Positions 1 through 64,000 are shown, counted from the first letter of the stretch. The stretch is 64,000 nucleotides of DNA from Thermodesulfobacterium geofontis OPF15 (GCF_000215975.1 NC_015682.1:248001-312000); one strand, 5' to 3'. The notes: generated by a model from the sequence alone, not told the origin. Numbers and translations: made by a program.

Positions 1-119
1 ACTTTGTATCCTTTATTTTTTAAAATTGTGCCAAGAAGAGGCATAGCTAAGCGAGGAAGTTTAAAAGCAGAAAAGACGTGAGTTTTAAAATTTTTGGGTT
101 CAATTCCTACAATCTTCAT
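1..119 (-). CDS. Partial N-terminus, probable B12-binding radical SAM protein
   Basis: The complement reads from an ATG at 119 off the left edge of the window without a stop, giving about 39 residues. The visible start (MKIVGIEPKNFKTHVF, then PRLAMPLLGTILKNKGYKV) has the first beta strand and 'LGTILKxxGYxV' helix typical of the cobalamin-binding domain that opens B12-dependent radical SAM proteins. No catalytic cysteines are in view, so the substrate cannot be named. There is no Shine-Dalgarno sequence; a TATAAT box ends 7 nt before the start codon. It is divergent from the TolB-like gene at 239. The family call rests on a short stretch only. Confidence 0.6.
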   Translation of the reverse strand, partial: MKIVGIEPKNFKTHVFSAFKLPRLAMPLLGTILKNKGYK

Positions 120-126
120 TAAACTA

Positions 127-132
127 ATTATA
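127..132 (-). promoter_or_regulatory. -10 box of the left-edge gene, probably leaderless
   Basis: The complement of 127-132 is a perfect TATAAT, and seven bases separate it from the ATG at 119. No convincing -35 box is seen 16-18 nt further upstream. The short distance implies that transcription would start at or within a base or two of the start codon. Confidence 0.35.
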
Positions 133-178
133 ACTCTAAAATTTTTTTTAAAAATTATAATTGTATTCAAAAAATTTT

Positions 179-206
179 TTGACAAAATTTTAAAATGGTT
201 TATCTT
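179..206 (+). promoter_or_regulatory. Sigma-70-type promoter of the TolB-like gene
   Basis: A consensus -35 TTGACA (179-184) is followed after 16 nt by TATCTT (201-206), a 4/6 match to the -10 consensus. The start codon lies at 239, behind an AAGGA ribosome-binding site, so this transcript would have an ordinary leader of about 25 nt. Confidence 0.5.
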
Positions 207-238
207 AAAAATAGTAATTATAAAACAAGGAAAAAACT

Positions 239-1315
239 ATGAAAAAAATATTAGTTTTTATTTTTGTTTTTGTTTTTTTGTTTTGTTTTAAAGTATTTGG
301 ACAAGAAAATACTTCTGAAACTAAAAAAGTTTTAATACTTCCTTTTGATATCTATTCACCTCCTGAATATTCTTATTTAAAAGAAGCTATCCCAGAAATG
401 CTTATAAGCCGTCTTTTTTCTCCTTCTAAAATAGAAATAGTAGAAATGGAGAAAGTTAAGGAAGAAATTAAAAATTTTGAAAAAATAAATAGAAAAATAG
501 CTGAAGATTTGGGTAATAAATTTAAGGCAAATTACGTTATATGGGGAAGTATTACTGTTTTAGGAGAAGGAGTAAGTATTGATGCACAAATAATAGATTT
601 ATCTGGTGAAAAAAAGCCTGCTCAATTTTTCCAAGAAATAAAAAATATTTCTGATATAATTCCCCAAATTTCAAAATTTGCACAAAAAGCAAGGATGTAT
701 ATAGAAGGAAAGGAGGAAGATTTTTATAGGGAACCTTATTATGCTTTAGCACCGTATGGATTAGGGAAAGAACATCCGGAGAGAGGATACTATTATTATG
801 CACCTTATCTTTTTCCTTCTACACCTATTGAAAGAAAACCAAAAGTAACCAGAGCCAAAAGTCCTTATGGAGATTATGAGCCAGAGGGACTGAGTAGTAA
901 ATTAGTAATAGATCTTTCTACAGGAACAATTGGATGGGCAGAAGAAGAAAAAGAAAAAAATAATAATGCTACTGCAGTTACTCCTAATTATCCACCCATG
1001 TATCCTCCTCAGCCTTACTATCCCTATTCTCCACCACCTTATACTTATTATTACTATTCAGAAGATGAGGGTATCCTTTCTAAGCTATGGTCTCGTATAT
1101 GGCCTTTTGGAGAAAAAGAAAAAACTCCCAAATATTATTCTCCTCAAGTAATTCCTGCTCCTTCTCCTCAACCACCAGCTGAAACTTATCAACCAAGTCA
1201 GCCCCAACCTCAAACTTCTCAATCTCAAACTTATATAGAAGAATCCTCAAAAAAACAAATACCATCTCAAAAAACTTCTTCAGTAAAAAAAGAAAATCCT
1301 TGGAGTTGGGAATAG
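239..1315 (+). CDS. Secreted TolB-N-like protein with Pro/Tyr-rich tail
   Basis: The protein has 358 residues. Residues 1-22 form a signal peptide (MKK, then a Phe/Val-rich core, then VFGQ). Residues 30-125 resemble the TolB N-terminal/FlgO-like alpha-beta fold: a 'VLILPFD' strand, a helix with 'EMLISRL', 'ANYVIWGSI' and 'IDAQIIDL'. Such domains occur in periplasmic or outer-membrane-associated proteins. The last 200 residues are low complexity, very rich in Pro, Tyr, Gln and Ser, with no recognised domain. The start is fixed by AAGGA upstream and the signal peptide. It appears to be a single-gene transcript. Its exact role is unknown. Confidence 0.6.
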   Translation: MKKILVFIFVFVFLFCFKVFGQENTSETKKVLILPFDIYSPPEYSYLKEAIPEMLISRLFSPSKIEIVEMEKVKEEIKNFEKINRKIAEDLGNKFKANYVIWGSITVLGEGVSIDAQIIDLSGEKKPAQFFQEIKNISDIIPQISKFAQKARMYIEGKEEDFYREPYYALAPYGLGKEHPERGYYYYAPYLFPSTPIERKPKVTRAKSPYGDYEPEGLSSKLVIDLSTGTIGWAEEEKEKNNNATAVTPNYPPMYPPQPYYPYSPPPYTYYYYSEDEGILSKLWSRIWPFGEKEKTPKYYSPQVIPAPSPQPPAETYQPSQPQPQTSQSQTYIEESSKKQIPSQKTSSVKKENPWSWE

Positions 1316-1320
1316 ATAAA

Positions 1321-1674
1321 TTAACAGGTTAAATGAAAAGCACCAGCTAAGGAAACTCCTGAAGAATAGAGTTCATTAAACCTTTTAACAGCTAAATCAG
1401 TTTTATAAATTTCAATTTTAATGCCTAAACTTTTTGCCTTCTTTTCTACTTCAGAATCAACTTTCATTACCCCATGAGCTCCAGTTCCTACTATTAAATA
1501 TTCTAAAGAATATTTCCATACCTCTTCTAAATCTTCAACTTGTAATCTATGACCTTCCTTTCTCCACCAATCAGGAAAAATTTTTTCTTCTTTTGGGGTT
1601 TTTATAATAATAAGGTCTTTGTGATATGTTTTATCTTTAAAACTAAGACTACCAAAACTATAGTAAGTTATCAT
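1321..1674 (-). CDS. Mth938-domain (DUF498) protein
   Basis: This 117-residue protein matches the Mth938/NDUFAF3-like family in length and motifs: 'WWRKEGHRLQVEDL' near residue 35, 'YLIVGTGAHGVM' near 60 and the closing 'AGAFHLTC'. Members are small alpha-beta proteins; the eukaryotic relative is a complex I assembly factor, but no bacterial reaction is established. It lies 17 bases downstream of prfA on the same strand, so it is probably the last gene of the rpmE-prfA unit. The TolB-like gene converges on it with a 5-base gap. Confidence 0.75.
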   Translation of the reverse strand: MITYYSFGSLSFKDKTYHKDLIIIKTPKEEKIFPDWWRKEGHRLQVEDLEEVWKYSLEYLIVGTGAHGVMKVDSEVEKKAKSLGIKIEIYKTDLAVKRFNELYSSGVSLAGAFHLTC

Positions 1675-1691
1675 TAGTTAAAAAGTTGAAT

Positions 1692-2798
1692 TTAAGCAGC
1701 TAAGCTAAGTTTTTCTTCCTCTTCTTTTAAGGCCTTAACCCTATAATGAGCAATTAGTGCATCTATGAATTCATCAAGTTCTCCATCTAAAACCTCGGGA
1801 AGATTGTAAACGGTTAATCCAATACGATGATCAGTCACACGATTTTGTGGGAAATTATAGGTTCTTATTTTTTCACATCTTTCTCCTGTTCCAACTTGGG
1901 ATTTTCTTTCTGTTTGAATTTTTTCATTTTGTTCTCTTAAAGCCAATTCATAAAGTTTAGCTCTTAAAATTTTTAAAGCAGTTGCTTTATTTTGATGTTG
2001 GCTTCTTTCATTTTGGCAAGTTACAGTAATTCCTGTAGGAATATGAGTAATTCTTACTGCACTTTCGGTTTTATTAACATGTTGTCCACCATGCCCACTT
2101 GCTCTCATAGTTTCAATTTTTAAATCTTCAGGTCTTATTTCCACTGTAACTTCATCTACTTCAGGTAGAACTGCTACTGTAGCGGTTGAAGTATGTATTC
2201 TTCCAGAAGATTCAGTAATAGGAACTCTTTGAACTCTGTGAACTCCGCTTTCGTATTTTAGTCTACTATAAGCACCCTTACCTTCAATTTTAGCTATAAC
2301 TTCTTTAAAACCTCCGAGACCAGTTTCATTAGCATCAAGAATATCAAATTTCCATCCCTTTTTTTCAGCATATCTTTGATACATTCTTAAAAGATCAGCA
2401 GCAAATAAAGCAGCCTCTTCTCCACCAGCTCCTGCTCTTATTTCTAAAATTACATTTTTTTCATCATTAGGATCCTTAGGTAAAAGAAGGATAGGTAATT
2501 TTTTTTCTAATTCTTCCAAACGATTCTCTAATTCCTTTAATTCTTCTTTAGCCAATTCTATTAATTCTTCATCTGATTCCACTTCTATAAGCTGTTTGTT
2601 TTCTTTTATTTGGTTTAATATTTTTTTATATTCTCTATAGGTTTCCACAATCTCTAAAAGTTCAGCATGTTCCTTAGCTAATTTGGCATAGAGTTCTGGG
2701 TTAGAAATTATAGAAGGATCAGATAATTTTGAAGAAATCTCTTCAAAATTTTTTTCTAAAACATCTAATTTTTTTAAATAAAAACTTGCTAAACTCAT
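1692..2798 (-). CDS. prfA: Peptide chain release factor 1
   Basis: RF1 ends translation at UAA and UAG by triggering peptidyl-tRNA hydrolysis on the ribosome. The 368-residue length is normal. The catalytic GGQ is at 237-239 within [10 protein letters not shown]. The stop-codon-reading tripeptide is P-I-T at 193-195 (RF1-type PxT, not the RF2 SPF). The conserved block '[14 protein letters not shown]' follows. A long coiled coil occupies about residues 1-105. It follows rpmE by 20 bases, a common gene order. HemK/PrmC, which often sits next to prfA, is not adjacent here. Confidence 0.97.
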
Positions 2799-2818
2799 AT
2801 TTTTTCAATTTTTAAATT

Positions 2819-3043
2819 TTAATTTTTTTCTTTTTCTTCATAAAAACTTGCATATTTTTTCATAAACTTCTCAATTCTTCCTTCTGTATCAACAAATTTC
2901 ATTTCTCCTGTGAAAAAGGGATGGCATTTAGAACAAATTTCTACCCTTATTTCCTTCTTTGTAGAACCAACTTTAAATTCATTACCACAAGCACATTTCA
3001 CTATCGCATCTTCAAAATACTGAGGATGGATTCCTTTTTTCAT
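2819..3043 (-). CDS. rpmE: 50S ribosomal protein L31 (zinc-binding form)
   Basis: This 74-residue protein starts 'MKKGIHPQY', as L31 does. It keeps the zinc cysteines in 'CACG' (18-21) and '[10 protein letters not shown]' (37-46), the C+ form, as opposed to the zinc-free paralogue. An AGAGGTGA ribosome-binding site precedes the ATG. It leads the rpmE-prfA-DUF498 cluster on the complement strand, directly downstream of the tRNA-Arg gene. Confidence 0.95.
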
Positions 3044-3105
3044 TTTTTATCACCTCTTTTAAATTGAAAATAATATAACTTAGAACTAAAAATTTTCAAA
3101 AAAAG

Positions 3106-3179
3106 CGCCCCTGGAGGGACTCGAACCCCCAACCTACGGCTTAGAAGGCCGCTGCTCTGTCCTATTGAGCTACAGGGGC
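3106..3179 (-). tRNA. tRNA-Arg (anticodon TCT)
   Basis: The complement folds as a complete cloverleaf of 74 nt: acceptor GCCCCTG/CAGGGGC, D stem GCTC/GAGC, anticodon stem GCGGC/GCCGT, loop CTTCTAA with anticodon TCT, and a T arm with TTCGAGT. The discriminator base is G. The 3' CCA is not encoded and must be added enzymatically. It reads AGA/AGG, the main arginine codons in this AT-rich genome. Confidence 0.95.
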
Positions 3180-3213
3180 AATTTTTTATAGAATTTTAAT
3201 CAATTTTTTCTTT

Positions 3214-3242
3214 TTGACAAGTGCCTTTTAAAGGTTTATAAT
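3214..3242 (+). promoter_or_regulatory. Perfect-consensus sigma-70 promoter, leaderless start
   Basis: TTGACA (3214-3219), a 17-base spacer and TATAAT (3237-3242) match the consensus exactly. The ATG of the next gene begins at 3252, only nine bases after the -10 box, so the predicted transcript would begin at about 3249 and carry 0-4 nt of leader and no ribosome-binding site. Confidence 0.85.
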
Positions 3243-3251
3243 GTTGCCAAT

Positions 3252-4028
3252 ATGAATATATCATTAGATTTATTTTTTGAAAACTTAGAAAATGAGAAAA
3301 TAGCAGAATTATTTAAAAATGCTCTTCCCTGGGAGCCTTTAAAATTTTTAAAAACCTATCTTTTAGATATAGTCCCTGAATTACCTAAGGAAATACCTAT
3401 AGGAATCCCTATACCTGAAAGTTTATTTTTAACTTCAGAAGGAGAAGTTATACCTTTAAAAGATTTAGAGATTTATAATGATGAGTATTATTTAAAAGGG
3501 GAAAAAATAAAAGGGGCTATTTTAAAAGCAGGAGCTTTTTTAACTGGAAAAAAGATATTTTTTGAAGAGGAAGTTATAGTAGAGCCCTTTTCTCTAATTT
3601 TCCCACCTGCTTATTTTTCTAAAGGAACACAAATAAGGCATGGTTCTTATATTAGAGGGAGTGTTTATACAGGAGAAAAAGTAGTAATAGGGCATACTAC
3701 TGAAGTTAAAAATAGTATATTTTTTAGTTCAGCCAAGGCTTCTCACTTTGCTTATATAGGGGATAGTATACTTGGAAATAGTGTAAACTTAGGGGCAGGA
3801 ACAAAACTTGCAAATTTAAAATTTAGTAAAACAATTATAACCTTAGTAATTAATAACGAAATTGTAAATACAGGGCTCAAAAAAATGGGAGCTATTTTGG
3901 GAGATTTATGTCAAACTGGTTGTAATTCTGTTTTGCAACCGGGAACACTTTTAGGAAAAAAATCCTATGTCTATCCCGGCAAGGTTTGCGGTCCTGGTTA
4001 TTTTTTGCCAGGAACAAAAATAAAATAA
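3252..4028 (+). CDS. Left-handed beta-helix (GlmU C-terminal-like) protein
   Basis: The protein has 258 residues. From about residue 85 to the end it forms hexapeptide repeats like the acyltransferase half of GlmU and related sugar-nucleotide enzymes. The stretch around 140-190 (GHTTEVKNS, GDSILG, then VNLGAGTKLANLK) is close to that family's conserved acceptor region. The N-terminal 85 residues lack the GxGxxMR nucleotidyltransferase motif, so this is a stand-alone helix domain. A sugar or nucleotide-sugar acyltransferase role is possible, but the substrate is unknown. It is transcribed from a consensus promoter with almost no leader and heads the rightward cluster. Confidence 0.65.
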   Translation: MNISLDLFFENLENEKIAELFKNALPWEPLKFLKTYLLDIVPELPKEIPIGIPIPESLFLTSEGEVIPLKDLEIYNDEYYLKGEKIKGAILKAGAFLTGKKIFFEEEVIVEPFSLIFPPAYFSKGTQIRHGSYIRGSVYTGEKVVIGHTTEVKNSIFFSSAKASHFAYIGDSILGNSVNLGAGTKLANLKFSKTIITLVINNEIVNTGLKKMGAILGDLCQTGCNSVLQPGTLLGKKSYVYPGKVCGPGYFLPGTKIK

Positions 4029-4038
4029 AGGGGGTTTT

Positions 4039-4935
4039 ATGAAAAAATTTACTTTTATCTTTGCAATTTTTGCACTAATTTTTTGCCTTTATTTAAAGGC
4101 TTACTCAGAAGAGGGGAAACTTTTAGCTGAAGTTGGACCTTATAAACTTTATGAAGAAGATGTAAATAAAATGATGAAAGAAGATACCCAAATTCAACAA
4201 ATTTTAAAATCAAAACCTGAATTAAAAGATGAAATAGTTTCAGCCATAGTAAATAGATGGGTTAATTTATCTTTACTTTCTCTTGCAGGTAAAAAAGAAG
4301 GAATTGATAAAGAAGAATCTGTTAAAAGAGAATTAGCAGAAATTGAAAAAAATTTTATTGCCCAAAAATATTTTGAGAAAAAGACAGCTAATCTGAAAAT
4401 ATCTGAAAAGGAAGTAAAAGAATATTATGAGAAAAATAAAGAAAAATATAAAGAACCAGAAGCAAGACATATTAAACATATTTTGATTTATTTTTCTAAG
4501 GATGCAGATAATGCTACCCAAGAAAGTGCCTTTAAAAAAGCAAATGAAATAAGGAAAAAACTCTTAAAAGGTGCTAATTTTGAAGAGCTTGCTAAAATGT
4601 ACTCTGATGATACAGGTTCTAAAGAAAAGGGAGGAGATTTAGGTATAATCAGAAAAGGACAAACTATACCTGAATTTGAAAAGGAAATTTTTAAGCTTAA
4701 AGTAGGTGAAATAAGTACTCCTATTAAATCTCCTTATGGATATCATATTGTAAAAGTAGAAAAAATAATTCCAGAAAGGGTTCTTTCTTTTGATGAAGTT
4801 AAAAATGTAGTGGAAGAAGATTATAGACAAGAAAAAGAAGAAGAATTGATAGCACAAATTTTACAAAATCTTTATAAAACCTATCAACCCAAGATTTATT
4901 TAAAGATGAAAGATGTACAAAATAGAAGTAAGTAA
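4039..4935 (+). CDS. Parvulin-type peptidyl-prolyl isomerase, exported
   Basis: It is a 298-residue periplasmic folding factor. A signal peptide covers residues 1-23 (ends AYSEE). A SurA/PrsA-like N-terminal helical region runs to about 130, and one PpiC rotamase domain follows at about 140-240, with 'ARHIKHIL', 'FEELAKMYSDD', 'KGGDLG' and 'SPYGYHIVKV'. It isomerises X-Pro bonds in secreted proteins. An AAGGGGG site precedes the ATG. It shares a strand and probably a transcript with the HtrA protease and the second parvulin protein downstream, which suggests an envelope protein-quality operon. Confidence 0.9.
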   Translation: MKKFTFIFAIFALIFCLYLKAYSEEGKLLAEVGPYKLYEEDVNKMMKEDTQIQQILKSKPELKDEIVSAIVNRWVNLSLLSLAGKKEGIDKEESVKRELAEIEKNFIAQKYFEKKTANLKISEKEVKEYYEKNKEKYKEPEARHIKHILIYFSKDADNATQESAFKKANEIRKKLLKGANFEELAKMYSDDTGSKEKGGDLGIIRKGQTIPEFEKEIFKLKVGEISTPIKSPYGYHIVKVEKIIPERVLSFDEVKNVVEEDYRQEKEEELIAQILQNLYKTYQPKIYLKMKDVQNRSK

Positions 4936-5539
4936 TTTATTAGAAGAGTTTGAAGAAAAATTTAAGCGCCTTAAACTTTCTGAAAAAGAAAAATGGGTGT
5001 TATATCTTTATTTTCCCTCGCATTTATTGTTTTTAGATATAGAAACTGAAGGTCTTTCTAAAGAAAAAAACGATATTACTTTAATAGGTATATATAAAGA
5101 TAATAAGTATTATCCTTTTATAAAGAATTTTAATTTAGAAAAAGCTATAAAATTTCTTGCTTCTACACCTATTTGGATAACCTTTGGAGGAGAAAATTTT
5201 GATATTCCCTTTATAAAAAAGGCTTTCCCTTACTTAAAAACCCCTTTAGTTCATATTGATTTATTCTATTTAACTAAGGAAGTAGGATTAAAAGGGGGTC
5301 TAAAAAAAATAGAAAAGATGTTAGGAATTATTCGAAAAACTGAAGGTTTAAATGGTTATGATGCAGTAAAGTTATGGAGAAAATGGGTAGAAGAAAGAGA
5401 TAAAAATTCCTTGAAAAAACTTATTCTTTATAATAAAGAAGATGTAGTTAATATAAAAAAAATAATGGATTATGTAATAACTAATTTGCTAAATAAGGAG
5501 GGAAGAAGGTATGAGGAAGTTTTCTTGGAGTTCTTATAA
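4913..5539 (+). CDS. RNase-H-like (YprB-type) exonuclease domain protein
   Basis: This 208-residue protein has a DEDD-type exonuclease fold of the RNase_H_2/YprB group: 'LFLDIETEGL' (D42, E44), 'ITFGGENFDIPFI' near 85 and 'YNKEDVVNI' near 172. A metal-dependent 3'-5' exonuclease on DNA or RNA is expected, but the substrate is unknown. It overlaps the parvulin gene upstream by 23 bases and HtrA downstream by 29, so it is translationally coupled. A later start would shorten the overlap, but none has a better ribosome-binding site. Confidence 0.7.
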   Translation: MYKIEVSNLLEEFEEKFKRLKLSEKEKWVLYLYFPSHLLFLDIETEGLSKEKNDITLIGIYKDNKYYPFIKNFNLEKAIKFLASTPIWITFGGENFDIPFIKKAFPYLKTPLVHIDLFYLTKEVGLKGGLKKIEKMLGIIRKTEGLNGYDAVKLWRKWVEERDKNSLKKLILYNKEDVVNIKKIMDYVITNLLNKEGRRYEEVFLEFL

Positions 5540-6998
5540 ATTAACTATTTTACTTATTATTTTGGCTTTTGTTTTTGGGCTTTTAGCAAAAACTTTTATA
5601 GATAAAACGGGATTTTTTAAGTCAAAGGAATTAATTGCAGAAGATGGAACAACTATTTCAAAAAGTTTGGAAGTAGCTAATGAACTTTCAAAAGCTTTTT
5701 CTTATGTAGCAGAGAAGGCTGCTCCAGCTGTTGTCTACATTGAAACAGAAAAGGTAGTTTCAATTCCTAAGGAGATGTTTCCTTTTGACTTTTTTGGTGA
5801 TGAATTCTTTAAAAGATTTTTTTCTACCCCTCGGTATAGACAAAGGGGAGCAGGTTCGGGGTTTATAATTTCTTCAGACGGATATGTAGTTACTAATAAT
5901 CATGTAATTCAGGGAGCTCAAAAAATTACTGTAAAATTAGTAGATGGAAGAATTTTTGAAGGTAAAATTATAGGTACTGACCCATTTTCAGATATAGCCT
6001 TACTTAAAATCGAAGCAAGTAATCTTCCCACTCTGATTCTCGGTGATTCTGATTCAATAAAAGTAGGAGAATGGGTTATTGCAATTGGTAATCCCTTTGG
6101 ACTTTCCCATACTGTAACCGTAGGTGTAATAAGTGCTAAAGGAAGAAGTGGAATAGGAATATCGGATGTAGAAGATTTTATTCAGACAGATGCAGCTATT
6201 AATCCGGGAAATTCAGGAGGTCCTCTTTTAAATTTAAAGGGAGAAGTTATAGGAATGAATACAGCTATATTTACAAGATCTGGTGGTTATATGGGAATAG
6301 GATTTGCCATTCCAAGTAATATTGTAAAAACAGTGGTGGAACAACTAAAAACTAAAGGAAAAATTGAAAGGGGATATTTGGGGGTAGGTATCCAAGATTT
6401 AACACCAGCCTTAGCTAAAGAATTAGGTTTAAACACTACCGATGGAGCACTTATTACAGAGGTAAAACCTGGTTCTCCTGCTGAAAAAGCAGGATTAAAA
6501 GAAAAAGATGTAGTTATAAGTTATAATGGTAAATCTGTCAAAAATGCTTCAGAATTAAAAAATTATGTTCTTTTAACTAAACCGGGAACAGAAGTAGAAT
6601 TGAGGATTATAAGAAATGGAAAAGAAATGCCTATAAAAGTTAAAATTGGAGCTCAAAAAGAAGGACTAATTCTTTCTAAGACTGAAATGGAAAATATAGA
6701 AGAATTGTTAGAAAATTTAGGACTAATAGTTGAAGATATTACTCCTGAAATAGCAAAAAAATTAAGATTGCCTTCTCTTCAAGGTGTTATTATTACTGAG
6801 GTTATTCCTGAAACACCGGCTGATTATGCTGGACTTTCTCCTGGCTTAATAATTGATGAAGTTAATCGTAAAAAAATTAAAAATTTAAATGAATTCTTCC
6901 AAGCTCTTAAACCTTCCTTAGAAACAAAAAAGGTGTTATTAGGAATTAGAACACCAAAAGGAAGATATTATGTTACTCTAAAATTAGAAAGTGAATAA
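5511..6998 (+). CDS. Deg/HtrA periplasmic serine protease
   Basis: It is a 495-residue member of the DegP/DegQ family. A membrane anchor or uncleaved signal lies at 9-30. The chymotrypsin-like domain has the triad His131 (TNNHVI), Asp161 (DIALLKI) and Ser235 (GNSGGPLL). Two PDZ domains follow at about 280-370 and 395-490. It degrades or refolds damaged envelope proteins, and it lies between two parvulin-type chaperones, in keeping with that role. The ATG is preceded by GGAGGGAAGG. Confidence 0.95.
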   Translation: MRKFSWSSYKLTILLIILAFVFGLLAKTFIDKTGFFKSKELIAEDGTTISKSLEVANELSKAFSYVAEKAAPAVVYIETEKVVSIPKEMFPFDFFGDEFFKRFFSTPRYRQRGAGSGFIISSDGYVVTNNHVIQGAQKITVKLVDGRIFEGKIIGTDPFSDIALLKIEASNLPTLILGDSDSIKVGEWVIAIGNPFGLSHTVTVGVISAKGRSGIGISDVEDFIQTDAAINPGNSGGPLLNLKGEVIGMNTAIFTRSGGYMGIGFAIPSNIVKTVVEQLKTKGKIERGYLGVGIQDLTPALAKELGLNTTDGALITEVKPGSPAEKAGLKEKDVVISYNGKSVKNASELKNYVLLTKPGTEVELRIIRNGKEMPIKVKIGAQKEGLILSKTEMENIEELLENLGLIVEDITPEIAKKLRLPSLQGVIITEVIPETPADYAGLSPGLIIDEVNRKKIKNLNEFFQALKPSLETKKVLLGIRTPKGRYYVTLKLESE

Positions 6999-7000
6999 AA

Positions 7001-7927
7001 ATGGAAATTAAAAAATTTATTCTTTCTTTATTCTTTTTTTTAATTTTTACTACCCATTCTTTTGCTTCTCAAATTATTAATAAAATCGTAGCAGTGGTAG
7101 GAGATGAGTTTTTAACCCTTTATGATTTAGATGAAATGTGTAAGCCCTATTTTGAAAGATTTATAAAACCAGATTTACCTTTAGAGGAAAAAGAAAAAAT
7201 AAAAAATCAAATAAGAAGAAATATTTTAAAAGGATGGATAGAGGAAAGTGTTTTAAAAATAGAAGCTCAGAGGTATGGCTTAACTGTAAGTGATGAAGAA
7301 CTTAAAAGACTCTTAAATGAAGAAATTAATTCAATAGGTGGAGAGGAGGTATTTAAAGAATATTTAAAAAAACAAGGAATAAGTTATGAAGAATATAAAG
7401 AAAAAGTTAGAGATAAAATATTAAAATATAAATTTGTTCAAATTCAGTTAAAAGGAAAAGTAGTTATTACTGAAGAAGAACTTAAAAAAGCCTATGAAGA
7501 AACAATAAAAAATTATGACCCTTCTCCAAAATATTGGTTGTCAATTTTAATTATAAATGGAGATGAAAAATTAGCCTCCTCTATATACGAAGAAATCCTT
7601 AAGGGAAAAAGTTTTGAAGAAGTTTATAAGACCTATCCTACTAATGTACAACTTATAAAAGATGAACCTTTTAAAAAGGATGAATTAGTTTCAGAAATAT
7701 TAGAAAAGCTTAAAAATATTTCTCCTGGTGAAGTGACCCCCGTAATAAAAAAAGATGAAAAATATTATATTATAAGGCTTCTTAAAATTGAAGAAGGTAC
7801 GCCTCCTTCCTTTGAAGAAATGAAAGAAAAATTATATCAAAAATTATTTGAATTGAAAGCCCAAACAGTCTTAGAGAAATGGATTAATGAACTTGAAGAA
7901 AAAAGATATATTAAAATTTATTTATAA
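7001..7927 (+). CDS. SurA-like periplasmic chaperone
   Basis: The protein has 308 residues. Residues 1-22 are a signal peptide ending SFAS; 'INKIVAVVGDEFLTLYDLDE' follows, the hallmark opening of SurA, and a helical N-domain runs to about 150. The parvulin part (about 175-270) is weak: the usual HIL and GGDLG motifs are absent, so isomerase activity may be lost and chaperone function kept. It starts two bases after HtrA. In Gram-negative cells SurA escorts outer-membrane proteins. The family is clear; whether it is enzymatically active is not. Confidence 0.8.
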   Translation: MEIKKFILSLFFFLIFTTHSFASQIINKIVAVVGDEFLTLYDLDEMCKPYFERFIKPDLPLEEKEKIKNQIRRNILKGWIEESVLKIEAQRYGLTVSDEELKRLLNEEINSIGGEEVFKEYLKKQGISYEEYKEKVRDKILKYKFVQIQLKGKVVITEEELKKAYEETIKNYDPSPKYWLSILIINGDEKLASSIYEEILKGKSFEEVYKTYPTNVQLIKDEPFKKDELVSEILEKLKNISPGEVTPVIKKDEKYYIIRLLKIEEGTPPSFEEMKEKLYQKLFELKAQTVLEKWINELEEKRYIKIYL

Positions 7928-8704
7928 ATGATTTTCTCTTTAGAAGCTTTAATTCTTTCTAAGGAAAAATTAGGCGAAATAGATCTTTTAATAGAGCTTT
8001 TTACTCCTAAAGGAAAAATTTGGAGTGTTGCTAAAGGGGCTCAAAAGAGTCGTAAAAGGTTTGTCAATCTTTTAGAGGAATTCAATTTAATAAAAGCCCA
8101 TTTAAGAAAAACTGCAAAGGGGAAATTACCTATTTTAGAAAAAGCGGATCTTCTTTTTTTACCAGAAAGCATCAGAAAGGACTATAAAAAGTATTTAATG
8201 ATTTCTTATATGGGAGAAATCCTTTCAAAAATAAGTTTTTCCGGGCTTTATATAGAATATTTTTCTTTTATAAAAAAATTATTTATGGAAATAGAAAAGG
8301 GAAATTTATTTTTTTTATTAAAACCTTTTTTTGAATTAAAAATTTTAAAATTTTCAGGATGGTCCCCAGAATTTTTTCAATGTGTGAAGTGTGGCTATAA
8401 ACCTAAAAAAATTTTTTTCCTTTCTATTCCTGAAGGAGGAATACTTTGTTTTAGGTGCAAGGATGGAAATAGTGAGAAACTTGATTTAGAAATAGTTGAT
8501 ATTTTAAGATCTTTAATTAAAATGCCTGTTGAACTTGAAAGTTTAAAAAAATTAGAAAAAGATTTAGAAAAAGCAATTTATATTAAAGAAAAAATTTTGA
8601 AAATTAGCGAAAAGTTCTTAAAATATTTTTTGCCTTTTGAATTGAATTCTTTAAAATTTTTAAAAGATTTTAACTGGGGGGTAAATGAAGCAAAGGACTC
8701 TTGA
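7928..8704 (+). CDS. recO: DNA repair protein RecO
   Basis: RecO loads RecA onto SSB-coated single-stranded DNA with RecR. The 258-residue protein opens with the OB-fold sequence 'LEALILSKEKLGEIDLLIELFTPKGK' in pieces typical of RecO. It has a four-cysteine zinc site at C152, C155, C174 and C177. The ATG follows the SurA stop codon without a gap, so translation is probably coupled. Confidence 0.92.
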   Translation: MIFSLEALILSKEKLGEIDLLIELFTPKGKIWSVAKGAQKSRKRFVNLLEEFNLIKAHLRKTAKGKLPILEKADLLFLPESIRKDYKKYLMISYMGEILSKISFSGLYIEYFSFIKKLFMEIEKGNLFFLLKPFFELKILKFSGWSPEFFQCVKCGYKPKKIFFLSIPEGGILCFRCKDGNSEKLDLEIVDILRSLIKMPVELESLKKLEKDLEKAIYIKEKILKISEKFLKYFLPFELNSLKFLKDFNWGVNEAKDS

Positions 8705-9368
8705 AGGAAGATTTTTTGAAGAAAAACAATATGTACTTGAAGGACTTGCAGCTAAGGAATCATGGAGATTATTTAAAATTTTAGCTGAATTTGTAGAGGG
8801 TTTTGAACTTCTTCCCAGAGTTTATCCAGCAGTTACTATTTTTGGTTCCTCAAGAACATCTCCTGATCATCCAGATTATAAAAAAGCAGAAGAATTAGGA
8901 AAACTATTGGTAAAAGCTGGTTTTTCTGTTATTACAGGTGGAGGACCAGGGATTATGGAAGCAGCTAATAAAGGCGCTGCCGAAGCTGGAGGATATTCGG
9001 TAGGATTAAACATTAGATTGCCTTTAGAGCAGGAACCTAATCCTTATGCTAATATTAAATTAGAATTTAAATACTTTTTTGTAAGAAAGGTAATGATGGC
9101 AAAATACTCAGTTGCTTTTGTATTTTTTCCAGGAGGATTTGGCACCTTAGATGAGATGTTTGAAGTTTTAACTTTAGTACAAACAAAAAAAATAAAGCCT
9201 ATTCCTATAGTACTTATAGATAGAAATTTTTGGGACCCTCTCTATAAATGGATGGTTGATTTTCTTATTCCTAATAACAAAATTTCTCCTAAGGATATTG
9301 ATCTTTTTAAAATAGTTGATACCCCTGAAGAGACAGTAGATTATATTAAGGAATATTTATGGATTTAA
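8685..9368 (+). CDS. LOG-family nucleoside 5'-monophosphate phosphoribohydrolase
   Basis: This 227-residue protein carries both LOG signatures, GGGPGIMEA (85-93) and PGGFGTLDE (149-157). Members release the base from nucleoside monophosphates (cytokinin riboside monophosphates in plants; several NMPs in bacteria). It overlaps recO by 20 bases and pyrB by 10, so it sits inside a nucleotide-metabolism run with the pyrimidine genes, consistent with base salvage. Confidence 0.85.
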   Translation: MKQRTLEGRFFEEKQYVLEGLAAKESWRLFKILAEFVEGFELLPRVYPAVTIFGSSRTSPDHPDYKKAEELGKLLVKAGFSVITGGGPGIMEAANKGAAEAGGYSVGLNIRLPLEQEPNPYANIKLEFKYFFVRKVMMAKYSVAFVFFPGGFGTLDEMFEVLTLVQTKKIKPIPIVLIDRNFWDPLYKWMVDFLIPNNKISPKDIDLFKIVDTPEETVDYIKEYLWI

Positions 9369-10321
9369 AAATTAAGCATCTTCTTGATATTGCTTCTCTT
9401 TCTAAGGAGGAAATAGAAGATTTTTTAAATTTAGCAGAAAATTTAAAAGAAATTCTCTATAGACCAATTCCCAAAGTTCCTACTTTAAGAGGAAAATTGA
9501 TAATTAATTTATTTTATGAACCATCAACTCGGACTCGCTTTTCTTTTGAAAAGGCTGCTAAAACCTTATCTGCAGATAGTTTAACTTTTACAGGTAAAGG
9601 TACAAGTATAGAAAAGGGAGAAACTCTTTTAGATACTATTAAAAATTTAGAAGCTATAGGAGCAGATCTTTTTATTATTAGACATCCTGTTGCTGGGGCA
9701 CCTCATTTTGTAGCTAAATATAGTAAAGTTCCCATTATTAATGCTGGGGATGGAACTCATGAGCATCCCACTCAAGCACTTTTAGACCTTTTAACTGTTA
9801 AAGAAAAACTTGGAACTCTTTCAGATTTAAAGGTTGCAATTATAGGAGATATAAAGCATAGTAGAGTTGCTCATTCAGATATATTAGCCTTTCAGAAAAT
9901 GGGATCCACTGTTTGGGTTTCTGGCCCAGTTCATCTTTTACCAGATATTAAAGAGGAAAATTATTTTAAGCTTTCTGAGAGGAGTTTTAAAATTTGTTAT
10001 AAAATAGAAGACGCTATTAAAGATGCAGATATAATAATAGCTCTAAGAATACAGAGAGAAAGACATGGAGAAGCTCTTATCCCAAGTTTTTTAGAATATC
10101 ATGAGTTCTTTGGTTTAAAACCAGAACATTTGGAATTAATGAAAGAAAAAACAATCCTTATGCATCCTGGACCTATAAATTGGGGAGTAGAACTTGCTTA
10201 TGAAATGGAAAAATATCCCTTTCAAGTAATTTTAGACCAAGTAGAAAATGGAGTAGCTATAAGAATGGCAATTCTGTTAAGGTTTTTAACAGGTGAAAGA
10301 GGTTATGAAGATTTTAATTAA
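9359..10321 (+). CDS. pyrB: Aspartate carbamoyltransferase, catalytic subunit
   Basis: It catalyses carbamoyl phosphate + aspartate to carbamoyl-aspartate, the first committed pyrimidine step. The 320 residues include the carbamoyl-phosphate loop STRTR (56-60, then FSFEKA), 'DGTHEHPTQALLDL' near 140 and 'MHPGPINWGVEL' near 270. Many relatives have Arg where Trp appears in that last motif (NRG versus NWG). No PyrI regulatory subunit is adjacent. It is followed directly by pyrC. Confidence 0.95.
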   Translation: MDLKIKHLLDIASLSKEEIEDFLNLAENLKEILYRPIPKVPTLRGKLIINLFYEPSTRTRFSFEKAAKTLSADSLTFTGKGTSIEKGETLLDTIKNLEAIGADLFIIRHPVAGAPHFVAKYSKVPIINAGDGTHEHPTQALLDLLTVKEKLGTLSDLKVAIIGDIKHSRVAHSDILAFQKMGSTVWVSGPVHLLPDIKEENYFKLSERSFKICYKIEDAIKDADIIIALRIQRERHGEALIPSFLEYHEFFGLKPEHLELMKEKTILMHPGPINWGVELAYEMEKYPFQVILDQVENGVAIRMAILLRFLTGERGYEDFN

Positions 10322-11585
10322 AAAAGGAAGAATAATAGATCCTTCACAAAATTTAGATTTTTTAGGAGATTTATTAATAGAAAATGGAAAGATTTTAGAG
10401 GTTGAAAAAAATATAGAAATTCATGAAAGGGTAGAAATAATAGAAGCTAACAATTTATGGGTTTTACCAGGACTTGTAGATATCCATGTTCATTTAAGAG
10501 AACCAGGGGAGGAATGGAAAGAAGATATAGAAACAGGAACAAAATCAGCTTTATATGGAGGGGTTTTGAGATTAGCTTGTATGCCGAATACAAAACCTCC
10601 TAATGATTCCCCAGAGGTTACTAAATATATTCTTGAAAGGGCATCTCAAAAAGCTTATGTTACTGTTTATCCTATTGCCTGTATTACTAAAAAACAGGAA
10701 GGAAAGGAAATTACTGAATTTGGAAGATTAAAAAAAGCAGGAGCTATTGCAGTTTCCGATGATGGAAAGTGGGTTCAAGATTCAGGAGTTATGAAAAGAG
10801 CAATGTTATATGCTAAAAACTTTGATCTACCTATAATTTCACATTGTGAAGACATAAGTCTATCAAGGGGTGGACAAATTAATGAGGGATATTTCTCAGC
10901 AAAATTAGGATTAAAAGGAATTCCTACTTCTGCAGAAACTATAGCAGTATTAAGAGATCTTATTTTGGCTAAAGAAACTCAAAAATCTGTTCATTTAGCT
11001 CATCTTTCAACTAAGGAAGTTATACCTTTTTTAAAATGGGCTAAAGAAGAGAATATCCCCTTTACAGCAGAAACATGTCCTCATTATTTTACCTTAACAG
11101 AAAGGGAAGTAGAAAATTACAATACCTTAGCAAAAGTAAATCCACCTTTAAGAACTGAAGAAGATGTTTTAGCTATAAAACTTGCTTTAAAAGAGGGGTT
11201 AATAGAAGTAATAGCAAGCGATCATGCACCTCATAGCCCTCTTGAAAAAGAAATAGAATTTGAGCATGCCTCATTTGGTATGATAGGGCTTCAAACTTTA
11301 CTTCCTTTAAGTCTTAATTTAATAAGAGAAGGCTATTTAACACCTTTAGCCCTCTTTGAAAAACTTATTGTAAATCCCTCTAAAGTATTAGGTATTGACC
11401 CTCCTTCTTTTAAAAAGGGAAACTCAGCTGAAGTTATAATTGTTGATCCTGAAGAAGAATACGTTTTAACTGAAGAAATAATTCAATCCAAAAGCAAGAA
11501 TACTCCATTTTTAAATAAAAAACTCAAAGGAAGAGTTAAAAAAGTTATTTTAAAAGAAAAGATTTTTGATTTATCTCTTATATAA
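10305..11585 (+). CDS. pyrC: Dihydroorotase (class I)
   Basis: It interconverts carbamoyl-aspartate and dihydroorotate. The 426-residue form starting at the ATG 10305 (MKILIKKGRIIDP) aligns with the family start; a GTG at 10293 would add four residues and has an AAGG ten bases upstream, so the start is not settled. Metal ligands are His61 and His63 in 'DIHVHLREPG'; 'SDDGKWV', 'HCED', 'HLSTKE' and 'ASDHAPHSP' follow in order. It overlaps pyrB by 17 bases and ends the rightward operon. Confidence 0.95.
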   Translation: MKILIKKGRIIDPSQNLDFLGDLLIENGKILEVEKNIEIHERVEIIEANNLWVLPGLVDIHVHLREPGEEWKEDIETGTKSALYGGVLRLACMPNTKPPNDSPEVTKYILERASQKAYVTVYPIACITKKQEGKEITEFGRLKKAGAIAVSDDGKWVQDSGVMKRAMLYAKNFDLPIISHCEDISLSRGGQINEGYFSAKLGLKGIPTSAETIAVLRDLILAKETQKSVHLAHLSTKEVIPFLKWAKEENIPFTAETCPHYFTLTEREVENYNTLAKVNPPLRTEEDVLAIKLALKEGLIEVIASDHAPHSPLEKEIEFEHASFGMIGLQTLLPLSLNLIREGYLTPLALFEKLIVNPSKVLGIDPPSFKKGNSAEVIIVDPEEEYVLTEEIIQSKSKNTPFLNKKLKGRVKKVILKEKIFDLSLI

Positions 11586-11731
11586 TTGTGTATTTTATAA
11601 CACACCTGTTTACAAATTTACACATTTAAAATTCCAAATTTTTTAAAAAAATTTAGAAAAATTTAATAGTTCAAATTAGGCACAAAAATTGCTAATTTTT
11701 AATTAAAATTAAAAAAGGAGATAAGCTCAAA

Positions 11732-12637
11732 ATGGAATATCAAAGAACCTTAGCTGGAAAAGTAGTTTTAGAAGGTGAAGGCATTTTTTCTGGTAAAAAT
11801 ATAAGGGTAGAAATTGAACCAGCTGAGGAAAATGGAGGTATTAATTTTATAAGAGCAGATTTACCGGGAAAGCCTGTTATTCCATTAAAAATAGAAAATA
11901 TAATTGGGCTTGAGGGTGCAACTGCAATAACTGATGGAGAACATTTTATTTATTTAGTGGAACATCTCCTTTCTGCTCTTCATGGACTTCAAATAGATAA
12001 TGCGAATATTTATGTTTATGGAGAAGAAATACCCTTATTTGATGGTTCAGCATATCCTTGGGTAAGAAAAATTCAAGAAGTGGGATATCGATTTTTATTA
12101 ATCCCTAAAAGGAAATTTTATCTTCGTAAAAGTTTTCAGTATCAAAATGGAGTTTCTAAAATAAATTTCAAACCCTCTAATACTTTAAAAATTAAAGCCT
12201 TCATATCTTTTGAACATCCCCTTATAAGAGAACAAAGCTTAGAAATTGAGATAAATCCAAGGTCTTATATTAATGAAATTGCTTTTGCAAGAACCTTTGG
12301 TTTTAAAGATATACTTTTTGAAAGGAAAAATAAGGGCATAATAAAAGGAGGTAGTCTTTCTAATGCTATAATTTTAGATAAAGATAAAGTTCTTAATCCT
12401 GAAGGTTTGAGAACTGAAGATGAATTTGTAAGACACAAAATCCTTGATATCGTAGGAGATTTATTTGCTTTAGGATATCCTTTAGTAGCAGAAATTGAGG
12501 CAATCTATTCCAATCATAGATCTCATATAGAGGCTTTAAAAAGCCTTTATAAAGCTGGATTATTAGAAGAAATTGAAAGTAGAGCCCTTACTTTTTTGCT
12601 AATTTATAAAAAATTAAAAAAATACGAACAAACTTAA
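11732..12637 (+). CDS. lpxC: UDP-3-O-acyl-N-acetylglucosamine deacetylase
   Basis: LpxC performs the committed step of lipid A synthesis, a zinc-dependent deacetylation in the cytoplasm. The 301 residues contain the catalytic Glu77 with zinc ligand His78 (LVEHLLSALHG), zinc ligands His235 and Asp239 (HKILDIVGD) and the general acid His262, with the same spacing as Aquifex LpxC. A GGAG site precedes the start. The 146-base gap upstream presumably holds its promoter. It proves that the host has, or had, an LPS outer membrane. Its end overlaps that of the L,D-transpeptidase gene by 4 bases. Confidence 0.95.
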   Translation: MEYQRTLAGKVVLEGEGIFSGKNIRVEIEPAEENGGINFIRADLPGKPVIPLKIENIIGLEGATAITDGEHFIYLVEHLLSALHGLQIDNANIYVYGEEIPLFDGSAYPWVRKIQEVGYRFLLIPKRKFYLRKSFQYQNGVSKINFKPSNTLKIKAFISFEHPLIREQSLEIEINPRSYINEIAFARTFGFKDILFERKNKGIIKGGSLSNAIILDKDKVLNPEGLRTEDEFVRHKILDIVGDLFALGYPLVAEIEAIYSNHRSHIEALKSLYKAGLLEEIESRALTFLLIYKKLKKYEQT

Positions 12638-13536
12638 TCTTTAATTTCCCCTATTTTATGAATTAAACCGTCAGGATTTTTAAGAACCCTTTCTAAAATT
12701 TTTAAATTAATTTTATAACTTAAATTTTTTCTTTCTGTAAGTTTATCTAATTTTTGTATAATATAAGGTAGAGGATTTTTTATAAAATTTTCTATATCAG
12801 GATAAGCTTGCAAATATATACTTTTTCCTTCTATAGCAATTTTGTAAGGTTCATAAATGATTTTTACTAAAGTTCCTACAGGAACATTTTCAAACAAAAA
12901 TTTTATATCCTCTGGATAGAGACGAATACATCCATGGGTAGTTCTTCTACCAATGCTATATACTTTATTTGTGCCATGTATAGCATAAAGACCTTTTGAT
13001 AAGTAAAGTGCATAATCACCCATAGGATTTTCTGGTCCTGGAGGAACTACGTCAGGTAAAGTAGGGTCTTCAGCTTTTATAGAAGGAGGAGGATACCAAG
13101 TGGGTTTTTCTTTTTTATTAATTATAGTATATAATCCTAAAGGAGGTAAACTACCTTTAACACCAATTCCTATAGGAGCTACTAAAAACTCATTATTTTT
13201 GAAATAATATAGTCTCATTTCTGGAAGATTAATAAGAATAAAATTATTAGATAGATTTAAAAATTCCTCAGGAATTAAAACCTTTTTGGGTATAATAATT
13301 TTTTTTCCTTTGGGTGGTATCCAAGGATCTACCTTAGGATTAGCAAGGGTTATATGATAATATCCCACTTTAAATTGGACAGCTAAATCTACAAGTGTAT
13401 CATTTTCTTGAAGGGTATAAAATATATCTTCAAAATAGATAAATTTATTGGGGATTAATTTATTTACTTGGCAACTCCCTAAAGTAATATAAAATAAGAC
13501 GAATAAAAAGCTTATAAAAACCTTATGAGATTTCAT
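12634..13536 (-). CDS. L,D-transpeptidase lipoprotein with LysM domain
   Basis: It is a YkuD-family peptidoglycan cross-linking or modifying enzyme, 300 residues long. Residues 1-22 form a lipoprotein signal with lipobox LGSC (Cys22). A LysM peptidoglycan-binding repeat lies at about 37-83. The YkuD domain (about 97-235) has His187 and catalytic Cys203 in 'THGCIRL'. No alternative in-frame start exists that keeps the signal peptide, so its 5' end really does overlap the divergent CysK fusion gene by 12 bases. Confidence 0.9.
   Translation of the reverse strand: MKSHKVFISFLFVLFYITLGSCQVNKLIPNKFIYFEDIFYTLQENDTLVDLAVQFKVGYYHITLANPKVDPWIPPKGKKIIIPKKVLIPEEFLNLSNNFILINLPEMRLYYFKNNEFLVAPIGIGVKGSLPPLGLYTIINKKEKPTWYPPPSIKAEDPTLPDVVPPGPENPMGDYALYLSKGLYAIHGTNKVYSIGRRTTHGCIRLYPEDIKFLFENVPVGTLVKIIYEPYKIAIEGKSIYLQAYPDIENFIKNPLPYIIQKLDKLTERKNLSYKINLKILERVLKNPDGLIHKIGEIKD
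13468..13495 (+). promoter_or_regulatory. Candidate promoter of the CysK-CysRS fusion gene
   Basis: TTGGCA (13468-13473), a 16-base spacer and TAAAAT (13490-13495) give 5/6 matches in both boxes. The site lies inside the oppositely oriented L,D-transpeptidase gene, as it must because the two start codons overlap. Predicted transcription starts about 20 bases before the ATG at 13525. No Shine-Dalgarno site is visible. Confidence 0.45.
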
Positions 13537-15861
13537 AATATCTTACAAAAAATTGGTAACACTCCCATAATTAAACTAAGAAATATAAAAGTCAAGCCAT
13601 CTATAGAAATTTGGGGGAAGTTAGAAAGTCAAAATCCTGGAGGCTCTATAAAGGATAGACCAGCACTTTTTATGATAGAAGAAGCAGAAAAAAAGGGGCT
13701 TCTAACTAAAGATAAGATTGTAATTGAAGCTTCAAGCGGGAATACAGGAATAGGGCTTTCTTTAGTATGTGCAGTAAAAGGATATAAATGCATAATTGCT
13801 ATGCCAGAATCAGCTTCTATAGAAAGAAGGAAAATAATGCAAGCTTACGGGGCAGAAATTCTTTTAACTCCAGCAGAAAAAGGAACTGATGGAGCTATAG
13901 AGACTGTTTATGAAATTTGGAGAAATAATCCTGATAAATATTATTGTACTGATCAGTTTAATAATGATGCAAACTGGCTTAGTCATTATAAAACTACTGC
14001 TCCAGAAATTTTAAGAGACACAGAGGGTAAAGTTACTCATGTAGTTTGTGGTCTTGGGACAACAGGAACTGCTATGGGAATTGCAAGGTTTGTAAAAGAC
14101 AATAATCTACCTGTTAAAGTAATAGGGGTAGAGCCTAATCCCGGACATAAAATCCAAGGTTTAAAAAATATGAAAGAATCTTATCCACCAAGTATTTATA
14201 AAAAGAGCCTTCTTGAAAAGGTAATAAATATAGATGATGAAGAAGCATTTTATTGGGCAAGAAAATTAGCTAAGGAGGAAGGTATTTTTGTAGGTATGAG
14301 TTCAGGTGCAGCCCTAGCAGGTGCATTAAAATTAGCAGAAACCTTGGATGAGGGGTTAATTGTAGTTATTTTCCCTGATGGAGGAGAAAGATATCTTTCA
14401 ACACCACTTTGGAGCTTTGAAACAATAAGAAAAGAACTACCTAAGGAAGTAGATTTATTTCTTACCAATACCTTTTCAGGCAAAAGAGAAGCCTTCTACC
14501 CTTTAATTGATAAAGAAGTAAAAATCTATACTTGTGGTCCTACGCTAAATACAAGACCACATATAGGTCTTTATAGAAGACTTATTACTGTAGATATATT
14601 AAAAAGTTTCCTAAAACTGATGGGTTACAAAGTTATCCATGTAGTCAATTTAACAGACTTTGATGACAAAACCATTAATACTGCCTTAGAAAAAGATGTA
14701 GATTTAAGAGAACTTACCTCAAAGGTGGAACAAGAATTTTACGAAGATTTAGATTGGTTAAAAATTGAAAAAGCTGATTTTTATCCTAAGGTTAGCGAGC
14801 ATTTAGAAGATATGAAAAAACTTGCTATAAGTATTTTGGAAAAAGATAAAGCCTATGTGAAATATTCAAGTCTTTATTTTGATATTTCAAGATTTTCTGA
14901 ATATGGTAAACTTTCTAAAATTGATTTAAGTTTTCTTAAACCCGGTGCTACAATTGATCTTGAGGAATATGATAAAGAAGAACCCTTTGATTTTGCCCTT
15001 TTAAAAAGAGTCCAAATTTTAGAATTAAAAAGAGGATATTTTGTTGAAACCCCTTTTGGAAAAGTAAGACCCACTTGGCATATTCATTGTGCAAGCCTTG
15101 TTTTAAAATATCTTGGAGAAGAAATTGATATTTTTACTAGTGGAAACGATCTTATTTTCCCTCATCATGAAAATACAAGAGCTATTGCTAAGGCATTAAC
15201 TGGAAAAGAACTTGCAAAATATTGGGTTCATTCTGGTTTAGTTTTTTATAACGGAAAAAAAATTTCTTCTGAAAATAGAATTACTATAGAGGATATTAAA
15301 AATAAAGGATTTTCAGGGAGAGTTTTAAGATTTTACTTCTTAAGAACTCATTATAGGAATCGATTTAATTTTAGTTGGAAAGGATTAGAAGAAAGCTCTA
15401 AAATTTTAGAAAAAATTGATAGGTATATAGCCTATTTAGGGGCAACCCCTGAAAATGAAAAGATAGAAGATAAAGATAAGCTTTGGCAAATTTTAAAAGA
15501 TTTTGAAAATAATTGGAAAGAGGCATTAAAAGAAGATTTAAATACCCCTATAGTTATTTCTGAAATAATTTCCTTTTTTAAAAAAATTTATCCCTATTTA
15601 AAGCAAGGTCTACCTTTAGATTATAAAAAGGAAGTTCTAAAATCCCTTAAAAATCTCAATAAAATTTTAAAAATATTTAAGTTCCCCCAAGTAGTAGAAA
15701 AAAGGGATATATTGGAAAAAATTGAAATAAGAGAGAAGGCAAAAAAAGAAAAAAATTATGAATTAGCAGACAGAATTAGAGAAGAACTTGAAAAAGAAGG
15801 CTTTTTTATTTTTGATTTTTCTTTTGGTACAAGAGTTGTTTCTCTAAAAGAAGAATTATGA
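13525..15861 (+). CDS. Fusion: cysteine synthase + divergent cysteinyl-tRNA-synthetase-like enzyme
   Basis: One uninterrupted 778-residue frame joins two complete enzymes. Residues 1-300 are an O-acetylserine sulfhydrylase-type PLP enzyme: Lys43 in 'GGSIKDRP', SSGNTG at 70-75 and GLGTTGT at 176-182. Residues about 329-778 align end to end with CysRS, including 'YTCGPT' (Cys337), 'WHIHC' (Cys522), 'FPHHEN' (His547), 'LNTP' and the C-terminal helical domain with 'ADRIREEL'. Key positions differ: HIGH is HIGL (346-349), KMSKS is KISSE (579-583), the position of the fourth zinc ligand (E. coli Glu238) is Thr551, and E. coli His224 is Phe. It may be an odd CysRS fed by its own CysK, or a cysteine-activating paralogue. 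The frame overlaps the glycosylase gene by ATGA. Confidence 0.85.
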   Translation: MRFHNILQKIGNTPIIKLRNIKVKPSIEIWGKLESQNPGGSIKDRPALFMIEEAEKKGLLTKDKIVIEASSGNTGIGLSLVCAVKGYKCIIAMPESASIERRKIMQAYGAEILLTPAEKGTDGAIETVYEIWRNNPDKYYCTDQFNNDANWLSHYKTTAPEILRDTEGKVTHVVCGLGTTGTAMGIARFVKDNNLPVKVIGVEPNPGHKIQGLKNMKESYPPSIYKKSLLEKVINIDDEEAFYWARKLAKEEGIFVGMSSGAALAGALKLAETLDEGLIVVIFPDGGERYLSTPLWSFETIRKELPKEVDLFLTNTFSGKREAFYPLIDKEVKIYTCGPTLNTRPHIGLYRRLITVDILKSFLKLMGYKVIHVVNLTDFDDKTINTALEKDVDLRELTSKVEQEFYEDLDWLKIEKADFYPKVSEHLEDMKKLAISILEKDKAYVKYSSLYFDISRFSEYGKLSKIDLSFLKPGATIDLEEYDKEEPFDFALLKRVQILELKRGYFVETPFGKVRPTWHIHCASLVLKYLGEEIDIFTSGNDLIFPHHENTRAIAKALTGKELAKYWVHSGLVFYNGKKISSENRITIEDIKNKGFSGRVLRFYFLRTHYRNRFNFSWKGLEESSKILEKIDRYIAYLGATPENEKIEDKDKLWQILKDFENNWKEALKEDLNTPIVISEIISFFKKIYPYLKQGLPLDYKKEVLKSLKNLNKILKIFKFPQVVEKRDILEKIEIREKAKKEKNYELADRIREELEKEGFFIFDFSFGTRVVSLKEEL

Positions 15862-16514
15862 AAAATATTTCTCAGATTTTGTACGAAATTTACGAAAGCC
15901 TTTTTGCCCATTTTGGACCTCAAAATTGGTGGCCTGCAGATACACCTTTTGAAATATGTGTAGGAGCAATTCTTACCCAAAATGCAAGCTGGAAAAATGT
16001 GAAAATAGCTATAGATAATCTTAAAAAGAAAGATCTTTTAGACCCTTTTAAACTTTATAATATCCCCTTAGAATCCCTTTCTCAAATTATAAAACCTTCT
16101 GGATTTTATAATACTAAGGCAAAAAGGCTTAAAAATTTCGTTAAATTTTTAATAGAAAATTATCAAGGAGATCTAAATATTTTATTTTCAAAGGGGCTCA
16201 AAAAAGCAAGAGAAGAACTTTTAAATATAAAAGGATTAGGTAAAGAGACCGTAGATAGTATTCTTTTATATGCAGGAAATTTACCAATTTTTGTAGTTGA
16301 TGCCTATACCTATAGAATTTTACATCGTCATTCTCTTGTTCCTGAAGAAGCAACTTATGAAGAAATGCAGGCTTTATTTATGGAAAATCTTCCTCAAGAT
16401 CCTCAGCTTTTTAATGAATTTCATGCCCTTTTAGTTGCTTGTGGTAAAAATTTTTGTAAGAAAAAAGAACCTCTTTGCGAAACTTGCCCTTTAAAAACCA
16501 TTAAAATTCCTTAA
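15858..16514 (+). CDS. HhH-GPD DNA glycosylase, MagIII-like with Fe-S cysteines
   Basis: The 218 residues resemble Helicobacter 3-methyladenine glycosylase MagIII: 'WWPADTPFE' near 25, 'GAILTQNASW' (37-46), 'PSGFYNTKAKRL' (80-91), the helix-hairpin-helix 'IKGLGKETVDSILLYA' near 124-139 and the catalytic Asp148 in 'VVDAY'. The lyase lysine of endonuclease III is Glu130 here, so a monofunctional base-excision enzyme is expected. Unlike MagIII it keeps four C-terminal cysteines (195, 200, 207, 210), a likely [4Fe-4S] site with C-X4-C-X6-C-X2-C spacing. It is coupled by a 4-base overlap to the fusion gene. Confidence 0.8.
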   Translation: MKNISQILYEIYESLFAHFGPQNWWPADTPFEICVGAILTQNASWKNVKIAIDNLKKKDLLDPFKLYNIPLESLSQIIKPSGFYNTKAKRLKNFVKFLIENYQGDLNILFSKGLKKAREELLNIKGLGKETVDSILLYAGNLPIFVVDAYTYRILHRHSLVPEEATYEEMQALFMENLPQDPQLFNEFHALLVACGKNFCKKKEPLCETCPLKTIKIP

Positions 16515-16541
16515 AGTAAATTTTACTGAGAGAAAAAAACA

Positions 16542-17426
16542 TTGATTTGGTGTATCTTTGCAATTTTAGCAGGTTTTTTTGTTTCTTTAAGTGATGCCTT
16601 AAATAAAAAATATCTTTCTTCTCTTGATTATCCCTATATGGTTATTGCAAGAACCTTAGGAAGTTTCCCCTTCCTCTTCCCTGTTTTTTTATTTTTAACC
16701 TATAAATACAACGGATTAAATTACTTCTCATTCCCATTTATTACCGACGTTTCTTTGCTTTTACTCTTAGAAATATTAGCTACTATCCTCTATATGAAAG
16801 GAATTAAGCTTTCTCCTCTTTCTTTAACTATTCCTTTTTTATCTTTCACTCCTGTTTTTATAATACTTACAGGCTATCTTATTTTAGGAGAAAAGGTTTC
16901 TACGGAAGGAACTTTGGGAATAATTTTGGTTGTAATAGGAAGTTATTGTATTAACCTTCCTTCTATAAAAGAAGGTTTTTTAGCTCCTATTAAAGCTATC
17001 AAGAGAGAAAAAGGAAGTTTTTTACTTCTTCAAGTTGCTTTTATTTATTCTATAACTTCAGTTCTTGGGAAAAAAGGAATAATATTAAGTAATCCCATAT
17101 GGTTTGCTTCTTTTTATTTTTCTATCTTAGGGATTACCTCAACTTTAATAATTAAAATTTTTTATCCTGTAAAACTTTGGGAATTTATAAAAAAACATTA
17201 TAGTTCAATTTTGTTAGTAGGATTAACTCAAGGACTTATGTGTTATTCTCATATGATAGCTTTGAGTCAAATCGAAACAGCTTATATGATAACCCTTAAA
17301 AGAACAAGTATCCTTTTTGCAGTTATATTGGGATATTTTATGTTTAAAGAAAAATATATTTTAATAAGGCTTTTTGCAGTAATTCTTATGCTTACTGGGA
17401 TTTTCATAATTACCTTTTTGAGATAA
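16542..17426 (+). CDS. EamA/DMT-family membrane transporter
   Basis: This 294-residue protein has about ten hydrophobic segments in two EamA repeats (about 1-140 and 155-290), as in drug/metabolite exporters of the RhaT/YdcZ type. The start is TTG at 16542; no ATG nearby keeps the first membrane span, which begins at once (IWCIFAILAGFFVS). The substrate cannot be inferred. It lies 27 bases after the glycosylase and 9 before the cobalamin gene. Confidence 0.8.
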   Translation: MIWCIFAILAGFFVSLSDALNKKYLSSLDYPYMVIARTLGSFPFLFPVFLFLTYKYNGLNYFSFPFITDVSLLLLLEILATILYMKGIKLSPLSLTIPFLSFTPVFIILTGYLILGEKVSTEGTLGIILVVIGSYCINLPSIKEGFLAPIKAIKREKGSFLLLQVAFIYSITSVLGKKGIILSNPIWFASFYFSILGITSTLIIKIFYPVKLWEFIKKHYSSILLVGLTQGLMCYSHMIALSQIETAYMITLKRTSILFAVILGYFMFKEKYILIRLFAVILMLTGIFIITFLR

Positions 17427-17435
17427 AATTTTAAA

Positions 17436-17960
17436 ATGAGACAATTTAAAGGGTATATTCAAGTTTATACTGGAGAAGGAAAAGGAAAAACTACAGCAGC
17501 TATTGGATTAACTATTAGAGCTCTTGGAGCAAACTTAAAAGTTGCCTTTTTTCAGTTTTTTAAACCTGGAACCTCAAGCGAGGTAAAAATATTAAAAAAA
17601 TTTTCTCCTCAGCTTTATTATAAAAATTTTGGTAAAAGGGGTTTTGTAGAAAATAAAGTTGATTTAAAAACACAAAAACTCACCCTTAAGGGCTGGAAAG
17701 AAACAAAAGAATTAGTAAAATCAAAAAGCTATAATATATTGATTTTAGATGAAATTTCTTATGCTTTAAATTGGGAAATAATTGATTTAAAGGAATTTTT
17801 AGAATTTCTTAAAAATAAACCTAAAAATCTTGAAATCGTCATAACTGGAAGAAATGTTCCTGAAGAAATTTTAGAAATAGCAGATCTTGTAACCGAGATG
17901 AAAAAAATTAAGCACTATTACGATAAAGGGGTAAAATCAAGAAAAGGTATAGAGAAATGA
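17436..17960 (+). CDS. Cob(I)alamin adenosyltransferase (BtuR/CobO type)
   Basis: It transfers adenosyl from ATP to cob(I)alamin to make coenzyme B12. The 174 residues open with 'GYIQVYTGEGKGKTTAAIGL', whose P-loop is at 13-20, and keep 'ILDEISYAL' (Walker B) near 107. The length is typical of the BtuR/CobO family. It overlaps mqnC by 4 bases. The link to menaquinone synthesis is positional only, but B12-type radical SAM enzymes elsewhere in the window would need the cofactor. Confidence 0.9.
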   Translation: MRQFKGYIQVYTGEGKGKTTAAIGLTIRALGANLKVAFFQFFKPGTSSEVKILKKFSPQLYYKNFGKRGFVENKVDLKTQKLTLKGWKETKELVKSKSYNILILDEISYALNWEIIDLKEFLEFLKNKPKNLEIVITGRNVPEEILEIADLVTEMKKIKHYYDKGVKSRKGIEK

Positions 17961-19015
17961 AAGAAAAAATCATTAAGAAAATTTTAGAAGGGGAAAGAAT
18001 TAACGAAAAGGAGGCTTTGAAACTTTTTGATTTTAATTTATCTGAACTTGGATATTTAGCAAGATTGGTTAGATTTAGAATAAATCCTGAAAGAATAGTA
18101 ACTTATGTTGTAGATAGAAATATTAATTATACCAACATTTGTATTTCTGGTTGTAAATTTTGCGCCTACTATAAACCTCCGGGATCTTTAGAAGGTTATG
18201 TTTTAAGTTTTGAAGAGCTTGGTAAAAAAATAGAGGAAACTATAAATCTTGGAGGTTATCAAATTTTACTTCAAGGTGGTCTTCATCCAGAACTTCCTTT
18301 TTCTTTCTATGAAGAGATGTTAAGGTTTATTAAAAGTAATTTTCCTCAGATTCATTTGCATGCCTTTTCACCTCCAGAAATAATCCATTTTAGTAAAATT
18401 TCAGGTTTAACAGTAAAGGAGGTTTTAGAAAGATTAATAAAGGCGGGGCTTGATTCCATCCCAGGAGGAGGAGCTGAAATTCTTTCAGATAGAGTAAGAA
18501 AATTAATTTCTCCTAATAAGTGTTCTTCAGAAGAATGGTTAATGGTTATGGAAACTGCTCACAAACTTGGACTTAAAACTACAGCAACCATGATGTTTGG
18601 GCATATAGAAACCAAAGAAGAAATAATAGAACATCTATCTAAAATCAGAAATTTACAAGATAAAACTAAAGGTTTTACAGCTTTTATACCTTGGACTTTT
18701 CAACCAAAAAATACCCGTTTAAGTTATCTCATGAAAGTAGGATCTGCAGAATATTTGAGGGTGCTTGCTATTTCAAGGATCTTTCTTGATAATATAAGAA
18801 ATATTCAAGTTTCATGGGTAACCCAAGGACCTCACATAGCTCAATTAGCTTTAGAGTTTGGCGGAAATGATTTTGGAAGTACTATGATAGAAGAAAATGT
18901 AGTTGCAGCAGCTGGAGTGTCTCACAGACTAAGCGAAGAACAAATCAGAAATTATATAGAAAGCGCAGGTTATATTCCTAAGAGAAGGAAAATGGACTAT
19001 ACCCTTTTAGAATAA
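17957..19015 (+). CDS. mqnC: Cyclic dehypoxanthine futalosine synthase
   Basis: MqnC is the radical SAM enzyme that cyclises dehypoxanthine futalosine in the futalosine menaquinone pathway. The 352 residues hold the [4Fe-4S] motif C62-X3-C66-X2-C69 in 'NICISGCKFCAYY', then 'GLDSIPGGGAEIL', 'MFGHIET' and 'FTAFIPWTFQP', all typical of MqnC, not MqnE. It is followed at once by the deaminase, mqnA and the methyltransferase. MqnE, MqnB and MqnD are not in the window. Confidence 0.93.
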   Translation: MKEKIIKKILEGERINEKEALKLFDFNLSELGYLARLVRFRINPERIVTYVVDRNINYTNICISGCKFCAYYKPPGSLEGYVLSFEELGKKIEETINLGGYQILLQGGLHPELPFSFYEEMLRFIKSNFPQIHLHAFSPPEIIHFSKISGLTVKEVLERLIKAGLDSIPGGGAEILSDRVRKLISPNKCSSEEWLMVMETAHKLGLKTTATMMFGHIETKEEIIEHLSKIRNLQDKTKGFTAFIPWTFQPKNTRLSYLMKVGSAEYLRVLAISRIFLDNIRNIQVSWVTQGPHIAQLALEFGGNDFGSTMIEENVVAAAGVSHRLSEEQIRNYIESAGYIPKRRKMDYTLLE

Positions 19016-19021
19016 ATTTTT

Positions 19022-20251
19022 ATGGGAGAACTAAAACTTCAATCTTATCATCATTATCTTATTAGAGCAAAATGGGTTTTCCCAATACTTTCTCAACCAA
19101 TCTTAGATGGAGCAGTAGAGATCAAAAATAAAAAGATAGTAAATGTAGGAAAATTTAAAGAAATCTCTAAGGAAGCAGTATTAGCAAAAATTATTGACTT
19201 TGGAGAAATGATTATTCTTCCTGCTTTAGTTAATGCTCATACCCATTTAGAATTATCAGCTCTAAGATCTAAAATTCCACCTCCCTCAGGAGACTTTATT
19301 GCTTGGGTAAGAAATGTAGTTAAATTAAGAGAAAATCTAAATTTAGTTGAGATTAAAGAATCTGCTAAAGCAGTTCTTTATCATTTTTGGAAAGAAGGGA
19401 TTAGTATAATTGGTGATGTTGGAAATACAGCTCTAACACTTGATCTTCTTTGTAATTCAGCTTTTTATGGATATTTTTTTCATGAAGTCATTAGTTTTAA
19501 AGGGGGTTATAATCTTAGAGAAATTCAAGTAAAAGCACCTTCTTCAAATTTTAAAATTACCTATTCAGCCCATGCCCCTTACAGTGTATCTCCCCTTTTA
19601 CTTCAGGCTATTAAGTCTTATAACAAAAAAAGAAAAAAACTTTTTTGCATTCACTGTGCAGAATCAATTGAGGAGATTAAATTTTTAAAAAACGGAGAAG
19701 GACCTCTTTTAGAATTTTTAAAAGAAAGAGGACAATGGGACGAAAGTTTTGTTCCTCCAGGAATTAGCCCTATAAAATACCTCAATAATTTAAAACTTTT
19801 AGATGAAGATACATTACTTGTCCATGTAATTCATATAGATGATGAGGACTTAAAAATACTTAAAAATACAAAGCCTAAAATCTGCATTTGTCTTAGAAGT
19901 AATTTATTTATTGGAGTGGGTATCCCAAAATTGAAGGAACTTCTTTCAGCTGGACTCGATGTTTGTATAGGAACAGATAGTTTAGCAAGTAATGATCAGA
20001 TTTCTATTTGGGAAGAAATAAAAACCATCTACACTTATTATCCAAATATTTCTCCAGAAGAAATTTTGAAAATGGCTACTTTTACAGGAGCAAAAGTTTT
20101 GGGATATGATAAAATGGGAGCCATACTTGCTGGATATGATCCTAATATACTTGTTTTAGAAATAAAAGATCCTTTGAAGGAAAAATCAGAAGAAGTAATT
20201 AGAAGTTTAATAAATGCTGAAAGGGAGATAAAATTTAGGTTCTATGTATAA
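19022..20251 (+). CDS. Aminofutalosine deaminase-like amidohydrolase
   Basis: This 409-residue amidohydrolase-superfamily protein has metal ligands His73 and His75 in 'NAHTHLELS', 'HCAES' near 220 and 'GTDSLASN' near 319. These are the marks of the MTA/SAH deaminase-like group that includes 6-amino-6-deoxyfutalosine deaminase. Its place between mqnC and mqnA makes that reaction (aminofutalosine to futalosine) by far the likeliest. The function rests on family plus context; related enzymes deaminate other adenosine derivatives. Confidence 0.82.
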   Translation: MGELKLQSYHHYLIRAKWVFPILSQPILDGAVEIKNKKIVNVGKFKEISKEAVLAKIIDFGEMIILPALVNAHTHLELSALRSKIPPPSGDFIAWVRNVVKLRENLNLVEIKESAKAVLYHFWKEGISIIGDVGNTALTLDLLCNSAFYGYFFHEVISFKGGYNLREIQVKAPSSNFKITYSAHAPYSVSPLLLQAIKSYNKKRKKLFCIHCAESIEEIKFLKNGEGPLLEFLKERGQWDESFVPPGISPIKYLNNLKLLDEDTLLVHVIHIDDEDLKILKNTKPKICICLRSNLFIGVGIPKLKELLSAGLDVCIGTDSLASNDQISIWEEIKTIYTYYPNISPEEILKMATFTGAKVLGYDKMGAILAGYDPNILVLEIKDPLKEKSEEVIRSLINAEREIKFRFYV

Positions 20252-21080
20252 ACTAAAATTGGGAAGTCCTCTTTATATAAATACACTCCCCTTATTATTT
20301 TATTTTCCTCAAAATAATCCTTATTTTGAGATAATACTTGAAGTTCCTAAAAAACTTAATCAAAGTTTAGCTAAAGGTGAGATTCATGGAAGTTTAAGTT
20401 CAAGTGTATTTTATGCCAAAAACTTTCGCAAATATTTAATACTTCCTGATATATCTATTAGTGCAGTAGGAAAAGTAAAAAGTGTAATACTTTATCATAA
20501 AGTTCCTTTAGAAAAACTTGATAATAAAAAAATAGGTATTACTCCCGAAACAGAAAGTTCTTTTAATTTACTAAGGATACTATTAGAGGAATTTATCGGT
20601 ATAAAACCTAAATATATAGAACTTTATAAAAATTGGAGAACTTTGACAGAAGAAGAAAAAAAGGAACTTTCAGGATATTTGGCTATAGGAGATGAAGCTT
20701 TAATTCTTCAATTTAACAATAGAAATAAATCTGCACTAATTACTGATCTTGCTGAACTTTGGCTAAAATATACTCATCTACCTTTTGTATTTGCTCTTTT
20801 CATTGTAAGAAAAGATATAGCTAAAAAATATAAAAATGAATTAAAAGAATTTTGTAATAATCTTTATTATGCAAGGGCACAAGCCTTTTCTAATTTAAGG
20901 GAAATTGTAAAAAAAAGCCATTTAAATCTTCCAAAGGGATTTTTATTTAATTATCTAACTCACTTAGAATATGATTTTTCAGGGTTAAAACAAAGAGCCT
21001 TTATAACCTTTTGTGAGTATTTATTAAAAATGGGATTGATAAAAGAATTACCAAAACTTAGATTTTTGGAAATCTTATAA
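20244..21080 (+). CDS. mqnA: Chorismate dehydratase
   Basis: MqnA converts chorismate to 3-enolpyruvyl-benzoate, the first step of the futalosine pathway. The 278 residues follow the periplasmic-binding-protein-like fold of the family: 'GSPLYINTLPLLFYF' at the start, 'GSLSSSVFYAKN' near 50, 'GDEALIL' near 149 and 'DLAELWLKYTHLPFVFALF' near 167-185. It overlaps the deaminase by 8 bases. Confidence 0.9.
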   Translation: MYKLKLGSPLYINTLPLLFYFPQNNPYFEIILEVPKKLNQSLAKGEIHGSLSSSVFYAKNFRKYLILPDISISAVGKVKSVILYHKVPLEKLDNKKIGITPETESSFNLLRILLEEFIGIKPKYIELYKNWRTLTEEEKKELSGYLAIGDEALILQFNNRNKSALITDLAELWLKYTHLPFVFALFIVRKDIAKKYKNELKEFCNNLYYARAQAFSNLREIVKKSHLNLPKGFLFNYLTHLEYDFSGLKQRAFITFCEYLLKMGLIKELPKLRFLEIL

Positions 21081-21088
21081 AGAATTTA

Positions 21089-21772
21089 ATGGAAAGGGAC
21101 AAAAAATTTATTAAAAAGCATTTTGAAAAAATTGTCAAAAAATATGATTTAGTAAATTTAATAGGAAGTTTAGGACAAGATAAATTATGGAGAAAAAAGG
21201 TTGCTGAAATTTTTAAAGATTTAAAATCACCTATACTTGATCTTTGTTGTGGTCCCTATACTTTAAGTTTGGAAATCTCTAAAAAAAATTCTCACCCTCT
21301 TTTTGCTCTTGATTTTAGTTTTTCTATGCTTTATTACGGAAAAAAAAGAATTTTAAATTATCTAATTTATCCAGTTTGCGGAGACGCAGAAATTTTACCT
21401 TTTAAAAAGGATACTTTTGGAGGAATAAGTATTGCCTTCGGTTTAAGAAATTTACCTAATAAAGTACAAGCTTTAAAAGAATTTTACAGAGTTTTAAAAC
21501 CTGACGGACTACTCGTTATTTTAGAGTTTTCTTGGCCTAAAAACAAATTTTTTCAAAAAATTTATCAAATTTATTTAGATAAATATATACCTCTATTAGG
21601 AAGTATTTTAACAAAAGACAGATCTGCTTATCTTTATTTAGCAGATTCAATAAAAAAATTCCCAACCCCGGAGGAAATAAAAAAAATGCTTTTAGAAACC
21701 GGCTTTAAAAAAGTAAAATATGAATCTTTAACTATGGGTATTGTAACTCTTTACACTGCTTATAAGTTTTAA
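21089..21772 (+). CDS. menG: Demethylmenaquinone methyltransferase (UbiE/MenG family)
   Basis: It is a 227-residue SAM-dependent C-methyltransferase for the last step of menaquinone synthesis. Motif I 'ILDLCCGPYTLSLEI' is near 49-63, 'GDAEILPFKKDTF' near 98, 'AFGLRNL' near 115 and 'YRVLKPDGLLVILEFSWP' near 134-151. The UbiE-type signature and the preceding mqn genes support the call. It lacks the usual GCG of motif I (CCG instead), a small variation. Confidence 0.88.
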   Translation: MERDKKFIKKHFEKIVKKYDLVNLIGSLGQDKLWRKKVAEIFKDLKSPILDLCCGPYTLSLEISKKNSHPLFALDFSFSMLYYGKKRILNYLIYPVCGDAEILPFKKDTFGGISIAFGLRNLPNKVQALKEFYRVLKPDGLLVILEFSWPKNKFFQKIYQIYLDKYIPLLGSILTKDRSAYLYLADSIKKFPTPEEIKKMLLETGFKKVKYESLTMGIVTLYTAYKF

Positions 21773-21796
21773 TCCAAAAATACTAAAAATTAAAAG

Positions 21797-23350
21797 ATGG
21801 ACGAAAAAATAAAAGTTTTTTTCTTAGTTTTGGGTTTTTTTATACTTTCGATAGTTATCCTTTTAGTTATTTTTCATAAATTATATACATTAGAAAAAGA
21901 AACTTATTTGCAAACTATGACCCAAAGTTTGGAAGCTTTATATAAAAACAATGCCTATTTATTAAAAGAAAGAGCAAATATTGTCTTTGATATTTTTATA
22001 AATAAAGAGGATGTTCTTAAAATTATGGCTGAAGCATCAAAAATCAAAGATAAAAATAGTAAAGAATTTAAGAAATTACATGAAAAATTATATAAAAATT
22101 TGTATAAAGTAAACAATTATATGAAAAAATATAAATTACAGGATTTAAACTTTAATCTTCCAGATTATACAAATCTTATAAGATTTTATAGACCCGAGAA
22201 ATATGGAGACTCACTTAAGGGAGTTAGAAAGTCTTTAGAAATTGTTCAAGAATTAAAATCTCCGGTTAGTTGTTTCGAAATAGGTAGAGCTGTTCATGCT
22301 TTTAGAAATGTTTTTCCTTTATATTATAAAGGAATTTTTGTTGGAACAGTTGATATAGCTTATCATGCCAACTCTATAATCTCAGGTATTGAAATGGCTT
22401 TACCTGTTTATATAGAATTTTTAATTGATTGCAACTCCATACAAAAAAATCTTTATAAAGAGGAACAAAAAAATTATATTAGAAGCTCAATTTTTGATGG
22501 CTATTTTATAGATAAAGAAGTTGAAATTTTTAATGAAAGTGCTGAAAAGATTAAAAGGGAAGTTCAAAATATAAATAAAAGGGATCTGGAAAATATAAAA
22601 ATTAATCTTAAAAAAGGAAAAAGTTTTTCAACCAATCTAAAAATAAAGGATAAAAGTTATCTAATAACCTTTATTAATGTAAGAAATTGTGAAGGAGAAA
22701 ATATTGCTTATTTTGTCATATATAAACCGGATAAATTTTTTGAATACCTTTATAAATCATTTCTCATTACTACGACAGTATCAACATTTTTACTTATGTT
22801 AATCTTTCTTTCTTTATATTTTTACCTTTCTAAACAAGTTGAACACAAGAAAAAACTTATAATAATTTCAGAAACTGACCCTTTAACAGGTATTGCAAAT
22901 AGAAGAGCTTTTATGGAAAAAATGGAAGAAACAATAAAAATTAGCCAAAAATTTAATTATCCCTTAAGTGTTATACTTTTTGATATAGATAATTTTAAAA
23001 AAGTAAATGATACTTACGGACATGATGTAGGAGATTATGTCTTAAAAGAAATAACAAAAATTGTTTCTAACCAGCTTAGAAAAACAGATTTTTTTGCAAG
23101 ATGGGGAGGAGAAGAATTTATGATAATTTTAGAAAATACTGAGTTAGAGGATGCTATTCAATTAGCTGAAAGATTAAGAAAAAGTATCGAAAATTATCAA
23201 TTTGAAAAAGCGGGTCATATTACCATAAGTCTTAGTGTTGCAAAATTAAAAAGTGATGAAGATATAGATTCTCTTCTAAAAAGATTAGATGAACTTTTGT
23301 ATAAAGCTAAAAGGAAAGGGAAAAACAGAGTTGAATTTGAAGAAAATTAA
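21797..23350 (+). CDS. Membrane diguanylate cyclase with extracytoplasmic sensor
   Basis: It makes the second messenger c-di-GMP from two GTP. The 517 residues have a membrane span at about 9-30, a large periplasmic Cache-like sensor (about 31-315), a second span at about 318-343 and a GGDEF domain. The active site is GGEEF (437-441). An intact inhibitory I-site RxxD (RKTD, 428-431) predicts product feedback. It trails the menaquinone genes by 24 bases. A PilZ receptor protein lies at 42235 in the same window. The ligand is unknown. Confidence 0.9.
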   Translation: MDEKIKVFFLVLGFFILSIVILLVIFHKLYTLEKETYLQTMTQSLEALYKNNAYLLKERANIVFDIFINKEDVLKIMAEASKIKDKNSKEFKKLHEKLYKNLYKVNNYMKKYKLQDLNFNLPDYTNLIRFYRPEKYGDSLKGVRKSLEIVQELKSPVSCFEIGRAVHAFRNVFPLYYKGIFVGTVDIAYHANSIISGIEMALPVYIEFLIDCNSIQKNLYKEEQKNYIRSSIFDGYFIDKEVEIFNESAEKIKREVQNINKRDLENIKINLKKGKSFSTNLKIKDKSYLITFINVRNCEGENIAYFVIYKPDKFFEYLYKSFLITTTVSTFLLMLIFLSLYFYLSKQVEHKKKLIIISETDPLTGIANRRAFMEKMEETIKISQKFNYPLSVILFDIDNFKKVNDTYGHDVGDYVLKEITKIVSNQLRKTDFFARWGGEEFMIILENTELEDAIQLAERLRKSIENYQFEKAGHITISLSVAKLKSDEDIDSLLKRLDELLYKAKRKGKNRVEFEEN

Positions 23351-24198
23351 GGAATTAAAAAACTTCCGTCGCATTTTTCTGGATTTTTAAAATCTTTTAA
23401 TCCCTCTCTACAAGTAGCAAAGGAAAGATTATATCTCCTTGCCTTTTGATAAACTGGATAAATTAATTTATATCTTATCTCATCTCTAAGGTAAATTGCA
23501 TTTCCAAATCTTTTTCCCTCTTTCAAATAAAGTTTCTCAAAAAAGGATTTTTTTTCAGGAAAGGCATCTATCAATCTTTTTAAAGAATCAGGTTTTGCTT
23601 TATAGGTGCTTACAGTTATATGCTTTACATAAGGTGCTATTTCATCAAGGATTTCTAAAATTTCTCCTTCATTTAACACAGGAATAATTGGATCAAGTCT
23701 AACAGAAACAGGTATTTTAGCTTCAGAAAGGGCTTTAATAGTCTGCAAACGCTTTTCATAGCTTGGTGCAAAAGGTTCAAGCTTTGGATATAAAGTTTTG
23801 GAAGTAATTGTTAAACTGACTGCACACCTAAGTTTAGCTAAAAGCTCCAAATCTCTTAAAACAAGGTCCGATTTAGTAATAATTAAGATTCTATAATTTC
23901 TCTCTAAAAGAAGTTCTAAAAATTTTCTTGTCAATTTGTAAGTTTCTTCAAGGGGTTGATAAGGGTCTGAAGAATTGGAAAGAGAAATAAGACTTCCTTC
24001 TGGAATATTTTTAATTTCCCTTTCTATAATTCTTAAAAATTCTTTTTTAGGTCTTGGATGATAAAAATCTTTTATAAAGCTTGTAGCATAACAATATAGA
24101 CAACGATGACCACATCCTGTATAGGGATTTAAACTATATTTAGTTGGGCAAGTACAAAGAGGAGATTTCCAAGGATCAAAAGGTTGAAGATAGGGCAT
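23347..24198 (-). CDS. SPL-family radical SAM protein
   Basis: This 283-residue protein has the radical SAM triad C29-X3-C33-X2-C36 in 'TGCGHRCLYCYA', with 'SLSNSSDPYQPLE' near 73-85, matching the spore-photoproduct-lyase-like (Rv2578c) group. True DNA repair activity is not proven for this group, and the substrate is unknown. Its 3' end overlaps the diguanylate cyclase by 4 bases in convergent orientation. It follows the MBL-fold gene on the same strand by 20 bases. Confidence 0.8.
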   Translation of the reverse strand: MPYLQPFDPWKSPLCTCPTKYSLNPYTGCGHRCLYCYATSFIKDFYHPRPKKEFLRIIEREIKNIPEGSLISLSNSSDPYQPLEETYKLTRKFLELLLERNYRILIITKSDLVLRDLELLAKLRCAVSLTITSKTLYPKLEPFAPSYEKRLQTIKALSEAKIPVSVRLDPIIPVLNEGEILEILDEIAPYVKHITVSTYKAKPDSLKRLIDAFPEKKSFFEKLYLKEGKRFGNAIYLRDEIRYKLIYPVYQKARRYNLSFATCREGLKDFKNPEKCDGSFLIP

Positions 24199-24218
24199 TT
24201 ACATTTTAAGTTGAAAAA

Positions 24219-25043
24219 TTAAATAGTTATGATTTCACCAGTAGTTCCAAATCTAAATTTATTCCCAAAAATTTCTTTAAATTTTGAAGCTACTTTAAGT
24301 CCTGTACAGTGATTAGCAACAAGAATAGAAAAATCTAATTTTGCAAAATAAATAAGTGTTTCTTCAATTTGATCCCCCGAAGCAGAAGAAAGATGGGTTC
24401 CACCAATAATTCCATAAATTCTTTCTTCTTTAGTAACCTCTTTAGCATATTCTATAATATTTACTACACCAGAATGGGCGCATCCAAGAATTATAACCAG
24501 TCCTTTATCTGTTTTAATAAATAAGCTCATATCATCAAGTATAGGATCTGGGAGTTTTTGCCCATTCCTTTTTACATAAAGTCTCGGATCCATTTTTTCA
24601 AAGGTTGTTTTTCTTGGGATCTCCCCACTTACCCATATATTAGGAAATATCTCAAAGGGCTCTTTAATCCATTCAAAATTAGCTCCAAGCCCCTCTAAAG
24701 TTTCTCTTCTAAAGGGTATTCCTACATAATAATCCTCTAAAGCATAATGAAGACTATAAATATCTCTATGAGCATAAATATTGATAGGTTTTCTAATGAA
24801 TTCTAAAACTTTTTTCAATCCACCAGTATGATCATAATGTCCATGGCTTAAAACTATAGCATCAGTTTTTTTTAAATCTATTCCTAAACGAAGCGCATTT
24901 TCTACAACTTTCCCAGTTTGCCCAGTATCAAATAAAAGGTTATATTCTTCGTGTTCAATCCATAAACTTAATCCATGCTCCCCTGTAAGCCCTGTAGGAA
25001 TTAAAACACCTACTGAATTTTCTATTAAAACAACAATTTTCAT
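24219..25043 (-). CDS. MBL-fold metallo-hydrolase
   Basis: The 274-residue protein has the metal motif HGHYDHTGG (His67, His69, Asp71, His72), 'GCAHSGVVNI' near 189 and 'GGTHL' near 216. The shape, including 'GLTGEHGLSLWIE' at the start, fits the archaeal and thermophile group annotated as the dihydropterin-ribofuranosylaminobenzene-phosphate-synthase-like family. The actual reaction is not established. A TTGACA/TATGAT promoter stands upstream. Confidence 0.75.
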   Translation of the reverse strand: MKIVVLIENSVGVLIPTGLTGEHGLSLWIEHEEYNLLFDTGQTGKVVENALRLGIDLKKTDAIVLSHGHYDHTGGLKKVLEFIRKPINIYAHRDIYSLHYALEDYYVGIPFRRETLEGLGANFEWIKEPFEIFPNIWVSGEIPRKTTFEKMDPRLYVKRNGQKLPDPILDDMSLFIKTDKGLVIILGCAHSGVVNIIEYAKEVTKEERIYGIIGGTHLSSASGDQIEETLIYFAKLDFSILVANHCTGLKVASKFKEIFGNKFRFGTTGEIITI

Positions 25044-25091
25044 TTTTATTTAATTAATTTTATTTTAAAATTGAGAAACATTTTCATTATT

Positions 25092-25119
25092 ATCATAATA
25101 TTATCCTTAATTTTGTCAA
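25092..25119 (-). promoter_or_regulatory. Promoter of the MBL-fold gene with overlapping palindrome
   Basis: On the complement, TTGACA (25114-25119) and TATGAT (25092-25097) are separated by 16 bases; the start codon lies about 48 bases further on. The 11-base palindrome ATTATCATAAT (25089-25099) covers the -10 box and could be a repressor site or chance in AT-rich DNA. Confidence 0.5.
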
Positions 25120-25178
25120 CCGAAGATTTTAAATATTAATTGCAAAATCTATCTCTTCTCTTTTTTAAGGAAAGTTTA

Positions 25179-25184
25179 TATAAT
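25179..25184 (+). promoter_or_regulatory. -10 box close to the nadK start
   Basis: A perfect TATAAT ends 12 bases before the ATG at 25197 (6 bases before an in-frame TTG at 25191). There is no clear -35 box and no Shine-Dalgarno site, which fits a leaderless or near-leaderless transcript. Confidence 0.35.
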
Positions 25185-25196
25185 TAAAAATTGACC

Positions 25197-25991
25197 ATGC
25201 TTAAGTTTCTTTTTTTAAAAAAAGAAACGATAACCTTACCAGAAATTTTAGAAGATCTTAAGAAAGAAAAAAGGCTAAATTTAATCCCTATAGAAGAAGT
25301 ACACAAGCTTTCCTTAGAAGAATTAAAAGAGGTACAAGCTATTTTAGTTCTTGGAGGAGATGGCACCTTTTTAAAAGCTGTGCCTTATGCTTATAAATAT
25401 GATTTGCCCATTCTTGGGGTAAATATGGGAAAATTTGGATTTTTAACTGAAACTTACATAGAGGAGCTTCCCTATACAATTCTTGCTTTAGAAAAAGGTT
25501 TAAATTTTTTTGAAGAAAGAACGCTTTTAAAAGTAATTTATCAAAATAAAGAATATGTAGGTTTAAATGAAGGAGCTATAATGAAAGGCCCAACCGGAAA
25601 AATCATCTATTTAAATTTAAAAATAAACAACATAGAAGTAACTACTATTTATGGAGATGGCTTAATTATTTCAACCCCAACAGGTTCTACTGCTTATAAC
25701 CTTTCTGCAGGGGGTCCGATTGTACATCCGAAAGCTAAGGTTTTTATCTGTACCCCTATTTGCTCATTCAAAATAAATATTAGACCTTTAATAATTCCTG
25801 ATGATTGTATAATTGAAGTCTCTGTAAATAAAACTGATGAAGATATTCATCTATTAATTGATGGACAAATAAATTTATTCATTAAAAAGGAAGAAGAAAT
25901 ATTAATTAAAAAGGCAGAAAAAACCCTAAAACTAATTCCTTCTTTAAAAAGGAATTATTTTCAAATTTTAAAAGAGAAATTCCAGTGGTAA
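25197..25991 (+). CDS. nadK: NAD kinase
   Basis: It phosphorylates NAD to NADP. The 264 residues contain the GGDGT loop (53-57), 'NEGAI' near 122 and the 'DGLIISTPTGSTAYNLSAGGPIV' region near 153-175, diagnostic of NadK. The ATG at 25197 is preferred over the TTG two codons earlier; neither has a ribosome-binding site. It converges on the YtxH gene with one base between the ends. Confidence 0.93.
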   Translation: MLKFLFLKKETITLPEILEDLKKEKRLNLIPIEEVHKLSLEELKEVQAILVLGGDGTFLKAVPYAYKYDLPILGVNMGKFGFLTETYIEELPYTILALEKGLNFFEERTLLKVIYQNKEYVGLNEGAIMKGPTGKIIYLNLKINNIEVTTIYGDGLIISTPTGSTAYNLSAGGPIVHPKAKVFICTPICSFKINIRPLIIPDDCIIEVSVNKTDEDIHLLIDGQINLFIKKEEEILIKKAEKTLKLIPSLKRNYFQILKEKFQW

Positions 25992-25992
25992 A

Positions 25993-26316
25993 TTATATCT
26001 CTTCCTCTTCTTTTTTAAGAAGTTTAGAAGCGAGTTCTTCCTTTTTTTCTTTAATTGCTTCCTTCCCTTTTTCAATAGCTTCCTTTATTTCTTCTTTTTT
26101 AGTTTTAAGGATTTCTTTAGCTTTAGCTGAAAGTTCTTCAGCTTTTTCCTTTAAAGCCTCTGCCTCAGCTTTTAATTTTTCAGTAGTTTTTTCAACCTCA
26201 TCTTTTATTTTTCTTCTTACCTCTTCTCCACTTGCAGGAGCGAGTAAAAGAGCTGTTATTCCTCCAGCCACAAAACCTACTAAAAAAGCTAAAAATATTG
26301 TTTTTTTCTCACCCAT
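25993..26316 (-). CDS. YtxH-domain small membrane protein
   Basis: This 107-residue protein has one N-terminal membrane span (about 6-26, 'FLVGFVAGGITALLLAPASG', the YtxH signature), then a Lys/Glu-rich helix to the end that should form a coiled coil. YtxH-like proteins are membrane-anchored and often stress-related, with no known reaction. A strong AAAGGAGGTG site precedes the ATG. It follows the DUF948-like gene by 27 bases; the two are often paired. Confidence 0.8.
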   Translation of the reverse strand: MGEKKTIFLAFLVGFVAGGITALLLAPASGEEVRRKIKDEVEKTTEKLKAEAEALKEKAEELSAKAKEILKTKKEEIKEAIEKGKEAIKEKKEELASKLLKKEEEEI

Positions 26317-26343
26317 AGTAACACCTCCTTTATAAATTTTAAC

Positions 26344-26904
26344 TTATCTTTTTTCTTTTAACGATAAAGAAAGAATCCTTCTTAAACTACTACTTAATTC
26401 CTTTGCACCTGTAATTAAAGAACTTAATTCAATATATAAATTTTTAATCTGATTATTAAGAGAATCAAGCAACATTTTAGTAGTGTTTCCAAAATCTATG
26501 ATAGAATTTATAAGTGGATCTAAAGAATTCACTGTTACTTTTACTTTTTCTGTTACAAATCTAACATTTTTTATATTTTCCTTTGCATTTTCAGTTATAT
26601 CTTTTATTTCATCTGTAACTATTTCTACTTTTCCTTTCACAAAAGCCTCAAAATCTTTTACAGTTTCACCTATTTCTCTTATTATATTAGGAACAATCTT
26701 TAAATTAGTAATTAATTCATTTAAATTATCAACAGCAGTTTTAATAGAGTCTATAGTACTATTAAGATTTTCTAAAAGGGGATTCAAATTTCCCAGATCC
26801 TGATTTAAACGAGTAACTATTTTATTAATTTTTAAGAATATAAAAATAGATATACTTATTAAAATAATAGATAAAATAACTAACAGGTATATTAAAATTT
26901 CCAT
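26344..26904 (-). CDS. DUF948-like membrane-anchored coiled-coil protein
   Basis: A single span (about 3-26) is followed by 160 residues of heptad-like helix with recurring 'NLN' and 'VxxFGN' elements, as in DUF948/YoxC-type proteins. There is no enzymatic motif. It is the likely partner of the YtxH protein encoded next. The AAAGGAGTTATC region upstream is a good ribosome-binding site. Confidence 0.65.
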   Translation of the reverse strand: MEILIYLLVILSIILISISIFIFLKINKIVTRLNQDLGNLNPLLENLNSTIDSIKTAVDNLNELITNLKIVPNIIREIGETVKDFEAFVKGKVEIVTDEIKDITENAKENIKNVRFVTEKVKVTVNSLDPLINSIIDFGNTTKMLLDSLNNQIKNLYIELSSLITGAKELSSSLRRILSLSLKEKR

Positions 26905-26950
26905 AGATAACTCCTTTAAAAGATTTATTTTAAAAATATAAAACAGAATT

Positions 26951-29509
26951 TTAATTTTTCCACTTTATTAAATCTGGAGAAGTTCTTTTAATAAAAACAT
27001 TTTTAGGAACAATTCTTATACTATACTGTTTTAAACCATGAGCATATAAAGGATAAACACCATAAAATATAGCTTTATTATCTTTATATTCCTTAAAAGG
27101 AATAGGATAAACTTCAAGTCGTCTTTCTATCTCTTCTTCTACCCCTGGAGCTACAACGCAATAAATTTCACTTATAAAAACTACTTGAACCTCTATCAAA
27201 TCCGGAGAAAGACCAGCAAGATCAATTTCTACAGTTAATTCAAGTTTATCCTCTTCAAAAAGATTTCTTCCTACAAGATTATCATAAACATTAAGAATTT
27301 TTATATCTTTCCATTTTTCTAAAATAGTATTTTTCTTATTTATTAATTCACGTAAAAAGGCATAATTATTTTCTGTAAGGATTTTAAAATTTTCTAAGGC
27401 AGGAATATAAAATTTTTGGGTATATTCAAGAAGAACTCGATTTATAGAAAAATGTTTACAAGCTGTATAGATTGCCTGTTTCATCATTTTAATCCAATTT
27501 TTAGGAATACCCTCTTCATCTCTCTCAAAAAATAAAGGTATTATTTCATTTTCTAAAAGGTTATAAATTTGATTAGCTTCAAAGGCATTATAAGGTGGTA
27601 GTCCTTCCTTTGGATGAATAGCCCATCCGTTATTTCCTGTATAACCCTCTGGCCACCATCCATCAAGTACACTTAAATGCAAAACCCCGTTCATTGATGC
27701 CTTTATACCGGAAGTTCCTGAAGCTTCCATTGGTCTATAAGGAGTATTTAACCACACATCTGATCCCCAAACTAAATATCTTGCAAGATGTATGTCGTAA
27801 TTTTCAAGAAAAATTACTTTATCATAAAAATTATATTGTTCTCTAAATTCTAAAATCTCTTTTATCATTTTTTTACCTTCTTCATCCTTAGGATGAGCCT
27901 TTCCAGCAAAAAGCAAAATTGTATCAGTATTTCTCAAAATTTCTGCTAATTTTTCTTTATTATATAAAATTAAAGTATTTCTTTTGTATCCAGTAACCCT
28001 TCTTGCACAGGTAATAATTAAATGATGTGCTGTAGGGAATTTAAAAACCCTTGTTTCTTTACCTAAATGTCTTATTTTAAAATATTCTTCTTCTAATACT
28101 TTTTTAAGATAAGCTATTAACCTATATTTGTTTCTTTTGTGAGCCTCCCAGATTTCTTCACCAGGTATTTTTAAAATTTCTTCCCATCCGGTATCTTCCT
28201 CAGACATGTAGATAAAGTGTGTACCTAAGTATTTTTTAAGTAAATTGTAGAAAGGTTCACTTAACCATCTCCAATGTACACCATTGGTGATATAATAAAT
28301 GGGAACCTCTTCAGAAATAAATTTTTCAAAAAGAGGATTCCACATTTGTTTTGTAGTATTTTGATGAATTCTTGAAACAGCATTTACATAAGAAGAATTT
28401 CTAATAGCTAAAGCTGGAAGCCAAAAGATAGTTTTATCTTTTCCTATAAAACCTTCTTCAAAAAGTTTTTCCCTTGTTTCTAAATCAAGTACATCTTCAA
28501 GAAGATCAAAAAGGTATTTTTTAACCAGTTCATGAGGAAAATGCTCATTTCCAGAAATTACAGGAGTATGGGTAGTAAAGATGGTAGTTTCTTTGATAAG
28601 CATTTTAGCTTCTTCTAAAGACAATCCCTCTTCCTTTATTAAATCCTTTAACCTTGCAAATATTACAAAAGCAGAATGTCCTTCATTAAGATGATAAAGT
28701 TTTGGCTTTATCCCCATAGCTTTAAGAGCATAATATCCACCTAATCCTAATATAATTTCTTGTTGAATCCTTTTTTCCGGTTCCCCTGGATAAAGATATC
28801 TTAAAATATCTCTCATTTCTGGAGAATTTTCATAAATATCTGTATCTAAAAAATAACAAATATTTCTTCCCACTTCTAATTTCCAAACTTTTACTTTTAC
28901 AGGTTTATCAAGAATTTCTAAATTTATAATAAGAGGTTCATCTTTTTCAGTTTTTACTTCTTGTAAAAAATTTAAAAATACTTCTACCTCATCAGCTTCT
29001 TCTATTTGAGTTTTGGCTAAGGGATCGATCTTTTGCCGGAAATAGCCATTTTTATAAAGAAGTCCAATTCCAATAAGAGGCAACCCAAGGTCTGAAGCTC
29101 CTATTATCATATCACCTGCTAATATACCTAACCCTCCAGCATAAACAGGAAGAACAGGATGAAAACCAAATTCAGTGCTAAAATAAGCTATTATTTCTTC
29201 AGATGTAAAATTTGCACTTTCTATAAGAGGGTGTTTATATTCTTTATATTCCTCAAAGGTTTCCCAAATATCTTCTAAATCCATTAAAAATCTTTCATCT
29301 TTCTCAAGTCTTTGAAATATTGGTTTAGGAAGATAATAAAGAAATTTTTTTGCATTGTATTTTAATCTTCTAAAAGTTTCTGCATCAATTTTATAGAAAA
29401 TTGAGAGTGCATCATAATTCCAGGTAAACCAAAGATTGTTAGAAAGGTCTAAAAGCTTTTTCAATTTTTCAGGAATTCTTGGATAAACAAAAAATTTCTT
29501 AAATTCCAT
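26951..29509 (-). CDS. glgP: Alpha-glucan (glycogen/maltodextrin) phosphorylase
   Basis: It releases glucose-1-phosphate from alpha-1,4-glucans. At 852 residues it belongs to the thermophile-type phosphorylases that have the N-terminal DUF3417-like helical segment (about 1-95, 'NLWFTWNYDAL'). The PLP lysine is Lys603 in 'SGTSGIKASMNG'. 'HLNEGHSAFV' near 277 and 'CARRVTGYKRN' near 499 are also typical. It is the last of four genes in the leftward glycogen operon, four bases after the GH57 gene. Confidence 0.93.
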   Translation of the reverse strand: MEFKKFFVYPRIPEKLKKLLDLSNNLWFTWNYDALSIFYKIDAETFRRLKYNAKKFLYYLPKPIFQRLEKDERFLMDLEDIWETFEEYKEYKHPLIESANFTSEEIIAYFSTEFGFHPVLPVYAGGLGILAGDMIIGASDLGLPLIGIGLLYKNGYFRQKIDPLAKTQIEEADEVEVFLNFLQEVKTEKDEPLIINLEILDKPVKVKVWKLEVGRNICYFLDTDIYENSPEMRDILRYLYPGEPEKRIQQEIILGLGGYYALKAMGIKPKLYHLNEGHSAFVIFARLKDLIKEEGLSLEEAKMLIKETTIFTTHTPVISGNEHFPHELVKKYLFDLLEDVLDLETREKLFEEGFIGKDKTIFWLPALAIRNSSYVNAVSRIHQNTTKQMWNPLFEKFISEEVPIYYITNGVHWRWLSEPFYNLLKKYLGTHFIYMSEEDTGWEEILKIPGEEIWEAHKRNKYRLIAYLKKVLEEEYFKIRHLGKETRVFKFPTAHHLIITCARRVTGYKRNTLILYNKEKLAEILRNTDTILLFAGKAHPKDEEGKKMIKEILEFREQYNFYDKVIFLENYDIHLARYLVWGSDVWLNTPYRPMEASGTSGIKASMNGVLHLSVLDGWWPEGYTGNNGWAIHPKEGLPPYNAFEANQIYNLLENEIIPLFFERDEEGIPKNWIKMMKQAIYTACKHFSINRVLLEYTQKFYIPALENFKILTENNYAFLRELINKKNTILEKWKDIKILNVYDNLVGRNLFEEDKLELTVEIDLAGLSPDLIEVQVVFISEIYCVVAPGVEEEIERRLEVYPIPFKEYKDNKAIFYGVYPLYAHGLKQYSIRIVPKNVFIKRTSPDLIKWKN

Positions 29510-29513
29510 ATCT

Positions 29514-30713
29514 TTACTCCTCTAATCTATTTTCTATATCACTTAATATACTCATATAATACCTATAAACTTCTTCAGGGGAAGAATAGGGAGAAAAATA
29601 TTTATGCACATCCCCATCCTGAAAATATTTAATACACATATAATAGAAATGATCAGATGTAGTAAGTTTTTTAAGAATAGATATTAAATCTTTTTTCCTT
29701 TTTTCTTTAGCTATTTTTAACAATTCATAACAGGTTTTCATAGCATTCCATTGTAAAGAATTAGATAACCAAGCAGATAAATCCCTTTCTATATCTGCCC
29801 AAGAGGTTGGTTCAGGGACAGATATAGTTTTAGGTTTATAATTTAAAGTATGACTCACTTCTGATGGTAAAAGAAAAGCTATACCCCTTTCTTTTAACAA
29901 CAATTCTACCACGCTTTTTATAAATTCAAAAATCCCACTTTCTTTCCACTGATGTTCTCCAAAGGTTTCATAATCCATAAATAGATTTAGATATAGATTT
30001 TTACCTCCTTTTTCAATAAGAGTTAAATCTTTTATCCAAGAGACATATTTTTCAGCTGTTAGAGGGTATTCTTCCCAAGATTTATCACTAAATCTAAAGG
30101 CAATATCATCTGAAAGCCTATAATGTTTTAAAAGAAGAAGATGAGCATGATTATAAGAAATTCTTGGATATAAAGGAGAATCTCCTTTTAATATTTTATC
30201 AGCTCCCTCAATCAAAATAGTTTTAATGTGAGGAAGACTTAAAAGAATATCGGAAAGTTTATCAAAATAAATTAGCTCGGTATTTCTAAAAACTGTAGGA
30301 ATAAAACCAAATTCTTTTTTTATAAGCTCTTCATGTTCAGCTACTTGCTCCAAAAATTCATTTAAATCAAAAACAGAGGAAAGAGAATGATAATAGGTTT
30401 CATTTAATAATTCAACTCCTCCAGTTTTAACAAGATCTAAAAAGGATTCAAAAACATCGGGACGATATCTTTTAGCCTGTTCTACAAAAGTTCCTGTAAT
30501 ACTAAAGGAGATCTTAAACCGTCCATCTGAGCTTTCAATTAGGTTTTTAAAAAGTTTATTAGCAGGAAGATAACATCTTTCAGAAACCTTATTAAATATA
30601 TATTTGTTTAAATCTTCATCAAAATAATCAACTTTTTCTTTTATATCAAAAACTTTGTATTTATTTATTCTAAAAGGTTGATGAACTTGAAAATAAAAAA
30701 TTACATAAAGCAT
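29514..30713 (-). CDS. GH57 alpha-amylase-type glycoside hydrolase
   Basis: It is a family 57 retaining alpha-glucan enzyme of 399 residues. The conserved regions are HQP (11-13), 'GGVELLNETYYHSL' near 98-111, the likely nucleophile Glu146 in 'FRNTELIY' and the likely acid Asp247 in 'MDYETFGEH'. Closest in style are the archaeal GH57 amylases. With synthase, debranching enzyme and phosphorylase as neighbours, it should trim or rearrange stored glycogen. It overlaps the synthase gene by 13 bases. Branching activity is not excluded, but the protein is shorter than GH57 branching enzymes. Confidence 0.88.
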   Translation of the reverse strand: MLYVIFYFQVHQPFRINKYKVFDIKEKVDYFDEDLNKYIFNKVSERCYLPANKLFKNLIESSDGRFKISFSITGTFVEQAKRYRPDVFESFLDLVKTGGVELLNETYYHSLSSVFDLNEFLEQVAEHEELIKKEFGFIPTVFRNTELIYFDKLSDILLSLPHIKTILIEGADKILKGDSPLYPRISYNHAHLLLLKHYRLSDDIAFRFSDKSWEEYPLTAEKYVSWIKDLTLIEKGGKNLYLNLFMDYETFGEHQWKESGIFEFIKSVVELLLKERGIAFLLPSEVSHTLNYKPKTISVPEPTSWADIERDLSAWLSNSLQWNAMKTCYELLKIAKEKRKKDLISILKKLTTSDHFYYMCIKYFQDGDVHKYFSPYSSPEEVYRYYMSILSDIENRLEE

Positions 30714-32008
30714 ATATTATATACGAGCTCTCTATATATATTAATTACCTCTTCAGCACGATCTTCCCACTTAAATTTTTGAACTTCTATTTGGGCTTTT
30801 TCTTGAATTTCAGCCAGTTTTTCAGGATTTTCAAGCAAATCTATTACTATCTCTACCATTTTATTTATATCCCAAAAATCAACTTTATAAGCATTTTCTA
30901 TAATTTCAGAAACTCCAGATTGTTTAGAAACAATTAAAGCACATCCATGAGACATAGCCTCAAGTGCAACAAGACCAAATGGTTCAGAAGGAGAAGGCAT
31001 AACTACAACATCACTCATACTTAAAGCTGTTTCAACCTCCTGTCGAGTAAGAAAACCTGTAAACATAATTTGAGTTCCTATTCCAAGACTTGCAGCCTCT
31101 AACATTAAATGCCTTTCCATTTCCCCTGCACCAGCTATCAAAAATCTTACTTTTTTGCCATAAGTATTTATTATTTTTTTGGCAAATTCTAAGAAAATCC
31201 CAGGTCCCTTTTGAATGGTGAGTCTCCCCAAAAATAAAATAACCGGTTCTTTAAATTTTTTGATCTTTTCAGGTGGTTTGGAAGGAGGTGAAAAGGCATT
31301 ATAGATAACCCTTATTTTTTCTTCAGGAACTTTATAATGCTCTTTTATAAGATTTGAGGTATATTTTGATACTGCTACCACCCTATCTGAAAAATTAAGA
31401 CCTAAATATTCTATTTCATGAATAATGGGATGTCCAAATCCAAGTGCTCTATCAAATTCAGTGGCATGAATATGAGTTACTAAAGGGACATTATATAGTT
31501 TTTTTAAAAATAAGCCTGCAGGATAAGTAAGCCAATCATGGGCGTGTATTAAATTAAAATCAAGGGCTTTACTAATTTCTAATACATTTTCTGTATAAGT
31601 ACCTACCTTTGAAATTAGAGAATTATCTTGAGATAAAAGAGTTTCTAATCTTTCCAACACTTCATTTGGAATTTCATAAAATATTTGGGTCTTTAATTGA
31701 GGAGGTTCCCATCTTTTAGTAATCGAAATTAAATGAGGAGATAAATAGGCTCCTTTTGGTTCTAAATAATGAAATTCATAAAAACTTAAAGGAATTGGTT
31801 CAAATTGTTTTTTATCCCATTTTTTTGCAGTTGGATAATCAGCTTCCCAGGAGGAAGAAATTTCAAAAAAAACTTTTTCTTGAGTTGGTAAGATCATATA
31901 AATTTTTATTCCCTTTTCAGCAAGGGCTTTAAAAAGTCCATAACATGCTATACCAAGTCCCCCTACTATAAAAGGAGGATATTCCCAAGTAAGCATTAAT
32001 ACCTTCAT
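30701..32008 (-). CDS. Glycogen synthase, GT4/GT5-type glycosyltransferase
   Basis: This protein of about 435 residues begins 'MKVLMLTWEYPPFIVGGLG', the donor-binding start of bacterial and archaeal glycogen synthases. 'IHAHDWLTYPAG' lies near 155, 'FLGRLTIQKG' near 265 and 'PSPSEPFGLVALEAMSHG' near 340. The start at 32008 is set by an AAAGGAG site 8 bases upstream and an ATGA overlap with the debranching gene; an earlier in-frame ATG at 32071 lies inside that gene and adds unrelated residues. It transfers glucose from ADP- or UDP-glucose to glycogen. No glgC is in the window. Confidence 0.88.
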   Translation of the reverse strand: MKVLMLTWEYPPFIVGGLGIACYGLFKALAEKGIKIYMILPTQEKVFFEISSSWEADYPTAKKWDKKQFEPIPLSFYEFHYLEPKGAYLSPHLISITKRWEPPQLKTQIFYEIPNEVLERLETLLSQDNSLISKVGTYTENVLEISKALDFNLIHAHDWLTYPAGLFLKKLYNVPLVTHIHATEFDRALGFGHPIIHEIEYLGLNFSDRVVAVSKYTSNLIKEHYKVPEEKIRVIYNAFSPPSKPPEKIKKFKEPVILFLGRLTIQKGPGIFLEFAKKIINTYGKKVRFLIAGAGEMERHLMLEAASLGIGTQIMFTGFLTRQEVETALSMSDVVVMPSPSEPFGLVALEAMSHGCALIVSKQSGVSEIIENAYKVDFWDINKMVEIVIDLLENPEKLAEIQEKAQIEVQKFKWEDRAEEVINIYRELVYNICFM

Positions 32009-33957
32009 ATTATAACTCCTTTTAAAGTTTGTAAGCCTTTTTCTATAAGATAAATAGAAGCCACTGACCAAAATTGAGCATGAGCTCCCTTTGGATAATA
32101 GGGATTTTCTCCATCATATAATTCAGGGATACTTGCTATTTTACCAGATATAATCATATCTCTAAAAGGTTTTACCAGCTTATTGAGTTCTTCTTTAAGA
32201 ATTTTTTTATTTTTGTAAACTTTTTTCAAAACTTCAGCATAGGGATAAAGAAGCCATACCCAAACCGTTCCATTATGATAAGCAAGATCTCTTAAATATT
32301 GACTTCCAAAGTAGTTCTTTCTAAAATTAGGATGCCTTGGGGAAAGACTTCTTAATCCATAGGAAGTAAGAAGTTCTTTTTTAGCAAGCTCTAACCCTTT
32401 TGTCATAGAAGTTTTATCAGCTATATCATACGGCAAACTTAAAGCTATGATATAATTAGGACGGATCTCGAAAATAGGTTCCTTTTTGTAAATTCTATCA
32501 GCCCAAAGTTCTCCATTAAAATACTTAGCAAAGCTTTTCTTCTGTTTTCTTATTAAAGAGTTTATATTATATTTTTTTATAAAAGGTTCTTCCAAATATT
32601 TAGAAGAAAACTTAAGCAAATTATACCATAAAGCTGAAATCTCAATTGGTTTACCATATCTTGGAGTAATAGGAATCCCATCAATAACTACATCCATCCA
32701 AGTTAAAGCTAAATTGATATTATCTGGTATTTCAATAAATCCATCTTCAGGATCAATTCTAAAGGGTAAAAAAGAATTAGTTAAAAACTGAGTTATAATT
32801 TCTTTGATAGCTTGAAGTAATTCATTTTTCTGTTTTTCAGAAATTTTATCTTTAAAAAATTCTATAAATTGAAAAATACGTAGCCCAAACCATAAAGTTC
32901 CATCAATGGAATTATAGTTTATTTCTGAGAAATCAGTTACCACATTAGGGATAAGCCCATTTTTCATTAGATTTTTATATTTAATAAATATAGTATAGGC
33001 TTTTTCAAATCCCTTTTCTAAGTAAAAAATCGCAGGAAGTCCTATAAAGGTATCTCTTCCCCAACAATAAAACCAAGGAAATCCTGCAACAATATCATCC
33101 TCCAATAAAAAACTCTCAACCATAAGGTCTAAAATTTTAAAATATTCTTCCTGGGAAAAAGATTTTTTATTCAGATCAAGTTCAGGATAATTTCTATAAT
33201 AGCTCTCTATAAGCTCAATTTCTTTATTTATATCTTTTACAGGGATATCACTAAAAATTAAATAAAATTTTTCTGCAGGATTAAGATCAACTTCTATTTT
33301 AAAAGGAGAAAAAAGATCTTCTGTTGCTTCATAACCTCTTATCTCCTCTATAGGATAATAAACATGATAATAAAAAATGGGATCTTTAAAAATTTTTCCT
33401 TTAGAAAGATAAATAAAAAGCGCGAATTCATTTTTTGAGACAAAAGCTTCCTTTTCAAAAATATTTATTTCCACATCAGCTTCTTTCCAGTCCTTTTCAA
33501 ATTGGACAGTATGATGATTTCTAAAAGAAAATTTTGGTCTTATTTCAAGCTTAAAGGGATAGGTGCTTATATTTTGATAAGTTATAAGGACTAAATTTTT
33601 TTCTTTATGCATTTTTATAGATTTTTTAAGAAAAAAATCTTTACTTTGGGGACAAGCAAAATAAAAAGAGGGATAGGGAAGATAGAAAAATTCTTTTATT
33701 AGCTTATATCCCTCTGGATAAGTAATATCTCTATAAAAGTTTGTATCAAGAAAATAAGTTAATCCTGAAAGAAAGGTAACCTTTTCTTCTACAGAACTTA
33801 CTAAATGAATTCTCTCACCTTTTTTTCTCCCAGCAATAAGTAATCCATGATACTTTCTTGAATTAGCTAAAAAAGCATTTCCTAAAGCATAACCTCCAAG
33901 CCTATTGGTAATGATCCATTCATAAGGAGTAAACAAATGAAAAAGTTCTTTTAACAT
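32005..33957 (-). CDS. Amylo-alpha-1,6-glucosidase (glycogen debranching enzyme)
   Basis: It hydrolyses glycogen branch points. The 650 residues have the GDE N-terminal domain, with 'EWIITNRLGGYALG' near 13-26 and 'RKYHGLLIA', and the (alpha/alpha)6 catalytic domain with 'FPWFYCWGRDTFIGLPAI' near 293-310. It is the first gene of the leftward glycogen operon, behind a TTGAAT/TATAAT promoter, and is translationally coupled to the synthase. Confidence 0.92.
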   Translation of the reverse strand: MLKELFHLFTPYEWIITNRLGGYALGNAFLANSRKYHGLLIAGRKKGERIHLVSSVEEKVTFLSGLTYFLDTNFYRDITYPEGYKLIKEFFYLPYPSFYFACPQSKDFFLKKSIKMHKEKNLVLITYQNISTYPFKLEIRPKFSFRNHHTVQFEKDWKEADVEINIFEKEAFVSKNEFALFIYLSKGKIFKDPIFYYHVYYPIEEIRGYEATEDLFSPFKIEVDLNPAEKFYLIFSDIPVKDINKEIELIESYYRNYPELDLNKKSFSQEEYFKILDLMVESFLLEDDIVAGFPWFYCWGRDTFIGLPAIFYLEKGFEKAYTIFIKYKNLMKNGLIPNVVTDFSEINYNSIDGTLWFGLRIFQFIEFFKDKISEKQKNELLQAIKEIITQFLTNSFLPFRIDPEDGFIEIPDNINLALTWMDVVIDGIPITPRYGKPIEISALWYNLLKFSSKYLEEPFIKKYNINSLIRKQKKSFAKYFNGELWADRIYKKEPIFEIRPNYIIALSLPYDIADKTSMTKGLELAKKELLTSYGLRSLSPRHPNFRKNYFGSQYLRDLAYHNGTVWVWLLYPYAEVLKKVYKNKKILKEELNKLVKPFRDMIISGKIASIPELYDGENPYYPKGAHAQFWSVASIYLIEKGLQTLKGVII

Positions 33958-33986
33958 GTAAAATTATCCAATAAGCTTTTTAAAGA

Positions 33987-34015
33987 ATTATACAGTTTAA
34001 ATAATAGAAATTCAA
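33987..34015 (-). promoter_or_regulatory. Promoter of the glycogen operon
   Basis: The complement carries TTGAAT (34010-34015), a 17-base spacer and a perfect TATAAT (33987-33992), 29 bases before the debranching-enzyme start codon. It is the only good promoter seen in the 95-base gap between that gene and ychF. Confidence 0.6.
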
Positions 34016-34052
34016 GACAATTTTTTTAATTTTTTAACATTTTTTTTAATTT

Positions 34053-35159
34053 TTATACGTTAAATCTAAAATAAACTATATCTCCATCCTTTATTTCGTA
34101 ATCCTTTCCTTCTATTTTTATTAATCCCAATTCTTTTGCTTTGTGAAGAGAACCTATTTTAATATAATCTTCATAATTAATGACTTCGGCTGCAATAAAA
34201 CCTCTTTCCATATCAGAATGTATTTTCCCTGCAGCTTTTAAAGCTTTTGTTCCCTTTTTTATTGTCCAAGCCCTTGTTTCTTTAGGATTTGTAGTAAAAA
34301 AAGTTATCAGATTTAGTATTTTGTAACCAACCTTAATTATTTTATCAAGACCAGACTCTCTTAAATTAAGCGCCTCCATAAAATCCTTTCTTTCTTCCTT
34401 AGGAAGTTCTATCAATTCCTGCTCGATTTTTCCGCAAAGAATTATAATAGGAATTTCCTTTTTTAAAGCGAATTCTTTAAGTTTAATTATTGAAGGATTA
34501 TTTTCCCCTTCTGGAAGATCTTTCTCGGAAATATTAGCAATATACATCATGGGCTTTATAGTAAGTAAAAACAGTTCCTTTTCTAAAAAATTTATTTCAG
34601 AATTATCAAAGAGTTTTAGGTTTTCTCTTAAAGGTTTAAGTTCCTCAAGTATATTTTTTGCTTTTATTAAAGTTTCAAGCTCAGCTTTAGCAGTTTTTGT
34701 ATCAGTTTTTATAAGTTTTTTGGTTTTTTCTAACCTTTTTTCTAAAGTTTTAAGATCTGCCATTATAAGTTCTATTTCCACTATTTCTACATCTCTTATA
34801 GGATTTATATAACCTTCCACATGAGAAATTTTTTCATCTTCAAAACATCTTATTACATGAGCAATAGCAGAAACTTGTCTTATATAAGAAAGAAATTGAT
34901 TCCCCAACCCTTCACCTTTACTTGCACCTTTAACCAGTCCAGCTATATCAATAAATTTTATAGTTGCTGGAGTTACCATTTTACTTTTTTCAAGCTCATA
35001 AATCTTATATAATCTTTCATCAGGAACATTAACTATTCCCACATTTGGCTCAATGGTACAAAAAGGATAATTAGCAACCTCTGCTTTATTAGCTTGAATT
35101 AATGCATTAAAAATAGTTGACTTACCAACATTGGGGAGTCCAACAATTCCTATTTCCAT
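34053..35159 (-). CDS. ychF: Redox-regulated ATPase/GTPase YchF
   Basis: The 368-residue YchF/OLA1 protein has its P-loop at 7-15 (GLPNVGKST), 'FIDIAGLVKGASKGEGLGNQFL' at about 68-89 and a C-terminal TGS domain. The family binds ribosomes and hydrolyses ATP preferentially; its cellular role is still debated. It lies 17 bases after the thioesterase gene, probably co-transcribed. Confidence 0.95.
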   Translation of the reverse strand: MEIGIVGLPNVGKSTIFNALIQANKAEVANYPFCTIEPNVGIVNVPDERLYKIYELEKSKMVTPATIKFIDIAGLVKGASKGEGLGNQFLSYIRQVSAIAHVIRCFEDEKISHVEGYINPIRDVEIVEIELIMADLKTLEKRLEKTKKLIKTDTKTAKAELETLIKAKNILEELKPLRENLKLFDNSEINFLEKELFLLTIKPMMYIANISEKDLPEGENNPSIIKLKEFALKKEIPIIILCGKIEQELIELPKEERKDFMEALNLRESGLDKIIKVGYKILNLITFFTTNPKETRAWTIKKGTKALKAAGKIHSDMERGFIAAEVINYEDYIKIGSLHKAKELGLIKIEGKDYEIKDGDIVYFRFNV

Positions 35160-35176
35160 AAAGTTCCTTTAAGGAA

Positions 35177-35581
35177 TTACTTTTCTAAAAGAGAATATAA
35201 TATTTGATAAATATCCTTAGGAAATTTTACGATTTTGCCTTCTTTGTTAATAGGCACATGAACAGTATATCCCTCAGTAATAAGATTTTCATTTTTAAAG
35301 ATTTTGTATTCAAATACCACTTTATAGGTTTTCAATTCTTTTATAGCAGTTCTTATAATTAAAAGATCATCATATTTAGCTGGAGCCTTATATCTAATGA
35401 AACTTTCAACTACAGGTAAAATAATACCTTTTTTTTCTTCTATTTCCTTATAACTTATACCTGCTGAACGGATTAATTCAGCTCTTCCTATTTCAAAAAG
35501 ACGAAGATAATTTCCATAATACATAACCTCTCCACAATCAGTGTCTCCATAAAGAACTCTATAAGTTACTTCCTTTATCAT
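35177..35581 (-). CDS. YbgC/FadM-type acyl-CoA thioesterase
   Basis: The 134 residues form a single hot-dog domain: 'YRVLYGDTDCGEVMYYGNYLRLFEIGR' in the first 33 residues contains the catalytic Asp and the Tyr-Tyr-Gly-Asn of the 4HBT family. Its substrate could be short acyl-CoA or acyl-ACP. It is divergent from pyrR, with 47 bases between the start codons. Confidence 0.85.
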   Translation of the reverse strand: MIKEVTYRVLYGDTDCGEVMYYGNYLRLFEIGRAELIRSAGISYKEIEEKKGIILPVVESFIRYKAPAKYDDLLIIRTAIKELKTYKVVFEYKIFKNENLITEGYTVHVPINKEGKIVKFPKDIYQILYSLLEK

Positions 35582-35591
35582 ATTTTTACTC

Positions 35592-35620
35592 TTGCAATTT
35601 TTTTAAACTGTGGTTATATG
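35592..35620 (+). promoter_or_regulatory. Promoter of pyrR, leaderless start
   Basis: TTGCAA (35592-35597), a 17-base spacer and TATATG (35615-35620) precede the pyrR ATG at 35629 by eight bases. There is no Shine-Dalgarno site, so the predicted mRNA begins essentially at the start codon. Confidence 0.5.
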
Positions 35621-35628
35621 CAAACATT

Positions 35629-36192
35629 ATGGATAATCAAATTTTAACTCAAAAAATTAAAAAGGTAATAGCAGGTCCTAAAAGAATTAAAAAACTTATT
35701 GAAAAGGTTGCTGAACAAATATTAAAAAAACATCCTATTTTAGATAAGGTATCTTTAATTGGTATTCAAACAGGGGGTGCCCCTTTTGCTAATAGATTAA
35801 GAGAAATACTTTTTCAAAAAACAGGGGTTGAAATACCTATAGGATATCTTGATATAACTTTATATAGAGATGATTGGACGAGAATTACCAATTATCCTAA
35901 GGTTAAGAAAACTGAAATACCCTTTTCTATAGAGGATCTTAATATTATTTTAGTCGATGATGTTATATATACTGGAAGAACTGTTAGAGCAGCTATGGAT
36001 GCTCTTATAGATATAGGTCGTCCTAAAAAAATAGAACTTGCAGTTTTAGTGGATAGAGGGGGTAGAGAATTTCCTATAGAACCAAATTATGTAGGACTTA
36101 GAATTAAAAATATTAATTTTAACGAATATGTTTCAGTTTATTTCAAGGAACTTCATCAAAAGGATCAAATCTGTTTAGAAGTTTATCAATAA
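35629..36192 (+). CDS. pyrR: PyrR bifunctional attenuator/uracil phosphoribosyltransferase
   Basis: The 187 residues have the PRPP-binding loop 'VDDVIYTGRTVRA' (109-121) and 'IGIQTGGAPFANRL' (44-57), as PyrR does. PyrR converts uracil and PRPP to UMP and in many bacteria binds pyr mRNA leaders. The pyrBC genes at 9.4-11.6 kb are not linked to it and show no attenuator leader, so the regulatory role is uncertain here. The next gene, thiC, is 119 bases away. Confidence 0.9.
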   Translation: MDNQILTQKIKKVIAGPKRIKKLIEKVAEQILKKHPILDKVSLIGIQTGGAPFANRLREILFQKTGVEIPIGYLDITLYRDDWTRITNYPKVKKTEIPFSIEDLNIILVDDVIYTGRTVRAAMDALIDIGRPKKIELAVLVDRGGREFPIEPNYVGLRIKNINFNEYVSVYFKELHQKDQICLEVYQ

Positions 36193-36311
36193 TTTTCCAA
36201 ATAGTGAATTTTTTCTTTTTTATGGGGAAAATTTTTAATTTTAGGGTATAATTTTTAATTTAAATGATTAGTTTTTGTGAAAAATTTTGCAAAGGAGGTC
36301 AATTTTAAATT

Positions 36312-37640
36312 ATGTGCACTCTAAAGAGACTTGCGGAAAAGGGTATAATTACAGAAGAAATGAAAGCTTGTGCAGAAGCTGAAGGAGTAGAGGCAGAATA
36401 TATAAGAGAAGGAATAGCTAAGGGACATATAGTAATTTGTAAAAATAAAAAAAATAAAGTTACAAAACCTTGTGCTATTGGGAAAGGGCTAAGAACTAAA
36501 GTAAATGTTAATATAGGAACTTCTAAGGATAGGCTATCAGTAGAAGAAGAATTAAAAAAGCTTGAAATAGCAATAAAATATGGAACAGATACTGTAATGG
36601 ATCTTTCTACAGGTGGAGAGCTTGACGAAATAAGAAAACTTATCAGAGAAAATTGTCCTGTTCCTCTTGGAACTGTTCCCATTTATCAGGCAGCTATTGA
36701 GGCAGTTGAAAAACATCATAAATCTATTGTGGAAATGACAGTTTCTGAAATTTTTAAAGTAATAGAAAAACAAGCTGAAGATGGCATAGATTTTATGACA
36801 GTCCATTGTGGAGTTACTAAACAAAGCTTAGAAAGACTTAAAAATAAAGAACGAATACTTGGGATAGTTTCAAGAGGAGGCTCTTTTATTGCAGAATGGA
36901 TGATTTATAATAATAAAGAAAATCCCCTCTATGAATATTTTGATGAACTTCTTGAAATTGCATATAATTATGATATTACTCTTTCCTTAGGTGATGGTAT
37001 AAGACCTGGTTGTATTGCTGATGCAACCGATGGAGGACAAATTCAGGAATTAATAATACTTGGAGAGTTAACTTTAAGAGCTTGGGATAAAGGTGTTCAA
37101 GTAATGATTGAAGGTCCAGGACATGTCCCTTTAGATCAAATCGAAGCTAATGTCAAATTAGAGAAAAAACTTTGTCACGGAGCTCCTTTTTATGTTTTGG
37201 GTCCGCTTCCAACAGATATTGCTCCAGGATATGATCATTTAGTAGGTGCTATAGGAGGAGCTATAGCAGGTGCTGCAGGAGCTGATTTTTTATGCTATCT
37301 TACCCCAGCAGAACACTTGAGACTTCCTACAATTGAAGATGTAAAAGAAGGCCTTATTGCTTCTAAAATAGCTGCTCATATAGCTGATCTTGTAAAAGGT
37401 ATCAAGGGAGCTTGGGAATGGGATTTAGAAATGGCAAAAGCAAGAGCAAGGCTTGACTGGGAGGCTCAGATTGAACTTTCTATTGATCCAGAAAAGGCAA
37501 GAAGGTATAGAATTGAAGGCGGAATCTCTCAAAGTAAAGCCTGTACCATGTGCGGACCTTATTGCGCTATAAAAATTTTTGAATCAGCTTATAAATTTTT
37601 AAAAGGAAAAGATTTTTCATTAAATGACTCCAAAAGCTAA
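36312..37640 (+). CDS. thiC: Phosphomethylpyrimidine synthase
   Basis: ThiC is the radical SAM enzyme that turns aminoimidazole ribotide into the thiamine pyrimidine. The 442 residues include 'TDTVMDLSTGGELDEIR', 'HCGVT' near 165, 'SLGDGIRPGC' and the C-terminal cluster motif at C411, C414 and C418 (CTMCGPYC). That is CX2CX3C, one residue tighter than the CX2CX4C of E. coli ThiC; the length is otherwise normal for a form without the N-terminal domain. AAAGGAGG lies 13 bases upstream of the ATG, rather far. No THI-box riboswitch is visible in the 119-base leader. Confidence 0.95.
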   Translation: MCTLKRLAEKGIITEEMKACAEAEGVEAEYIREGIAKGHIVICKNKKNKVTKPCAIGKGLRTKVNVNIGTSKDRLSVEEELKKLEIAIKYGTDTVMDLSTGGELDEIRKLIRENCPVPLGTVPIYQAAIEAVEKHHKSIVEMTVSEIFKVIEKQAEDGIDFMTVHCGVTKQSLERLKNKERILGIVSRGGSFIAEWMIYNNKENPLYEYFDELLEIAYNYDITLSLGDGIRPGCIADATDGGQIQELIILGELTLRAWDKGVQVMIEGPGHVPLDQIEANVKLEKKLCHGAPFYVLGPLPTDIAPGYDHLVGAIGGAIAGAAGADFLCYLTPAEHLRLPTIEDVKEGLIASKIAAHIADLVKGIKGAWEWDLEMAKARARLDWEAQIELSIDPEKARRYRIEGGISQSKACTMCGPYCAIKIFESAYKFLKGKDFSLNDSKS

Positions 37641-38565
37641 AGAATCAAAAAAGACAAAAATTCTGTTCTTTCTTTTTAGCATAACAGGAGTAATTTTAAT
37701 AATTTCAGAAATTTACCTAAACCTTCAACAAAAAACTTTATGTCAAAGTGAAGGTTGTTTTTTAGTTCACATTTTTGATACCTACAATCTTTTAAATTAT
37801 ATAGGGGCTTTGCTCTTTTTTTGTTTAGTTATAATTTCTTTTCTTGATATTTTAGAAATAAAATTAACACAACTTTTAAATCTAAGAACTTATATACTTG
37901 CTTTAGCGGTAATAGTTGAAGGATATTTTATAGGTTTTCAAAAATGGATTTTAAATGAATATTGTTCCTATTGTTTGACTGTAGCTAGCCTTATTTTTTT
38001 ATGTTTTCTTTTAGATTATAAACTTCCTTTAAAGGAAAAATCTTTATTTTTAAGTAATGAAATTTCTAAAAATACCTCTATTTATAAAATAGCTTTTTTA
38101 GGTTCTCTTTCTCTCTTTTTAGCTACTTTTTTGGTGAAAATTCCTTTAAAGCCTTTAGAATTTAATTCTCCAGTTCTTATTTATAAAAAGGATTGCCCTC
38201 ATTGTGAAGAAGTAAAAAAATTTGCTAAGGAGCATAATATTTCTTTGAAACTTTATGATGTTAAGGGAGCTTTACCTTTAATAAGATTACTAAAGTATAA
38301 TAATGTACCTATTCTCATTTATAAAGAAAAGGATAAAACTTTGATAATTGAGGGCGAAGAGAATATTAAAAATTGGCTTAAAGAAAAATATAGAATAGAG
38401 GAAAAAGAAAGCTTTGAAAAGGAGTATAAAAAGTCTGAAAGTACCGAAATAAAAAAAATAAAAAAAGAGGAATCTCCAATTAAAATTGAAAGCGAAAATC
38501 TTCCTATAGGAAACAACTCTTCTCAAGGAGCTTGTATTATAGATCAGCAGGAATCTTGTAAATAA
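37624..38565 (+). CDS. VKOR-family disulfide-forming enzyme with thioredoxin-like domain
   Basis: This 313-residue integral membrane protein resembles bacterial vitamin K epoxide reductase homologues, which oxidise thioredoxin-like proteins and pass electrons to quinone (a DsbB role). It has loop cysteines 40 and 45, then the active CxxC at 114-117 (YCSYC), four to five spans, another span at about 155-171 and a glutaredoxin/thioredoxin-like domain with CPHC at 191-194. The tail past 260 is charged and without a domain. The two loop cysteines are closer together than in known VKORs. It overlaps thiC by 17 bases and, convergently, the MFS gene by 29. Confidence 0.82.
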   Translation: MTPKAKESKKTKILFFLFSITGVILIISEIYLNLQQKTLCQSEGCFLVHIFDTYNLLNYIGALLFFCLVIISFLDILEIKLTQLLNLRTYILALAVIVEGYFIGFQKWILNEYCSYCLTVASLIFLCFLLDYKLPLKEKSLFLSNEISKNTSIYKIAFLGSLSLFLATFLVKIPLKPLEFNSPVLIYKKDCPHCEEVKKFAKEHNISLKLYDVKGALPLIRLLKYNNVPILIYKEKDKTLIIEGEENIKNWLKEKYRIEEKESFEKEYKKSESTEIKKIKKEESPIKIESENLPIGNNSSQGACIIDQQESCK

Positions 38566-40150
38566 AATTTTTGAAATAAGGTTTTAGATTAATTATTAAA
38601 AGGATAGTTAAAAAGATTCCTCCTATAATAACCCAAAATCCAACACTTCTAAAGGTTTCTTGGAAACTCCAACTTAAAGCTTGAAGGTATTGGACATGAT
38701 ATAAAAGGGCTTTTGACTTTTTAAGAGAAACTTCAAAAGGAAAAAATTTTTCTAAAATGAAAATTTTAGAGTAAACAAATTGCTTTACATAACCCCAATT
38801 TTGTAATTCATTTATTCTTAAAAAATATTCATTCGTGTGTCTTTCCAAATGATTAGTTGCAATAGCAGTTCCAAAGGAGCCTCCTAAAAATCTTATATAA
38901 TGCATAAGTGCTACCCCAAGACCTGTTAATTCACCTAAATTTCTCATAGCAAAAGTTGTTAAAGGAGAAAAGAAAATCCCCACACTTATTCCTAAGGGTA
39001 AAGTTAAAATAACTGCTTTATAAGCCGGGGTATAATAATTGAGCTTAGGAAATATGAAAAAGGTACTTATTAAAAGGAAAAACCAGTCTATGACCAAAAT
39101 AATTAAAGGTGAAATCTTATCAGAAAGTATACCAGCAGTGATGCTAAAAATACCTATTAACATTGCAGGAGGTAACATGTGAAGTCCTGTTTGAAAAGTG
39201 GTCAATCCTTTTAGGTTTTCATAATAAATAGGAAGGAGATAAAAAATTTGATATAACACAAACCCAAGAATAAAAAAGTAAAGCCCCATACTAAAACTAT
39301 ATTCGGGAATTTTAAATATCTTCCAGTTTATTAAAGTATTTTTAGAATGAATTTCCGCATAAAGTTCACTTGCAAAAAATAGAGAAAAAGAAATAAGAGT
39401 TATAAAAAGACACTTTATGATAAAAAGGGATTGAAACCACCCTTGTTGTTGCCCTTTAGATAACATTATAAGTAAAGAAATAGTAGCTATAGCAACAAAA
39501 AGATAACTAATAAAATTAAAGTGAAATACTTTTATTTTCCCAAGAAATTTTGGCAATACTATAAAAGATGAAAGGATGTTTAAAATACCAATAGGAACGT
39601 TTATATAAAAAATCCATCTCCAGTTAAGATGTTCTGTAATAAAGCCTCCTACTGTAGGACCTAAAGCTGGAGCAAAGCTTACTCCAAGTCCGTAAATTCC
39701 AAGAGCTGTACCTCTTTTTTCAGGAGGATAAACAAGCATAAGAATTGTTTGAGCACAAGCCATAATAAATGCTTCTCCTATTCCTTGAATACTTCTAAAA
39801 ACAATCATTTGAGCTAAAGAGGTAGCACTTGCACAAAAAAAACTGGCAATAACAAAGATGGTCATTCCAGTTATAAAGGTATAGGAATAGCCAATATATT
39901 TAGAAAAATTCTCTACAAACAAAAGGGCAGTTGCTGCAGCTATCATATAACTTGTAATAACCCATTGGATTCCATAAAGATCTGTAGCAAGAGGTGCCAT
40001 CATTTTAGGCAAAACTACATCTACAATAGTTGTATCAAGAATTGCCATAAAAGTACCTATCATTACAGAAATAGTAATAAAAATTCTATCCTTAGGAGAA
40101 ACTATTTTGTAAGCGTAAGCTGTAAGCTGTTGCTCTATAGGAAGGGACAT
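38537..40150 (-). CDS. DHA2-family MFS efflux transporter (EmrB-like)
   Basis: This 537-residue protein has about 14 hydrophobic spans and the DHA2 signatures 'MAILDTTIVDVVLPKM' near 36 and 'RSIQGIGEAFIM' near 118, plus 'RWIFYINVPIG' near 176. Proton-driven export of drugs or toxic compounds with the membrane-fusion protein encoded just upstream is expected. No outer-membrane TolC partner is in the window. It begins 19 bases after the fusion-protein gene. Confidence 0.88.
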   Translation of the reverse strand: MSLPIEQQLTAYAYKIVSPKDRIFITISVMIGTFMAILDTTIVDVVLPKMMAPLATDLYGIQWVITSYMIAAATALLFVENFSKYIGYSYTFITGMTIFVIASFFCASATSLAQMIVFRSIQGIGEAFIMACAQTILMLVYPPEKRGTALGIYGLGVSFAPALGPTVGGFITEHLNWRWIFYINVPIGILNILSSFIVLPKFLGKIKVFHFNFISYLFVAIATISLLIMLSKGQQQGWFQSLFIIKCLFITLISFSLFFASELYAEIHSKNTLINWKIFKIPEYSFSMGLYFFILGFVLYQIFYLLPIYYENLKGLTTFQTGLHMLPPAMLIGIFSITAGILSDKISPLIILVIDWFFLLISTFFIFPKLNYYTPAYKAVILTLPLGISVGIFFSPLTTFAMRNLGELTGLGVALMHYIRFLGGSFGTAIATNHLERHTNEYFLRINELQNWGYVKQFVYSKIFILEKFFPFEVSLKKSKALLYHVQYLQALSWSFQETFRSVGFWVIIGGIFLTILLIINLKPYFKNFIYKIPADL

Positions 40151-40169
40151 ATTTTAAAAAGATCTTTAT

Positions 40170-41306
40170 TTAAAGAGATCTCTTAATTTCTACTTCTCCA
40201 CCAAGTCCTACTCTTAAAAGACTTCTATCTCCCTTAGTTATTTTTATTTTTACATAAATTCTTTGAGCAAGCTTGGTAAATTCTCCAGCAGAGATATCTC
40301 TGGGAACAAGAGCAAAGGTAGCAGCAGAGGCTGGCAATACCTCATCTACTATTCCTTCAAAATCTTTGTCTGGATAGGCATCAAGCTTTATTTTAGCTGG
40401 GCATCCCTTTTTAACTCCTTTAAGTTTTGTTTCCTCTAATAAAACAAGGACATAAAAAGAATTAGGATCAACTATAGCATAGACAGGTTCTCCAGGATTT
40501 AAAACATCTCCTTCTGAATGAAATTTTTTAGCAATTACTCCATCAACAGGACTATAAAGTTTTGTATAGGTATGATAAACTTCAGCTTCTTCTTTTTGTT
40601 TTTCCAAATTTTTCTTTTTAGCTTCTAAAGAAAGTAAAAAGGACTTATAGGCAAGAACAGTATTTTTCTCATTTAAAGTAAGTGCTATATTTTTATCAAT
40701 CTCTTCCTGTTGTTTTTTAATAGCCAAAAGTTGGGCAGAAACTGATGAAATTTGATTTTCCAATTCCTTTTCTTGGGTTTGAATTTCCTCTAATTCATGA
40801 GCTGAGATTAATCCATCTTTATAAAGTTTTTCATATCTTACTTTATCTCTTCTTACTTGATTTAAACGAGCCTTTAATTTTTCTATATCATAAAACTTAG
40901 CTCTTTCCTCTTCTTTTAATCTATCCTTTTGTTTTGTAAGTTGATCTACTTTTAAAGGTATTTCTTTTTCAAGTTTAGCAATATTAAATCCAAGGGCGCT
41001 TTGTTGGTTTTCCACTTCTTTTAAAGCTTTTTCTAATTGAGCAACTTTAAGGGCATAATCTGTGCTTTCTATTTCTGCAAGAATTTCTCCTTTCTTTACT
41101 AAATCTCCTTCATTTTTGTAAAGTTTAATAAGTTTCCCATTAACCTTAGGAAAACTTACATATATAAGATTGTCAGCTTGAACAAATACTGCATCAGTTA
41201 CCGCATAGTGATACCTATGCCAAAGAAAATAAATAAGCCAACTTAAGAAAAAAAGAGCTAAAGCAACAAGAATAAAAAAGCCTATTCTTTTCTTGTCTTT
41301 TATCAT
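40170..41306 (-). CDS. HlyD/EmrA-type membrane fusion protein
   Basis: The 378 residues comprise an N-terminal span (about 9-30), a barrel-sandwich (lipoyl-like) half near 45-80, a long coiled-coil hairpin at about 80-235 and the second half with 'LYSPVDGVIAKKFHSEGDVLNPGEP' near 250-275. It is the periplasmic adaptor for the DHA2 pump that follows. It is the first gene of the operon, behind a TTGACA promoter and a 12-base palindrome. Confidence 0.9.
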   Translation of the reverse strand: MIKDKKRIGFFILVALALFFLSWLIYFLWHRYHYAVTDAVFVQADNLIYVSFPKVNGKLIKLYKNEGDLVKKGEILAEIESTDYALKVAQLEKALKEVENQQSALGFNIAKLEKEIPLKVDQLTKQKDRLKEEERAKFYDIEKLKARLNQVRRDKVRYEKLYKDGLISAHELEEIQTQEKELENQISSVSAQLLAIKKQQEEIDKNIALTLNEKNTVLAYKSFLLSLEAKKKNLEKQKEEAEVYHTYTKLYSPVDGVIAKKFHSEGDVLNPGEPVYAIVDPNSFYVLVLLEETKLKGVKKGCPAKIKLDAYPDKDFEGIVDEVLPASAATFALVPRDISAGEFTKLAQRIYVKIKITKGDRSLLRVGLGGEVEIKRSL

Positions 41307-41317
41307 AAATCAATAAT

Positions 41318-41329
41318 GTAAGTACTTAC
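41318..41329. promoter_or_regulatory. Palindromic operator, TetR/AcrR-type
   Basis: GTAAGTACTTAC is a perfect 12-base palindrome, and a further CTTAC half-site adjoins it (41330-41333 region), giving overlapping repeats like those bound by TetR-family regulators of efflux pumps. It lies between the predicted transcription start and the start codon of the EmrA-like gene, where bound protein would block transcription. No regulator gene is nearby. Confidence 0.55.
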
Positions 41330-41346
41330 TTACTAAATTAATTCAA

Positions 41347-41374
41347 ATATTAGCATAAAACTTTTTTGTGTCAA
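41347..41374 (-). promoter_or_regulatory. Promoter of the efflux operon
   Basis: The complement shows TTGACA (41369-41374), a 16-base spacer and TAATAT (41347-41352). The predicted start falls about 7 bases downstream, just before the palindrome at 41318-41329. Confidence 0.5.
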
Positions 41375-41461
41375 TAAATTTTACATATCTTTTAAATTTA
41401 GACTACCTTTTCCTAAAATTTGTTTTAAAATTAAAAAGCCAAAAATATTAAGATTAAGAAT

Positions 41462-42181
41462 ATGCAAATTAATTTACAGCCTTTAGTAATCTGTGCTAAA
41501 ACTATTTCTGATGCTTGGTTTCAGATAATTTATCATATCTTTGAAAGAGGTTATCTTCAACCTATTCAAAGGGGATCTTTTGAGAAAGAACAGATAAGAT
41601 ATCAGCTTCCTTCTCTTGTAGTATTTATAGAGAGACCCTGGGAAGATATGGTTCCTGAAATTCCTCCTCATCTTGGAATTCCCTCTCCTACAAATTTGGA
41701 ATATATTCAAGATTATTTTGCTGAATATCTTATGAATCCAGAACTTGCTCCTAATGAGACCTATCGCTATTCTTCGAGAATTCATTATCCTATGCCCAAA
41801 GGAGGGACTCAACTTGAAAGAGTTATTCAAATGCTTAAAGAGACTCCTCTTACCAATCAAGCAGTTATTGAAGTAGGAACCCCTGAAGATCATGATATTT
41901 GTTATGGCAAGGATGGGAAACTTGATCCTCCTTGTTTAAGAATAATAGACTTTAAAGTTATACCTATTGAAGATAAGCTCATTTTAACAGTTTCAGTTTA
42001 TTTTAGAAGCTGGGATTTATGGGCAGGATTCCCTACAAATCTTGGTGGAATAGAATTACTTAAACAATATGTAGCCATGGAAGCAGGATTAGAAAATGGA
42101 CCTATGTATGCCTATTCAGCAGGAGCCCATATCTATGGCTATCAACTTGATCTGGTAAAAACAAGAATATTTAAAAAATAA
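41462..42181 (+). CDS. thyA: Thymidylate synthase (ThyA, short archaeal-like form)
   Basis: It methylates dUMP to dTMP. At 239 residues it is shorter than typical ThyA (about 264) and resembles the archaeal type. The catalytic Cys158 sits in 'DPPCLRIIDFKVI'; 'YFRSWDLWAGFPTNLGGIELL' near 182-202 and 'YSAGAHIYGYQLDL' near 219-232 cover the dUMP and folate contacts. It appears to stand alone, with a 154-base gap upstream and the PilZ gene 53 bases downstream. Confidence 0.88.
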   Translation: MQINLQPLVICAKTISDAWFQIIYHIFERGYLQPIQRGSFEKEQIRYQLPSLVVFIERPWEDMVPEIPPHLGIPSPTNLEYIQDYFAEYLMNPELAPNETYRYSSRIHYPMPKGGTQLERVIQMLKETPLTNQAVIEVGTPEDHDICYGKDGKLDPPCLRIIDFKVIPIEDKLILTVSVYFRSWDLWAGFPTNLGGIELLKQYVAMEAGLENGPMYAYSAGAHIYGYQLDLVKTRIFKK

Positions 42182-42200
42182 CTCAAATTAAACATAACTA

Positions 42201-42228
42201 TTGACTTTTATTTTTTAGTAATTAGACT
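42201..42228 (+). promoter_or_regulatory. Candidate promoter of the PilZ gene, leaderless
   Basis: TTGACT (42201-42206), a 16-base spacer and TAGACT (42223-42228) end six bases before the ATG at 42235. No Shine-Dalgarno site is seen. The -10 box is only a 4/6 match. Confidence 0.4.
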
Positions 42229-42234
42229 TAAATT

Positions 42235-42582
42235 ATGATAGATAGAAGAAGATATTCAAGATATAAAATTAGACTAAAAGGTAGAGTAGCAACTTCAAGT
42301 GGATATTCTTTCCCTGTAGAAATTTTAGATATAAGTATAGATGGAGCAAAATTTAAAACTGATCGAGATTTTCCTATAAGAAAAAAAGAAAATATTTATT
42401 TAGTAATAAAATGGAATTATCCTATAAAAGCTGAAAGTGAAATAAAATGGGTAAAAAAAGAAAATTTTAATACCTATTTTGGAGTTCAATTTGTAAAAAT
42501 GACAAATGAAGATAGAGAAGTTTTCGTATCTAATATCGCTGATTATGCATCCTCTAATATTTCAGATATCTATTTTCGTTAA
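42235..42582 (+). CDS. PilZ-domain c-di-GMP receptor
   Basis: This 115-residue single-domain protein has both c-di-GMP motifs: RRRYSR (3-8) and 'DISIDGAKF' (32-40, the D/NxSxxG box). It would sense the messenger made by enzymes such as the diguanylate cyclase at 21.8 kb and act on motility or surface traits. Nothing around it indicates a specific partner. Confidence 0.88.
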   Translation: MIDRRRYSRYKIRLKGRVATSSGYSFPVEILDISIDGAKFKTDRDFPIRKKENIYLVIKWNYPIKAESEIKWVKKENFNTYFGVQFVKMTNEDREVFVSNIADYASSNISDIYFR

Positions 42583-42610
42583 AATTTGTTAATCTTTAAA
42601 TTTATTTAAA

Positions 42611-42694
42611 TGCGGGAGGAGGGATTTGAACCCTCACGGGGAAAATCCCCACCGGATCCTAAGTCCGGAGCGTCTACCATTCCGCCACTCCCGC
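42611..42694 (-). tRNA. tRNA-Leu (anticodon TAG)
   Basis: The complement folds into an 84-nt class II tRNA: acceptor GCGGGAG/CTCCCGC, anticodon stem CCGGA/TCCGG with loop CTTAGGA (anticodon TAG), a long variable arm (TGGGGATTTTCCCCG) and a T arm with TTCAAAT. The discriminator is A. CCA is not encoded. Confidence 0.95.
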
Positions 42695-42739
42695 TAAATT
42701 CAATTTAAAATTTAATATGGAGAAAGATTTTTTCAACTT

Positions 42740-43186
42740 TTAAATAAACATGTTTATATCTGCTTCTAAAGCAAGTTTCATATATCCTTCTGCATCAATT
42801 ATTTCTACTCCCTCAATGAAATCTTCTTTTTTAAGCTTCATCATCTGTATAGTCATAAGGCAGGCATAAAATTTTACTCCCTCTATCTGACACATTTCCA
42901 TAAGCAAATCAGGAGAAGGGATTCCTGCTCTTTCTTCAGCAAGTTTAATCATTAATTTAGTAAAAAGAGTAGGTATCCCTGGAATAGCTCCTAAAAATCC
43001 CTTGGGATAGTATTTTACTTTTTTAATTCCATTTTTTAAAACTACTTTAATTCCATCAAAAGTAAAAAATACCATAGATTCTGCACCTGCTCTTGCTGCC
43101 TGTAAGGATAAAATAAGAGCAGGATAAACAGTATCCAAAGTATTATCAGGACAAATCAAAAGAACCTTTTTCTTCCTTTCCTCCAT
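42740..43186 (-). CDS. DsrE/F-like family protein
   Basis: The 148 residues match the DsrE-like superfamily group often labelled peroxiredoxin-family or DrsE_2: 'VLLICPDNTLDTVYPALILSLQAARAG' at the start, 'VFFTFDGI' and 'KFYACLMTIQMM' near 105-116, with a conserved Cys in that last motif. Such proteins act in sulfur relay or as membrane-associated sulfur carriers, but the role here is unknown. It follows the FadL-like gene by 21 bases. Confidence 0.75.
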   Translation of the reverse strand: MEERKKKVLLICPDNTLDTVYPALILSLQAARAGAESMVFFTFDGIKVVLKNGIKKVKYYPKGFLGAIPGIPTLFTKLMIKLAEERAGIPSPDLLMEMCQIEGVKFYACLMTIQMMKLKKEDFIEGVEIIDAEGYMKLALEADINMFI

Positions 43187-43207
43187 CCCTTACACCCCCT
43201 TTTTATT

Positions 43208-44461
43208 TTAAAATTTCCAATTTAATCCTATAGAAATAGCATTTTGCTCATTTTGTCCTTCAACCATAAATCCCCTTCCCATATTATCTGTAGCTTTTAC
43301 TTTTTTATTAAAAGCGTATTTATAAGCTATATCAATGCCAAAGTTTTTAGTAAACTGATATCCTAATCCTAAAGTAACATGATGTTCAGTAATAGCAGGA
43401 AAGCCAAGTAAATTAAACCAGGCTATATTAAAATCACTAAAGGGTGTTTCAAAATCAGGAATATTGTTAGAATTCACAATATTTTTTGCACCACCTCTAA
43501 TAGGTGTTTTAGCATAATTATAACCTGCTCTTAAAGCTAATTTAGGTATTGGCTTATATTCTCCACCTATAGCAATAACCCACTGATCCTTCCATTGAAA
43601 ATCCTCATATCCTTCTGCATCTTCCCAATTAATCCATCTTAGATCTAAACCAAGTTTTAATTTTTCATTAGGCTTAATCCCTATTCCCAAAGCAATTTCC
43701 TGGGGTTGGGTAAGTTTTAAATCTTCATAATTTCTATCTCCGTTAGTATCAAATACATCCTTATAAATCATTTTAACCGGAGTTTGATAGGTTAACCCTA
43801 TAAAAAGGAGATCTTTAAAATTGTAGGCTAAACCTATTTGGGCACCAATTCCAAAATCTTGAGAAGCTCCTCCTCCAGCATTCCAGCAATTTGTGGGGGA
43901 ACTACACATAGTTGCACCCATATCAAGACTACCATAAGCTATATGAATTGCACCTGAAATTGAGAAATTATCATTAATTTTATAAGTTATAGCTGGAATA
44001 AATCTCATAAAAGATAAATTAGTGTGCATATTAGCTAATCTTGGATCTTTATTTCTATAATCAACTCCCATACCAGAAACTCCGTAGGCTCCAAGACCAA
44101 AAAATAACTTAGAATTTATAGGATTTACCAACCCAATTTCTGGTACAATAAAGATATTAGCATCACTTGTTTCAGAAGCAGGTGGATTTAAGGGACCTGT
44201 TGGAGTAACATTTGTTTTTCCTTTAACATGGGGCATAAAAAGAATTCCACCAAAACTCAAATGAAAATTTGGATAATAACTTAGCCAAGCTGGATTTCTA
44301 AATACACTATCAACTGGTCCTACCGGCATCCCTACTCCTATTCCTCCCATACCTCTTGAAATTGGAGTAACACCTATCAGATTATCCCCATTAGTTGCCA
44401 AAGAAATTTTTACCATAAATAACATAAAAATGAATAACATGAAAATGAAGCCCTTCCTCAT
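43208..44461 (-). CDS. OmpP1/FadL-family outer-membrane transporter
   Basis: This 417-residue beta-barrel protein has a signal peptide (1-22, ends LAT), the FadL-like N-terminal region '[27 protein letters not shown]' in pieces near 33-60, many alternating strands and a terminal aromatic (WKF). FadL homologues take up long-chain fatty acids or other hydrophobic compounds. It has a good AAAGGAGGTG site, and TTGAAA/TATAAA lies 60-90 bases upstream as a likely promoter. Confidence 0.85.
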
Positions 44462-44596
44462 TTTGCACCTCCTTTTTAGTTTTTAAATTTTAAATTTTAT
44501 AGTAAATTTTGAAAAATTTCAATTAGATTTTTAGAATAAATTAAAAATAAAATTAATCTTAAAAATAAATAATATCAGTTTAAGAATTAGCAAAAC

Positions 44597-44624
44597 TTGA
44601 CAAAAGCTTTCAATCCTTTAAAAT
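44597..44624 (+). promoter_or_regulatory. Promoter of the pgi-hemB-rlpA-rnc-era run
   Basis: TTGACA (44597-44602), a 16-base spacer and TAAAAT (44619-44624). The ATG at 44666 lies about 40 bases further on, behind an AAAAGGAG site. Confidence 0.6.
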
Positions 44625-44665
44625 GTCTTTTATTAATTAAATTAAATTTTTAAAAGGAGTTTTTA

Positions 44666-46387
44666 ATGCAAGAAAAGCCTTTTATTATTAAGAAAACTTA
44701 TAAAGACCTTGGAAGAATTAAAAGACCTAAAAATCTTTCTGAAGAAACTAAAAAAGAAATCTTAGAGAAACTTTTTAAGAAAAATCCAGAAATCTTTTCT
44801 TCTAATAAAGAAATTCAAAAACAAATAAGGGAAAGACTTGATTGGATAGAAGGACCTAACTACATTTTACCCAAAATAGATGAGCTTAAAGATTTTGCAG
44901 AAAGAATAAAGGAGGAGTTTTTAAATGTAGTTTGGTGCGGTATGGGAGGTTCTGCCCTTTTCCCCTTTGTTCTTTCACAAGTCTTTGGACCAAAAGAAGG
45001 GTATCCCAATTTTTATGTTCTTGACACCAATGATCCAGAAAATATTGCTCAAATAGAAAACCTTCCTCTTGAAAAAACTTTATTTATAATAGTTTCCAAA
45101 TCTGGAACCACCATTGAAACTCTTTCTCAATTTAAATATTTCTGGGGAAAATTAGAAAATTTAAAATCAAATCCTGGAGAAAATTTTGTAGCTTTAACTG
45201 ATCCAGGGTCTCCTTTAGAAAACCTTGCTAAGGAACTTAATTTTAGAAAAATTTTTCACCATCCTCCTTTTATAGGGGGTAGATATGCAGCACTTACTGA
45301 AATTGGTTTCTTACCAGCTTGTCTTCTTGGTTTAGATATTAATAAAGCTCTATATTATGCTAAAAATATGTACGAAGCCTGTTTGCCTGATATTCCTTGG
45401 GAATATAATCTCTCTGCAAGTTTGGCAGAATTTTTAATGGAAAGATACATTCAAGGGCAAGACAAACTTACTTTCATAAGTGATCCTATTCTTAGACCTT
45501 TTACCCTTTGGTTAGAACAGCTTGTTGCAGAAAGTTTAGGAAAGGAATATACAGGGATTGTTCCTATAGTAGGAGAGTCTCCTGGTTCTCCTACAGTTTA
45601 CGGAACTGACAGAACTTTTATTTATTTAACCCTTAAAGGAAGAGAAAGAATCTATCAGAGACTTATAATGGAATTAAGAGAAGAAGGTTTTCCTGTAAAA
45701 ACTATTTCCTTAGAAGATAGATACGAAATTTTTGCAGAAGTTTATAGATGGATGCTTGCTGTAGCTCTTTGTGGATATTTTATGAGTCTTAATCCTTTTG
45801 ATGAACCTGATGTAGTCCTTACGAAACAGAAAACTAAAGAATTTTTAGAAAAATTTAAAAAAGAACGAGATTTTGGAATAGAATTTTATTTAGATGAAGA
45901 AACAAATTGGGGATTTTTTTACGAAAAGACTGTAACAATTGAATACCCCAAATTTACTGCTTTACTTAAAAAACTTTTTAAAGACCTTTCTCCATGGACT
46001 TACATAGGATTTTTAGCATATTTACCTATTGATTCAGAAATAGAAGAGATTTTTAGAGATTTTAGAACTTTGGTAAGGGAAAAGAAAAATTGTAGCACTG
46101 TTTTTGGTTTTGGTCCAAGATATTTACATTCTTCTGGTCAACTTTATAAAGGTGGTCCTATACTTGCAAGATTTATAATCTTTACAAGAAGAGGAAGAAA
46201 GGCTGAACAAATTATTCCTGGAGAGGGTTATACTTTTTGGGATCAACAATTTGCTCAAGCCTGCGGAGATTTTAAAGCTTTAGAAGAGAAGAGAAAACCA
46301 GTTATTATGATACATCTTACAGAAAATTATAGAGAAGATCTTAAAAAATTTTATAATTATTTAGAGAAAGCGTTAAGTTTTGAATAA
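44666..46387 (+). CDS. pgi: Glucose-6-phosphate isomerase
   Basis: It interconverts glucose-6-P and fructose-6-P. The 573 residues include the SIS-fold motifs '[15 protein letters not shown]' near 91, '[14 protein letters not shown]' near 148 and a C-terminal part with '[19 protein letters not shown]' near 483-501. That C-terminal style resembles the isomerase half of transaldolase-isomerase fusions, but no transaldolase part is present. It links the glycogen genes to glycolysis metabolically, though it is not adjacent to them. Confidence 0.93.
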
Positions 46388-46401
46388 AAGGAGGTAAAAA
46401 G

Positions 46402-47379
46402 ATGCTTTTCCCTGAATATCGCCCCAGAAGACTTAGAAGAACAGAGAATATAAGATCTTTAGTTAGAGAAACTCATCTTACTATAGATGATTTAATTTAT
46501 CCTCTTTTTATTTGTGAAGGAAAAAATATTAAGCAAGAAATAAGATCAATGCCAGAGGTTTATAGATTTTCTATTGATAAAGCTTTAGAAGAAATAAAAG
46601 AAGCTACTCAATTAGGAATAAAAGCAGTTTTACTTTTTGGAATACCTAATAAAAAGGATGAAGTAGGAACTTCTGCTTATATAGAAAACGGAATAATTCA
46701 AAAGGCAGTAAGAGCAATTAAAGATAAATTCCCAGAACTAATTGTAATTACTGATGTTTGTCTTTGTGAATATACTTCTCATGGACACTGTGGAATTATA
46801 AAAAATGGAGAAGTAGATAATGATTTAACCTTGGAAGTTCTTGCTAAAATCGCAGTTTCTCATGCTAAAGCTGGAGCAGATATAGTTGCTCCCTCTGATA
46901 TGATGGATGGAAGAGTAGGAAGAATAAGAGAAGCTCTTGATGAAGCAGGCTTTTCTCATGTGGCTATTATGAGCTATGCAGTTAAGTATTGTTCAGCATT
47001 CTATGGTCCTTTTAGAGAAGCTGCAGAATCAGCCCCTAAATTTGGAGACAGACGCTCCTATCAGATGGATCCAGCAAATAGCAGGGAAGCTTTAAGAGAA
47101 GCATCTTTAGATATAGAAGAAGGTGCCGATATAATAATGGTAAAACCAGCTATGCCTTATTTAGACATCATAAAAATGTTAAGAAATGAATTTAATTATC
47201 CATTAGCAGCTTATCAAGTAAGTGGAGAATATGCTATGATAAAGGCAGCAGCTAAATTAGGATGGCTTGATGAAGAAAAAATTCTTTGGGAAAGTTTAAT
47301 CTCTATCAAAAGGGCAGGAGCAGATTTGATTATTACTTATTTTGCAAAAAAAATAGCAAAAAAACTAAATGAAAAATAA
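46402..47379 (+). CDS. hemB: Delta-aminolevulinic acid dehydratase (porphobilinogen synthase)
   Basis: It condenses two aminolevulinates to porphobilinogen for tetrapyrroles. The 325 residues contain zinc cysteines 120, 122 and 130 ('[13 protein letters not shown]') and the Schiff-base lysines 195 ([17 protein letters not shown]) and 248 (MVKPA). A good AAAGGAGG site precedes it. It fits the need for siroheme, heme and B12 in the host. Confidence 0.96.
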
Positions 47380-48130
47380 AATGAAAAAATTTTTATATAT
47401 TATTGGAGTTTTAATTGCTTTAACTTCTTGCGCAAGACCTCCAAAATTAGCTCCAGAATATAGCTATGAAGGCTATTCAAAAATAGTTCCTGCTTGGCTT
47501 AAACCCTATACTATAGATGGGAAGACCTATTTTCCTTTACCTTCAGCAGAGGGTTATGAAGAAGTATGTATAGCTTCTTGGTATGGGCCCGGTTTTCATC
47601 AAAATCAAAGTTCCAGTGGAGAAATTTATGATATGCATGATTTTACTGCAGCTCACAAAATTTTACCCTTGGGAACTTATGTGTTGGTTAAAAATTTAGA
47701 AAATAATAAAGAAGTAGTTGTAAGAATAAATGATAGAGGTCCCTTTGTAGAAGATAGATGTATAGATTTAAGTTATGCAGCAGCAAAAGAATTAGGAATA
47801 ATAGGAAAAGGCCTTGCTAAAGTAAAGGTAATAGCTTTAAGTGAAGGAATACTTACAGATGGAGGAATAGCCTATAAAAATATTCCTAATATAAAATTTA
47901 GAGAATTTTATCTTCAAGTAGGAGCTTTTAAATGTTATCAAAACGCCTTAAAATTAAAATTAGAACTTGAAAAAGAATTTGAAAAAGTAAATATAGAAAC
48001 TTTCCAGAAAGATAATACTATCTTTTATAGAGTCCAAGTTTATCTTTCCAATGATCTCAATTCCGCATTAAAATTAGCTGAAGAGCTTAAGAGAGGAAAA
48101 TTTAAGTCAGCCTTTCTTGTTGCTAAATAA
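47369..48130 (+). CDS. rlpA: RlpA-like septal lytic transglycosylase, lipoprotein
   Basis: RlpA cuts naked peptidoglycan strands at the septum. The 253 residues have a lipoprotein signal with lipobox LTSC (Cys21), a double-psi beta-barrel domain (about 64-155: 'ASWYGPGFH', 'NDRGPF', '[12 protein letters not shown]') and a C-terminal SPOR domain (about 180-250) for denuded glycan. A second ATG at 47381 is equally possible as the start; neither has a clear ribosome-binding site. It overlaps hemB by 11 bases. Confidence 0.88.
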
Positions 48131-48843
48131 TGGAAAAAAATCTGGAAGATTTAGAAAGGGCTCTCAATTTTAAATTTAAAAACAAAGATCTTTTAAAAAG
48201 TGCATTAACTCATAAATCCTACAAAATAAGCCATAAAGATATTAATTGGGAAGATAATGAAAGACTTGAATTTTTAGGGGATTCGGTTTTAAATTTATGC
48301 ATTTCCCTTTTGCTTTTTCAAAAATTTAAAGAAGATAGAGAAGGGGCTCTTACTCAAAAAAGAGCCTATCTTGTCTGCAAAAATACTTTAATAAAGATTT
48401 CTAAAAAATTAAATCTTTGTGATTATATTTATCTTGGTAAAAGAGAAGAAAAACTTGATAAAAAAAGTAAAGAAAATATTTGTGCAAGAGCTATGGAAGC
48501 CCTTATAGGAGCCATATTTTTAGAAGGGGGTTTTTCTACTACCTTTGAAAAGATTAAAATTTGGTTTTCACCTTATTTTGTTAAATTTCGCCAAAAGAAA
48601 ATAAAAGATTATAAAACTCAACTTCAGGAATTAGCTCAAAAATTTTATCATAAAACCCCAGAGTATGAAATTTTATCTGTCTCAGGGCCTTCTCATAATC
48701 CAAAATTTGAAATAGGAATTAAACTAAATGGAGAAATAATCACTAAAGCTAAAGGAGCTTCTAAAAAAGAAGCAGAACTTTTAGCAGCTAAAAAGGCTTT
48801 AAAATTACTGACAAAAAAGGTAGGGTATGATGGAAAAAAATAA
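48130..48843 (+). CDS. rnc: Ribonuclease III
   Basis: It cleaves double-stranded RNA in rRNA and mRNA processing. The 237 residues include the signature 'NERLEFLGDSVLNL' near 38-51, the second acidic site 'EALIGAIFLEGG' near 121 and a dsRNA-binding domain at about 160-232 ('AKGASKKEAELLAAKKAL'). Its ATG shares a base with the rlpA stop codon (TAATG), and it overlaps era by 17 bases, the classic rnc-era order. Confidence 0.95.
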   Translation: MEKNLEDLERALNFKFKNKDLLKSALTHKSYKISHKDINWEDNERLEFLGDSVLNLCISLLLFQKFKEDREGALTQKRAYLVCKNTLIKISKKLNLCDYIYLGKREEKLDKKSKENICARAMEALIGAIFLEGGFSTTFEKIKIWFSPYFVKFRQKKIKDYKTQLQELAQKFYHKTPEYEILSVSGPSHNPKFEIGIKLNGEIITKAKGASKKEAELLAAKKALKLLTKKVGYDGKK

Positions 48844-49750
48844 TTTAAAAACTACTAAATCTGGTTTTGTAGGAATTATTGGTCTTCCTAATGTTGGTAA
48901 ATCAACTCTTTTAAATCAACTTTTAGGAACTAAGGTTTCCATAGTAAGCCCAAAACCTCAAACTACAAGATTTAATATAAAAGGTATTTTAACCAGAGAC
49001 AATTTTCAGATTATTTTTGTTGATACCCCTGGTATTCATGAGGCAAAAGATCTTTTCAATCAAATGATGGTAAAAGAAGCTCTAAGTGTTTTGCAAGACA
49101 TAGATATTATTCTCTGGGTGATGGATGTTACTCATCGCATTCCTGAAGAAGAAAAAATTTTAGATTTAATTAGAGAAGCTAATAAACCCACTATTTTAGC
49201 TTTAAATAAAATAGATCTTATCAAAAAGCAAGAACTTCTCCCTATTATAGACTATTTTTCAAAACTTTATGATTTTAAAGCTATTGTTCCTATTTCAGCT
49301 TTAAAAAATGATGGGCTTGATAGATTGCTTGATGAACTTGTAAAGCTTTTACCAGAAGGTCCCTTTTATTATGAACCAGAAAGAGTTACAGATTTACCAT
49401 TAGATTTACTTATTGCAGAAATAATCCGTGAAAAAATTTTTTTACTTACCTATCAAGAAGTACCTTATTCATCTGCTGTTAAAGTGGAAGAAATAAGAGA
49501 AGAACCTGAAAAAAATCTTTTATATATCCAGGCAACTATATTTATTGAAAGAGATTCTCAAAAAGGGATTATCATTGGTAAGGGTGGAAAAATGCTTAAA
49601 AAAATAGGAACCTTAGCAAGAGAGGAGCTTGAATTTTTACTTGGAAAAAAGATTTATTTAGATCTTTGGGTTAAGGCACTTAAAGATTGGAGAGAAAGAG
49701 AAACCCATATTAGAAGACTTGCCATACCTCCTATTACCTCAAGATTTTAA
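48827..49750 (+). CDS. era: GTPase Era
   Basis: Era binds the 3' end of 16S rRNA during small-subunit maturation. The 307 residues have G1 'GLPNVGKST' near 19-27, 'QTTRFNIKGI' (G2), 'VDTPG' (G3), 'NKID' (G4) and a C-terminal KH domain with 'GIIIGKGGKMLKKIG' near 249-263. Tandem ATG codons at 48827 and 48830 leave the exact start open by one residue. Confidence 0.95.
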   Translation: MMEKNNLKTTKSGFVGIIGLPNVGKSTLLNQLLGTKVSIVSPKPQTTRFNIKGILTRDNFQIIFVDTPGIHEAKDLFNQMMVKEALSVLQDIDIILWVMDVTHRIPEEEKILDLIREANKPTILALNKIDLIKKQELLPIIDYFSKLYDFKAIVPISALKNDGLDRLLDELVKLLPEGPFYYEPERVTDLPLDLLIAEIIREKIFLLTYQEVPYSSAVKVEEIREEPEKNLLYIQATIFIERDSQKGIIIGKGGKMLKKIGTLAREELEFLLGKKIYLDLWVKALKDWRERETHIRRLAIPPITSRF

Positions 49751-49787
49751 GAAAAAAAACTAACTTGACAAAAATTTTAAAAAATAT

Positions 49788-49814
49788 TAAAGTAAAATTA
49801 ATTATTGTCGATAT
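49788..49814 (+). promoter_or_regulatory. Sigma-28 (FliA)-type promoter of flgM
   Basis: TAAAGTAA (49788-49795), exactly 11 bases, then GTCGATAT (49807-49814) compares with the flagellar consensus TAAAGTTT-N11-GCCGATAA at 12 of 16 positions with ideal spacing. It stands 24 bases before the flgM start codon. In enteric bacteria flgM also has a sigma-28 promoter, forming a feedback loop. A TTGACA at 49765 has no matching -10 at good spacing. Confidence 0.7.
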
Positions 49815-49838
49815 ATAATATAAATTGAGGTGAACTTT

Positions 49839-50150
49839 ATGAAAATTACTGGGTATCCTCCTAAAAATTTGGAAGATCTTAAAAATATAAAAGAAGCAAT
49901 TAAAAAGGAAGAAAAATTAAAAGTAGGATCTACAAAAACTAAAGAAATATCTTCCTCTCATACTGAAGTAGTAGAGGTTTCTTCTCAAAAATTGATAGAA
50001 AGTGCAGTTCAGAAAATTCTTACCATGCCAGAAATTAGAGAAGAAAAGGTTGCTCAAATAAAAGCTCAAATTCAATCAGGTACTTATAATGTTTCCAATA
50101 AAGAAATTGCTCGTGCAATGATTTCTAATTTACTTGATGAGATTGCTTAA
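49839..50150 (+). CDS. flgM: Anti-sigma-28 factor FlgM
   Basis: FlgM holds the flagellar sigma factor inactive until the hook is built. The 103 residues match in length and in the C-terminal helices 'VEVSSQKLIESAVQKI', 'REEKVAQIKAQIQSGTYNVSNKEIARAMI' and 'LLDE'. The ATG at 49839 is chosen over a GTG at 49830 because GAGGTG lies 7 bases upstream of it. It is the only flagellar gene here, so the flagellar loci lie elsewhere. Its 3' end overlaps the convergent fusion gene by 4 bases. Confidence 0.88.
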   Translation: MKITGYPPKNLEDLKNIKEAIKKEEKLKVGSTKTKEISSSHTEVVEVSSQKLIESAVQKILTMPEIREEKVAQIKAQIQSGTYNVSNKEIARAMISNLLDEIA

Positions 50151-51361
50151 TTTTTATAAATTTTTAAAATTTTTTCTATAATTTTAGTAGTTGAGATATC
50201 AAATTTAAAAGGTATTCTTTCCACTTTACCACCATAGCTTTTAACAAAAGTTGCTCCTACAATTTTTTCTTCCTCCCAATCAGCACCTTTAACAAGAATA
50301 TCAGGTTTGAGTTCCTTTATTAATCTTTCTGGTGTTTCTTCATCAAAGAAAACAATATAATCTACACATTCTAAAGCTGAAAGCGCATAAGCTCTTTCTT
50401 TTTCAGAATTTATTGGTCTTAAGAAACCTTTTATTTTTTTAACAGATTTATCGCTATTTAACCCCACAACTAAAAAATCCCCCAAACTTCTTGCAGAACT
50501 TAAATAATGAATATGTCCTGCATGTAAAATATCAAAACATCCATTAGTAAAAACCATGATCTGACCTTTCTCTCTTCTTTTTTTAATAAGTTCCTTTAAC
50601 TCTTCTATAGATTTTACTTTCTCAAAAAATTCTAAATAGGGAGTTCTAAGTGGATAGGGGATTTTATCTTTTTCTTTGGGTATAATGAATTCTATAATTT
50701 TTTCTTCTTCAGATACTTCTAAAAGAGGATTGCCTAAGGGAGAAAAGGCTAAAGATTTACCAAGTATTCTAATATTATCTATCTCTGAAATAGCATTCAC
50801 ACCTACCACAAATATCTGATTTTCAATAGCTCTTGCTTTAAGAAGACTTCCCCAGTGATTTGCTCTTACCTCTGGCCATTGAGCAGTAACAACCAATATA
50901 TCCATTCCTTCTTTTATTAAATTTCTTATTATTTCAGGACTTCTTAACTCAAAGCATATAATAACACCAATCTTAAAGCCATTAATTTCAATAAGCTTTC
51001 TTTTTTTACCAGGGGTAAAATTTTTATCTATCTCTGGAAAAAGTAAAAATTTTTCAGCTACCACTTCTATTTTTTGGGAGGAGATAAAATAAGTAGCATT
51101 ATAAATTTGGTTATTTTCATAAAAGGGAGCACCAATTAAAACGGATTTTTTATAAATATGAGTTAGTTTTTGAATTTCCTGTAAGGCTGAATTAATAATT
51201 TCTTGAGAAAAAGAAGAAAATCTAAATTTATAGCCTGTTAAAGCAAGTTCTGGGAAAATGACAAGATCTCCTTTAGAGATTTGTATAAAATCTTTAATTT
51301 TTTTTAGATTAATTTTTAAATCATCTTTCACTTCAATTTGGGAAAGACTTAATTTTAGCAT
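50147..51361 (-). CDS. Fusion: nitrilase-type hydrolase + heptose-1-P adenylyltransferase (HldE2/RfaE2)
   Basis: One 404-residue frame carries two domains. Residues 1-235 are a carbon-nitrogen hydrolase with the full triad Glu38 ('FPELALTG'), Lys104 ('EKFLLFPE') and Cys136 ('IICFELRSPE'). Residues about 252-404 are an RfaE2-type nucleotidyltransferase: 'FTNGCFDILHAGH' (271-283), 'VGLNSDKSVKKIKG', 'RPINSEKERA' and 'VKGADW'. The second half activates D-glycero-beta-D-manno-heptose-1-P to ADP-heptose for LPS. The hydrolase substrate is unknown. The start at 51361 has AGAGGA six bases upstream; an in-frame ATG at 51391 would add ten residues inside comF. Confidence 0.85.
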   Translation of the reverse strand: MLKLSLSQIEVKDDLKINLKKIKDFIQISKGDLVIFPELALTGYKFRFSSFSQEIINSALQEIQKLTHIYKKSVLIGAPFYENNQIYNATYFISSQKIEVVAEKFLLFPEIDKNFTPGKKRKLIEINGFKIGVIICFELRSPEIIRNLIKEGMDILVVTAQWPEVRANHWGSLLKARAIENQIFVVGVNAISEIDNIRILGKSLAFSPLGNPLLEVSEEEKIIEFIIPKEKDKIPYPLRTPYLEFFEKVKSIEELKELIKKRREKGQIMVFTNGCFDILHAGHIHYLSSARSLGDFLVVGLNSDKSVKKIKGFLRPINSEKERAYALSALECVDYIVFFDEETPERLIKELKPDILVKGADWEEEKIVGATFVKSYGGKVERIPFKFDISTTKIIEKILKIYKN

Positions 51362-51371
51362 AATTTCCTCT

Positions 51372-52085
51372 TTAAAGAGTGCTTCTTGCAAGTACCATTA
51401 CATAAACTTTATTTGCACCTTTATTTTTTAAAGCTTTACTCGCTTCATTTAAAGTTGCTCCGGTTGTCATTACATCATCTATTATTAATACAGATTTTTC
51501 TTTAACCTCATCAGTTGCTAAAAAAGCATTTTTAACATTTTCCCATCTTTCCTTCTGAGAAAGTTCTGTTTGAACTTTAGTGTGTATGATGCGTTTTAAA
51601 AATTTATGAGAGGGTTTTTTTTCTAAAAACCCCCATGTTAGAAGAAAACTCTGATTAAATCCTCTTTCTCTAAGTCTTTTTAAAGATAAAGGTAAAGGTA
51701 TTATTAAATCTACTTTAGGAATTTGATCTTTTAAAGTCTTTCTTAAAAAGATACCCAATTTATACCCCAAAGAAAAATCTTTTCCAAATTTTACCTCTTT
51801 TATCCATTCTGAGATAGGAGGTTTATAAGCAAAGGCAACAAAGGCTTCATCAAAATAGAGCTTTTTAGTTTCACAATAACTACAATAAGTAATAGGTCTA
51901 TTAGGTAAATAATTGATTAAGGATTCTTCAAGAGGGTTTCCACATCTTTTGCAGTAAATTTTCATAAAAGGCAGTTTTTGAAAACATTCAGCACATACAA
52001 GGATATCATTATTTTCTAAAGGTTTTTGGCAGATTTTACAACTTTCAGGAAAGAAAAAATTAAGAAACTTTTTAACCCATTTCAC
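51372..52085 (-). CDS. comF: ComF-family phosphoribosyltransferase-like protein
   Basis: The 237 residues open with the ComF zinc region (CKICQKPL, CAECF, CKRCG, CSYC between 16 and 75) and end with a PRPP-binding motif 'VLIIDDVMTTGATLNEA' near 199-215. ComF proteins are linked to DNA uptake and replication-fork handling; the enzymatic reaction is unproven. It overlaps the M20 peptidase gene by 14 bases. Confidence 0.88.
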   Translation of the reverse strand: MKWVKKFLNFFFPESCKICQKPLENNDILVCAECFQKLPFMKIYCKRCGNPLEESLINYLPNRPITYCSYCETKKLYFDEAFVAFAYKPPISEWIKEVKFGKDFSLGYKLGIFLRKTLKDQIPKVDLIIPLPLSLKRLRERGFNQSFLLTWGFLEKKPSHKFLKRIIHTKVQTELSQKERWENVKNAFLATDEVKEKSVLIIDDVMTTGATLNEASKALKNKGANKVYVMVLARSTL

Positions 52086-53208
52086 CTTTTGTTTTTATAA
52101 TTTCAAGAACAAAATTTGCTGCAATAATAAGATCTTTTAATCTAATAAATTCTTCTGTAGTGTGTACCTTTTGCATACCTGTTCCTAATATAAGACATTT
52201 TAATCCATATTCATTAAAAACATTGGCATCAGAACCACCTTCTCTTCTCTTAAAAGTAATATCTAAGCCAAGTTTTTCTCCAGCTTTTTGAACAAGTTTA
52301 CATAAAGGATCATCTAAAGGAATATTAAAGGCTTTAAAAACCCTTTCAAATTTTACTTTTCCAGAGGGAATCCCTTCTTCTATTTTAGGATATAAAGCTA
52401 TTACCTTATCAAGTTGATCTTGAATTGTCTTTTGCAGATTTGTAAGTTTTTCTTCTTTATGGCTTCTCATTTCCCCTTTTGCAAAAGCATAATCAGGAAC
52501 AATATTTACATAATTTCCACCATTTATAATTCCTATATTCATAGTAGTTTCTTCATCAATTCTCCCTACAGGGAGATCAGCTATAACTTTAGAAATAATT
52601 TGTATAGCATTTATTCCTTTTTCTGGTTCCAATCCTGCATGAGCCGATTTACCTTTTATTTCAATTTGAAACTGATAAGAAGAAGGAGCTGCATTTATAA
52701 TTTCTGTAGGATTTTCGCTATCAAGGACAAATCCCTCTTTAGCATCAACTAAACTAAGATCTAAATATTTTGCCCCAAAAAGCCCTATTTCCTCACAAGT
52801 GGTAAAAATAAATTCTATGGGAGGATGATTAAATACGTTTTCCTTTAAAACTTTTGCAATTTCAATAAGTATAGCAATTCCTGATTTATCATCTGCACCT
52901 AAAATAGTTTTACCATCACTTCTATAGACGCCTTTATCAAAGATTATTTTAGGATTTTCACAGGGTCCTACTGTATCAAGATGGGCACAGAAAAAAATTG
53001 GATTGGAAGGCAAAGTTCCTGGAATCTTTACTATGAGATTTCCTACCTCAGAACCTGTATTTTCAGAAGACTTATCAAAAAAACATCTATATCCAAGGGC
53101 TTCAAAAATATCAGCTATGTAATAAGCTAATTTTCCTTCCTTTTTAGAAGGACTTTCTATTTGGAGAAGGGTTTGAAACTCTAAGGCTAATCTATCAGGA
53201 TTTATCAT
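52072..53208 (-). CDS. M20-family metallopeptidase, peptidase T-like
   Basis: It is a di-zinc exopeptidase of 378 residues: His76 and Asp78 in 'CAHLDTV', the bridging Asp106 in 'GADDKSG', catalytic Glu139 and Glu140 in 'TCEEIG', and a dimerisation domain at about 180-290. The layout is closest to PepT/tripeptidase-like proteins of Firmicutes and thermophiles. The substrate could be small peptides. It lies 8 bases downstream of acyP. Confidence 0.85.
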   Translation of the reverse strand: MINPDRLALEFQTLLQIESPSKKEGKLAYYIADIFEALGYRCFFDKSSENTGSEVGNLIVKIPGTLPSNPIFFCAHLDTVGPCENPKIIFDKGVYRSDGKTILGADDKSGIAILIEIAKVLKENVFNHPPIEFIFTTCEEIGLFGAKYLDLSLVDAKEGFVLDSENPTEIINAAPSSYQFQIEIKGKSAHAGLEPEKGINAIQIISKVIADLPVGRIDEETTMNIGIINGGNYVNIVPDYAFAKGEMRSHKEEKLTNLQKTIQDQLDKVIALYPKIEEGIPSGKVKFERVFKAFNIPLDDPLCKLVQKAGEKLGLDITFKRREGGSDANVFNEYGLKCLILGTGMQKVHTTEEFIRLKDLIIAANFVLEIIKTKGEMG

Positions 53209-53216
53209 TTTAAAAT

Positions 53217-53489
53217 TTAGTAACGTATTCTAAAATCAGTAAATTCACCTTTGTATGGTTCTTCTATAACTTCTACATCTGTTACTTTTGAATAGGGAGA
53301 TCCTTTATAACACCAGGCAACCATTTTATCTACTGCTTCATCTTCTCCTTCAAAGACAGCCTCTACCCTTCCATCTGGAAGATTTCTTACCCAACCTTTT
53401 ACTCCTAATTTTTTAGCCTCTGCTTCTGTATAAGACCTAAACCAAACTCCCTGAACTTTCCCAGAAATAAACACATGAACCCTTTTCAT
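53217..53489 (-). CDS. acyP: Acylphosphatase
   Basis: It hydrolyses acyl phosphates such as acetyl phosphate. The 90 residues contain 'GKVQGVWFRSYT' with catalytic Arg18 and 'GWVRNLPDGRVEAVFEG' with catalytic Asn36. It is the first gene of a leftward run (acyP, M20 peptidase, comF, nitrilase-HldE2), behind a promoter whose -10 box ends eight bases before the ATG. Right of it begins the mobile-element scar. Confidence 0.95.
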   Translation of the reverse strand: MKRVHVFISGKVQGVWFRSYTEAEAKKLGVKGWVRNLPDGRVEAVFEGEDEAVDKMVAWCYKGSPYSKVTDVEVIEEPYKGEFTDFRIRY

Positions 53490-53497
53490 AGATATTT

Positions 53498-53526
53498 TAT
53501 ATAATTTAAATTTTTTCTAAAGTCAA
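53498..53526 (-). promoter_or_regulatory. Promoter of the acyP run, leaderless start
   Basis: The complement has TTGACT (53521-53526), a 17-base spacer and TATATA (53498-53503), then eight bases to the acyP ATG. No ribosome-binding site is present. Confidence 0.5.
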
Positions 53527-53589
53527 GTATAAATTTTTGTAAATTGTCTAACCTTTAATCCTTCATCAATATGCTTTATAAAATCTTTA

Positions 53590-53601
53590 GGTAATTGCTC
53601 A
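53590..53601 (+). repeat. Left terminal inverted repeat of the IS1595-like element
   Basis: GGTAATTGCTCA here matches exactly the complement of 54479-54490. Confidence 0.8.
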
Positions 53602-53611
53602 ATATATTCCA

Positions 53612-53632
53612 CCATGCTATGATAAAGCATGG
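53612..53632 (+). other. Hairpin just before the transposase start
   Basis: CCATGCT (53612-53618) and AGCATGG (53626-53632) are a perfect 7-base inverted repeat with a 7-base loop. The right arm runs into GGGG, the only candidate ribosome-binding site of the transposase. Transcripts entering from outside would include the whole hairpin and could be poorly translated, a self-limiting device known in other insertion sequences. Confidence 0.45.
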
Positions 53633-53635
53633 GGT

Positions 53636-54481
53636 ATGAAGATGAATTTAGTAGACCTCCTCAAAGTTACCTCTTCCGAAGAGGAAGCAGAAAAGTTTTT
53701 AAGAGCAAAGGGCATTTTAAAAACCTTTGACCGCTGTCCCTTTTGTGGATACCAAAAAAGATAGAAAGTAAAAAAAAGAAGTTTCTTTAAATGCTACGGA
53801 TGTAGGAAGGAATGGAGCATAAGAAAAGATAGTATACTTGAAGACTTAAAAGTCCCCTTCACTAAATTTATTCTGGCTGTTAAACTCTTTATCTTGGAAG
53901 TACCTGTTAATAAGGCTTATAAAGAACTTAATTTAGCTTACAATACTACTCACAAGATTTACAACAGGATTAGGCAGTGCATATTTAAGTTTGTTTCAGA
54001 GGATGACGAATTTTTAAGTGGAGAAGTAGAGATGGACAAGAGCTATTTTGGAGGTAGAAGGAAGGGTAATAGGGGGAGAGGAGCAAAGGGTAAGATACCA
54101 GTGTTTGGGATACTTGAGAGGGAAGGTAAGGTAAAGGTAGAGATAGTGAAGGATGTGACGGCGGAGACATTGCTGAGGGAAGCGATAAAGAAGGTTAAGA
54201 GGGGGAGCATTATATACACGGATAAGTTTAAGGCTTATGATGGTTTGGTAATATATGGATTTAAGCATGAGAGGATAGACAAGAGTATTAAGTTTTCGAA
54301 CGGGAAGGTCTATATTAATGGGATAGAAGGGTTTTGGAGTTATGCCAAGGAAAGGCTTCTTAAATTTCACGGGGTAAGCAGAGAGTATTTTGTGTATTAT
54401 TTGAAGGAGCTTGAATTCAGGTATAATTTTAGGGCTAACTTAGATGAAATGTTGTATAATGTGCTTGGTGGAATAAAATGA
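53636..54481 (+). pseudogene. IS1595-family transposase with in-frame TAG
   Basis: The frame from ATG 53636 (or 53642) encodes a helical N-terminus, then CPFCGYQKR, a TAG stop at 53762-53764, then KVKKRSFFKCYGC: the stop falls between the two knuckles of the zinc ribbon. The same frame then continues to 54481 with the catalytic parts 'EMDKSYFGG' (first Asp), 'IYTDKFKAYDG' (second Asp) and 'NGIEGFWSYAKERL'. Total length with the stop is 281 codons, normal for the family. It is the only lesion; a TGG to TAG change would explain it. The open part after the stop starts at 53894 if read alone. Confidence 0.85.
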
Positions 54482-54490
54482 GCAATTACC
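54479..54490 (-). repeat. Right terminal inverted repeat of the IS1595-like element
   Basis: TGAGCAATTACC is the exact complement of the left end repeat at 53590-53601 and supplies the transposase TGA stop. Confidence 0.8.
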
Positions 54491-54563
54491 AAATTTTTTT
54501 TAGCACACAAATAAAATTTTTCAAGGTGTAAAAATTAAAGATGAGAAAATATACTCTTAAACT

Positions 54564-54590
54564 GGGGGTGTGTCCCATTAATTGTGTAAA
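54564..54590 (+). repeat. IS256-family-like terminal repeat, isolated
   Basis: GGGGGTGTGTCCCATTAATT followed by GTGTAAA closely resembles the outer ends of IS256-family (mutator) elements, which typically read G-rich, then GTCCCATTAATTGTGTAAA-like. No mutator transposase or second end is recognisable in the window, so it is a relic of a deleted copy. Recognition is by motif memory only. Confidence 0.45.
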
Positions 54591-54605
54591 GACTTAAAAA
54601 ATAAA

Positions 54606-54779
54606 ATGGGTATGATAGCTTTCCCAATGCTTGATAACTTTAAACTACCATGTCCTTTCTAAAGTAATTTTTTACAAATTAAAAAACCTACTTTTTTATT
54701 TCCTAATTGGGAAATTTTTCCTCAAATGGAGAAGTTTTTAAAGGAATTTATGCATAATAAAAGTCACTATGAACTTTAA
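54606..54779 (+). pseudogene. Decayed open frame of unknown origin
   Basis: A 58-codon frame (MGMIAFPMLDNFKLPCPF, stop, SNFLQIKKPTFLFPNWEIF, PQMEKFLKEFMHNKSHYEL, stop) is interrupted by one TAA at 54660-54662. It may be part of the IS256-like relic just upstream, but it does not match a transposase region that I recognise. The rest of the 54491-54954 stretch shows only AT-rich DNA. Confidence 0.3.
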
Positions 54780-54954
54780 ACTTATAGTTTCATATTGTGC
54801 AAAAATGCAAATTTTTTTTGCAAAATCTTTTTTTATTCTTACTTAAAAATTTATTGAAAAATTAAGCTTTTCGATGAGATTAATACTTCAAAAATTGGGC
54901 ATATTTTTTGAAAAAAAATTAATAAATAAAAAACCAAACAGGGGGGGTGTAGAT

Positions 54955-55269
54955 ATGAAAAGATTGGTAGCTCTTTTAGCAGGTATTTCTTTATTAGGAT
55001 TTTCTGCAGTTTATGCAAAGGGTCCTCAAGGAGGGCCTGCTGGTCCTAAACCTTATCAAGGTGCTGGGATAGGTAAAGAAGTTAGCGAAGAAGCAAAAAG
55101 TGAAGCTAAAAATGAAAAACAGAAATTTGGACAGGTTGTTAAAGAAGAAGCTCAAAATAAGACGAGAATTATAAAACATAAAGAACTAAAACAACAGCAA
55201 AAAGAACAAAAAAAGGAGCAAAAACAAATTCGTAAAAAGGCTGGATCAGAAAACGCAACCTCTCAGTAA
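54955..55269 (+). CDS. Small secreted highly charged protein, unknown
   Basis: The 104-residue protein has a clear signal peptide (1-22, MKRLVALLAGISLLGFSAVYA), then a Gly/Pro-rich stretch (GPQGGPAGPKP) and a Lys/Glu/Gln-rich helical tail with KEQKKEQKQ-like repeats. It is predicted periplasmic. The start at 54955 is set by GGGGGGGTG ten bases upstream and by the signal peptide; the frame extends to 54874 without those features. A strong terminator follows 27 bases after the stop. It lies inside the mobile-element scar. I do not recognise a family. Confidence 0.65.
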   Translation: MKRLVALLAGISLLGFSAVYAKGPQGGPAGPKPYQGAGIGKEVSEEAKSEAKNEKQKFGQVVKEEAQNKTRIIKHKELKQQQKEQKKEQKQIRKKAGSENATSQ

Positions 55270-55296
55270 GTCTGTTAAATTGTTTTAGCAAAAGTG

Positions 55297-55347
55297 GGGA
55301 CAGAGGGAAAGGCACTTTCTTTCCTTCTGTCCCTTTTTGTTTTTTTT
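55297..55347 (+). terminator. Rho-independent terminator of the small secreted protein gene
   Basis: A 15-base stem (55297-55311 with 55319-55333; GGGACAGAGGGAAAG against CTTTCCTTCTGTCCC, one G-T pair) has a 7-base loop and is followed by TTTTTGTTTTTTTT. It is by far the strongest terminator in the window. Confidence 0.92.
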
Positions 55348-55356
55348 ATTTATATT

Positions 55357-55760
55357 TTAAATTTTATCAAATGATGATAGGTTTGCCCAAAATTTTAGTG
55401 TGGCTGTTTCAAACACTACCTAAAGGTTTTTTTCGACTTTTAACTTTATTGAGCCAAATAAACCCTCTATTCTAAATCTATTCCCTCCCTACCTCTCCCC
55501 GGTTCTCCTTTGCTACCTTCCTTAAAGAATGCTTTATTTTCATTCTAAATGTCTCTTTAACTCTTATAACAGCTCACATCCAAGCTCTAAAACCCTCTGA
55601 ATTATGTCTATCGCATCCATGAGAACTTTTAAAAGCTTCTCATCCAAATTTTTAACTCTGAAGTCGCTAATCCCGTAGAGAGGTGTAGGGAAGTTTTGAG
55701 TGTCACCTTGACAAAAATGAATGTGATGATTTAATGAACTTATTAGAAAAGTTAGTAAAA
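55357..55760 (-). pseudogene. Decayed DDE transposase remnant
   Basis: Read on the complement, three frames give consecutive transposase-like pieces: GDTQNFPTPLYGISDFRVKN then KVLMDAIDIIQRVLELG (up to a stop at 55564-55566); RVKETFRMKIKHSLRKVAKE then NRGEVGRE; and NRFRIEGLFGSIKLKVEKNL then VVFETATLKFWANL (stop at 55357). The RIEGLFGSIK piece looks like the catalytic-Glu helix of a DDE enzyme. At least two frameshifts and one further stop separate them. The family is not identified. No terminal repeats are seen. Confidence 0.6.
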
Positions 55761-55897
55761 ATGCAAAATTGTAGCTGTGTTTACAAAAACTCTACCTCAA
55801 CAAATATGGTTTTGTCTAATCTACTTATGTCGTCACTTTCGTCAGTTATTTTTCTTTTTTTCTTCACTTTTACTTTGTTTTTGTTGGCCTGTTCTGC

Positions 55898-55943
55898 TTC
55901 GTAATCAGCAGGCCATAGGTTCGAATCCCATCTCCGGCTACTA
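55898..55943 (+). pseudogene. 3' half of a tRNA-Thr(CGT)-like gene
   Basis: TTCGTAA (anticodon loop, CGT), TCAGC (3' anticodon stem), AGGCC, a T arm with GGTTCGAATCC, then CTCCGGC and TACTA read like a tRNA from the anticodon loop to the 3' end. The 5' half is missing: the bases before it do not pair with TCAGC, and no GCCGGAG acceptor strand exists upstream. GGCCTG (55886-55891) can pair with CAGGCC (55909-55914) instead. Fragments of exactly this extent are left by elements that integrate into tRNA genes. Confidence 0.6.
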
Positions 55944-55966
55944 TTTAAAAGGAGGTGGAAAATAAA

Positions 55967-56182
55967 ATGAAATATAAATGGATGGAACATTTAGCCCAAG
56001 CTTGGGATGCTTTTATAGAAGAAATGTTTTCCTTTGTTCCTGAGGAAACAAAAACTCACGTTAGAAATGCAAGAAAAGAGATGTTACTTGCTTTAAAAAG
56101 TATTATAGAAAAAAGGATTGAAGAATTAGAAAAACCGAAAAAGGAAATTAAAAAAGTAAAAGTTGAAAAAGCTGAGGCTTAA
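55967..56182 (+). CDS. Small helical protein upstream of ArsA, unknown
   Basis: The 71 residues (starting MKYKWMEHLAQAWDAFIEEM) are predicted all-helical, with a Lys/Glu/Val-rich tail. The ATG at 55967 has AAAGGAGGTGG just upstream; a GTG at 55955 inside that site is less likely. It lies 7 bases before the ArsA gene, so the two are surely co-expressed. It could be a partner or cargo adaptor of the ATPase; I recognise no family. Confidence 0.7.
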   Translation: MKYKWMEHLAQAWDAFIEEMFSFVPEETKTHVRNARKEMLLALKSIIEKRIEELEKPKKEIKKVKVEKAEA

Positions 56183-56189
56183 GAATTGA

Positions 56190-57332
56190 ATGAGGATTAT
56201 TCTTTTTACAGGAAAAGGAGGGGTAGGCAAAACTACTCTCTCAGCATCAACAGGGGCTTATCTTTCAGAACTTGGTAAAAAGGTTCTTGTAGTTTCAGTT
56301 GATCCAGCTCATTCACTTTCAGATGTTTTAGAAATAGATGTAGGTCCTGAGCCTAAAGAAATATTTAAAAATTTTTATGCTCAAGAAATAGATGTCTATT
56401 ACTCCATTGAAAAGTTCTGGGGCGTTTTAAAGGAGTATTTAAAAAGTCTTCTTAAATGGCAAGGAATTGAAGAGGTTTTAGCAGAAGAAATGTCAGTTTT
56501 ACCTGGAATGGAGGAAGTTTCCTCCTTTTTATGGATAAATAAACATGTAGAAGAAGGGAAATATGAAGTAATAATTGTTGATTCAGCACCTACTGGAGAA
56601 ACTTTAAGATTTTTAAGTCTTCCTGATGCAGCAAGCTGGTGGGTAACTAAAATTTTACCTTTACAAAGGAAACTTATGAGATTTATAAGACCAGCAGCTA
56701 AAATAGTAACTGATATGCCTCTTCCTGAGGAAAAAACTTACGATGCATTGGAAGAACTTTTTAGGCAAGTTTATAATCTTTACTACCTTTTACAAAATCA
56801 GGAAATTTCCTCAGTAAGATTGGTAGTTAATCCTGAGAAAATGGTAATAAAAGAAACAGAAAAAGCCTTTACTTATCTTCATCTTTTTGGTTTTCCAGTT
56901 GATGCAATTTTCATTAATCGAGTGGTTGAGAAAGAAAGTCCCTTTTATGAGATTCAAAAAAAGTATATTGAGAGGATAGTAAAAAGCTTTGAGCCGACTC
57001 CAATTTTTATGATTCCTCAAGTTTATGAAGAAGTTTTAGGATATGAAAAATTAAAAGAATTTGGAAAGAAAATTTATCAAGATAAAAATCCAGCAGAGGT
57101 CTTTTTTAAAGACAAACCCTTTGAAATTTTTGAGAAAAACGGAAATTATATTTTAAAATTAATATTAAAAGAGCCTTCAGAAGAGAAATTAGAAGTTTAT
57201 CAAAAAGAAGAAGATTTAATTATTAAAATTGGGAATTTTAAAAAACATTTTTTCCTTCCCAGAGTTTTATTAAATAAAGAAATAAAAAGTGCCTGCATAA
57301 AAAATAATTACTTAGAAATAAAATTTAGTTAG
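56190..57332 (+). CDS. ArsA/GET3-family ATPase with C-terminal HSP20-like domain
   Basis: The 380 residues have the deviant P-loop GKGGVGKTT (8-16), the switch 'VSVDPAHSLSDVL' near 36-48 and 'VDSAPTGETLRFLSLP' near 130-145. The last 70 residues ('KNGNYILKLILKEP', 'LIIKIGNFKKHFFLPR') form the alpha-crystallin-like domain found on single-unit bacterial ArsA proteins. No arsB or arsR is nearby, so a GET3-like protein-handling role is more likely than arsenite export. It converges on rsmB with a 4-base overlap. Confidence 0.88.
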   Translation: MRIILFTGKGGVGKTTLSASTGAYLSELGKKVLVVSVDPAHSLSDVLEIDVGPEPKEIFKNFYAQEIDVYYSIEKFWGVLKEYLKSLLKWQGIEEVLAEEMSVLPGMEEVSSFLWINKHVEEGKYEVIIVDSAPTGETLRFLSLPDAASWWVTKILPLQRKLMRFIRPAAKIVTDMPLPEEKTYDALEELFRQVYNLYYLLQNQEISSVRLVVNPEKMVIKETEKAFTYLHLFGFPVDAIFINRVVEKESPFYEIQKKYIERIVKSFEPTPIFMIPQVYEEVLGYEKLKEFGKKIYQDKNPAEVFFKDKPFEIFEKNGNYILKLILKEPSEEKLEVYQKEEDLIIKIGNFKKHFFLPRVLLNKEIKSACIKNNYLEIKFS

Positions 57333-58711
57333 GAAACTTTTCTCAATCTTACAGCGAAAAAGCCATCCATATTGTGTTTATGGGGATAGGTTTTTAAATA
57401 GAGATTATTTTCTATAAGATCTCTTACTGAAGGTCCACAAGTTTTTTCAAGTACATTTAAAGGATTTTCTATTTCAAATTCTGGATGCTTCTTTAAAAAT
57501 TTTTCTATAACTTTTTCATTTTCTTCTGGTTCAAGGCTACAAGTTGCATAAACCATAATACCTTTAGGTTTGAGAAAGGGAGAAAGACCTTCAAGAAGTC
57601 TTAACTGTTTTTCTGGAATATTTATAAAATCTTCTTCTTTTCTTGCCCATTTTATATCAGGGTGTTTTCTGATAACACCTGTTCCTGTACAAGGAGCATC
57701 AATAAGAATACGATCAAAAAGAGGAGCATTTAATTTAGGAAGTTCTTCAACTACATCTCCTTGAAAAACTTTAGGTTCTTTAAGTCCAAGTCTTTGAAAA
57801 TTTTCTTTAAGTTTTTCAAGTCTCCAAGGATAAAGGTCAAAAGCCCATATAATTCCTCTATTTTGCATGAGTTCAGCTATATGGGTTGTTTTTCCTCCAA
57901 CTCCTGCACAGGCATCAAGAATTTTTTCTCCAGGTTTAGGGTTTAAGAGAAAAGTAACTAATTGACTTGCTGAATCTTGAACGCTTATCCAACCAAAATG
58001 ATAGGCTTTTAATTCTGTGACTTTACCTCTGAAACCGTCTAAGATAATTCCTGCCGGACTATAAGGGCAAGCTTTAGCGGAAGGTACTTCCTCTTTTTGA
58101 AGAAAAGTTAAAAAATTATCTCTACTTACTTTTAAAATATTAACTCTTATAACTAAAGGGGGACGTTCATTGCTTGCTAAAAGTAGTTTTTCTGTTTCTT
58201 CAAAACCAAATCTATCAAGCCATCTTTTTACCATCCATTCAGGAAAGGAATATTTTATAGATAAATAAAAAACAGGGTTAAAATCTGGGGGTTGAGGTAG
58301 ATTATCTTTATTTTCCGCAATTTTATGTAAAATTGCATTAACAAGTCCTTTTATCCAATCTCCCCTCTTTCTATGAGAAAGAATCTTTAAAGCCTCCGCA
58401 ATAGCAACCCTTTCTGGTATTCTGGTATAAATTATTTGATAAGTAGAAAGACGTAAAATGTTTCTTACTTCTACATCCATTTTTTCTAAGGGATGTAAAG
58501 ATACACGAGAAATAACAAAATCTATATAATAAAGATGCCTTACTACTCCATTAACAAGTTCACCCACAAGCGCTCTATCTCTTTCATCAGGAAGTACACT
58601 TTTAGTTAAAACTTGAGAAAGTATTTCATCTAAAAGAGGTTTCCCTTTTTCCCAGCGAATAAGAATTTTTAGAGCTACAGCTCTTGGATTGGTTTTAGGA
58701 AGTTTTGGCAT
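57329..58711 (-). CDS. rsmB: 16S rRNA (cytosine-967-C5) methyltransferase
   Basis: This 460-residue protein has an N-terminal NusB-like RNA-binding domain (about 5-135) and a SAM-dependent RNA m5C methyltransferase domain with 'ILDACAGVGGKTTHIAEL' near 265-282, 'IDAPCTGTGVIRKHPD' near 338-353 and 'YATCSLEPEENE' near 392-403; the last two carry the paired cysteines. It is 10 bases downstream of uvrB. Confidence 0.92.
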   Translation of the reverse strand: MPKLPKTNPRAVALKILIRWEKGKPLLDEILSQVLTKSVLPDERDRALVGELVNGVVRHLYYIDFVISRVSLHPLEKMDVEVRNILRLSTYQIIYTRIPERVAIAEALKILSHRKRGDWIKGLVNAILHKIAENKDNLPQPPDFNPVFYLSIKYSFPEWMVKRWLDRFGFEETEKLLLASNERPPLVIRVNILKVSRDNFLTFLQKEEVPSAKACPYSPAGIILDGFRGKVTELKAYHFGWISVQDSASQLVTFLLNPKPGEKILDACAGVGGKTTHIAELMQNRGIIWAFDLYPWRLEKLKENFQRLGLKEPKVFQGDVVEELPKLNAPLFDRILIDAPCTGTGVIRKHPDIKWARKEEDFINIPEKQLRLLEGLSPFLKPKGIMVYATCSLEPEENEKVIEKFLKKHPEFEIENPLNVLEKTCGPSVRDLIENNLYLKTYPHKHNMDGFFAVRLRKVS

Positions 58712-58721
58712 AGATTAAAAA

Positions 58722-60734
58722 TTAACTCCATTGTAAAGCAAGTTGTTTTAAGGAAAAGAGTCTGTCTCTTAAAATAGCAGCTTTTTCAAATTCATAATTT
58801 TTAGCTGCTTCTTTCATTTCTTTTTCAACCCTTTCAATCTCAGCTCTCAAAGTTTCTAAACTTTCGAAAGTTTCAATAGGTTCTACAATTTTTTCCAGAT
58901 CTACAAAATCAGCTTCAACCATTCTCATGAGAGGATCATCTAAAGATTTTACTACACTTTTAGGAATTATTCCATGTTTTTTATTATATTCCTCTTGAAT
59001 TCTTCTTCTCCTTTGTGTTTCTTCGATAGCCTTTTTAATGGCTGGGGTAATAGTTTGAGCATATAGAATAGCCTTTCCATTAACATTTCTTGAGGCTCTT
59101 CCTATCATTTGTATAAGACTTCTTTCAGATCTTAAAAAACCTTCTTTATCAGCATCAAGTATAGCAATCAATGAAACTTCAGGAAGATCAAGTCCTTCTC
59201 TCAAAAGATTTATTCCTATAAGGACGTCATAAACTCCCTTTCTTAAATCCCTTATAATTCTTGCTCTCTCTAAGGTTTTTAAATCTGAGTGCATATAGCA
59301 TGCCTTTATCCCGAGTTCTTTATAATAATCTGTCAATTCTTCTGCAAGTCTTTTAGTAAGAGTACAAACTAAAACTCTTTCTTTGGCTGATATTCTTTTT
59401 TTAATTTCAAAAAATAGATCTTCAACTTGATTTTCAGAGGGTCTTACTTCTACTTCAGGATCAAGAAGACCTGTTGGTCTTATAATCTGTTCTATAACTC
59501 TTCCTTCTGCTTTTTCTATTTCATATTCTCCTGGAGTTGCTGAAACATAAATTACTTGGTTTACCCTTTCTTCAAATTCTTCGAAAGTAAGTGGTCTATT
59601 ATCTAAAGCAGATGGAAGTCTAAAACCATATTCTACCAAAGTTTCTTTCCTACTTCTATCACCTCTATACATTCCTCTTAATTGAGGAATAGTTATATGA
59701 CTTTCATCTATAAAAAGGAGAAAATCATCCGGAAAGTAATCCAAAAGTGTATAAGGGGGCTCTCCGGGTTTTCTTCCATCTAAATATCTACTATAGTTTT
59801 CAATTCCCTTACAATAACCTATTTCACTTAAAAGTTCTAAATCATAAAGAGTTCTTTTTTCAAGTCTTTCAGCAAAAAGATAAAGCCCTTTGCTTTTAAA
59901 ATATTCTACTCTTTCTTTCAGTTCTTTTTTAATTTCTTCTATTGCCCATCTGAGTCTATCTTCTGAGGTAACATAATGACTTGCAGGAAAAATTATTACA
60001 CTATCAACTTTTCCTAAAACCTTTCCTCTAAAAGGATCAATGATTTTAATCTCTTCTATTTCATTTCCCCAAAGACTTACTCTTACAGCTCTTTTTTCTT
60101 CGTTGGATGGAAAGATTTCAATTACATCTCCTCTTACTCTAAAAGTGGCACGTGTAAAATCCATCTCAGTTCTTTCATAATGCATAGTTACAAGAGCTCT
60201 TAAAAGTTCATCTCTTCTTATTTTTGCTCCTACTCTCAAATAAAGATGTTTTTGGAAATACTCATCAGGGGAACCAAGACCATAGATACAAGAAACACTT
60301 GCTACGACAATTACATCCCTTCTCGAAAGAACTGCTGCAGTTGCGGAATGTCTAAGTCTATCTATAAAGTCATTAATAGATGCATCCTTTTCTATATAAG
60401 TATCAGTTATAGGAACATAAGCTTCTGGTTGATAATAATCATAATAGGAGACAAAATATTCTACTGCATTTTCTGGAAAAAGTTTTTTAAATTCATTATA
60501 GAGCTGTGCAGCTAAAGTTTTATTGGGAGCAATAACCAGAGTAGGCTTCCCAACCTTAGCAATTACATTTGCCATAGTAAAGGTTTTTCCAGATCCAGTG
60601 ACTCCAAGTAAGACTTGATGTTTTATTCCTGCTTTAACACCCTTTACTAATTCTTCTATAGCCTTTGGCTGATCTCCCTTTGGTTCAATATCTGCTTTTA
60701 ATTTAAAATTTGCTTCAGTCTTTATGTAATGCAT
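58722..60734 (-). CDS. uvrB: Excinuclease ABC subunit B
   Basis: UvrB verifies DNA damage and recruits UvrC in nucleotide excision repair. The 670 residues include Walker A '[10 protein letters not shown]' near 44-53, the beta-hairpin '[12 protein letters not shown]' near 96-107, 'FIDESH' (DExH), helicase motif VI 'QMIGRASRN' and the C-terminal UVR domain ('[19 protein letters not shown]'). Length and order are normal. Confidence 0.97.
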
Positions 60735-61029
60735 ATTTTAAAATTTAGTTTTTGATTTTTATAATTCAATATACTTTAAATTTTCTAAAATCTGGGGAAA
60801 GAAATTTAACAGGATAAATTTTTAGATTTTGTGAAAAAAATCTCTTAAACCACACATAGATAATTTTTTGATCTTTAAATTTAATTACATTGCAATACAA
60901 AAATTTTTAAAAATCTTTGAAAGGAAAATAAAATTAATTGTGAAAAAATTCCTTAATTATTTGGAGAGCTTCAATTTGATGTAAAGCTAAAATGCATAAT
61001 TTTAAAAACCTTTAAAAGGAGGTGATAGG
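60735..61029. other. Divergent intergenic region, uvrB to porin gene
   Basis: This is 295 bases of very AT-rich DNA. A GGAGGTGA ribosome-binding site precedes the porin ATG, and TAAAAT (60988-60993) could be its -10 box, without a good -35. I see no RNA gene, repeat or open frame. Confidence 0.5.
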
Positions 61030-62442
61030 ATGAAGGGAAAATTAATTTCAAAGGTTTTATTGTCAAGTTTAATAATGGGTGGTGTTTTTGTAAAAACCTC
61101 TTTAGCTGGAGAAACTCCTGAGGAGCTTAAAGCTCAGATAGAAGCCTTAAAGCAACAAATAGCGGTTATGCAACAACAAATGGCTTCTATGCAGGCTTTA
61201 ATAGAAAATTTGCAAGGAAAAGTTAATCAAGTGGAAACAAAAACTGAAAAGCTAACTCCCCAATTTGTGGCTAAGGATTCAAAACCTATTTTTGGGAAAC
61301 CTGGTCTTGAATGGCAACTTTATGGAAGAGTAAAAATGGATTATCATTACGATACTGCTCAAATTGTATATTATAACGACTTTGTAGGAACAGTAAAAAA
61401 TAGATGGAGTTATGATTCAAAAAACGACCAATATAAATATGATCCTACCTATCAAAATGATTCTACTAATTTTAATCCAAGAGATACAAGACTTGGAACA
61501 CTTGTTTATCAAAAAAGAGGTGACTGGATTGTAAAAGGACAAACTGAAATAGATTTTTATGGATACAATTCTGGGAACAATATTATTCCCAGAATGAGGC
61601 TTGCTTATGTAGATATTTACAATAGCAAAACAAAAACAAGCTTACTTTTTGGACAGGACTGGATTCCTGTATCTCAGTTAAATCCATCAACCATAGAATT
61701 CGGAATTTTAACAGCTGCAGGTAACCTCTGGTGGAGAGTTCCTCAATTAACTATTAGACAAAAGGTATTTGAAAATTGGGAACTCCTTGGTTCACTTATG
61801 ATGCATAGAAGAATTTCTACTTCATCTGAAGAGCGTATGCCTTGGGCTCTTGCAAGAATTCAATATAAAGATGGGGTTTTAAATAAAATTTTTGATAAGG
61901 GAAGTATGATTGCTATAGGTGGGGGTTTTAAACATGATGCAGTTAAACGTGAAGATGTTTCTTTCCCAAAAAAATATTTTTCTACTGAAAGTGATGTTGA
62001 TCGTTGGCTAATTTGTGGAGAATGGCTATTTAATTTTAAGCTCTTTGATCAAAAATTTCAATTTAAAGGAGAAGCTTGGACTGGAAGAGGAATTGATAAA
62101 GAATGGTTAAGATATGATCTTGGAGTAAATGCTTATGGTGAGCCTATTGAAGCTTATGGAATGTGGGCAGATCTTGTATGGAATATAAATCCTCGCTTAA
62201 GCTTTACTATTGGAGCAGGTTTTGATGACCCCAATGATAAAGAAATACTTAAAGGACAAATCGGACCACAAGCTTTAAATGATCGTCAGTTTACCAAAAA
62301 TACCCAATATTTTGCCAATTTTTGGTATAAATTAAGTGATAATATGAGCATAGGTGTAGAAGTTATGCGTATTGAAACAGAACGCGATAAATGGGTAGAT
62401 ACTGCTAATAGATTTACTTTATCAGCTTTTTATAACTTCTAA
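61030..62442 (+). CDS. Outer-membrane porin with N-terminal coiled coil
   Basis: The 470 residues start with a signal peptide (1-26, ends SLAG), then a heptad coiled coil at about 30-75 (QIEALKQQIAVMQQQMASMQ), then about 380 residues of alternating beta strands rich in Trp and Tyr that end in YNF, the outer-membrane barrel signal. The architecture is like DcaP-type or trimeric porins whose coiled coil spans the periplasm. The solute is unknown. A very good hairpin terminator follows at once. Confidence 0.8.
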   Translation: MKGKLISKVLLSSLIMGGVFVKTSLAGETPEELKAQIEALKQQIAVMQQQMASMQALIENLQGKVNQVETKTEKLTPQFVAKDSKPIFGKPGLEWQLYGRVKMDYHYDTAQIVYYNDFVGTVKNRWSYDSKNDQYKYDPTYQNDSTNFNPRDTRLGTLVYQKRGDWIVKGQTEIDFYGYNSGNNIIPRMRLAYVDIYNSKTKTSLLFGQDWIPVSQLNPSTIEFGILTAAGNLWWRVPQLTIRQKVFENWELLGSLMMHRRISTSSEERMPWALARIQYKDGVLNKIFDKGSMIAIGGGFKHDAVKREDVSFPKKYFSTESDVDRWLICGEWLFNFKLFDQKFQFKGEAWTGRGIDKEWLRYDLGVNAYGEPIEAYGMWADLVWNINPRLSFTIGAGFDDPNDKEILKGQIGPQALNDRQFTKNTQYFANFWYKLSDNMSIGVEVMRIETERDKWVDTANRFTLSAFYNF

Positions 62443-62452
62443 AATCTAATTC

Positions 62453-62491
62453 TTTAGCCCCCTCTAAGTTTCATTTTTAGAGGGGGCTAAA
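62453..62491 (+). terminator. Hairpin terminator after the porin gene
   Basis: A perfect 15-base stem (62453-62467 with 62477-62491; TTTAGCCCCCTCTAA and its complement) with a 9-base loop stands 10 bases after the stop codon. The A/T flanks on both sides would serve either strand, but only the rightward gene needs it; the U-run downstream is interrupted. Confidence 0.8.
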
Positions 62492-62535
62492 ATTTACTTG
62501 TTTTTTCAAAAAATTCGTCAATAATATCAAAATTA

Positions 62536-63399
62536 ATGGAAAAAGAAATTTTAGCACTTATTGAAAATTTTCAAAAAAATGAAATTACAGAGGAATATGT
62601 ATATAGAAAACTTGCCAAATTTGTGAAAGATAAAAATAGAGAAACCCTTTTAAGGATTGCTGAAGAAGAAGGGAAACATGCAAGCATCTGGGGTAAATAT
62701 ACTGGGAAAAAATTCAAGCCTAATTTTATAAAAGCTTTCTTTTATCTTTTTATTGCCTGGATTTTTAGTTTCACCTTTGCAATAAAGCTTATGGAAAGAA
62801 ATGAAAAGCGTGCAGAAAAAGCTTATGCAAACTTAATTAAGAAAATTCCAGAAGCTCAAAGTATTTTATATGAAGAAGAAAATCATGAAAAAGAATTAGC
62901 TTTAATGCTTGATGAAGAAAGATTAAATTATATAGGCTCTATGGTTCTTGGACTTAATGATGCTTTAGTTGAGCTTACAGGAGCTCTTGCAGGTCTTACC
63001 TTTGCTTTACAAAATACTACACTTATAGGGATTACAGCTTTTATTATTGGGATATCTGCAGCTCTCTCTATGTCTGCCTCTGAGTATCTTTCTACCAGAT
63101 CAGAAGAGGGAGAAAGATCACCTTTAAAGGCTTCAATTTATACAGGGATAGCTTATATTTTAACAGTAATTGTTCTTGTTTTTCCTTATTTTATATTTTC
63201 TCATTTTCTTCTTGCTTTAGGGATTGCCTTTTTTGGTGCCTTAATGATTATTCTTATTTTTACCTTTTTTGTAAGTGTTGTTCAAGAAAGATCTTTTATT
63301 AAATTTTTCTTAGAGATGTTTTTGGTAAGCTCTGGAGTTGCAATTCTTTCCTTTTTTATAGGGATTCTTGCACGCACCATATTTAAAGTAGAGGTTTAA
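62536..63399 (+). CDS. Ferritin-like/VIT1-family membrane protein (MbfA-like)
   Basis: The 287 residues combine an N-terminal ferritin/rubrerythrin-like four-helix segment with di-iron ligands in 'EEEGKHASIW' (43-52) and 'EEENHEKEL' (about 114-122), and a C-terminal VIT1/CCC1 transporter domain with about five spans ('GLNDALVELTGALAGL', 'SASEYLSTRSEEG'). MbfA proteins of this build export iron or protect against peroxide. It is preceded by the porin terminator, so it has its own promoter. The radical SAM gene follows 30 bases later. Confidence 0.85.
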   Translation: MEKEILALIENFQKNEITEEYVYRKLAKFVKDKNRETLLRIAEEEGKHASIWGKYTGKKFKPNFIKAFFYLFIAWIFSFTFAIKLMERNEKRAEKAYANLIKKIPEAQSILYEEENHEKELALMLDEERLNYIGSMVLGLNDALVELTGALAGLTFALQNTTLIGITAFIIGISAALSMSASEYLSTRSEEGERSPLKASIYTGIAYILTVIVLVFPYFIFSHFLLALGIAFFGALMIILIFTFFVSVVQERSFIKFFLEMFLVSSGVAILSFFIGILARTIFKVEV

Positions 63400-63429
63400 C
63401 TAAAATTTGAAAGTTTTAGGTTTTGAAAG

Positions 63430-64000
63430 ATGATAAAAGGATTTCGTGGAACAAGCTTAATAGATTATCCGGGGAAAATAGCTTCAGTAATTTATACTTA
63501 TCTTTGCAATTTTCGTTGCCCTTATTGTTATAATATAGAACTTGTTGTTCCTGAAGAATATAATAAATTAAAAGATCTTTCTGAAGATTTTATTTTACAA
63601 GAACTTTCAAGAAGAAAGGGATTTATAAAAGGAGTTGTTATTACAGGAGGAGAACCCACTCTTTGGGGAGAAAGGCTAATCTATCTTATAGAAAGAATTT
63701 ATTATGAAATTGGACTTCCAATAAAACTTGATACTAATGGGTCTAATCCTGAACTTATAAAAACACTTTTTAACAGAGGAATTCTTGATTTTTTAGCTAT
63801 TGATTTTAAAACCTCGCCTAAAAGGTATCATGAAATAGGAGGAGATTTTAAAAAAGTAGAAAAAACATTAAATATAGCAAAAGCTAAGCCTGAAAAAGTA
63901 GAAATAAGAATTACCTTTTACCCTCCCTTAGTTTCGGAAAAAGATCTAAAGGAGATGATACCTTATTTAAAGAATTTTAAATACATTGCCTTTCAAAAAT
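63430..64000 (+). CDS. Anaerobic ribonucleotide reductase activase-like radical SAM protein, partial
   Basis: The frame is open from ATG 63430 to the right edge (190 codons), cut by the window. It begins MIKGFRGTSLIDYPGKIASV, has the radical SAM motif C26-X3-C30-X2-C33 ('LCNFRCPYC') and 'GVVITGGEPTLW' near 73-84, then 'DTNGSNPE' and 'AIDFKTSPKRY'. This matches the NrdG-like activase group (TIGR02495 type). The glycyl-radical partner is not in view. No nearby ribosome-binding site is strong (GAAAGATG). Confidence 0.88.
   Translation, partial: MIKGFRGTSLIDYPGKIASVIYTYLCNFRCPYCYNIELVVPEEYNKLKDLSEDFILQELSRRKGFIKGVVITGGEPTLWGERLIYLIERIYYEIGLPIKLDTNGSNPELIKTLFNRGILDFLAIDFKTSPKRYHEIGGDFKKVEKTLNIAKAKPEKVEIRITFYPPLVSEKDLKEMIPYLKNFKYIAFQK

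Follow-up and report, generated by a model that had tools for sequence, protein, structure and literature searches.

The window analyzed here, a stretch of 64,000 nucleotides from Thermodesulfobacterium geofontis OPF15 (NC_015682.1:248001-312000), carries on its plus strand a gene for a 778 aa protein in which a cysteine synthase is fused to a CysRS-like domain, a putative pseudo-synthetase. The gene is a single open frame of 778 codons (13525-15861, from the ATG at 13525 to the stop codon ending at 15861, with zero internal stops) comprising a cysteine synthase half (residues 1-298, 13525-14418), a linker whose length differs between fusions (residues 299-310, 14419-14454) and a CysRS-like half (residues 311-771, 14455-15837). 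In Pfam searches, the protein matched PALP at residues 7-285 (E 1.3e-76) and tRNA-synt_1e at residues 326-624 (E 5.4e-80), the latter being the catalytic domain of class I CysRS. An AlphaFold2 model showed two confident domains (mean pLDDT 86, pTM 0.60) separated by a low-confidence linker region (pLDDT <50 at residues 292-307), so that it defines each domain rather than their relative placement. The initial annotation, made from the sequence alone, had read this locus as one frame with a complete cysteine synthase and a full-length CysRS-like half, in agreement with the open frame and the Pfam and NCBIfam matches, and had named a frameshift or an assembly error joining two genes as the alternative. 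Such an artefact was ruled out by orthologous fusions without stops in approximately 155 genomes and at least 11 named records; a separate homologue search returned approximately 40 full-length orthologues, also without stops. The genes neighboring the fusion are housekeeping genes that differ between lineages, namely a divergent L,D-transpeptidase-like gene and endonuclease III in Thermodesulfobacteriaceae and thymidylate kinase and SurE-like genes elsewhere, and no functional operon was seen when gene neighborhoods were compared across lineages.

The N-terminal half scored 371 bits against the NCBIfam cysteine synthase model TIGR01136 (cut-off 344), with scores under the cut-offs of the NCBIfam equivalog models for CysK and CysM. 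It contains the PLP Lys43, the S70-S71-G72-N73-T74-G75 motif and a GLKNM motif (residues 212-216), with K43, S71-G75, K214 and N215 invariant (100%) in an alignment of 103 fusions. Structure comparison of the modeled half indicated a CysM-type fold, with 2bhs (Z 42.0) and Mycobacterium tuberculosis CysM (5i7r, Z 40.7) as matches. The latter, an O-phosphoserine sulfhydrylase (3DKI, 5I7R), shares the fold and approximately 39-40% aa identity with the N-terminal half but is a standalone enzyme, whereas the synthase here is joined to a CysRS-like half. Judged by these motifs, the N-terminal half looks like a working PLP-dependent cysteine synthase.

In the source genome, a single contig of 1,634,377 bases, the fusion was the only cysteine-synthase-type PALP protein detected, the remaining PALP proteins resembling two TrpB and one threonine synthase in size and score. 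Searches of this genome did not find CysE (weak hexapeptide matches only) or MetX, and gave no transsulfuration enzyme (PF01053, Cys/Met-metabolism PLP) above weak background. Because neither CysE nor MetX was found, O-phosphoserine rather than O-acetylserine may plausibly be the acceptor substrate. Lys214 presumably matches the phosphate-binding Arg of M. tuberculosis CysM; GLK-type motifs are found in standalone synthases too, so that the indication for O-phosphoserine use is weak. More widely, CysE was absent from 76 of the 155 fusion genomes and 56 of 240 non-fusion genomes (Fisher P 2e-7, kinship ignored), and was present in half of the fusion genomes. Feedback control of cysteine synthesis usually acts at CysE, so that a regulator placed on the synthase itself would be sensible where CysE is absent.

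The C-terminal half scored 354.6 bits against TIGR00435 (cysS), narrowly above the cut-off of 340, and its modeled structure aligned with that of tRNA-Cys-bound CysRS (1u0b_B, Z 41.3, rmsd 3.4) for 439 residues over positions 310-774. A search for a second cysS, proposed in the initial annotation as the way to tell a paralogue from the sole CysRS, found a canonical CysRS elsewhere in the genome (C1:718726-720168, 553 bits) with HIGH, KMSKS and zinc site intact, so that the fused half is a paralogue. A tRNA-Cys(GCA) gene was also found by sequence-pattern search. Nearly every fusion genome checked likewise has a canonical CysRS; the exception, G036, is a 98%-complete draft with the fusion and no separate CysRS found, and its sister genomes have one. 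The initial annotation had left a choice between a CysRS channeled from its own cysteine source and a paralogue acting in cysteine ligation or sensing. The separate CysRS supports the paralogue, of which the MshC-like ligase version is not favored: the fusion scored 148 bits against TIGR03447 (MshC), far below the cut-off of 485. MshC, the mycothiol cysteine ligase, is also a CysRS paralogue with a non-translational role but aligns over the catalytic part only and has no anticodon-binding domain, whereas the fusion keeps that domain.

Residue equivalences numbered on E. coli CysRS were obtained by alignment to the 1LI5 sequence. Neither CysRS signature is intact in the window's fusion, where HIGH is replaced by HIGL (H346-I-G-L349, 14560-14571) and KMSKS by KISSE (K579-I-S-S-E583, 15259-15273); in this lineage the latter change is accompanied by the loss of 2 residues. 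Three of the four zinc ligands are retained, Cys337 (14533-14535) corresponding to Cys28, Cys522 (15088-15090) to Cys209 and His547 to His234, and Thr551 stands at the position of ligand Glu238 (H547-H-E-N-T551, 15163-15177). The H224-G-G-G motif has become F537-T538-S539-G540 (15133-15144). The fusion thus resembles E. coli CysS (1LI5/1U0B) in its full-length homology, tRNA-binding domain and most zinc ligands, and differs from it in the altered HIGH, KMSKS and GGG motifs, in the lineage-specific loss of one zinc ligand and in the presence of another CysRS in the genome. Every residue assignment of the initial annotation (Lys43, SSGNTG, HIGL, KISSE, Cys337, Cys522, His547, Thr551 for Glu238 and Phe for His224) held in this alignment.

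Extending the comparison to 92 fusions separated the changes common to the family from those of this lineage; five of the approximately 155 fusion genomes, those of family f42 (G079, G246, G307, G326 and G415), carry more diverged fusions, which were left out of the alignment. The second Lys of KMSKS was retained in 1% of the fusions, the second His of HIGH in 5%, Gly225 in 1% and Gly226 in 10%, with T/S replacement at the two glycines in 72/92 and 76/92. By comparison, 58% of the fusions kept Glu238 and 73% kept His224, so that of the changes singled out in the initial annotation the second Lys and second His losses proved family-wide, whereas Thr551 and Phe537 are lineage-specific. The first His (72%), Gly39 (80%) and the first KMSKS Lys (82%) were mostly kept. 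Zinc ligands and cysteine pocket were fairly well retained across the family (means 0.85 and 0.88), with pocket residues Gly29, Thr68 and Trp205 at 100, 84 and 97%. Members vary: in some the zinc site is destroyed (TTHE, TAHV, TSHV), L103-L106 have neither adenylation motif nor an intact zinc site, and others (e.g. L056 and L053) retain KMSRS, all four zinc ligands and H-L-G-L/N. Because of this last group the family may be mixed, with L056/L053-type members perhaps charging tRNA.

The chief rival to a tRNA-Cys-sensing pseudo-synthetase is therefore a still-active second CysRS, backup or channeled, in which the synthase half would hand new cysteine to a rebuilt site that charges tRNA-Cys. The complete CysRS fold with its tRNA-binding domain, the TIGR00435 score above the cut-off, the residues mostly kept in both signatures, the cysteine pocket, the three zinc ligands of the window's fusion and the members with KMSRS and all zinc ligands are all consistent with it. 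The second KMSKS Lys is dispensable in other synthetases, eukaryotic TyrRS (KMSSS) and TrpRS (KMSAS) being active without it, so that its loss alone is no proof of inactivity. However, this Lys is gone in 99% of the fusions together with the second His of HIGH in 95%, members such as L103-L106 lack both motifs and an intact zinc site, and a canonical CysRS is present in the same genome, which makes a second active CysRS somewhat unlikely.

The C-terminal anticodon-binding domain (15697-15837) showed a different pattern. Residues R736, K740, Y745, D749, R752 and D764 correspond to E. coli R423, R427, W432, D436, R439 and D451, of which Arg423, Arg427, Trp432 and Asp436 contact G34 in 1U0B (PMC12684709), and the anticodon-recognition set is present in the window's fusion as R736, K740, D749, R752 and D764. 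Among the 92 fusions, R423, D436 and R439 were retained in 100%, D451 in 99% and R427 in 85% (Lys in the remainder), in a domain that is otherwise the fastest-evolving part of the fusion. Mean retention of the anticodon set was 0.97 as compared to 0.67 for all canonical invariants, with a modest P value of 0.016 in a random draw over 88 invariants that is supportive rather than overwhelming; alternatively, these residues may be conserved for structural reasons. At the level of sequence, the family-wide signal is that the ATP/adenylation motifs are lost while the residues for tRNA-Cys anticodon recognition are kept. This signal is stronger than the change in the zinc/cysteine site on which the initial annotation had laid its emphasis, a change that is real but lineage-specific.

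The same residues bear on a sensor acting without tRNA, in which free cysteine bound in the old amino-acid site would inhibit the synthase half. It would be a strict analogue of HisZ, which is paralogous to HisRS, lacks adenylation activity and regulates HisG (PMC9437257); this precedent and the fair retention of zinc ligands and cysteine pocket across the family speak for it. We consider it unlikely, since the zinc site is destroyed in some members and the anticodon residues, among the best conserved of all, would be left unaccounted for.

The fusion is old and widespread: of 395 genomes sampled from the source organism's phylum, approximately 155 encode it (42-86% aa identity over the full length). 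It was also found in at least 11 further named records, including Desulfocapsa, Desulfobulbus rimicarensis, Desulfoluna butyratoxydans and Desulfobacula; another of these, a Caldimicrobium sp. fusion (L181), shares 64% aa identity with that of the window. In other phyla, it occurred in 2 of 149 Acidobacteria genomes and in 0 of 148 Nitrospirota genomes. In a phylogenetic tree that included canonical CysRS from this and other phyla, all fusion CysRS halves (103/103) formed one clade with support 1.0, as did 105/105 when the two acidobacterial fusions were added, indicating one fusion event. Chance joining was ruled out by this single, fully supported clade.

Pairwise dN/dS values were mostly 0.03-0.1 in both halves, showing strong purifying selection, and six positions where canonical CysRS differ are invariant in the fusions: R352 (immediately following the HIGH region), R495, K502, G504, Y482 and T476. 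A decaying pseudo-domain was ruled out by these dN/dS values and newly invariant residues. Together they indicate that the old active site was rebuilt under selection, and the fusion-specific invariants favor selection for a new role over decay. A CysRS half that merely stabilizes or localizes the synthase as a passive passenger would fit with the lack of a functional operon around the gene, but is very improbable given the deep conservation, the specific anticodon residues and the low dN/dS. New chemistry would be another outcome of a rebuilt site, which might present the PLP half with a different substrate, such as O-phosphoserine or the 3' end of a tRNA, or perform MshC-like cysteine ligation. 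The position of R352, R495, K502 and G504 in the old catalytic domain, the failure to find CysE in the source genome and the existence of tRNA-bound cysteine synthesis by SepRS/SepCysS (PMC5424206) are in its favor. We regard it as quite unlikely: CysK-type enzymes use free amino acids via a carboxylate-binding loop, which the fusion retains intact, its adenylation motifs are eroded, and MshC has no anticodon-binding domain.

In the literature searched, outside which most subscription journals lay, no description of a cysteine synthase-CysRS fusion was found. Among known systems, the closest analogues appear to be HisZ in principle and GCN2 in reading tRNA; the fusion shares with both an aaRS-derived domain that has lost its motifs and is attached to an enzyme, a functional analogy that implies no homology to HisZ. 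As in HisZ-HisG, an aaRS paralogue without aminoacylation signatures is attached to the enzyme making the cognate amino acid, but HisZ is a class II protein and a separate subunit that mediates inhibition by free His, whereas the present domain is class I, fused and has its anticodon residues retained. GCN2 carries a fused degenerate HisRS-like domain proposed to read tRNA charging; there the degenerate synthetase drives a kinase and general control, and here it is fused to the synthase of its cognate amino acid. CysRS* of Desulfobacterales, which charges SelC*, is likewise an extra noncanonical CysRS in the same phylum, coupled to SelC*/SelB* but devoid of an anticodon domain (PMC9437257). 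The SepRS-SepCysS-SepCysE transsulfursome also couples cysteine synthesis physically to tRNA-Cys, but through unrelated enzymes and with cysteine forming on the tRNA.

Taken with these analogies, the reading we give about an even chance of being correct is that the CysRS-derived half serves the cysteine synthase as a pseudo-synthetase, which binds tRNA-Cys and ties the output of cysteine to tRNA-Cys charging. We infer both the tRNA binding and the allosteric coupling from the comparisons above. The C-terminal paralogue, its adenylation signatures lost, would still dock on the tRNA-Cys anticodon, sense how much tRNA-Cys there is or whether it is charged, and signal to the synthase half; for example, uncharged tRNA-Cys might activate the synthase or Cys-tRNA-Cys might restrain it. 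Feedback control, which in other bacteria acts on CysE, would thereby be moved onto the cysteine-forming step. More tentatively, and with a less than even chance, the family may represent an enzyme class gated at the protein level by cognate tRNA charging via a fused pseudo-synthetase, replacing CysE feedback in many Desulfobacterota, or else a tRNA-dependent cysteine route unrelated to SepRS/SepCysS.

Since many members would be labeled plain CysRS or cysteine synthase in a profile search, such labels would be misleading for metabolic models. The family can also be used as a natural series in which a synthetase loses its catalytic function and retains its tRNA recognition residues. No other candidate cysteine synthase was found in the source genome, and the fusion bears on cysteine supply and its control in CysE-less sulfate reducers. 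Its conserved features suggest that the many sulfate reducers and related bacteria that carry it may control how much cysteine they make according to the state of tRNA-Cys. If tRNA-Cys gates the synthase, amino-acid synthesis would be tied to translation demand inside one polypeptide, with no transcriptional control.

Upstream, the fusion gene lies head to head with a divergent L,D-transpeptidase-like gene (12634-13536, minus strand; LysM and YkuD-like, as judged by eye), the start regions of the two overlapping by 12 bases, and this arrangement was found at 28 loci. Downstream, an endonuclease III-like gene (15858-16514, plus strand) has a start that shares 4 bases with the stop of the fusion and adjoins it in 22 loci, most of these being from the same family. 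Further along the plus strand, 17957-21080 appears by eye to hold futalosine-pathway menaquinone synthesis genes, including radical SAM MqnC-like, amidohydrolase and MqnA/MqnD-like genes.

The fusions of family f42 (genomes G079, G246, G307, G326 and G415) were strongly diverged, with a CysRS half scoring just 90-142 bits to the cysS profile TIGR00435; these genomes have a normal CysRS, G079's in two frames, beside the diverged fusion. The fusion of G054 (G054:C1:2736757-2739044) is split into two overlapping frames by a frameshift or sequencing error, with the break near residue 594. In G170 (G170:C61:164356-165615) and G396 (G396:C1:2100534-2101781), profile matching gave a third, shorter CysRS homologue, with a stop read through, covering profile positions 1-409 and 1-404, respectively, at 300-303 bits. 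These might be the CysRS* of Desulfobacterales, which charges SelC* (PMC9437257).

The 98%-complete draft of G036 contains the fusion (G036:C36:34227-36536) and no detectable separate CysRS, which is probably a gap; if a separate CysRS were truly missing, the fusion there would have to charge tRNA-Cys. Since no CysE, MetX or PF01053 enzyme was detected across the whole T. geofontis genome, methionine and homocysteine synthesis in this organism is also unusual.
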